Shown one piece after another: positions 1 through 35,686 of a stretch of 35,686 bases of DNA (position 1 is its first letter; each line of letters opens with the position of its first letter). Under the pieces are notes generated by a model. The model ran no database searches and had not been told where the DNA came from. It saw only the letters and a program-made list of their open reading frames with translations. The position numbers and the translations under genes were made by a program. Origin of the DNA: a bacterium (GTDB taxonomy: Bacteria > Patescibacteriota > Minisyncoccia > Phycocordibacterales > PALSA-1337); assembly GCA_025355565.1 (NCBI GenBank), contig JANXZK010000024.1, positions 1 through 35,686 of the forward strand. The letters are read 5' to 3'.

Positions 1-2298
1 GGTACACTAGCTGTCTCAGGTCAAACAACACTGGCAACCTCACTAAATGGCCTACTCTGGGGTACAAACGGAGTAGTATCTGCCGTATCAACATCATCCT
101 TAAACCTCTCTACACTCACCGCAACCAATGGCTCACTCACATTCTCTGGCGCGTACAATGGAAGTACCGCCCGTACAGTTGGCCTCAATATGGGGAACAG
201 TAACACATGGACAGCACAGCAGAACTTCAATTTCGCTGGTTCATCTGGTAACGGTGCTATTCAAATACAAAACACAGGCGCTTCTAGCAACAGTGGATTC
301 TTGAATATTGCGGGTGGTACAAATTATGAGATAACAGGTTCAGTGGCAGGAGACTTTTTATTGCATAGCAATGGGGGCAATCTACTCTTATCGGGAGATG
401 GCAGTAAAGCAAACTTATATATCCAGCATAGTACGGGTAATGTCGGTATCGGGACGGGGACGACGACGCCCGTTTCAAATCTAGATGTGACCGGTGCTCC
501 GATAACATCCTTTACCGGAACTAATTCTGGACTTCTGACTCTTAGCAGCAACAGTAGTGCTTCAAACAAGATTGCGGCTATTGATTTCAGGGCTCCAGCT
601 TATGTTTTATCTTCCGGTTGGTCCAACAGCCAACCATTGGCGAGAATTGGCGCATCTTTCACTACTGCCGGCAGTTACCTTCAATTTGGCACTAGTAATT
701 ATTACAGTTCAGGCGTTACTAACACGGCCATGACCATAGATTATTCCGGCAACGTCGGTATCGGCACCACTATTCCTCTTACCAAATTGCAAGTTGGCAT
801 TGATACCGCATCAGAAGATCCAGTTACTTTGGGGGCTTTAACACCGGCAATGATAGTGATGGGCGATCAAAATAACACTACTGATGCCAGCTTGTTAAGA
901 TTGGTTCGACCCACCTATTCGGGTAATCTATATCCAGCAGCAGTGGATCTTAAGGTCAAGTCATTCGGTACTTTGGGCGCCCCATTTGCCGCCAAAACTC
1001 AATTGACATTTGGATTGAAAGATAATACGGGTTCTGATACAAGTGATGTTGTGGATGTGATGACGTTAAGAAGCGACGGCAATGTCGGTATCGGGACGAC
1101 GACGCCTGGGGCAAAGTTAGCAGTCCATGATTTCTCAGGCGCGGCTGGTACGAATCCATTGTTCGTGATCGCCTCGTCGACGTCTGGCTACACTGGTACA
1201 ACGACCATCCTGTCAATTCTCGGTAATGGACTCCTGACATTGAACGCAACTGGCGCTGGAACTTCGACGATCAACGGTAATCTCTACGTGCATGGAGCTT
1301 TGCGATCCACCAGTTCTTACAATGGAGACCTATTCTTTGCCAACAATTTCCGAATATACGAATCAGACTTGGATCCGTCACTCACGCAATCTCTCTTGTT
1401 GCAAAATCAGAAAGGCGAGGATATATTCAAGCTCGACGAAAAAGGAAATCTGACATTGACTGGCGATATCTGCTCGAACAATGTCACGTGCGTGAGCTCA
1501 TCTTTGAGCAAACTTTCCGCGGATGTGAGCTCGATGGCCTCATCTACTAAGGTCATAGATCTCGCCTTCCGAGTAGATGATATCCAAACGAATATGGACA
1601 GATTGATCAGTAGAATATCCACTATGGAATTGTCTGCTTCCGGTACTCCTATAATGTCGACCACAACCATCACGACGATCGCGACGAATGCCGCTAATAA
1701 CACAGTTCTAGCGATGGCGACCTCGACTTCATTCAGTGCCATGATCACAACCCTCGTAGAGAATGTTCTCCTGTCGACGAGTAATTGGGTGGTTGATCGC
1801 TTCACCGCGCATATCGCCTATATAGGTCGAGTTGAAGCAGAGACAGTCGCTGTATCGAACGGTTTGGAAATGAGAGATCAAGCGAATGGCACGAAGTACT
1901 GCGTGACTATCTTGAATGGTGAATTTAACAAAAGGGTAGGACCATGTACGACGTCCGCAACTTCGACAATACAGGTTACACCAATAGTCACTCCAGTAGT
2001 ACCAGTGATTACGACCATACCAGTGAATGTGCCTATCACGACGACGATCGATACCGCGTCTACTACGGCGACAACCACCACACCGACGACCACAACAAAC
2101 GCGACGAACAATACAGAGATCGGCACATCTACTACACCGATCATTGTCGAAGTCGCTTCGTCAACCACACCGACGACGGGATCGACGGTAATTCCGACTG
2201 AGAATCCATCTTCGAGCATAACTCCATCTACAGAAACAGCGCCAGTAACTCCGGCGCCGTCTACTGATCCTGCTCCCGCTCCTACTCCTACCATCTGA
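1..2298 (+). CDS. Large surface/tail-fibre-like repeat protein, 5'-truncated by window edge; NVGIGT(TTP) repeats and Thr/Pro-rich C-terminal stalk
   Basis: Frame 1 is open from base 1 (GTLAVSGQTTLATSLNGLLWG...) and continues into the listed ORF 190..2298. Three 'GNVGIGT' repeats near 436, 748 and 1078; C-terminal TTTT/PAPTP low-complexity tail. Confidence 0.85.
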   Translation, partial: GTLAVSGQTTLATSLNGLLWGTNGVVSAVSTSSLNLSTLTATNGSLTFSGAYNGSTARTVGLNMGNSNTWTAQQNFNFAGSSGNGAIQIQNTGASSNSGFLNIAGGTNYEITGSVAGDFLLHSNGGNLLLSGDGSKANLYIQHSTGNVGIGTGTTTPVSNLDVTGAPITSFTGTNSGLLTLSSNSSASNKIAAIDFRAPAYVLSSGWSNSQPLARIGASFTTAGSYLQFGTSNYYSSGVTNTAMTIDYSGNVGIGTTIPLTKLQVGIDTASEDPVTLGALTPAMIVMGDQNNTTDASLLRLVRPTYSGNLYPAAVDLKVKSFGTLGAPFAAKTQLTFGLKDNTGSDTSDVVDVMTLRSDGNVGIGTTTPGAKLAVHDFSGAAGTNPLFVIASSTSGYTGTTTILSILGNGLLTLNATGAGTSTINGNLYVHGALRSTSSYNGDLFFANNFRIYESDLDPSLTQSLLLQNQKGEDIFKLDEKGNLTLTGDICSNNVTCVSSSLSKLSADVSSMASSTKVIDLAFRVDDIQTNMDRLISRISTMELSASGTPIMSTTTITTIATNAANNTVLAMATSTSFSAMITTLVENVLLSTSNWVVDRFTAHIAYIGRVEAETVAVSNGLEMRDQANGTKYCVTILNGEFNKRVGPCTTSATSTIQVTPIVTPVVPVITTIPVNVPITTTIDTASTTATTTTPTTTTNATNNTEIGTSTTPIIVEVASSTTPTTGSTVIPTENPSSSITPSTETAPVTPAPSTDPAPAPTPTI

Positions 2299-2846
2299 TG
2301 AGTAGATCACTCGGTCAATATCATATGTTCAAAAACACGAAAAACCATTCATTCTTCCTTTCGACGATCATAGTAGGCTTCTTTAGCTTGGTGATTTTGA
2401 CGATCTATCTATCGTCGAAAAATGCGCTTCCGAAATTCGATGGGTTCAGCTCAATGGATGCGACGAGTATCGGTAGTTCGACATTGAAGACAACTCGAAT
2501 AGGTCTGCCTCTTGGTGATATTGACGTAGAAATTTCTGATACGCCTGATCTCCGTGAACGAGGCTTGAGTCGGCGGATGAGTCTGGCACCGAACGATGGT
2601 ATGCTTTTCGTATTTCAGATACCCGGTATTTATGGTTTTTGGATGAAGGACATGAATTTTCCTATCGATATAGTCTGGATCGATAACGATCATAGAGTCG
2701 TGGCGATGAATCTGGACGTTGCAACATCGACATATCCAGAATCCATATTTCCATCGAGCAGTATATCGCATGTTCTCGAATTGAATGCTGGTTCAGCTAG
2801 GGAATTTGGGATTGCAACCGGTACAATTCTAAAATTCGATTATTGA
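2298..2846 (+). CDS. DUF192 family protein with N-terminal membrane anchor
   Basis: Motifs RERGLSRRMSLAPNDGMLFVF...GFWMKDMNFPIDIVWID typical of DUF192; TGATG overlap with the upstream stop; hydrophobic N-terminus. Confidence 0.85.
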   Translation: MSRSLGQYHMFKNTKNHSFFLSTIIVGFFSLVILTIYLSSKNALPKFDGFSSMDATSIGSSTLKTTRIGLPLGDIDVEISDTPDLRERGLSRRMSLAPNDGMLFVFQIPGIYGFWMKDMNFPIDIVWIDNDHRVVAMNLDVATSTYPESIFPSSSISHVLELNAGSAREFGIATGTILKFDY

Positions 2847-2886
2847 TCACCCGCGTGATGTATTTACACGTGATGGATTTCACATA

Positions 2887-3050
2887 TGTAATCTCCCACC
2901 TGATCTTCGAACGACCGAGCACTCTTTGCGAAGCGATATCTCGTGGCATTTTCCAAAGACAGACCGAAACCCTGGAGGGCTGGCTTTGTGAAAAAGCCGA
3001 GAGATTGCTAGCAAATTGCGAGGAAGTGAGAGGACAGGTGGGAGATTACA
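2887..3050 (+). ncRNA. Candidate structured RNA with 6S-RNA-like rod architecture (strand assumed)
   Basis: Perfect 16-bp closing helix TGTAATCTCCCACCTG (2887-2902) / CAGGTGGGAGATTACA (3035-3050); long imperfect inner stem (about 2937-2965 with 2977-3004); asymmetric central region with small hairpins (CTTCG 2905-2909/CGAAG 2929-2933; TTGCTAGCAA on the 3' side). Confidence 0.55.
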
Positions 3051-3155
3051 CCTAAGTACATATACAAGATCGGTGAATGAGATGAAGTAAAGATAATATT
3101 TTCCTTTGAAAGTCAAATGATATTTTGAAATCATAAATATTCATGCTGTAAATAA

Positions 3156-3164
3156 TTATCCACA
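3156..3164 (+). promoter_or_regulatory. Consensus DnaA box TTATCCACA upstream of nrdJ
   Basis: Exact 9-mer TTATCCACA in the AT-rich intergenic region before nrdJ. Confidence 0.45.
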
Positions 3165-3306
3165 GCTTTTTTTTCACAATGCTAAGCGTTACAATATGAT
3201 GCATAAGAAGTGAACCAGTATTTATCTTTCATTCGTATAGATAGAAACTGAAAAAAATTATTAAAAACTAGCCAGACATAATTTCGCAGTCCGCCTGCGC
3301 AAACAA

Positions 3307-5634
3307 ATGCCAAAAAAGAAAAAATCCGCTACGGGAAGCGCGGGTAAGGTACCTTCCATCCCTACGATTATAAAGAGAGACGGCAGGATAGTGCCATTTG
3401 ATCTCGAAAAGATCAAAAATGCTATCTGGAAGGGGATGAATGCGGTGAATGAAGGCTCAGAAGAAGAGGCCCGCATGGTTGCGAATGGCGTTTTTGCGGA
3501 GCTTATACGCATAAAAAAGAAGTTTGCCAATTTTTTACCGACAGTAGAAGGTTGTCAGGATATCGTCGAGACGGAGCTCATGCGTGCTGACTTCGTGAAA
3601 GCGGCCAAGCATTATGTTATCTACCGTGAAGAGCGAGCAAAGTTACGCGCGAAAGGGATAGAGATACCAGAGCATGTGCGTAGATCGGCAGAAGATTCAA
3701 AAAAATACTTTAGAAATGCACTCGGAGAATTTGTCTACTATCGTACATATTCACGTTGGATAGACCAGGAAAATCGTCGTGAGACCTGGATAGAGACAGT
3801 TGATCGATATATGGGATTCATGCGTGAGCACGTCGGGGATAAGGTGAAAGAAGCCGAATACAAAGAGATCCGTGAGTCTATCTTGACCCAATCAGCCATT
3901 CCGTCGATGAGATTGCTCCAATTCGCGGGACCCGCCGCGAAGCGTACAAATGTCTGCGGATATAACTGCGCGTATATCGCTCCAGAGTCATTCCAGGATA
4001 TGTCAGAGATCATGTATATCTCCATGAATGGAACAGGAGTCGGATTTTCCGCTGAGAGCGCGAACGTTCAAAAGTTCCCACAGATATTCGTTCAGACCGG
4101 AGAAAAATTAAAGACTCATGTTGTCCAAGATTCAAAAGAAGGTTGGTGCCAAGCATTCGTCATCGGAGCGACTACTTGGGCATCTGGTAAAGATATTGAT
4201 TTTGATTTTTCTCTCGTGCGACCACTCGGCGCGCGTCTAAAGGTCGGTGGCGGTAAGGCTTCAGGACCTGAACCGCTACGAAGATTGTTGGCATTTACTC
4301 ATGAAGTGATGTCAAATCGTCAAGGCAGACGTCTCAGGAATATCGATGTTCATGACATCATCTGCATGATGGGTGAGTGTATCGTCTCGGGTGGTGTGAG
4401 GAGAAGCGCGCTCATCTCTCTTTCAGATCTAGATGATCCAGAGATCCGAGATGCAAAGAAGGGGGCATTCTATATGACTCATCCGCATCGATCACTCGCC
4501 AACAATTCCGCGGTGTATGTCACCAAACCATCGAATGAAGAGTTTTTGAAGGAATGGATGGCTTTGATAGAGAGTCACTCAGGAGAGAGAGGGATATTTA
4601 ACCGCGGCTCATTGGCAAAGACTCTACCGACACGTCGGATCAAAGCTTTGAAGGAGTACAAGGGATATTTCGATTCGACAGGACAGCATATCATCGGTTC
4701 GATCGGGGTCAATCCTTGCGGCGAGATCATCCTCCAATCAAAGCAGTTTTGCAATCTTTCAGAAGTCGTCGCGCGTGCCGAGGATACGGAGAAAACTCTC
4801 ATGAAGAAGATCCGCATCGCGGCGATATTGGGGACATATCAGTCTATGCTCACTCATTTCGAGTATCTTTCGAAGGAATGGAAAGAGCATTGTGACCGTG
4901 AGAGGTTGCTAGGAGTTTCGATAACTGGTCAGTGGGATTGTCCCGCGGTCAGGAAACCGGAAGTGATGAAGAGATTGCGCGATGAGGCGATCAAGGTCAA
5001 CAAAGAGTTCGCCAAGAGGTTCGGTATCAGCGAGTCGACCGCGGTGACTTGTGTAAAACCTTCAGGGAATGGTTCGCAGACGTTTGATTGTTCATCTGGC
5101 ATGCATCCCCGACATTCAAAGTATTATATTCGTCGTGCTCGCATCGCCTCGACTGATTCTCTATTCAAGATGCTCCGTGACCAGGGCGTACCATATTTTC
5201 CAGAAGTCGGACAAACATCGGAGAATGCCACAACTTTCGTATTGGAGTTTCCTGTCAAAGCTCCGCAGGGGACGACGACATTCAAGAACGACCTGTCTGC
5301 TATAGAACAACTCGAATATTGGAAGATGGTCAAAGTCAGTTTCACTGAACACAATCCTTCCGTGACTATCTCTATCGGTAATGATGAATGGATCACAGTC
5401 GCGAATTGGGTTTATGAAAATTGGGACATCGTCGGTGGTCTATCATTCCTGCCACGTGAAGACCATGTCTACAAATTGGCACCATACGAAGCGATCGATG
5501 AGAAGACCTACAAAGAGTTGGCAAAACGCCTAGAACATGTTGATTACTCCAAGATCATCTCCTATGAGAAACAGAATGAGACAGATATGAAGAAAGAGTT
5601 AGCTTGCGCGGCAGGTGTTTGCGAGATTGTGTAA
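3307..5634 (+). CDS. nrdJ: Adenosylcobalamin-dependent (class II) ribonucleotide reductase with N-terminal ATP-cone
   Basis: ATP-cone-like N-terminus (IIKRDGRIVPFDLEKIKNAIWKGM); FVYYRTYSRW, GTGVGFS, NPCGEI and C-terminal CAAGVC motifs as in monomeric RTPR-type class II enzymes. Confidence 0.93.
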   Translation: MPKKKKSATGSAGKVPSIPTIIKRDGRIVPFDLEKIKNAIWKGMNAVNEGSEEEARMVANGVFAELIRIKKKFANFLPTVEGCQDIVETELMRADFVKAAKHYVIYREERAKLRAKGIEIPEHVRRSAEDSKKYFRNALGEFVYYRTYSRWIDQENRRETWIETVDRYMGFMREHVGDKVKEAEYKEIRESILTQSAIPSMRLLQFAGPAAKRTNVCGYNCAYIAPESFQDMSEIMYISMNGTGVGFSAESANVQKFPQIFVQTGEKLKTHVVQDSKEGWCQAFVIGATTWASGKDIDFDFSLVRPLGARLKVGGGKASGPEPLRRLLAFTHEVMSNRQGRRLRNIDVHDIICMMGECIVSGGVRRSALISLSDLDDPEIRDAKKGAFYMTHPHRSLANNSAVYVTKPSNEEFLKEWMALIESHSGERGIFNRGSLAKTLPTRRIKALKEYKGYFDSTGQHIIGSIGVNPCGEIILQSKQFCNLSEVVARAEDTEKTLMKKIRIAAILGTYQSMLTHFEYLSKEWKEHCDRERLLGVSITGQWDCPAVRKPEVMKRLRDEAIKVNKEFAKRFGISESTAVTCVKPSGNGSQTFDCSSGMHPRHSKYYIRRARIASTDSLFKMLRDQGVPYFPEVGQTSENATTFVLEFPVKAPQGTTTFKNDLSAIEQLEYWKMVKVSFTEHNPSVTISIGNDEWITVANWVYENWDIVGGLSFLPREDHVYKLAPYEAIDEKTYKELAKRLEHVDYSKIISYEKQNETDMKKELACAAGVCEIV

Positions 5635-5635
5635 C

Positions 5636-5664
5636 TTGCCAAGCATTCTGAGAAATGGTAAAAT
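5636..5664 (+). promoter_or_regulatory. Sigma-70-type promoter for rnpB: TTGCCA - 17 bp - TAAAAT
   Basis: TTGCCA 5636-5641, TAAAAT 5659-5664, 17-bp spacer; predicted TSS about 5671 coincides with the start of RNase P helix P1. Confidence 0.7.
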
Positions 5665-5670
5665 GCGTTT

Positions 5671-6165
5671 CAGCCGTACCAAACAACCGCGCCCCGCATC
5701 GCTCGTTTACGAGCTTTGCAGGGTGAGGAAAGTCCGAACATTGACCGTGCTACGCACGGAGATCCGAAACTCTAAGCTCTAAATCCTAAATTTAGGCTTT
5801 AAGTATTAGGATTTGGAATTTCCCTGCGTAGCGTGGTAAGAGGGTAGTGGGTAACACCCACCGAGGTAACACCTAGAGGTGCGAACAGTGACGCCCGAGT
5901 CGAAAGGCAGAGGCTCCAGATTTTTACTTTTGGTAAAAATCTGGATGAATTCTATGGCGACATAGAGGTGCAACGGCAAAATCCTTACTTCAATGCAAGG
6001 TCGTGTCCCGAGTGAACCCTGGATTGTCTAGGGCGAATCGAGGGAAGAACCGCTTGACTCCGAGAGTAATCGAGGAGCTAGATAAATGGTTGTTGATAGT
6101 CGCCTACGCTCGCTTTGTGGGCTCGGGCGCACTGGAACAGAATTCGGCTTACGGTATAGCGAACA
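5671..6165 (+). ncRNA. rnpB: RNase P RNA (bacterial type A-like)
   Basis: Conserved GAGGAAAGTCCGAACA, GGTAAGAG, GAGCTAGATAAATGGTTG and ACAGAATTCGGCTTACGG blocks; P1 pairing GCCGTACC (5673-5680) with GGTATAGC (6153-6160); promoter upstream and terminator downstream. Confidence 0.92.
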
Positions 6166-6170
6166 TGGAG

Positions 6171-6199
6171 ACACCCCGGGATACACCCGGGGTGTTTTC
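6171..6199 (+). terminator. Rho-independent terminator of rnpB
   Basis: ACACCCCGGG-ATACA-CCCGGGGTGT followed by TTTCT. Confidence 0.85.
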
Positions 6200-6301
6200 T
6201 GTCAGCAGGATCACAATTTCCACGAGTCCTCACTTGATGCTATACTGGAGACTATTAAAAGCGATAAGAATATCGAGGCCAGGCCCCATAAAATACTTTA
6301 C

Positions 6302-8668
6302 ATGAACCCAGAAAACAAGCGTGCAAGATCGATCGGTTTCTATACATTTCTCGTTTCGATCATATTATCTCCCGTCATATTTTGGCCGTCGGTTTATATC
6401 GCTCTAGACACCACAAAGACGATCACGATCGGTCTCGGGGTTCTCATTTCGGCGATGTTTCTCTGCTTTACAGTGCTCAAAGAAAATAGACTAACGTTGC
6501 CACCTAGGAAGATATTTTGGACAAGTCTACTCATCATCGTCTCTCTCATCATTTCCGCGTTGCTCTCCATACATGCAGGCAAATCATTATTTGGTCAAGG
6601 TTTTGAGATAAACACAGTCAGTTTCCTGGCGACATTGTTCGTGGGTGGACTCGTCACATTTACATTTGTGTCACGCCGACTCGATCGCGCGATAATATTG
6701 TATGTAGGGATATTTGTGGCGTATTTCGTCGTCTATATGTTCCATGTCTTCAGACTCATCTTCGGGGCCAGCCTTGCTTCGTTCTCAGTCTTTTTATCAC
6801 AGACATCGAGCATGCTGGGAGAGTGGCCAAATGTTGGTACGTATTCGATAGTCGTCGCACTCGTCTCTCTTTGCGCGATATTGTTCTTGTCATTATCGAA
6901 AAGGATGAAATTCGCATATTGGGTGATCTTTGTTTTGTCCGCGATCGCCGCTTTCATTGTCAGCAACACATCTAACTGGAGTATAACGTTCTTAGTATTG
7001 CTGGGGCTCACTATCTTCTTGTCGATGAAGCGTGTCCGCTCGCAGGACCATGGGATCCGTTCCGCTATAAAGCACATCGCATGGCTACCTCTCATCATCT
7101 GCATCATCACTTTCATCCTAGCTTGGAAAGGCGATTCGATCGCTCATCCGATCGCCAAATCCATGGGTATCTCGTATGTTGAGGTCTCACTGCCGTGGCG
7201 AGCTACACTCGACGTGACGAGTGGGGTGATCAAGTCATATCCGATATTTGGTATCGGCGCGAATCATTTTTCTACGGCATACATGAATTGGAAGCCGGAC
7301 GGGATAAATATGGGGGATGGCTGGAGCTACGAATTTACGTATGGGTTTAGTCTGATCTCGACGCTCGTCACCGAACAAGGTTTAGCAGGTCTCGTCCTCT
7401 GGGTCATGTTCTTCGTATTTTTGGTTCTCATGGGCGTCCGAGTATTGAGGAGCCCACTAGATAATTCTCCGGAGAAATTTGTCATCACTTCTTCATTCGT
7501 CGTATCAGTTTTCCTATGGTTAGTCGCTCTGACTTCGATACCATCTCATGCGATATTGTTCTTGACTCTCACAATGACAGGCATATTCCTTGGTGTCAGC
7601 GTAAATAGTGGGGTAGTGAATCCGATCGTCATCGAACCGAGATCAGGCCGCGGATCCAAGTTTCTCTCCATCATCATCATTCTCGCTCTTATCGTAGCTC
7701 TCGTCTGGGCGATAATATATGTAAAGAAAGTCGTCGCGCTATCATATTTTGGTGCAGGGGTTAAACATCTGACGGTTGAGAAGAATTATGATCTGGCGCT
7801 ATCTTCATTCATAGCGGCAGACAAGGTCGACCACCTAGACGTCTATCTACAAGGCAAAGCTGAAGCTCGACTCGCAAAGGCAAATACTATTGCTGCTCTG
7901 GCTGCGAAAGCGGCAGAAGCAAAAAATGCCTCAAGTTCTGATTCGCTGGCAAAACAGTTCGGAGAGACGATAAACGCAGCTCTCATCGATGCTAGAGCGG
8001 CTGTTGATTTTGACAAAAGTGATTATTATAATCATATCTCTGAAGCGCGTGTTTCAGAAGTCGCCGCGAGCTTGAAGATGCAAAATGCATATGACAACGC
8101 GTCGAAAGCTTATATGCAGGCCATAGGTTTGAATCCAAAGAACCCTTCTATATTTCTCTCCCTGGCCAAATTTCAGTTGAGCCAGGATAAGCTTGACGAT
8201 GCACTGAAGACGATCGGCACCGTGCTTCAGTTGAAGCCCAATTATCTCGATGCGGTATTTCTATTGTCTCAAGTCTATGCCGCGAAGAACGATCTGCCGA
8301 ATGCCATCATTGCCGCCAAGTTCGCGACAGAACTCAATCCACAGAATCCTCAAGTATTCTTCCAGTTGGGATTGCTGCAATATAACAACAAAGATAGTCA
8401 AGGCGCAGTCACATCATTCGGAACTGCTCTGAAGATCCAGCCAGAATACGCCAACGCGCAGTACTTCCTCGGATTGGCATATGCGGAGCTCGGCAAGACC
8501 AGCGACGCCATAGCCCAATTTACAGCATTGTCAAAATCCAATCCGGACAATCAGGAAATCCTCGGTATATTGAAGAATCTCGGTGCCGGCAAATCGATAT
8601 TTGTGAACCCGCAATCTGCGACGAGTCCAGAGAAGCGATCTACCTTGCCTATTAAAACGAAAAAATAG
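6302..8668 (+). CDS. O-antigen ligase/polymerase-like multi-TM protein with C-terminal TPR repeats
   Basis: Many TM segments, then TPR-like repeats (AIGLNPKNPSIFLSLAKFQLSQDKLDDALKTIGTVLQLKPN). Start moved to ATG 6302 because the listed start (6086) lies within rnpB and its terminator. Confidence 0.82.
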   Translation: MNPENKRARSIGFYTFLVSIILSPVIFWPSVYIALDTTKTITIGLGVLISAMFLCFTVLKENRLTLPPRKIFWTSLLIIVSLIISALLSIHAGKSLFGQGFEINTVSFLATLFVGGLVTFTFVSRRLDRAIILYVGIFVAYFVVYMFHVFRLIFGASLASFSVFLSQTSSMLGEWPNVGTYSIVVALVSLCAILFLSLSKRMKFAYWVIFVLSAIAAFIVSNTSNWSITFLVLLGLTIFLSMKRVRSQDHGIRSAIKHIAWLPLIICIITFILAWKGDSIAHPIAKSMGISYVEVSLPWRATLDVTSGVIKSYPIFGIGANHFSTAYMNWKPDGINMGDGWSYEFTYGFSLISTLVTEQGLAGLVLWVMFFVFLVLMGVRVLRSPLDNSPEKFVITSSFVVSVFLWLVALTSIPSHAILFLTLTMTGIFLGVSVNSGVVNPIVIEPRSGRGSKFLSIIIILALIVALVWAIIYVKKVVALSYFGAGVKHLTVEKNYDLALSSFIAADKVDHLDVYLQGKAEARLAKANTIAALAAKAAEAKNASSSDSLAKQFGETINAALIDARAAVDFDKSDYYNHISEARVSEVAASLKMQNAYDNASKAYMQAIGLNPKNPSIFLSLAKFQLSQDKLDDALKTIGTVLQLKPNYLDAVFLLSQVYAAKNDLPNAIIAAKFATELNPQNPQVFFQLGLLQYNNKDSQGAVTSFGTALKIQPEYANAQYFLGLAYAELGKTSDAIAQFTALSKSNPDNQEILGILKNLGAGKSIFVNPQSATSPEKRSTLPIKTKK

Positions 8669-10348
8669 ATGGTTAAAAGATGGTTTTCATTTATGGGGAG
8701 AGAGATACGCGGCTTGCACGAGGCGGCGTATCTTTTGGCATCTTTTGCCTTCCTCTCGCTCATATTAGCGCTCATCCGCGATAAACTTCTCGCATATACG
8801 TTCGGTGCGGGACACGCGCTCGATGTCTATTTTGCCGCATTCCGCATTCCCGATCTCATATTTGCCACTGTCGGATCATTGGTCTCTGCTTCCATATTGC
8901 TGCCGTATTTCATCGAACGATTTGAGACGTCGAAAGAAGATGGTAGGTCATTTTCCAGCGGAATATTCACTGTATTCTTCTCGATAATGATCGTGACCAG
9001 TGTGGTCGCATTCTTTTCGGCACCATGGCTAGTGCCAAAGCTACTGCCGGGATTCGCTCACGATGTCGCTCTCCCTGAACTCATCATCTCGATGCGTATC
9101 ATGCTCCTCTCACCGTTCCTGCTCGGATTGTCTAACCTGTTTTCTAGTTTGACACAGATGAATCATCGCTTCCTCGTTTATGCGGCTAGTCCTGTTGTAT
9201 ACAATGCCGGTATCATCGGCGGAGTGCTCATCGGATACCCACTATTCGGTATCACAGGTCTCGCTTGGGGAGTCGCGGGAGGAGCGCTCTTGCATATGGG
9301 TATACAGATCCCTTTTTTGCTGAGCGAAAAACTGATGCCAGTGTTCACGCTCCGGATCGCGTGGGCCGATATAGAGAAGATCGTCTTCTCTGCATTGCCG
9401 CGCACGTTCACCTTGTCAGCGAATCAGTTGGCTTCTTTCGTGCTCATATCTCTCGCGTCGCTCATGTCCGTGGGTTCGATATCAGTATTCAACTTTGCCT
9501 ACAATCTCCAGTCGGTCTCGCTCTCGCTCATAGGGGCGAGCTATTCATCGGCGGTCTTTCCGACGTTGTCACGCATGCTGTTCAAAGGCCACATCGATGA
9601 ATTCAAGGAAAAGATGATCGCCTCGGCTCAACATATCATCTTCTGGTCTATGCCGATCACTATTTTGTTTGTCGTCCTCCGTGCGCAGATCGTGAGGACG
9701 GTTTTGGGCGCAGGAAGATTCAACTGGGCTGATACGAGACTCACGGCGGCGATGCTCGCAATATTCGCCGTTTCTACGATCGGGCAGAGTCTCATCGTTT
9801 TGTTCGTCCGGTCCTTCTATGCGGAGGGGAAGACAGCCAAGCCCCTTGTCATCAATGCTATCTCGGCGGTATTTATCATCGCTACAGGATATCTCTTGGA
9901 TAAAGCTTTCTTTGCATTTCCGATATTTCGTTATTTCGTCGAGTCGCTGATGAAGGTAGATGGTCAGGTCGGTACTAGTGTCCTAGTTCTAGCTATAGCG
10001 TTTTCCATGGGAGTCGTACTGAATACCATCATGCATTGGTGGACTTATGAAAAAGTCTACAAAGGATTTACGAAACCTGTGGCGACGACATTGTTCCAGA
10101 CATTTTCCGCGTCGGTCATCATGGGCTATGTCGCATTCCGATCATTGCGCCTCTTTGCCATCGTCTTTCCGCTCACGAAAGTCTGGGGAGTCTTCCTGCA
10201 AGGTTTGTGCGCCGGAATATTTGGTCTCGTCGCCTTCGTCTTCATGCTCATGTTGCTAAAGAATAGAGAGCTGGTCCAGGTCTGGAGCACTCTACACAAA
10301 AAGATCTGGAAGGTGGCGGTGCCACCGGCGGAGGTGGAACATATATAG
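8669..10348 (+). CDS. murJ: Lipid II flippase MurJ/MviN family
   Basis: Polytopic membrane protein with MurJ-like features (LRDKLLAYTFGAGHALDVYFAAFRIPDLIF; VRSFYAEGKTAKPLVINAIS); ATG directly follows the preceding stop. Confidence 0.9.
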   Translation: MVKRWFSFMGREIRGLHEAAYLLASFAFLSLILALIRDKLLAYTFGAGHALDVYFAAFRIPDLIFATVGSLVSASILLPYFIERFETSKEDGRSFSSGIFTVFFSIMIVTSVVAFFSAPWLVPKLLPGFAHDVALPELIISMRIMLLSPFLLGLSNLFSSLTQMNHRFLVYAASPVVYNAGIIGGVLIGYPLFGITGLAWGVAGGALLHMGIQIPFLLSEKLMPVFTLRIAWADIEKIVFSALPRTFTLSANQLASFVLISLASLMSVGSISVFNFAYNLQSVSLSLIGASYSSAVFPTLSRMLFKGHIDEFKEKMIASAQHIIFWSMPITILFVVLRAQIVRTVLGAGRFNWADTRLTAAMLAIFAVSTIGQSLIVLFVRSFYAEGKTAKPLVINAISAVFIIATGYLLDKAFFAFPIFRYFVESLMKVDGQVGTSVLVLAIAFSMGVVLNTIMHWWTYEKVYKGFTKPVATTLFQTFSASVIMGYVAFRSLRLFAIVFPLTKVWGVFLQGLCAGIFGLVAFVFMLMLLKNRELVQVWSTLHKKIWKVAVPPAEVEHI

Positions 10349-10396
10349 ATATAATTGTGGTAAATCTGTACCAATCTGCTAATATGGCTGTACACG

Positions 10397-12256
10397 ATGA
10401 ATCCTGCCAATATACGAAACTTTTCGATCATAGCACATATCGACCACGGCAAGTCCACACTTGCCGATAGGATGCTCGAAATAACCGGCACTATTGAGAA
10501 ACGCAAGATGCAGGAGCAGGTTCTCGATTCTATGGAACTGGAGCGTGAAAGAGGGATTACCATAAAGATGCAGCCAGTCAGAATGGCGTGGAGCATGGAA
10601 CGGGAAGAAGGCACCCAGCAGGGTGAAGCGACGAAGCAGAGTAAGGAGGAATACATCTTGAATCTGATCGACACTCCTGGCCATATCGATTTCTCATACG
10701 AAGTCTCGCGCGCACTCAAAGCTGTTGAAGGTTCGATCCTCCTGGTCGATGCTACACAAGGGGTACAAGCGCAGACGCTCACGACATTGAATATGGCCCG
10801 TGAAGCAGGTCTCACGATCATCCCAGTAGTTTCCAAGATCGATTCACCACTCTCGAGCACGGATGAAGTGGTTGCCGAAGTGTGTCAATTGCTCGGATGC
10901 GAAAAGAGCGAAGTCCTCAAAGTCTCTGGGCGAACAGGAGAGGGTGTGGCTCACCTGCTGGATCAGATAGTTCTTCGAGTGCCGTCACCGATAGAAGCGA
11001 CAGAAAAACTAGCCTCTCGAGATTCTTCTCAAGCTTTTAGGTCGCTCATTTTCGATTTTCAATATTCCAATCATACAGGAGTGATCGTTTTCGTGCGCGT
11101 GATGAGCGGCGAAGTGAAGAGACATGATAGGCTCTTGTTCAAGATCGCTGAAAGGGAATTTGAGGCGATAGAAGTTGGCATCTTCAAACCAGACAATACT
11201 CCTGCTGAGAGACTCGGTGAGGGTGAGATCGGCTACATCGTTACGGGGATAAAAGAACCTGGTGTTGCTTCAGTTGGAGATACCGTCTCATCGAACAAGG
11301 ACGCTCTGCCACCGCTCCCCGGATATATGAGCCCGCGACCAGTGGTCTGGGCTTCGATATATCCTCTGAGCCAGGATGATCTGTCGCTCTTGCGTCAAGC
11401 GCTGGGGAGGTTGCGCCTCACGGATTCATCATTTACATATGAAGAGGAATCTTCAGGTACTCTCGGAAAAGGTTACCGATGCGGATTCCTGGGGATGCTC
11501 CACATGGAGATCATCACTGAGCGATTGCGCCGAGAATTTAACCTGGAACTCGTGGTCACACAACCGTCCATCACCTATTCTGTGACGATGAAAGGCGGCA
11601 AAGAGGTCACGATATATTCGCCAGCCTTGTTTCCGGATGACCACGACATCATCGCTGTCTCTGAGCCGATCGTCACGATGAAGATCATCACCCCTCCGAC
11701 ATATCTAGGGGTCTTGATGAGATTGCTCTATGAGCACGAAGCAGAAGTCTTGGCTACTGAAAATTTCGGAGATAATAGGACGATGCTCACTTCTCACATG
11801 CCGCTTCGCGAGCTGATGCGCAATTTTTTCGATGAAGTGAAGAGCGCCACATCTGGCTATGCCTCTATCTCATATGACATCACAGAGAATCGCAAAGCCG
11901 ACGTTATCCGCATGGATATCATGGTGGCTGACGAACCCGTGGTTGCCTTTGCCCGCGTCATCTCGAGGCGCCGTGCGCAGGAGGAAGCTACTCAGATGGT
12001 TGAGAAGCTGCATCGGATCATGCCTCGCGAACTATTTACGTATAAGATCCAAGCCAAGGCGTTCGGGCGCATCATCGCATCCGAGAGCATCTCCGGTAAG
12101 AAGAAGGACGCCGCCGCCACGTTGTCTGGTGGAGATATCACTCGCAAGATGAAGCTACGTGAGAAACAGAAAGAAGGTCGCAAGAGATTGAAGGAACATG
12201 GTGCTGTCAACATTCCTCAAGATGTTTTCGTGAAGATGATGAGAGCGGGAGAGTGA
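10397..12256 (+). CDS. lepA: Elongation factor 4 (LepA) GTPase
   Basis: NIRNFSIIAHIDHGKSTLADRMLE, ERGITIKMQ, LIDTPGHIDFSYEVSRAL, VSKIDSP and C-terminal LepA region. Confidence 0.96.
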   Translation: MNPANIRNFSIIAHIDHGKSTLADRMLEITGTIEKRKMQEQVLDSMELERERGITIKMQPVRMAWSMEREEGTQQGEATKQSKEEYILNLIDTPGHIDFSYEVSRALKAVEGSILLVDATQGVQAQTLTTLNMAREAGLTIIPVVSKIDSPLSSTDEVVAEVCQLLGCEKSEVLKVSGRTGEGVAHLLDQIVLRVPSPIEATEKLASRDSSQAFRSLIFDFQYSNHTGVIVFVRVMSGEVKRHDRLLFKIAEREFEAIEVGIFKPDNTPAERLGEGEIGYIVTGIKEPGVASVGDTVSSNKDALPPLPGYMSPRPVVWASIYPLSQDDLSLLRQALGRLRLTDSSFTYEEESSGTLGKGYRCGFLGMLHMEIITERLRREFNLELVVTQPSITYSVTMKGGKEVTIYSPALFPDDHDIIAVSEPIVTMKIITPPTYLGVLMRLLYEHEAEVLATENFGDNRTMLTSHMPLRELMRNFFDEVKSATSGYASISYDITENRKADVIRMDIMVADEPVVAFARVISRRRAQEEATQMVEKLHRIMPRELFTYKIQAKAFGRIIASESISGKKKDAAATLSGGDITRKMKLREKQKEGRKRLKEHGAVNIPQDVFVKMMRAGE

Positions 12257-12360
12257 TCAATAATGTTAAATTGAAAATCCGAGATGGAGAATGGAATATT
12301 CAACATGTAAAGATGTATTTCTATATATTTATTGTGATAAAATATCCTCATTCGTGATCG

Positions 12361-12446
12361 AGTGACCTGCAAGCTCGGCTTCGAAAAATCAAATAATTCA
12401 TTCTCTCGGAAGAGAAGCCTGTTTAGGGAAACAGGGGATTTTTTGT
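12361..12446 (+). terminator. Terminator hairpin (CCTGTTT-AGGG-AAACAGG + T-rich tract) preceded by further hairpins; possible attenuator/leader RNA
   Basis: CCTGTTT 12418-12424 / AAACAGG 12429-12435 then GGATTTTTTGTTTTT; upstream TTCTCT/AGAGAA hairpin (12401-12416) competes with GGCTTC/GAAGCC (12377-12382/12414-12419). Confidence 0.6.
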
Positions 12447-12491
12447 TTTTGGGTAAGTGTGTGATTACTAAATATAAAGGTATTCAATTAT

Positions 12492-12995
12492 ATGAATAAA
12501 AATGCAGATAATATTGTCATTTATACAGACGATAAAGGCAAGATCAAATTGAGAGCGGATATAGAAAGGGAGACGATTTGGGCTTCACAAGCAGAAATAG
12601 CACATCTATTTTTGGCAGAGCGGTCAGTCGTTACGAAGCATATACAGAACATATTTAGTGACAATGAGGTAGATAAGAAAAGCAATGTGCAAATTTTGCA
12701 CATTGCAAAATCTGACAGACCGGTGTCAGTATATTCTCTAGATATTATCCTAGCTGTTGGTTATCGAACAAATTCAGCAAACGCTATAAAATTTCGCGTC
12801 TGGGCTACAAGTATTTTACGTGAATATTTAGTAAAAGGTTACACCATAAATGGTCGAGGACATCAGAAACTACCAGAACAGATGGAAGGTTTGACGGAAG
12901 CAATCGATCTTATTCGGTCAAATAGAAATCCAGGAAAATTAAAGGGCAGGATCACTATTAGACTGACTAAAAATCTTGAACAAAATAATCAATAA
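12492..12995 (+). CDS. RhuM-like (virulence RhuM family) protein, short form
   Basis: ETIWASQAEIAHLF...SVVTKHIQNIF...VYSLDIILAVGYRTNSANAIKFRVWATSILREYLVKGYTIN matches the RhuM N-terminal domain; ends after 167 aa. Confidence 0.75.
   Translation: MNKNADNIVIYTDDKGKIKLRADIERETIWASQAEIAHLFLAERSVVTKHIQNIFSDNEVDKKSNVQILHIAKSDRPVSVYSLDIILAVGYRTNSANAIKFRVWATSILREYLVKGYTINGRGHQKLPEQMEGLTEAIDLIRSNRNPGKLKGRITIRLTKNLEQNNQ
12682..12706. repeat. 25-bp perfect palindrome within the RhuM-like ORF
   Basis: GCAATGTGCAAA-T-TTTGCACATTGC (12-bp arms, 1-nt centre). Confidence 0.9.
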
Positions 12996-13003
12996 CAAAT
13001 CAT

Positions 13004-13576
13004 ATGAAAACAGAAAATATATCATTGGAATTGCGTCGTGGTGGTAGGTGGAATTGGAAACCCGTTGGAATCATTGTTTGCATCATTATACTGGTCGCAG
13101 CTTCCGCGTGGATCGTAGCATCGAGCCATATTTCAAGTCAATTCCATGTCTACTATAGCCTTGATGGCCGTCATAACGACAAGGAACTCATCAAGGTGAT
13201 AGATAACGCCGACAAATATGTCTATTTTGCTATCTATTTCTTCACCAAGAATTCGATAGCTGATGCATTAGTGCGTGCCGAGAAGAGAGGAGTAGATGTC
13301 CTAGGAATCATGGACCGGGACGCTAGTCTGGAATCGAATGCGAAAGTCCTGGAGCGATTACGGGAGGCGAATATCAGAGTGCTAACGCAAAAGCATCAGG
13401 AGGGAATCATGCATGTGAAAGCACTGGTGACTGAGAAAGCATACGCATCTGGCAGCTATAACTGGACGGACAGCGCGAATAATATAAATGATGAAATACT
13501 GGAAATCGGCACGAATGAAAGCGTCAGGAAACAGTATTTGTCGATCATTAAAAAGATATTAACAATCAATCAATAA
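13004..13576 (+). CDS. Membrane-anchored phospholipase D-like (single HKD) nuclease
   Basis: N-terminal TM; HVKALVTEK...ASGSYNWTDSANNINDEILEIGTN resembles the PLD/Nuc HxK...GSxN signature. Confidence 0.82.
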   Translation: MKTENISLELRRGGRWNWKPVGIIVCIIILVAASAWIVASSHISSQFHVYYSLDGRHNDKELIKVIDNADKYVYFAIYFFTKNSIADALVRAEKRGVDVLGIMDRDASLESNAKVLERLREANIRVLTQKHQEGIMHVKALVTEKAYASGSYNWTDSANNINDEILEIGTNESVRKQYLSIIKKILTINQ

Positions 13577-13577
13577 A

Positions 13578-14042
13578 ATGAAAAATAAATATAACAACAA
13601 ATTTGCATGGATTACTGGTGCGATCGTCGCGCTCATAATAGTTGCCATCGTTATGATAAGTTCTAACCGGGGCGATGCGGAGGCACTCACATTGCGTTCG
13701 AATGGCTCAGATTCGAATAATGCTCTGGCGACAGGTGTGGACGGTACAAAGCTAGTCGGTGACGGTGATTATGATTACACGGAAGCGGTAGATCATATAG
13801 GGGAAAAGGCAACAGTTACGGGAACTGTACAGAAAGTCTTTACGTCCAAATCGGGCACGGTATTCTTTGATTTCTGTGATGATTTCGCGACGTGTCCATT
13901 TTCTGCCGTGATCTTTGCTGGAGATGCGGGAAAATTCAAAGATTTGTCACAATATGAGCGAAAAGTGAAGATATCTGGACTCATCAAGTCATATCAGGGA
14001 AAAGCAGAGATAGTGATAAATAGCAGAGAACAAATACAATAA
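13578..14042 (+). CDS. Membrane-anchored OB-fold-like protein
   Basis: N-terminal TM, then AVDHIGEKATVTGTVQKVFTSKSGTVFFDF...VKISGLIKSYQGKAEIVINSREQIQ, an OB-fold-like pattern; starts 1 nt after the PLD stop. Confidence 0.65.
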   Translation: MKNKYNNKFAWITGAIVALIIVAIVMISSNRGDAEALTLRSNGSDSNNALATGVDGTKLVGDGDYDYTEAVDHIGEKATVTGTVQKVFTSKSGTVFFDFCDDFATCPFSAVIFAGDAGKFKDLSQYERKVKISGLIKSYQGKAEIVINSREQIQ

Positions 14043-14108
14043 CCGAGATAATCTCATGGTGGTCGAGATTTTGTCGTGACTTTGTGTTGTGTTAGACTTG
14101 AATCCATC

Positions 14109-15914
14109 ATGTCTACTCATCATTCTCCCCAAATAAAGTATCCAAAGGTTAAGATCTTGGATGTGTTAAAGGAATATTGGGTTTCGATGAAGCCGGTTAA
14201 ATGGTGGTATCTCCTTGCTGCTGTGTGTTTTGCATTGGGCACGCTGTTATCGAGTGTCATTGGACCGTTGTATTTGAAGAAATTCTTTGACACGCTATCT
14301 GGAGCGACATCGCCGATCGCGGCCGTGCCAGTGCTCATAGGTATCATAACGACGATATTTCTTCTCAATTTGGCTAGTGTATTTTGCCGAAGGCTGGGGA
14401 ATCACCTGGACAGCTATACTTTCACCACAGTATCAGTGGGTTTGCGAACACGCGCCTTCGGATATTTCATCGAGCACTCTCATCATTTCTTCTCGAATAA
14501 CTTTACGGGAAGTCTGGTACAGCGTGTCAATCGCTTGTCTAGGGCATTCCAGACTATTACGGATCGGCTTTATTACAACATCATTCCGACAGCTGTTCGA
14601 GTCGTCGGTATCATCATTGTCCTCTCGGTCACTTTCAAGATTCTTGCACTAGTTATCGGTATCTGGGTTATATTCCTTTTCTTTGCTTCATATCTTTCTG
14701 CCCAATGGAAACTGAAATGGAGCGTTCTCACTGCAGAGGCGGATTCACGTGTTTCCGCGTCTCTTTCTGATTCGCTCAGCAATCATTCCACGATCCAATT
14801 ATTCTCTGGTCATGGCACGGAGAATAGAAGAATCGGTGGAGTTGTGAGAGAACATGCACGTTTATGGATGGCTCGCTGGAATGTCGACATGATCACGGAT
14901 AGCATACAGGCCTTAATTAATATCTCCATTCAGTTTGCAGTATTCTATGTGACGATCAAGTATTGGGGACAAGGTTTGGTGACTATAGGTACGTTCGTTT
15001 TAGCTCAGGCTTACATCATCAGTTTGAATGAAGATCTCTGGCAGTCAAGTCGTCTCATTCGCGATATGTATGAGTCGTTTGCGGATTCGAAAGAAGCAGT
15101 AGAAATCATGAAATTGCCTCACTCTGTTAAGGATGTTACAGGAGCGAAACCATTGGTTGTAGATATGGGGAAAATTGAGCTCAGGGATGTTCGTTTTGGT
15201 TTTTCAGAGGCGAAATCTACACTGAACGGTATCTCTCTCGATATCAAACCAGGCGAGAGGGTGGGTTTGATCGGTCCTTCTGGCGCGGGAAAATCGACTT
15301 TGGTAAGGCTGCTTTTGCGCCTATATGACATCCAAAGCGGCAAGATAGTCATAGATGGTCAGGATATCTCAGAGGTTACGCAGGGAAGTCTGCGTGATTC
15401 GATAAGTTTCGTGCCACAGGACCCGATACTCTTCCATCGAACTTTGAAGGAGAACATCCTTTATGGTAGGACTGACGCGAGCGATGAACAAGTGGTGAAT
15501 GCGGCAAAGCTGGCACATTGTCATGAGTTCATCTCAACTTTCCAATATGGTTATGACACATTCGTCGGCGAAAGGGGTATCAAACTCTCTGGTGGAGAGC
15601 GTCAACGTGTGGCGATCGCCAGAGCGATCTTGAAGAATGCGCCGATCCTCGTGCTGGATGAGGCAACTTCCAGTCTGGATTCGCATTCGGAGATACTCAT
15701 CCAAGACGCGCTGGATACTCTCATGAAAGGCAAGACGGTGATCTCGATCGCTCATCGCCTATCTACCATCCGCAAGATGAATAGGATCGTGGTCATCGAT
15801 CATGGACAGATCATCGAGCAAGGTAGTCATGATGAACTTATCGAGAAAAATGGTCTCTATGCCAGATTGTGGTCTCTGCAGTCCGAAGGGTTCATTAAGG
15901 ATAGTGCTGAGTAA
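14109..15914 (+). CDS. ABC exporter, fused TM and ATPase domains (MsbA/MdlB-like)
   Basis: Walker A GPSGAGKST, LSGGERQRVAIARAIL, ILVLDEATSSLD; N-terminal TM domain. Start 14109 preferred to 14076. Confidence 0.9.
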   Translation: MSTHHSPQIKYPKVKILDVLKEYWVSMKPVKWWYLLAAVCFALGTLLSSVIGPLYLKKFFDTLSGATSPIAAVPVLIGIITTIFLLNLASVFCRRLGNHLDSYTFTTVSVGLRTRAFGYFIEHSHHFFSNNFTGSLVQRVNRLSRAFQTITDRLYYNIIPTAVRVVGIIIVLSVTFKILALVIGIWVIFLFFASYLSAQWKLKWSVLTAEADSRVSASLSDSLSNHSTIQLFSGHGTENRRIGGVVREHARLWMARWNVDMITDSIQALINISIQFAVFYVTIKYWGQGLVTIGTFVLAQAYIISLNEDLWQSSRLIRDMYESFADSKEAVEIMKLPHSVKDVTGAKPLVVDMGKIELRDVRFGFSEAKSTLNGISLDIKPGERVGLIGPSGAGKSTLVRLLLRLYDIQSGKIVIDGQDISEVTQGSLRDSISFVPQDPILFHRTLKENILYGRTDASDEQVVNAAKLAHCHEFISTFQYGYDTFVGERGIKLSGGERQRVAIARAILKNAPILVLDEATSSLDSHSEILIQDALDTLMKGKTVISIAHRLSTIRKMNRIVVIDHGQIIEQGSHDELIEKNGLYARLWSLQSEGFIKDSAE

Positions 15915-15962
15915 TAAACGCAGATACCTTATACTTAATACCCAACGTTCCCAATTACCATT

Positions 15963-17480
15963 ATGACCCAAACAGAAGCTCTCACTATCATGAAAACAGG
16001 CAAGAATGTCTTCGTCACCGGTGCGGCTGGTAGCGGAAAGACGTACGTGATAAATGAGTACATCAAGTATCTGAAGAGCCATAACATCGCCGTTGGTATC
16101 ACTGCATCGACCGGCATCGCGGCAACGCATATGGGAGGAGTGACGATACATTCGTGGGCGGGGATAGGGATCAACGATAGTTTGACAAGATCGCAGTTAG
16201 AAGAGATCGCCGAGAAGAAGCATATAAGGTCAAAGATCGAGGTTGCAAAAGTTCTCATTATCGACGAAGTCTCGATGTTGCATCATTTTCGTTTGGACAT
16301 GGTGGATCGAGTATTACAGAGGATAAAGAAATCAGAACAGCCATTCGGGGGTATACAGGTTGTCCTTTGTGGGGATTTCTTCCAATTGCCGCCGATAGCG
16401 CGTCTTGGCGAGCCTCAGGCAAGGTTTATCTATGAATCTGGCGCATGGAAGGATGGGAAGTTCACCGTTTGTTACCTCGGTGAAAATTTTAGGCAGATCA
16501 ATGATCCGAGCTTGAATATATTGAATGACATCAGAGCCGGGGAAGTGGGAGAGGAATCTTACGGATTGCTGATGAGTAGGAGTGCGGGAAAACTGAAGGA
16601 GCAGGGAGGAGGACGAAAGGAGAGTGGAGATTGGTCAGAAAGGACGATAGATTCGAGCAATAATGAAATGGAACAGGATGCAATATCAACGAAGCTCTAT
16701 ACTCACAATATCGACGTTGACTCGATCAATGACATGGAGCTGGTAAAAATGGACGGGTATGAAACGATATATGAGATGATGACCAAGGGAAAAAAGCCGT
16801 TAGTCGAAGCCCTGAAGAAATCATGCCTAGCACCAGAGAAGCTGCGACTCAAGAAAGGAGCACGAGTGATCTGTGTGAAGAATAATTTTGAAGAGGGCTA
16901 CGTGAATGGGACTCTCGGCGTAGTCGTCTCGTGCGGCTTCGGTGTTGACCCGATCATACAGACTGCGCTGACGCCTGATCATCCAAATGGCCGCAGGATA
17001 ACCATAAGCAAAGCGACATGGATGATACAAGATGATACAAAGATATTGGCGGAGCTCACACAGTATCCTCTGCGGCTAGCCTGGGCTATAACTGTGCACA
17101 AGAGTCAGGGAATGAGTCTGGATGCTGTCGAAGTAGACCTGTCAAAGTCATTCGAGCCGGGGATGGGCTATGTTGCCTTGTCACGTGTCCGAACTCTGGC
17201 AGGTCTAAAGATCATCGGTATAAATGAAATGGCGCTCAGGGTCAATCCTTTGGTCCTCGAATATGACAGACATTTGAAAGATCTATCGGCGAAAGCAGAA
17301 AGCATCATAGAGCATACCGATTCCAAGGATATCGAAATGGCGCACAAGGAATTCCTGGCATTTTCGGCACCTCTGCACAAATCGAAGAAAAAGAGAGGTT
17401 CCATATATGTTACTCATACCGGAGTGCCTCGATCGGGTTCAATCTCGACGCTCTGCGTGCCGGATAATATCCAAAGATGA
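15963..17480 (+). CDS. Pif1/RecD-like superfamily 1 helicase (AAA ATPase)
   Basis: Walker A GAAGSGKTYVINEY, IIDEVSM, GDFFQLPPI, AWAITVHKSQGMSLDAVEVDL, YVALSRVRTLAGL. Confidence 0.9.
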   Translation: MTQTEALTIMKTGKNVFVTGAAGSGKTYVINEYIKYLKSHNIAVGITASTGIAATHMGGVTIHSWAGIGINDSLTRSQLEEIAEKKHIRSKIEVAKVLIIDEVSMLHHFRLDMVDRVLQRIKKSEQPFGGIQVVLCGDFFQLPPIARLGEPQARFIYESGAWKDGKFTVCYLGENFRQINDPSLNILNDIRAGEVGEESYGLLMSRSAGKLKEQGGGRKESGDWSERTIDSSNNEMEQDAISTKLYTHNIDVDSINDMELVKMDGYETIYEMMTKGKKPLVEALKKSCLAPEKLRLKKGARVICVKNNFEEGYVNGTLGVVVSCGFGVDPIIQTALTPDHPNGRRITISKATWMIQDDTKILAELTQYPLRLAWAITVHKSQGMSLDAVEVDLSKSFEPGMGYVALSRVRTLAGLKIIGINEMALRVNPLVLEYDRHLKDLSAKAESIIEHTDSKDIEMAHKEFLAFSAPLHKSKKKRGSIYVTHTGVPRSGSISTLCVPDNIQR

Positions 17481-18636
17481 TGCCGATCGCCGCGGAAACT
17501 CCAACAGCCAAGAGAACGGAAGTGATAGATATGCTGGTTTGTAGAACGCCGAGCGTTGTGACTATATATGAAGCGAGCCAGCCCAGAATGACACCGATGG
17601 CGCCGCCGATCAGGGTAAGGACGACAGCTTCTGTCAAGAATTGGATGCTGATGTCAGCACGCTTTGCGCCGATCGCTTTCCTGAGCCCGATCTCACGAGT
17701 ACGCTCAGTGACAGTGGTTAACATCATGTTCATGATACCGATACCGCCGACAATGAGTGAGATGCCGGCGACAGCGGCCAGGAGGATGGTGAAAGTGCCG
17801 GTGACGCTCGAGGCGGCAGAGACTATGTCGGCTTGGTTCAGGACGTTGAAATCCGCATTCGCAGCCAGGCTGATCTTGTGTCTCTCGAGTAGGATATTGG
17901 TTATATCCGCTTGGACTTGGGTCATACTCGTCGCATCAACAGCGGATATACTGAGAGATGTAACATGAGTAGAATCACCCAAGAGAAATAGTTGATATGT
18001 AGTCAGTGGGATATAGACCGCGTCATCTTGGTTATTGAAACCGCTAGAACCTTTGGATTTGGTGATCCCGACGACTTTGAATCCCATACCATTTATGCGT
18101 ATCGACTGTCCGATTGCGCTCACATCTGCGCCAAATAGGTCATCGCGAGTAGTCGGTCCGATCACGGCGACTTTGCTACGATTGGCGACATCTTGGTCGG
18201 TCACGAATGAGCCATCACCGATCGTGATATTGTGCACGGTTGTATATGCGGACTCGACACCAGCTACGGAAGTATTGGAATTGGTGCCTTTGGCAGTGAT
18301 CTGATATCGGCCGCTCAATTCTGGTGAAATGGCGGCAATGTTCGCGACTTCTGTAGAGATAGCATTGACGTCATCGATCGTCAGAGTCTTAGCCGCGCCT
18401 CTGCCGCCAGATGGACCGTATCCAAAACTCCTCTGTGCACCAGGAGAAACGATGATCAGGTTCGAGCCGATAGATTGGATCGAAGACTGGATGGAGCTCT
18501 GTGCACCCTGGCCGATAGAGACCATAGTGATGACGGAGCCAATACCGATGATGATACCGAGCATGGTGAGCGCCGTGCGGACTTTGTTAGCCGCTAGAGA
18601 TGATATTGTTTCGTGGATGATGTCTTTGGTGGTCAT
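17410..18636 (-). CDS. ABC transporter permease, MacB/FtsX-like
   Basis: N-terminal ALTMLGIIIGIGSVITMVSIGQGA, periplasmic domain, C-terminal TEAVVLTLIGG...NPIEALRYE. Confidence 0.92.
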   Translation of the reverse strand: MTTKDIIHETISSLAANKVRTALTMLGIIIGIGSVITMVSIGQGAQSSIQSSIQSIGSNLIIVSPGAQRSFGYGPSGGRGAAKTLTIDDVNAISTEVANIAAISPELSGRYQITAKGTNSNTSVAGVESAYTTVHNITIGDGSFVTDQDVANRSKVAVIGPTTRDDLFGADVSAIGQSIRINGMGFKVVGITKSKGSSGFNNQDDAVYIPLTTYQLFLLGDSTHVTSLSISAVDATSMTQVQADITNILLERHKISLAANADFNVLNQADIVSAASSVTGTFTILLAAVAGISLIVGGIGIMNMMLTTVTERTREIGLRKAIGAKRADISIQFLTEAVVLTLIGGAIGVILGWLASYIVTTLGVLQTSISITSVLLAVGVSAAIGIIFGYYPARRASRLNPIEALRYE

Positions 18637-18648
18637 GGGAATCTGGAT

Positions 18649-19356
18649 TTATGATCTGTGGATCACTCTTTTTTTGTGATCTTTACCATCCTCGACTATC
18701 AAACCATCCCTTATATGGATGATACGATCAGCGTGTTCGGCGACATCTCTCTCGTGTGTGATCAAGACTATCGTGCCATTCATCTCTTTGTTCAATCTCT
18801 GGAATGTCCCTAAGACGATATCACCTGTGGCAGTGTCCAGGTTTCCGGTCGGTTCGTCAGCTAAAATGAGTGAAGGGTTGTTGACGAGCGCTCTCGCGAT
18901 CGCCACGCGCTGTATCTGACCGCCAGAAAGCTGGTTTGATCGATGAGTGAACCTGTCCTGTGTCATACCGGCACTCAAGAGAGAGGTGGTGGCCCTCTTT
19001 ACTCTCTCATGTTCCGGAACCTCTGCATATATGAGCGGCAACATGACATTGCGTAGTGCCGTAGCACGAGGAAGTAGGTTGAATGATTGGAAGACGAATC
19101 CTATGCGATTCCTGCGGATCTCAGCTAGCTCGTCGTCCGACAACATCGAAACATCGTGACCGTCGAGCTTGTATACGCCAGAACTCGGCGTATCTAGTGC
19201 TCCCAAAATATGCATCAGTGTCGACTTTCCAGATCCGGATGGACCCATGATCGCCACGAATTCTCCATCTGCGATAGAAAAAGAGACACCGCGCAACGCA
19301 TGTGTGACGACATCGCCATTCACATATTTTTTTGTAATGTTTTTTACTTCGATCAT
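18649..19356 (-). CDS. ABC transporter ATP-binding protein (MacB/LolD type)
   Basis: GPSGSGKSTLMHILGALDTPSSG, LSGGQIQRVAIARALVNNPSLILADEPTGNLD. Confidence 0.94.
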   Translation of the reverse strand: MIEVKNITKKYVNGDVVTHALRGVSFSIADGEFVAIMGPSGSGKSTLMHILGALDTPSSGVYKLDGHDVSMLSDDELAEIRRNRIGFVFQSFNLLPRATALRNVMLPLIYAEVPEHERVKRATTSLLSAGMTQDRFTHRSNQLSGGQIQRVAIARALVNNPSLILADEPTGNLDTATGDIVLGTFQRLNKEMNGTIVLITHERDVAEHADRIIHIRDGLIVEDGKDHKKRVIHRS

Positions 19357-19402
19357 GGCGGTAATATTTTACGGTCGTACTCGATCTAAGTAACTCCTTT
19401 TA

Positions 19403-21163
19403 TCATCTCCCTGTTGGGATTCCACCACCTGTACGGACTCCACCTGCGCCACCACCCGCCCTAGCGCCTAGGGTATTGAATATGCTAGGTGCGGCCGTCG
19501 TTTGAGTCCCTGTAGCGGCGATAGTCTTTGTTACTACGAGCTGTCCTCGATCTAGACCGCTTATGACCTCCGTGTTCGTATCATCTGAAAGTCCTATGGT
19601 GACGATCGCTTGTTTGGGTGGAGTAGCAGATGAGATAGTGATGGTTCGGTTTTGATTTTGACCATTATATTGTCTCGTACTCGATGCAAACTGTTTGCCG
19701 AGCCCGAGCGTCCTCATCGAACTCGAGCCGGTCGAATTGGAAGTCGCAGTCAATGTTGACGGGTCGAACACTTGAACGACGCTCTTGCCATTCGTTGTCT
19801 TTATGGTTACTGAAGGAACAGTGATCACGTTGTCTTTTTGCGCAGTGATGATGCTCGTATTCACACTCATACCAGGCTTTACTCGGTCATCGACGGAATC
19901 GATAGCGATCTTTATACCGTATGAAACTACTCCGCTCGAGACTGTGCCGATCTGATCGACTACGGATACTGTCCCGGTAGCGTTCAGTCCATCGATAGCG
20001 TCGAACGTGATATTGACTGGTTGACCGACGTGGACTTTTGCCGCGTCGACTTCATTGAGAGAGATAGATGCGATCTTTTGCTTACCGACGATGGTTGCTA
20101 TGACTGTACTGCCACCAGCCTGGCCGTATATATTGACTGGAATGCGGCCAATGATGCCGTCATATGGTGCGCGAACGAAATAATTGTCGTATGTTTGCTG
20201 TGCTTGTTGTAAAGTGAGTTTGGCTTGCTGTAAGTCTAGGTTATCTGTCCCGGCTAGGAGCGTCGCATACGCATTCTCGCTGGTATCGATGGAGTTTTGT
20301 GCAGATGAGAGACTGCTCAAATCGCTATTGGTCTTTGTTGCCCATGTAACGATATTAGTGGAGGCGGCAGGTGAACCCGCTGGATAGTAGTCCGGTTGTG
20401 TCGTAGTGATAAAAGTAATGGCGACCTGGGTGTCGCTTATGGCCTTGGACATCGCCTTTATCGTCGCGAAAGTGTTTGCGAGCATCTCTTCGATCGTGGA
20501 TGTGGCGCTGGATCGACTAGCTGCCTTGAATCCATCCAGGCTTTTCTGATAGAGGTTTACTGCGGCATCGTATTCTATGCCGGCTGTTTCGCGGTAAGTT
20601 CTCGCTGTTGAGCTCAGGTATGATGATCGTTGGTCGGAGATGAAGCCCGTCTGCCCGTATAATAGGTCTTTCATCCCGGCGATGATATCTGGCAGGTCGA
20701 GATAGATATTGGACGCAGCATTGTATGCAGTAGTGTATGTCTGGTCGATAGAATTCCTCGAATTGGTTATGTCAGTGGCTTTGGCTGGTTCGACCAGTTT
20801 TTGATATGAAAGTCTGGCATTTTGCAGAGTGATAGCCGCGTTCCTGGAGTCGATAGTCGCTATGAGTCCGCCACTATGAACCGTTTGTCCGACAGAGACG
20901 TTGATGCCCGTGATAGTTCCGGAGACCTGGCTCAAAATATCTGTTTGATTCGAGGCGGAGACTTGGCCGGATCCTGTAACAGTCTGGATGATAGATCCTG
21001 TGCGTACAGAGGAGAGGACGTATTGTGGCTCGGCGTTTGCTCTGATCGCAGATCTATATATCTCATAACCGCCGAATGCGCAGACTACGATGATACCGAT
21101 GATCGTAAATTTGCGTGCCTTTACAGACCTCCAAACCTTGGAAACAGCAGATATTTTTTTCAT
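19403..21163 (-). CDS. MacA/HlyD-type membrane fusion (adaptor) protein
   Basis: N-terminal TM, GSGQVSASNQTDILSQVSGTITGINVSVGQTVHSGGLIATID barrel-sandwich motif, coiled coil, YDGIIGRIPVNIYGQAG. Confidence 0.88.
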   Translation of the reverse strand: MKKISAVSKVWRSVKARKFTIIGIIVVCAFGGYEIYRSAIRANAEPQYVLSSVRTGSIIQTVTGSGQVSASNQTDILSQVSGTITGINVSVGQTVHSGGLIATIDSRNAAITLQNARLSYQKLVEPAKATDITNSRNSIDQTYTTAYNAASNIYLDLPDIIAGMKDLLYGQTGFISDQRSSYLSSTARTYRETAGIEYDAAVNLYQKSLDGFKAASRSSATSTIEEMLANTFATIKAMSKAISDTQVAITFITTTQPDYYPAGSPAASTNIVTWATKTNSDLSSLSSAQNSIDTSENAYATLLAGTDNLDLQQAKLTLQQAQQTYDNYFVRAPYDGIIGRIPVNIYGQAGGSTVIATIVGKQKIASISLNEVDAAKVHVGQPVNITFDAIDGLNATGTVSVVDQIGTVSSGVVSYGIKIAIDSVDDRVKPGMSVNTSIITAQKDNVITVPSVTIKTTNGKSVVQVFDPSTLTATSNSTGSSSMRTLGLGKQFASSTRQYNGQNQNRTITISSATPPKQAIVTIGLSDDTNTEVISGLDRGQLVVTKTIAATGTQTTAAPSIFNTLGARAGGGAGGVRTGGGIPTGR

Positions 21164-21184
21164 TTTGATAAATAAATTATTAAA

Positions 21185-21643
21185 TCAACGTCCCGGTGAT
21201 AAAGGCATGATACGAATGAGGGCGGCATGTACTTGACCCTGTTCGTCAGGCGTACCTACTGTCACGATGTCAGCACCTATCTTGAGGTCGCTCGTCGAAG
21301 CTTGGTTGCGCATGTTACGGATAGAAGTCGTCGAGCTTATGAGGATGATCGATTCGTTGCCGCTCGATCCTTTGATCATGACTGATGGTAGATGCACTGA
21401 GATGATCTCACCTATAGCTCCGTGTGGATTCATGTCATCGGCGTCCCTATCAAAAGGCGCGAATATCGATCGTGGGTCTCGTGCATTGCCGTTGTGAGCG
21501 TTGTCCCAATTGATAGAAAATGCAGCGACACGGTATCCTACGAATATTCCAGCTTGAAAGATGATCAATGCTACCAACAGAGCGCCTATCGTGCTGATGA
21601 TTCTGGAAAAGTTCTTTGATTGTGTGAATTCTTTGAAAGACAT
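21185..21643 (-). CDS. Small membrane-anchored protein, possibly DUF5666-like
   Basis: N-terminal TM and a small beta-rich domain (GAIGEIISVHLPSVMIKGSSGNESIILIS...KIGADIVTVGTPDEQG). Confidence 0.55.
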   Translation of the reverse strand: MSFKEFTQSKNFSRIISTIGALLVALIIFQAGIFVGYRVAAFSINWDNAHNGNARDPRSIFAPFDRDADDMNPHGAIGEIISVHLPSVMIKGSSGNESIILISSTTSIRNMRNQASTSDLKIGADIVTVGTPDEQGQVHAALIRIMPLSPGR

Positions 21644-21664
21644 GTGATTAGAGATTATTGCTTT

Positions 21665-22102
21665 CTATTTACTGTCCGCTGATAATCTCAATCTTACATT
21701 ATCTGAATATATCGAATTCTCGACATTTTTTTGTATCGCGGTTGTCAATATGAAAAGGACCAATAGGGTCATTATACCTCCAACGATCGGCAAAGAAGAA
21801 GCTGTTGATAGCAGAAACTCTTTCCAATTTTGGATCATATAGGCACCGTCAGAGAAGACAAGTGAGAGATATTCCCTGAAGCCAGATTGAGAAGAGCTCT
21901 GCAATATGAAATATATGATAGGTATGAGCGCGATAACCGCCACTATAGAAATGGTCTTGTACGCTATTGATTTCCTATGTGATCGAGTGACTTCGAACTG
22001 TTCGACGCGGCATATTACAGATTTCAATATTCTATTGCAGACTTCGGTATCCTGATTCATGTTAGTTGATATACGACGGCTTTTGGTATCCTGGTGCATC
22101 AT
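21665..22102 (-). CDS. Small two-TM membrane protein, candidate anti-sigma factor
   Basis: ATG overlaps the upstream sigma factor stop (CTATGATG); cytoplasmic N-terminus and two hydrophobic segments. Confidence 0.5.
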   Translation of the reverse strand: MMHQDTKSRRISTNMNQDTEVCNRILKSVICRVEQFEVTRSHRKSIAYKTISIVAVIALIPIIYFILQSSSQSGFREYLSLVFSDGAYMIQNWKEFLLSTASSLPIVGGIMTLLVLFILTTAIQKNVENSIYSDNVRLRLSADSK

Positions 22103-22704
22103 AGTGATTTGTCGTCCTTTAATGATTTACGCAGATTTATGAGTGCCCGGCGATGCCAGCTTTTCACTGTATTCATCGGTCTTTTCATAACCTTGGCTAT
22201 CTCATCGAATGTGAGCTCCTCTTGATAATGCAGGGTGATCACCGTCTGATGGTCAGGGTGCAAAAGCCCGACGGCCTTGGCCAAGATATCGGCCTTGGCT
22301 GTGTTGTCGAATATGTCTCCCTGTAACAGTTGGCCGTCTTCCAGTGTATCAGAAAATAGCAGATCATTTTCATCGTCATCAAGATCTGAGAACGTCATGG
22401 CTTTCTTCTTCTTTATATGATCTAGTGCCGTGTTTCGAGCGATCGTGTATAGCCACGGCCTGAATCTCATGCCTTTCTTGTGCTGTTTGATATTCTTCCA
22501 AACTTTGAAAAATGTGTCCTGGGTCATATCTTCGGCAATATCTCCCACCTGCGCATATCTGCGCACAAAGTTCATGATCGGTCGTATATACCTACGGGTG
22601 AGTTCTTGAAATGCGATCTCGTCCAGTTTCTTGCATTCTTGGGCAAGTTCTTCATCGGTCATAGTGCTGTAGTCGACGTTGTACGATGTTTCAGTATCGA
22701 TCAT
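22099..22704 (-). CDS. ECF-like RNA polymerase sigma factor (sigma-70 family)
   Basis: Region 2 FVRRYAQVGDIAEDMTQDTFFKVWKNI...RPWLYTIARNTALDHIKKKK; region 4 LHYQEELTFDEIAKVMKRPMNTVKSWHRRALINLRKSL. Confidence 0.9.
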   Translation of the reverse strand: MIDTETSYNVDYSTMTDEELAQECKKLDEIAFQELTRRYIRPIMNFVRRYAQVGDIAEDMTQDTFFKVWKNIKQHKKGMRFRPWLYTIARNTALDHIKKKKAMTFSDLDDDENDLLFSDTLEDGQLLQGDIFDNTAKADILAKAVGLLHPDHQTVITLHYQEELTFDEIAKVMKRPMNTVKSWHRRALINLRKSLKDDKSL

Positions 22705-22710
22705 AGTTCT

Positions 22711-22716
22711 ATGATA
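22711..22716 (-). promoter_or_regulatory. -10 element TATCAT, 6 nt before sigma factor ATG (leaderless-type)
   Basis: Minus strand: TATCAT-AGAACT-ATG. Confidence 0.55.
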
Positions 22717-22754
22717 CTATATTTTCTCGATTATCCTTAATCCGAACAGTATGT

Positions 22755-22760
22755 TATGAT
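22755..22760 (+). promoter_or_regulatory. -10 element TATGAT, 6 nt before small ORF ATG
   Basis: TATGAT-TGGCCC-ATG. Confidence 0.55.
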
Positions 22761-22766
22761 TGGCCC

Positions 22767-22871
22767 ATGGCAAAAAGAGCAACAGGTATAGAGAAAAATC
22801 GCACTTCACGTTCGAGAAAGACCAAGAAGCGTCTGGCGAAGAAGAATGCTTGGAAGAACAACAAGAAGTAG
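22767..22871 (+). CDS. 34-aa highly basic small protein (not in ORF track)
   Basis: ATG..TAG encodes MAKRATGIEKNRTSRSRKTKKRLAKKNAWKNNKK; own -10 element upstream, T-run downstream. Confidence 0.6.
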   Translation: MAKRATGIEKNRTSRSRKTKKRLAKKNAWKNNKK

Positions 22872-22963
22872 TTTTTTAGATAAATACGCAGAAAAATTCC
22901 TACGAAACAGCCGTGCTAGCTGGAGAGTGTTTCTGGTACACAGAGATCTGGTGATTTGTTACT

Positions 22964-24379
22964 TCATTTCTTCTTTCGGAGTTCTATGCCGAGTTCTCTG
23001 AATTGTCTCTCGCCAATCTCGCTAGGTGCTCCCATCATCAAGTCTTTACCTTCACCGGTCTTGGCGTAAGCGATGACTTCACGAATGTTCGGCTCATTTT
23101 GTAGGATCATAACGGTGCGGTCTATACCAGGTGCAAAGCCGCCATGAGGTGGTGTGCCGAAACGGAATGCTTCGAGCATATGCCCAAACTTCTTCTGTTG
23201 TTCTTCAGGAGAGATGCCGAGATATTCAAATACTTTCTGCTGCATATCAGCCTTGTGTATGCGTATGCTGCCTGAGCTCAATTCATAACCATTCAATACT
23301 AGGTCGTATGAATTTGCACGGACTGACATGATGTCCTTACCGGCCATGAATTTCTCTATGTCTTCTTCTTTGATCGAACAAAATGGATGATGTGCAGCCT
23401 GCATATTACCGTTCTCATCTTTCTCGAACATAGGGAAGTCGACGATCCAGGCGAATGCCAGCTCATCTTTGTCATTCTTGTCTTTTCTCATATCCGGCTT
23501 ATCTGAACCAAATTGCTTCATTGATTCCGCATAAGTTAATCGCGGGAATGGCGTATTAGTGATCTTCTTGTTCGGATACAAAGTTTTTACTAACTCTATG
23601 AACATCGTTTCAGTGAACGTGAGGATTTCCTCTTGGGTGATGAATGACATCTCATAGTCTAGTTGAGTGAATTCTGGTTGACGATCTCCGCGGGTGTCTT
23701 CATCGCGGAAACAGCGTGCTATTTGGAAATATTTCTCAAAGCCGGCAACCATAGACATTTGCTTGAATTGTTGAGGTGATTGAGGTAGCACGTAAAATTT
23801 GCCGTTTTCCAATCTCGAAGGTACGACATACTCTCTGGAACCTTCTGGTGTTCCTTTCATCAGTATCGGTGTTTCGATTTCTACGAAGCCAGTATTATGC
23901 ATGTAGTTGCGGAAGAATGAGATGATCTTGTCTCGGTTGCGGATATTGGCTTGCATTCGAGGACGGCGCAAGTCCAAGTATCGATATTTGAGGCGTGATT
24001 CTTCGTTGATATCTCTACCATCGCCCCTCACATCGAATGGCGGAGTCTGCGCTTCATTCAACACTTCGATCTTCTTCAGTTCGATCTCGATGTCTCCATT
24101 TGGTTCGATCTCGCCAGTTTCCTTGTTCTTGGAGATCATCTTTTCCGGTCTCTTGTTCACGATACCAGTTGCCGTAACGACCCATTCTGAGCGCACTTTG
24201 TTTGCGACTTCATGAGCTTCTCTGTTGCTCGGCAAGGCGACCGCCTGGACCTTGCCGGACATGTCTCGAAAATCGATGAATATCAGCTTTCCATGATCGC
24301 GTCTCACGTCAACCCATCCAGAAATAGAGATCTCTTTGCCGACGTGTTCTTTTAGGTCCTTTATATATGTTCTTTGCAT
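22964..24379 (-). CDS. aspS: Aspartyl-tRNA synthetase, bacterial-type, apparently lacking the GAD insertion domain
   Basis: GWVDVRRDHGKLIFIDFRD, YLDLRRPRMQ, ETPILMKGTPEGSREYVVPSR, RCFRDEDTRGDRQPEFTQLDYEMSF, GGFAPGIDRTVMIL; FGSDKPDMR is followed almost immediately by AFAWIVDFPMF. Confidence 0.95.
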   Translation of the reverse strand: MQRTYIKDLKEHVGKEISISGWVDVRRDHGKLIFIDFRDMSGKVQAVALPSNREAHEVANKVRSEWVVTATGIVNKRPEKMISKNKETGEIEPNGDIEIELKKIEVLNEAQTPPFDVRGDGRDINEESRLKYRYLDLRRPRMQANIRNRDKIISFFRNYMHNTGFVEIETPILMKGTPEGSREYVVPSRLENGKFYVLPQSPQQFKQMSMVAGFEKYFQIARCFRDEDTRGDRQPEFTQLDYEMSFITQEEILTFTETMFIELVKTLYPNKKITNTPFPRLTYAESMKQFGSDKPDMRKDKNDKDELAFAWIVDFPMFEKDENGNMQAAHHPFCSIKEEDIEKFMAGKDIMSVRANSYDLVLNGYELSSGSIRIHKADMQQKVFEYLGISPEEQQKKFGHMLEAFRFGTPPHGGFAPGIDRTVMILQNEPNIREVIAYAKTGEGKDLMMGAPSEIGERQFRELGIELRKKK

Positions 24380-24508
24380 TTGATTTGTAAGTTAATGATC
24401 GATAATAACTATAGTATATCTGTAGTGAAATGCAATACGCTGAGCGTGGATGCACCATCGTCCGATCGTCCGTGATCTCGCACATGTTGCCGCGGTTCTT
24501 TCGTATGT

Positions 24509-24514
24509 TATAGT
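24509..24514 (+). promoter_or_regulatory. -10 element TATAGT, 7 nt before DHH ATG
   Basis: TATAGT-AAGACAT-ATG. Confidence 0.5.
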
Positions 24515-24521
24515 AAGACAT

Positions 24522-25544
24522 ATGAATATTTCTGACATTTCACCGATCATCAAAGAAAAGTCACCACTCATCCTCGCGGAAATAAAAAAGGCGAAATCTA
24601 TCTTGCTGCACTGTCATCCGTCACCAGATCCTGATTCCGTCGGTACGGCGCTAGCTATGAAGTTCGCTCTGGAACAACTCGGCAAGAAAGCGACTATCAT
24701 AAAAGGGGATTCAGATATACCAGCGGCTTTCATGCATTTTCCGGGCGCGCGGGATATCGTACAAAAGAATTTTGGCGAGATACTGCTCGAGGAGTTCGAC
24801 TTATTCATTTCATTGGACAGTTCCAATCTCCAGATGATCTCTGGCATAAAACCACCAGTATTTCCTGAGAGTCTAGCTGTCGTCGTCATCGATCATCATG
24901 TTTCGAACATTGGTTATGGACGAGTGAATCTGATCGATCTGACCTCACCTGCGACAGCTTTTATATTGTTCCAACTATTCAGATCGTGGGACGTAAAGCT
25001 GACGAGAGAGATCGCGGCAAATATATTCGTGGGTATATATACCGACACGGGAGGTCTCAAATATCCGCCGACAGATCATAGAGTATTCGAAGCGATGAGC
25101 GAACTGGTCAAGATCGTGCCAGATTTTACCAAGGTCATCTTTGATATGGATAATAGCGAGATAAAAGAGTCGATATATTTCGAAGCGCTGGCACTCGGCT
25201 CCATTGAAACGTTCCTAAATGATTCGATGGCAATAGCTGTAGTCTCCAATGCTTCTATCAAGGAAAAGAACATACCGATAGACTCGATACACGGATATGA
25301 CATCTCAAACAAGTTAAAATCAGTCATCGGCTGGAATATCGGCATTTCGATGGTTGAGAGAGAACCAAATATAGTGAAGCTCAGCATCCGTACCCGAGAT
25401 TCAAAGAAGTTCGATGTTTCGAAGCTGGCGGTAGCTCTCGGCGGCGGAGGTCACAAAGCCGCGGCTGGGGCGATCTTAAAGATGCCTCTCGACGAAGCCA
25501 AGGTTCTAGTTGTTTCCAAAGCCAAGGAACTGTATAATCTTTGA
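24522..25544 (+). CDS. DHH/DHHA1 family phosphoesterase (NrnA-like)
   Basis: LLHCHPSPDPDSVGTALAM, FISLDSSNLQM, VVVIDHHVSN, GGGGHKAAAGA. Start 24522 chosen from the -10 position. Confidence 0.9.
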   Translation: MNISDISPIIKEKSPLILAEIKKAKSILLHCHPSPDPDSVGTALAMKFALEQLGKKATIIKGDSDIPAAFMHFPGARDIVQKNFGEILLEEFDLFISLDSSNLQMISGIKPPVFPESLAVVVIDHHVSNIGYGRVNLIDLTSPATAFILFQLFRSWDVKLTREIAANIFVGIYTDTGGLKYPPTDHRVFEAMSELVKIVPDFTKVIFDMDNSEIKESIYFEALALGSIETFLNDSMAIAVVSNASIKEKNIPIDSIHGYDISNKLKSVIGWNIGISMVEREPNIVKLSIRTRDSKKFDVSKLAVALGGGGHKAAAGAILKMPLDEAKVLVVSKAKELYNL

Positions 25545-25578
25545 ACTTATTAAATTAATATATTGGATTCCAACAGTT

Positions 25579-26307
25579 ATGAATACATATAAATGGATTT
25601 GGGGTATCGTAGTGGCGGTTATCATTTTGGCGGCGATTCATTGGTATACAACGTCGAGACCAACCTCGGTATTCAATCAGTATGGGGCAGATCTCGCCCA
25701 GACCGCTACGACGACAGATGCTTCGGACACTACGGCACCAGCGGCCACTTCGACGACAACCACGAGTGCAACACCGAGTGAGAGCAATACATCTGTACCA
25801 GTTACTACTAACACTAATCCAACAAAAAACTTTATGCATACAGTTACACTCGAGACGACAAAGGGAACGATCGTATTTGAAACTTATGATGTGGATGCGC
25901 CAAAGACCGTGGAGAATTTCCTGGCGCTTGCAAACAAGAGCTTTTACAACGGTCTCATCTTCCACCGCGTCATCCCAGGATTCATGGTCCAAGGCGGCGA
26001 TCCTACAGGAACCGGTATGGGCGGTCCAGGATACAAGTTCGCTGATGAGCTCAATTCATCGACACCTTCATACAAGGTAGGTTACGTTCGTGGCACGGTC
26101 GCCATGGCTAACTCCGGTCCGGATACGAACGGCAGCCAATTCTTCATCATGCAAGCTGACAATGCTCTGCCACACAACTACAGCATTTTTGGTAAGGTCA
26201 TTTCCGGCTTGGATGTTGTGGACGCCATCGCCAGCGCACAAAGGAATGGATCTGATAAACCGCTCGTCGATATAAAGATGACCAAGGTTACAGTCAAGGT
26301 GAAATGA
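25579..26307 (+). CDS. Membrane-anchored cyclophilin-type peptidyl-prolyl isomerase
   Basis: TM anchor, Thr/Ser-rich linker, FHRVIPGFMVQGGDPTGTGMGGPGYKFADE...NGSQFFIM. Start 25579 preferred to 25510. Confidence 0.94.
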   Translation: MNTYKWIWGIVVAVIILAAIHWYTTSRPTSVFNQYGADLAQTATTTDASDTTAPAATSTTTTSATPSESNTSVPVTTNTNPTKNFMHTVTLETTKGTIVFETYDVDAPKTVENFLALANKSFYNGLIFHRVIPGFMVQGGDPTGTGMGGPGYKFADELNSSTPSYKVGYVRGTVAMANSGPDTNGSQFFIMQADNALPHNYSIFGKVISGLDVVDAIASAQRNGSDKPLVDIKMTKVTVKVK

Positions 26308-26320
26308 TAGGGAATAATTT

Positions 26321-27085
26321 ATGTCTGAATATTACAATTCTCGACGCAATCGCAATCTGTTCGACCCGGAGAGCGTCGAACCATTCAAAGTGAGCAGGTC
26401 CAAGATCGACCTCTACATGAACTGCCCATTGTGCTTCTATCTGGATTGCAGACTAGGAGTCGGTAGACCGCCGGGATTTCCATTTGCTCTAAACTCCGCC
26501 GTTGATCTCTTATTGAAAAAAGAGTTCGACATACATCGTGCAAAGAAACGCGCCCATCCTCTAATGGGAGTATATGGCTTGAAAGATGTTATTCCTTATG
26601 AGCATGAAGATCTCGATATATGGCGCAGTAACTTCAAAGGTATTCGTCATGTCTACAAGAGAGCCAATCTATTGGTCACTGGCGCGATCGATGATATCTG
26701 GCAAAATACGAAAACAGGGGAATTGTCGATAGTTGATTACAAATCAACTAGTAAAGAAGAGAAAGTCACGCTAGATAAAGAATGGCAGATCACTTACAAA
26801 CGCCAGATGGAAGTGTATCAGTGGCTCTTCCGGCAGAATGATTTTAGAATCTCGAAAATCGGATATTTCGTGTATTGTAATGGCAAAACTGATAGAGCGG
26901 CGTTTGACGGCAAGCTAGAATTTGACATCGATGTGATCCCATACACTGGCGATGATGCTTGGGTGACTCGGGCATTGACCGATATACGAGCATGTCTTAT
27001 GTCTCCAAAGCCACCAAAACCTTCAATGACCTGTGATTATTGCTCATATAGGAAATCAGCAAGGGATGTGCAGACAGGGAAATAA
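26321..27085 (+). CDS. PD-(D/E)XK nuclease superfamily protein (Cas4/RecB-like) with N- and C-terminal Cys pairs
   Basis: VTGAIDDIWQ...ELSIVDYKSTSKEE...YKRQMEVYQWLF; CPLCFYLDC and CDYC. Confidence 0.8.
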   Translation: MSEYYNSRRNRNLFDPESVEPFKVSRSKIDLYMNCPLCFYLDCRLGVGRPPGFPFALNSAVDLLLKKEFDIHRAKKRAHPLMGVYGLKDVIPYEHEDLDIWRSNFKGIRHVYKRANLLVTGAIDDIWQNTKTGELSIVDYKSTSKEEKVTLDKEWQITYKRQMEVYQWLFRQNDFRISKIGYFVYCNGKTDRAAFDGKLEFDIDVIPYTGDDAWVTRALTDIRACLMSPKPPKPSMTCDYCSYRKSARDVQTGK

Positions 27086-27117
27086 TTTTGATCTGAAGGA
27101 CAAGACCCTCGGTGCTA

Positions 27118-27146
27118 TTGACTTTTCCTGCGAATTGGTATACAAT
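27118..27146 (+). promoter_or_regulatory. Sigma-70-type promoter TTGACT - 17 bp - TACAAT
   Basis: TTGACT 27118-27123, TACAAT 27141-27146, upstream of the repeat-rich surface protein. Confidence 0.6.
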
Positions 27147-27210
27147 ACAGGGTATCGAAAATTATTATCCGTAAGAGCTAGAATATAGCTCAATAAAGCC
27201 GTTTATCACC

Positions 27211-28401
27211 ATGAATTATACAAACAAGACAAAGTATTTGATCGCTAGCGCAGTATTTGCCATCGCTTTTTTGACGATGATCGCACTGCCTGCTTCGACC
27301 AACGCGTGTGGTCATGGTGGCTATAATGAATGCGGATATGAAGCTCCTCATCAGCCGACCTATATACAACAGAGGCCAGTGTACGTCTCTCAACCTATCG
27401 TGCAACGTCCGATCATCCAGCAACCTGTATATATACCACAGCCTGTGATCCAACAGCCAGTTTACGTGCAACAGCAACCTATTTATATACAGCAACCTGT
27501 GATCCAACAGCCAGTCTACGTCCAGCCACAGCCAGTATATATCCAGCAACCTGTGATCCAGCCGGTTTATATCGCACCGCTAACTGTTTCTTGTACCGCA
27601 AACAACAGTTACAACGGCGGCTACAACAATTACAATAATAGCTACAACAACGGGTATAATAACGGCTATAATAACTACAACAACGGTTACAACAATTCTG
27701 TAACCTGGACAGCTTACGCTTCCGGAGGCAATGGAGGCTACTCATATAGCTGGTCAGGAACAGATGGATTGTATGGAAATGGTCAATCGATCAACTTCAA
27801 TTACAATAATGCCGGTTCGAAGAATGCCTATGTAACGGTCTATTCAAATGGTCAGTCTGTGACACAGAGCTGTACTACGTATGTCTCCGGTCCACAGATC
27901 GTCTATCAGCAACCTATAATCCAGCAACCGATCATTCAACAGCCTTCATACAATCTAAACATCGGTTGTTACGTTGATCCAATGAATGCTCGTGTCAATC
28001 AGCCAGTCACATGGTCTGTAGAAGTCACTGGCGGTATGGCTCCATACTCATATACTTGGAGTGGTTCTGAAAATCTCACTGGTTCGCAATCATCTGTAAC
28101 CAAGTTCTATGATTATCCTGGCGCAAAGAATGCTATCGTCACAGTAACTTCAGCTGACGGTAGAACTGGAACTCGCGCATGTAGTAACTCTCTAACGGTC
28201 GCCGGCGCAACGAAGAGCTACGCTTACAAAGCTCCGGTAAAAGTCGTTCAGGTTCCTGTTGTACAAACGGATAACTCAAACCAGACGGCTGCTTCGATCT
28301 TCTCACTGTCAAATGTTCCGTGGGGTTGGGTAGCGATACTCATTATCTTGGTCCTCTTCGTGACGGTTATGTATCTCTTGCTTAACAAACAAAAGATCTG
28401 A
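27211..28401 (+). CDS. Secreted/anchored Gln-Pro-Tyr and Asn-Gly-Tyr repeat protein with two PKD-like segments and C-terminal TM
   Basis: Signal-like N-terminus, (QQPVY/IQQPVIQQPVYV) and (YNNGYNN) repeats, paired segments WTAYASGGNGGYSYSWSGTDGL / WSVEVTGGMAPYSYTWSGSENL, terminal WVAILIILVLFVTVMYLLLNKQKI. Confidence 0.8.
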   Translation: MNYTNKTKYLIASAVFAIAFLTMIALPASTNACGHGGYNECGYEAPHQPTYIQQRPVYVSQPIVQRPIIQQPVYIPQPVIQQPVYVQQQPIYIQQPVIQQPVYVQPQPVYIQQPVIQPVYIAPLTVSCTANNSYNGGYNNYNNSYNNGYNNGYNNYNNGYNNSVTWTAYASGGNGGYSYSWSGTDGLYGNGQSINFNYNNAGSKNAYVTVYSNGQSVTQSCTTYVSGPQIVYQQPIIQQPIIQQPSYNLNIGCYVDPMNARVNQPVTWSVEVTGGMAPYSYTWSGSENLTGSQSSVTKFYDYPGAKNAIVTVTSADGRTGTRACSNSLTVAGATKSYAYKAPVKVVQVPVVQTDNSNQTAASIFSLSNVPWGWVAILIILVLFVTVMYLLLNKQKI

Positions 28402-28515
28402 TAGATCTTGTCCGTCATCGCTTCATTGATGGCGGGCAGTGGTAAGACGGGCGCGGGCTCCAAAATAAAATGTTTATGTGAATTCAAACCGAATTCGCCA
28501 CGCGGTCGAAAGACG

Positions 28516-28545
28516 ACAAAAACCTCCATCTCTGGAGGTTTTTGT
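28516..28545. terminator. Bidirectional-looking terminator hairpin
   Basis: ACAAAAACCTCC-ATCTCT-GGAGGTTTTTGT, 12-bp perfect stem with T/A runs. Confidence 0.8.
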
Positions 28546-28569
28546 GTTGCTGATCAGAGTCGCTCGTGG

Positions 28570-28575
28570 TAACAT
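28570..28575 (+). promoter_or_regulatory. -10 element TAACAT, 6 nt before ATG 28582
   Basis: TAACAT-TTAACT-ATG. Confidence 0.45.
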
Positions 28576-28581
28576 TTAACT

Positions 28582-29217
28582 ATGTCAAAAGAATTTTCTA
28601 TCGAGAAGCCAGAGCAAAATGAGTCGAGCCATTATCATGAGGACATCTTGAGGATTATCAATGATTTGGAAATGCGGGTTCGTGCTGTTGAACCAGATGC
28701 CCTGATGCATAAAGAATTGCATGAGAAACACGTCTTGAATGCACAGGCAGAAGTGAAAGAATTTGAAGATATACGCAGGGATGTTTGCGAATCATTCGGT
28801 GTTCCTTTTGATGAGGATCACATTTATATCTACAATAAGCCAGGTACTATTGAACAACGTGCGCTCCGAGCTTTCTTTGTATTGATAGATGCGGTGAGTA
28901 AAGAGGCCTTTTATGGTGAAGGAAGGATCAATCATATCATGTTGTATACAAAGTTATCCGAAAAAATGTCTAAAATATTGGGAAACCCAGATATAAGTTT
29001 TGATACTATCTCGGAAGACCTCTCAATTCCTCAACGATTCATAACATTCAAAGGTTTCGTTAGTACGAGAGAATTCTATGAGCTTTCTGAGAAAAACCGA
29101 AGAACGCTGGAAACGCCGATCATTGATGAAAAAGGTAACAAAATAGAAACACCGAAAACATGGTTTATTACAGGTCACAATTTGCCAGAAGGTGGTAAAG
29201 CAGAAATTAGTTCTTAG
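28582..29217 (+). CDS. Hypothetical protein, 211 aa
   Basis: Intact ORF with -10-like element immediately upstream; no family recognised. Confidence 0.65.
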   Translation: MSKEFSIEKPEQNESSHYHEDILRIINDLEMRVRAVEPDALMHKELHEKHVLNAQAEVKEFEDIRRDVCESFGVPFDEDHIYIYNKPGTIEQRALRAFFVLIDAVSKEAFYGEGRINHIMLYTKLSEKMSKILGNPDISFDTISEDLSIPQRFITFKGFVSTREFYELSEKNRRTLETPIIDEKGNKIETPKTWFITGHNLPEGGKAEISS

Positions 29218-31019
29218 TTTCTCTCTCTAATTTCCGTCACAAACTTTGCTTGCGCTTCCTCCGCACTCATTTGTCCGATCTGGCCATGATCACGACTCTC
29301 TAGAGTGACTTTGTTGGCTTCCATGTCTTTGTCACCGATAATGATGAAGTAAGGAATACGAGCATTTTTGGCATTTCGTACTTTCTTGCCAAAACCATTT
29401 CCTGATAGATCGATCTCGGAACGGATCATGGCGTTACGCAAAGACTCGTGTACTTTCGTAGCTGTAGCGATGTGCGCGTCACCGATAGGGATAACCTTGA
29501 CCTGGATCGGAGCCAGCCAGAGAGGGAAATTGCCGCCGTAGTGTTCGATCAGGAAGCCGATAAACCTTTCATGTGTACCGAGTGGTGCACGGTGGATGCA
29601 GAGAGGAGTCTTTAGTTTGCCATCGTTATCGATGTATTCTAGTCCAAATCTCTTTGGAACCGCAAAGTCGACTTGGTTCGTGGCGAGAGTAAATTCCCGG
29701 CCGATGGCGCTCCAGACTTGTACATCGATCTTTGGACCATAGAATGCGGCTTCGTTGGCAACTTCGACATATGGGATCTTGGAATCGATGAGAACTTTAC
29801 GGACCATATCCTCAGTTTTCTTCCATAGCTCGGGCTCATCTACATATTTTTGACCGAGTTTTTTCGGATCGTGAGTAGAGAAACGCATGATGTATTTGCC
29901 GACACCGAATATCTTGAAATATTTGAGATACATCTCATTTACCGCGCGGAATTCACTGGCAAACTGTTCCTCGGTACAATAGATATGCGCATCATTCATA
30001 TTCATAGCGCGAACTCTCATGATGCCGAAAAGCTCGCCTGACTTTTCATGGCGGTAACATGTTCCGTATTCTGCCAGACGAAGCGGCAAGTCTCGATAGC
30101 TCTTTGGTCTCGATGCGAATATCTTGTGATGGTGCGGGCAATTCATCGACTTCAGGTAATATTTGCCACCCTCGTATTCCATAGGAGGGAACATAGAGTC
30201 CTCATAGTATGGTAGGTGACCGCTCCGCAGGTATATGGAATCTTTGGCAATATGCGGAGTTTTTACTCTCTGATATCCGCCGATGAATTCGGTTTCTTTG
30301 GCAAGCTTTTCGAGTTCTTCTACCATGGCGCCGCCATTTGGCAACCACAATGCTAGACCTGGGCCGACATCGTTATCGAATTCAAATATATCCATTTCCT
30401 TTCCTATTTTTCTGTGGTCTCTCTTTTCAGCCTCCTTCATCATCATTTCGTATTCGTCGAGCTCTTTCTTTGAATCGAAAGCCAATCCATATATACGCGT
30501 CAGTTGGATATTCTTTTCGTCGCCGCGCCAATATGCTCCGGCTATACGAACCAGTTTGAATGAGTCAGCAGGGATCTCTTTTGATGGATTCTCAGAGTGT
30601 CCACCACGACATAGGTCGGTGAAGTAGGGAACAGGATTTAATGTGTATGGTTTGGGGATCTTGTCATCTGGTCCAGCGGTGTAGAGAGTCACTGGTTCTT
30701 TCTTTGAGACGATCTCATCTATGAGTTCGAGTTTGTAGGCATTCTTACTGAATAGATCCTTTGACTCTGATTCCGTAACCTTCTCGCCTGTGATCATCTT
30801 CCATGAGAGCAATAATTTGCGCATCTTTTTCTCGATATTTTTCAAATCCTCATCCTTCGGTCGGTTTTCGGCTGGAAATTCGAAATCGTAATAAAAGCCA
30901 TTGTCTATGGCTGGACCTATAGTTGGTTTTGCTTCCGGATATAGGTCTAACACTGCTGCGGCTAAAAGGTGCGCCAGAGTGTGGCGCTTTGCGGCGAGAT
31001 TTTCTGATGGGTTGTTCAT
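29214..31019 (-). CDS. thrS: Threonyl-tRNA synthetase lacking the N-terminal TGS domain
   Basis: Editing motifs HTLAHLLAAAV and DLCRGGHS; catalytic MNCPHHHKIF, YRHEKSGELFGIMRVRAMNMNDAHIYC; start MNNPSENL chosen from a -10 (TATCAT) 6 nt upstream. Confidence 0.94.
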   Translation of the reverse strand: MNNPSENLAAKRHTLAHLLAAAVLDLYPEAKPTIGPAIDNGFYYDFEFPAENRPKDEDLKNIEKKMRKLLLSWKMITGEKVTESESKDLFSKNAYKLELIDEIVSKKEPVTLYTAGPDDKIPKPYTLNPVPYFTDLCRGGHSENPSKEIPADSFKLVRIAGAYWRGDEKNIQLTRIYGLAFDSKKELDEYEMMMKEAEKRDHRKIGKEMDIFEFDNDVGPGLALWLPNGGAMVEELEKLAKETEFIGGYQRVKTPHIAKDSIYLRSGHLPYYEDSMFPPMEYEGGKYYLKSMNCPHHHKIFASRPKSYRDLPLRLAEYGTCYRHEKSGELFGIMRVRAMNMNDAHIYCTEEQFASEFRAVNEMYLKYFKIFGVGKYIMRFSTHDPKKLGQKYVDEPELWKKTEDMVRKVLIDSKIPYVEVANEAAFYGPKIDVQVWSAIGREFTLATNQVDFAVPKRFGLEYIDNDGKLKTPLCIHRAPLGTHERFIGFLIEHYGGNFPLWLAPIQVKVIPIGDAHIATATKVHESLRNAMIRSEIDLSGNGFGKKVRNAKNARIPYFIIIGDKDMEANKVTLESRDHGQIGQMSAEEAQAKFVTEIRERN

Positions 31020-31025
31020 GTGCAA

Positions 31026-31031
31026 ATGATA
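31026..31031 (-). promoter_or_regulatory. -10 element TATCAT, 6 nt before thrS ATG (31019)
   Basis: Minus strand: TATCAT-TTGCAC-ATG. Confidence 0.5.
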
Positions 31032-31145
31032 GCAATAATAGCTTGGTTTTGCCAATGGAATCTAGCTCCTGTCCCATACATAATGAGCCTCAAATGATTC
31101 CGAGTTCCCTGGGGAATGCGCACTCTACGTCGTACATTTCACTTT

Positions 31146-34100
31146 TTAGAGGCCCTTCACCCTGTCTATCACGAATCCCTTTTCACCATTTCTACTATTT
31201 ACTACAGCTTTCACTGCCAGACATTTATCAGTGTCGATCAAAGCACGCGACTCTGCATAAGTCCTCGGGAAAACGACCGCCTCGGCAGAGCCGGAAAAGT
31301 CCGAGATAGTGATGAAGGCCATCGTCTCATTTTTTTTCGTTTGTATTAGCCGTACATCATTTACGATCACCGCCAACACGACTGATTCTCCATCTTTCAA
31401 TTTCTCCAATGAACGCTTGATATCAACATCTTTCTTGGTTATGATTTCGCGATATCTTTCCAATGGATGACCAGAGACATAGAGGCCGAGTAGCTCTTTT
31501 TCCCATGTTAGTCTATCTTTCATCTCAGCGTTAGGTGCAGGATCCAGTTTGAGAGTCGGTACAGAAGATGGGTCTGTCATCATGCCAAATAGTGAGTTCT
31601 GATCCTTGTTGGTATTGGAACTTTCTTTGTTATAGCTCAACATGAGATCCATGTTGGCGAGCAGAACGCCTCGATCTACACCAAAACAATCCATGGCTCC
31701 AGCTTTTACCAACGATTCTAGTGATTTCTTGTTCAAATTTTTATCCTTGACACGATCGAGAAATTCCGCCAAGGATCTGAATTTGCCTCCACGTTTGCGT
31801 TCATCGATGATGGCGGTCGATATGCCTTGACCAAAATTTTTGATCGTTACCAGTCCGAAGCGGATGCGGTAGGTATGGAGACTAGAAGAATCAAGAGGTA
31901 GTTTTCTAGAAAGGGTTTGTGTCTTAATCACCGTAAACTGACTGAAGCTCTCATTGACATCGGGAGGAAGAACGGGGATACCCATACGTTTACATTCGTC
32001 GATCGTCTCCGCCACCTTCTCAGTCTCACCTTGTTCGGAAGTGAGAACTGCCGAGAGGTATATTTCAGGGAAGTGCGCTTTCAGATATGCGGTGATATAT
32101 GCGATACGGCCGTACGATACGGAGTGAGCTTTATTGAAACCATACGCGGCAAAAGGCTCGATCCATTTCCATATCTCTTTGGCTTTCTTTTCTGACCATT
32201 TGCTATTTTGGATGCAGCCTTCGATGAATTTCTCCTTCTGTTTTGCCATCTCTTCAGGGATCTTTTTTCCGACCGCTTTACGGAATTTGTCCACCTCGAT
32301 CCAGCTATAGCCAGCTAGATCGTGTGCCATGATGAGGAGGTCATCCTGATAGACTAGAACACCGTAAGTCTTCTTTAATATTCGTTCCAGCGCAGGGTCG
32401 AGATATTTGATGAGTGACGGGTCATGTTTACGTGCAATATAATCAGGAATGAAATCTATTGGACCGGGACGATATAGGGCAACCATGGCGTTAATGTCGT
32501 GGATAGTAGATGGCTTCAATTCTTTCAGGAATCTAGTCATACCGTCGCCATTCAATTGGAATAAATCTGAAGTCTCTCCACGCGCCAGCATTAGAAATGT
32601 CTTTTTGTCATCGACTGGTATCGTATCGACGTCGAGCTTTACTCCATCGATCTTTTCGATCCTGTCTATCGCGTCAGCGATGATCGTCAAGTTTTTGAGT
32701 CCGAGAAAGTCGAACTTGAGGAGACCTGCTTCTTCGATCGAATACATATCGTATTGCGTGATGACTTTGCCTTCTCCTTTCGGATCGAATTGTAATGGAG
32801 TGTAGTCGGTGAGTGCTGTCGGTGATATGACCACGCCAGCGGCATGGACGCCGATATGTCGCGCGCAACCTTCGATCTTCTTTGCCATATCGATGATGCG
32901 TCGAGTGTCCTCTTCTTGGTTATAAGCTGTGCGAAGCTCCGAGACATCCTCCAAGGCTTTGTCGATGGTCATCGGAAAACCTTGAGAACCCATCGGGATG
33001 AGTTTGGAGATACGGTCACCAACGTCATATGGGAAACCCATCGCGCGCGCGACGTCACGAACCGCTCCACGCGCCATCATCGTCCCGAATGTCCCTATTT
33101 GGGCGACTTTGTCAGCACCATATTTCTGGCGGACGTAATCGATGACATCGTCTCGACGGTTGTCGGCATAGTCCATATCGATATCGGGTGCTGATGGTCG
33201 GTCAGGATTCAAGAAGCGTTCGAACGGGATCTCATAAGCGATCGGATCGATATTCGTGATGCCAGCCAGGAATGTCACTAGAGATCCTGAAACGGACCCG
33301 CGGATATTTGATAGTATCTTGTTCTCGCGAGCGAATCGAAGCATGTCTGCCACCACGAGGAAATATGGTGAATAACCTTTGTTCTTGATCACGGTCAATT
33401 CGTATTCTGCGCGCTTTTCCATATCGGGGGTTTTTTCGACATTTCGCTTGGCGAAACCTTCATAGACGATGTGGCGGAGTTCGTCGTCTGGATTGCGGCC
33501 ACTTTCCACGGTGAGAGCAGGGAAGACCCAACTGCCGAGTTTAAGTTCTAGGTTACACGCGGCTGCTATCTTTTCCGTGTTTTTCAATGCTTCTGGTAGA
33601 TCGCTGAACAGTTGATCGGCGCGCTCGGTTGAGATAAATGAGAAATCATCCTCATCTGAATCTGAGATCTTCTCACTTTGGTCGCTATGCGAATTGACGC
33701 GTATCAATGTCTCGCGTGCAAATCTATCATCGGGATTCATGTAATAGACGTCATGCGCGGCCATGATCGGAATATTCTGGCTGCGGGCAAATGCGAGCAG
33801 TGTTTTCATGTTTGCCTCATGGCCATCGATCTCAGGGTGCCTGGTGATCTCTATGAATAGTCTGTTTGAAAATAGTGGAGTACTGCAGGAAGTTCCCCCG
33901 AAAGGTACGCTGGCGTCGCCTGCTGGCGACACAGCTCGTTCTCCTTCGCTCAGTACGAAAGCCCTTTCTGGAGAACTTCCTGCAGTACTCCCACAATCAA
34001 ATACTTTTTTGTAGAAATTTGCGAACTCTATGGCTCTGTCTTGATTCCTGCCCTTTAATGCTTGGGCGATCTCACCGCTAAATGAAGGAATGATGGCGAT

Positions 34101-34499
34101 CAGTCCTTCATTATATTTCTCTATGAGTTCTTTATCTATACGCGGTTTGTAATAAAAACCTTCGAGGTTAGAGATAGTCACTAGTTGTACTAGATTTCTA
34201 TACCCGATCTCATTCATGGCGAGGAGCACTAGTCTAGAACGACGATTATCTATGCCGGCTTGGACATCTTTCCTCGATCGGGCGGCGACATAGAAATCCA
34301 CGCCGATGATCGGTTTTATCTCCGCTTTCTTGCATGCTTTATAGAATTCGATAGCACCGTACAGATTTCCATTGTCTGTCAATGCGAGCGCGGTCATACC
34401 GTCTTTCTTGGCTTGTCCGACCAGGTCATCGATCTTTGGCAGGGCGGTCAGAAGGGAATAGTGTGAGTGGGTGTGGAGGTGAGTGAAGGGAATGGACAT
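31146..34499 (-). CDS. dnaE: DNA polymerase III alpha subunit
   Basis: N-terminal PHP FTHLHTHSHYSLL; PDIDMDYADNRRDDVIDYV; VALYRPGPIDFIPDYI; HAAGVVIS; OB domain near the C-terminus. Start moved to 34499 (-10 TATACT 6 nt upstream). Confidence 0.95.
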   Translation of the reverse strand: MSIPFTHLHTHSHYSLLTALPKIDDLVGQAKKDGMTALALTDNGNLYGAIEFYKACKKAEIKPIIGVDFYVAARSRKDVQAGIDNRRSRLVLLAMNEIGYRNLVQLVTISNLEGFYYKPRIDKELIEKYNEGLIAIIPSFSGEIAQALKGRNQDRAIEFANFYKKVFDCGSTAGSSPERAFVLSEGERAVSPAGDASVPFGGTSCSTPLFSNRLFIEITRHPEIDGHEANMKTLLAFARSQNIPIMAAHDVYYMNPDDRFARETLIRVNSHSDQSEKISDSDEDDFSFISTERADQLFSDLPEALKNTEKIAAACNLELKLGSWVFPALTVESGRNPDDELRHIVYEGFAKRNVEKTPDMEKRAEYELTVIKNKGYSPYFLVVADMLRFARENKILSNIRGSVSGSLVTFLAGITNIDPIAYEIPFERFLNPDRPSAPDIDMDYADNRRDDVIDYVRQKYGADKVAQIGTFGTMMARGAVRDVARAMGFPYDVGDRISKLIPMGSQGFPMTIDKALEDVSELRTAYNQEEDTRRIIDMAKKIEGCARHIGVHAAGVVISPTALTDYTPLQFDPKGEGKVITQYDMYSIEEAGLLKFDFLGLKNLTIIADAIDRIEKIDGVKLDVDTIPVDDKKTFLMLARGETSDLFQLNGDGMTRFLKELKPSTIHDINAMVALYRPGPIDFIPDYIARKHDPSLIKYLDPALERILKKTYGVLVYQDDLLIMAHDLAGYSWIEVDKFRKAVGKKIPEEMAKQKEKFIEGCIQNSKWSEKKAKEIWKWIEPFAAYGFNKAHSVSYGRIAYITAYLKAHFPEIYLSAVLTSEQGETEKVAETIDECKRMGIPVLPPDVNESFSQFTVIKTQTLSRKLPLDSSSLHTYRIRFGLVTIKNFGQGISTAIIDERKRGGKFRSLAEFLDRVKDKNLNKKSLESLVKAGAMDCFGVDRGVLLANMDLMLSYNKESSNTNKDQNSLFGMMTDPSSVPTLKLDPAPNAEMKDRLTWEKELLGLYVSGHPLERYREIITKKDVDIKRSLEKLKDGESVVLAVIVNDVRLIQTKKNETMAFITISDFSGSAEAVVFPRTYAESRALIDTDKCLAVKAVVNSRNGEKGFVIDRVKGL
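33877..33991. repeat. ~115-bp palindromic element inserted in frame in dnaE
   Basis: 19-bp perfect inverted repeats GGAGTACTGCAGGAAGTTC (33877-33895) / GAACTTCCTGCAGTACTCC (33973-33991), extendable to 29-nt arms (27/29), with internal hairpin GTCGCC-TGCT-GGCGAC (33915-33930). Confidence 0.85.
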
Positions 34500-34505
34500 G
34501 CTGGT

Positions 34506-34511
34506 AGTATA
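34506..34511 (-). promoter_or_regulatory. -10 element TATACT, 6 nt before dnaE ATG (34499)
   Basis: Minus strand: TATACT-ACCAGC-ATG. Confidence 0.55.
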
Positions 34512-34591
34512 GAGTATGTAATGCATGAATGCACGGGATCTCCTGCATGAGCTACGCTCCTACACGTTCCGTGTGAGCGAACAAATGGTAG

Positions 34592-34597
34592 TATGGT
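34592..34597 (+). promoter_or_regulatory. -10 element TATGGT, 6 nt before rnhB ATG
   Basis: TATGGT-TACATC-ATG. Confidence 0.45.
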
Positions 34598-34603
34598 TAC
34601 ATC

Positions 34604-35317
34604 ATGAGAAAGAAAGAATACAAGTATCTGATCGGTATCGATGAAGCGGGTCGAGGTCCGCTCGCTGGCCCAGTAGCTGTCGGCGCATTTCTCATCCCCG
34701 TCAGTAATCTGATGAAAGCACGTGAGATGTTTCGAGGTGTGAGGGAGTCTAAGCAATTGAATCATGAGAAGAGAGAGTATTGGTTTTCCATTATTCAAGA
34801 TGCTAGAGAGAAAGGGTTGATAGATTTTAAGGTGACATTTGAAAGCGAAAAGATCATTGACGATCGACGTCGTGGACTGACCTACGCGATAAAATCCGCA
34901 TTAAAGAAATCTTTGGATAGTGTCGTCGCGAATGTATCGATTCATAGATCTGACGATAACTCTGGTATATTGGATATTTTCTCTCGCGAGACTCTCATAC
35001 GTGACTGCAGAGTGCTCCTGGATGGCGGACTCAGGGCGCCCATCGAGTATCCGGATCAAGAGACTATCATCAAGGGTGATGAAAAGAAGATGGTTATCGC
35101 TCTAGCTTCGATATGCGCCAAAGTCTTGCGAGATAGGAAACTGGTCAAGTTGGCTATAGAATATCCACAATACGGATTTGATATTCACAAGGGATATGGC
35201 ACGAAGGCGCATTATGTTGCGATAAGAAAGTATGGGGTGAGCCCGATTCACAGGAGGAGTTTTTTGAAGGGGGTGACCAAAGCGCGACCATTGATGGATA
35301 AAAAATCGGCGGAATAG
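34604..35317 (+). CDS. rnhB: Ribonuclease HII
   Basis: YLIGIDEAGRGPLAGPVAVGAFLI, ESKQLNHEKRE, ASICAKVLRDR, HKGYGTKAHYVAIRKYGVSPIHRRSF. Confidence 0.95.
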   Translation: MRKKEYKYLIGIDEAGRGPLAGPVAVGAFLIPVSNLMKAREMFRGVRESKQLNHEKREYWFSIIQDAREKGLIDFKVTFESEKIIDDRRRGLTYAIKSALKKSLDSVVANVSIHRSDDNSGILDIFSRETLIRDCRVLLDGGLRAPIEYPDQETIIKGDEKKMVIALASICAKVLRDRKLVKLAIEYPQYGFDIHKGYGTKAHYVAIRKYGVSPIHRRSFLKGVTKARPLMDKKSAE

Positions 35318-35342
35318 TTGAAAAACTATTTGATCCGCCGAT
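35306..35342 (-). terminator. Stem-loop with T-run on the minus strand, at the rnhB 3' end
   Basis: ATCGGCGGA-ATAGTTGAAAAACTATTTG-TCCGCCGAT type stem; on the minus strand it is followed by TTTTTT. Confidence 0.55.
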
Positions 35343-35523
35343 CGAGGGCACTCCTTAGTGTTTACCAAAGATCTCGGGCTCCTGACCAAAGGAAACTCCG
35401 TAATCCGATCGCGACACCTTCTTATCACTCAGGTCGATGTCATTTATTTAAAGAAAGTCGTTGATCATGGATAGTATAGCATTAATCTGGCAGATTGTTA
35501 GCCTTGCTATTTGTCCACATGTG

Positions 35524-35686
35524 TCACTCAGAGTTGTGAGGGGTTACCAGTTCAAGATTGGTCATATTATCTCGCAGATTTTCCTTTTTGAGATCTTTTA
35601 GATTCTTGTACTCTCGAGTCGCCATACCTGTCCAAGCTCTACAAATCTCGTCCGTGAGAATGGCGAACTCCACACCTTCCTTCATG
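35524..35686 (-). pseudogene. C-terminal part of a BRO-N/antirepressor (DinD-like) protein, apparently truncated; runs off the window
   Basis: Minus-strand translation MKEGVEFAILTDEICRAWTGMATREYKNLKDLKKENLRDNMTNLELVTPHNSE*; resembles the ITDEI...REYKxLKGLKKENLRDNMTNLELV region but stops straight afterwards. Confidence 0.45.

Follow-up and report, generated by a model that had tools for sequence, protein, structure and literature searches.

A short, leaderless-type gene of Patescibacteria encodes a conserved, strongly basic protein that may be an accessory component of the ribosome

Several of the smallest ribosomal proteins, such as bTHX (also known as Thx) and bS22, are short, very basic and sit in rRNA. 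In Actinobacteria, bL37 and another small protein were left unannotated until the mycobacterial ribosome was solved by cryo-EM (PMC5876184). The ribosomes of the CPR lack some of the standard ribosomal proteins, in a lineage-specific pattern (PMC12641178), and our literature search found no structure of a Patescibacteria (CPR) ribosome, so that a tiny lineage-specific component could have escaped notice in this group. The closest described parallel for the gene start analysed below comes from the leaderless genes of Deinococcus-Thermus and Actinobacteria, for which the excerpted text of a 2011 survey describes a TANNNT motif ~10 bp before the start (PMC3160421).

The window, that is, the whole stretch of 35,686 nt analysed here, is contig C7 of a host genome of 832 kb (99.7% complete, 27 contigs) and carries a gene for such a small basic protein, the only copy in that genome. 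The gene and its surroundings comprise the following features:

22099..22704, minus strand: divergent sigma-70 family gene (regions 2 and 4; sequence and neighbour analysis)
22711..22716, minus strand: -10 box TATCAT of the sigma factor gene, 6 nt before the sigma ATG at 22704 (direct reading)
22752..22753, plus strand: TG of an extended -10 motif (TGTTATGAT; direct reading)
22755..22760, plus strand: -10 box TATGAT of the peptide gene (direct reading, homologous loci and genome-wide peak)
22767..22778, plus strand: ATGGCAAAAAGA, start of the message, conserved as nucleotides (codon conservation in 139 loci)
22767..22871, plus strand: gene of the 34-aa basic protein MAKRATGIEKNRTSRSRKTKKRLAKKNAWKNNKK, ATG start, TAG stop (sequence, homologues and purifying selection)
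22964..24379, minus strand: class II aminoacyl-tRNA synthetase gene (D/K/N type), convergent downstream neighbour (ORF reading and neighbour analysis)

The gene had been singled out in a sequence-only reading, which gave the coordinates, the ATG and TAG and the length of 34 aa correctly and counted 16 Lys/Arg residues where there are 15 (10 K and 5 R, 44%); the pI is ~12. Among 4000 ATG-initiated ORFs of 25–60 aa in the host genome, six reach at least 40% K/R and only the 34-aa gene combines such a composition with a -10 box 6–7 nt before the ATG. The sigma factor is divergent from it, as that reading had it, with 62 nt between the two genes. The TTTTTT to which it drew attention does follow the TAG directly; a scan, nevertheless, found no plus-strand hairpin, so that this tract is not a canonical terminator of the peptide gene. 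Elsewhere in the window, an ORF of 396 aa (27211–28401) consists of QPVYIQQP-type and then YNNGYNN repeats with a hydrophobic stretch near the C-terminus, and looks like a repetitive surface protein.

Homologues are widespread. At E ≤ 1, the single sequence on its own matched 32 of the 60 relatives searched, among them representatives of further families within the order; one of the listed matches (L028) is false. The conserved peptide that had been proposed for checking in relatives was recovered by a 26-row profile in 95 and by a 70-row profile in 97 of the 247 genomes of the order. In a phylum sample, the latter profile was positive in 37 of 379 genomes (~10%), including lineages outside the class, and 80 loci were retained when 84,980 species of bacteria and archaea were scanned. 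All informatively titled records in that scan belong to Patescibacteria (Kaiser-, Wolfe-, Falkow-, Nomura-, Levy-, Shapiro- and Amesbacteria, among others), the remainder being titled just ‘bacterium’ or ‘uncultured bacterium’; Parcubacteria-type and Microgenomates-type lineages are both represented, and the family appears to be found only in Patescibacteria so far. After removal of duplicates, 139 distinct loci constituted the family set, with weak loci L028, L080, L083 and L084, which have no MAKR start, left out as false. E-values are unreliable for sequences so short and biased, and what supports the family is instead the invariant positions of the alignment, pN/pS and the context of the start site. 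The gene is usually present as a single intact copy per genome, with few exceptions; two copies were seen in genome G205 (contigs C5 and C22) and in one MAG, JAGLIN (L121 with L155). Among genomes of the order that are at least 90% complete, 88 of 216 (~40%) are positive, which is far from near-universality, and this patchy occurrence argues against an essential core component; accessory ribosomal proteins may be patchy too. A viral origin was rejected, given that none of 55 pattern matches in IMG/VR was confirmed.

The family proteins are 31–53 aa long (median 40) with a mean K/R content of 42%, and follow the consensus MAKR-x(6-10)-SxSxKTxKR[LI]xxK, followed by a variable K/R tail. Positions M1, R4, K18, K21, R22 and K26 are invariant, A2, K3, S14, S16, T19 and L23 are nearly so, and Cys is absent from all members but one. 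A gene tree (39 columns) was poorly resolved and did not recover the window's genus as a single clade. Some members of this genus carry N-terminal subtypes (e.g. MAKRASQDIKNKTSRS) closer to those of other families than to their own genus (L006, L009, L010 and L020 compared with L016, L033 and L061), possibly reflecting transfer or ancient subtypes.

The sequence-only reading was right that the gene has its own promoter and that TATGAT lies 6 nt before the ATG, the spacer being TGGCCC; it overlooked the TG of the extended -10 motif, and missed both the leaderless meaning of the layout and its commonness in the genome. With the -10 box scored as a TATAAT-like hexamer with at least five of six matches, 81 of the 139 loci have one 6–9 nt before the ATG; four-offset windows elsewhere give 10–20, and shuffles give 11.4 on average (maximum 21). 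The extended -10 motif was rejected as a family feature, with TGn at the corresponding position in only 5 of the 139 loci. SD-like motifs before the peptide gene show no enrichment across the 139 loci (6 versus 6 in the control window). The spacing between -10 box and ATG is a common format of the host genome and not special to the peptide gene: across 614 host ORFs, the -10 hexamer is most frequent at distances of 6 nt (61 genes) and 7 nt (36), with a shoulder at 8–9 nt (20 and 28) and ~2–18 genes at other offsets. The layout is shared by 48 of the 156 genes heading a same-strand run, the control window giving 16. Nor do the 614 ORFs show an excess of SD-like motifs (46 versus 56 in the control), and no convincing match to 16S rRNA was present in the host assembly. 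A -10 box 6 nt before the ATG would put the first nucleotide of the transcript on the A of the ATG or beside it, making the peptide gene leaderless; as in leaderless genes, the family combines a -10 box at 6–9 nt with no SD, conserved in homologues. The A-rich early codons are kept as nucleotides (GCA in 109, AAA in 135 and AGA in 115 of the 139 loci), while later Lys/Arg codons vary freely over all synonyms; throughout the host genome, gene starts show a weaker preference for A. Conservation of the first 12 nt is consistent with selection on the initiation of leaderless mRNA. The positions 22711–22760 accommodate divergent, apparently leaderless promoters of the sigma factor and the peptide within one 62-nt gap.

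A frame that is short and lysine-rich, falls into no annotation family and has a prevalence of ~40% in the order could be a chance ORF, or an RNA element (a small RNA or a leader) misread as one. However, in 17 close pairs of homologues pN/pS is 0–0.17 in 16 cases and 0.30 in one, at pS of 0.18–0.86, so that divergence is mostly synonymous, whereas the flanks are mostly 20–60% identical in ungapped comparison; this combination of low pN/pS and diverged flanks, as computed, identifies the peptide as a selected protein. The loss of the frame in relatives that would have spoken against the gene was looked for, and the frame was instead found intact, also across classes, with length differences between members amounting to whole codons. 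There is no Rfam match at the peptide locus. Conservation, pN/pS (the earlier proposal having been to determine dN/dS) and the conserved -10 box thus bear out the proposal that a basic peptide gene, left unannotated, is driven by a promoter of its own; we consider it virtually certain that the ORF at 22767–22871 is a real protein-coding gene and exceedingly improbable that it is a chance or RNA feature. As for the kind of protein, none of the members searched with hmmscan (26 and 14) was above the cut-off of a Pfam or NCBIfam family, single-sequence searches of Pfam, NCBIfam and the PDB with the 34-aa peptide gave no match, and PHROG returned no credible match for any member. No chain of a solved ribosome proved similar: one family profile (A2) found no PDB chain at E ≤ 10 and the other (A1) just the C-terminus of yeast eS24 (E ~6), rejected as chance. 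Membership in bTHX, bL37, bS22, bL28, bL32, bL34, bL35, bL36, bS20 or bS21 did not emerge, insofar as these libraries contain models of them, and a likeness to the bL28 N-terminus seen by eye was dropped as no family match accompanied it. The only recurrent weak matches were to bL32, at positions 2–24 in both Pfam and NCBIfam (E 0.12–0.5), with a best score of 12.0–12.7 bits against cut-offs of 21.3 and 22.6; by eye, RTSRSRKTKKR also resembles RATRSHRNNRR of the host's own bL32. The peptide could accordingly be imagined as a bL32 paralogue or a shortened remnant of bL32 that kept the N-terminal rRNA-binding tail after loss of the zinc domain, but full bL32 coexists with it in the host and is present in 54 of the 60 relatives, which shows that the peptide is no replacement, and hhalign of the two profiles gives a probability of 0.6%. 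Degeneration or replacement of bL32 was therefore rejected, and a bL32 ancestry of any sort strikes us as very unlikely. Replacement of bL9 was rejected as well, because many peptide-positive genomes, the host included, have bL9, whose presence or absence is independent of the peptide.

Gene context is not conserved overall, and no conserved ribosomal-protein operon context was seen among the loci. In ~8 loci of the genus, the peptide gene is accompanied by a divergent sigma factor gene and the same two additional genes; MsrA-type reductases recur in other loci. Judged by strict motif matching, 9 of the 139 loci (12 with Pfam) have a DEAD-box RNA helicase gene as immediate neighbour in the same orientation; they belong to the genus and to several further lineages. 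Among its 614 ORFs, the host has one gene of this type. The adjacency, chosen after inspection of many neighbours and absent from most loci, is suggestive of work on RNA or the ribosome. BipA (Pfam) and, as recognised by eye, cold-shock, HPF-like and ABC-F-like proteins are neighbours in few loci. A small Gly/Arg-rich treble-clef zinc-finger protein, possibly RNA-related, recurs nearby (L009, L010, L025, L050, L089, L097, L111 and L148), with PF23477 found in six direct neighbours. The recurrent helicase, together with the cold-shock-domain-like and zinc-finger neighbours at other loci, would suit an RNA chaperone or helicase cofactor that anneals or coats RNA with the DEAD-box helicase during cold-shock remodelling or decay, without being a ribosome component; yet the helicase is adjacent in a small minority of loci and mostly lies 31–450 nt away, so that an obligatory operon is not indicated, and, since DEAD-box helicases of this kind are tied to ribosome assembly, the explanation overlaps with a ribosomal one. 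We regard it as rather unlikely. The sequence-only reading offered RNA or ribosome binding and a nucleoid peptide side by side, and the former probably provides the better account. A DNA-compacting basic peptide reminiscent of a histone H1 tail would fit the 44% Lys/Arg, the pI of ~12, the short length and the presence of Cys in one member only. Nevertheless, twelve positions that are invariant or almost so, together with the very low pN/pS, point to specific contacts and to more specificity than would be expected of a non-specific DNA-coating tail, the MAKR start and the tail-plus-helix layout are ribosomal-protein-like, and no chromatin-type neighbours were seen; a nucleoid role is unlikely.

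An AlphaFold2 model computed with the family alignment shows an extended tail (residues 1–16) and a helix (17–33), with a mean pLDDT of 84.6 and a pTM of 0.43. Small, strongly basic, built of tail plus helix and usually encoded in single copy, the protein has the build of ribosomal proteins. The invariant basic residues, the tail and helix, the MAKR start, the small size, the single copy and the bL37 precedent favour a lineage-specific, tiny rRNA-binding accessory ribosome protein or assembly factor, an explanation that, judged from sequence, has about an even chance of being correct. RNA polymerase would begin transcription on the A of the ATG or beside it, and ribosomes would engage this leaderless transcript. 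The product, a basic N-terminal tail (MAKR..SxSxKT) followed by a C-terminal basic helix (KTxKRLxxK), would insert into rRNA and act there as an accessory ribosomal protein or as a factor for late assembly or stabilisation. More tentatively, and with somewhat greater chances of being wrong than right, the family may represent an undescribed Patescibacteria-specific ribosomal protein (undescribed meaning no match in Pfam, NCBIfam, PHROG or PDB) that is present in several deep lineages of Parcubacteria and Microgenomates types, fills an rRNA site particular to reduced ribosomes and is expressed from leaderless mRNA, a format that, as part of the same proposal, would be common in SD-poor Patescibacteria genomes.

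In the Patescibacteria, a vast bacterial group whose ribosomes are reduced, a conserved, selected tiny basic protein is a concrete candidate component for the first maps of these ribosomes. The peptide was missed through length cut-offs, illustrating how standard annotation hides a phylum-specific gene, and a -10 box 6–9 nt before an ATG provides a simple rule to find other small genes in SD-free genomes.

Compared with known systems, the gene start resembles the leaderless genes of Deinococcus-Thermus and Actinobacteria in having a -10 box directly before the ATG and no SD, but belongs to a CPR genome that is reduced and in which SD motifs show no enrichment whatsoever; Patescibacteria do not figure among the groups discussed in the excerpted text of the 2011 survey (PMC3160421). 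The protein shares a similar-looking basic motif with the N-terminal tail of bL32, yet has no zinc ribbon, coexists with canonical bL32 and fails to align with it at the profile level. The character of bTHX without its sequence, as the sequence-only reading put it, is consistent with our results: like bTHX (Thx) and bS22, the peptide is short and very basic, whereas no family member matches any ribosomal family model in Pfam or NCBIfam or a PDB chain. Relative to bL37, which is ribosome-bound, the peptide belongs to another phylum, has no sequence match in the PDB profile search, is often longer and has a predicted C-terminal helix, its own binding to the ribosome being putative; nevertheless, both are tiny, lineage-restricted and basic, and bL37 too was overlooked in annotation until a cryo-EM map revealed it. 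By analogy, the best reading is that the peptide works like bL37, bTHX or bS22 while being a member of none of these families.
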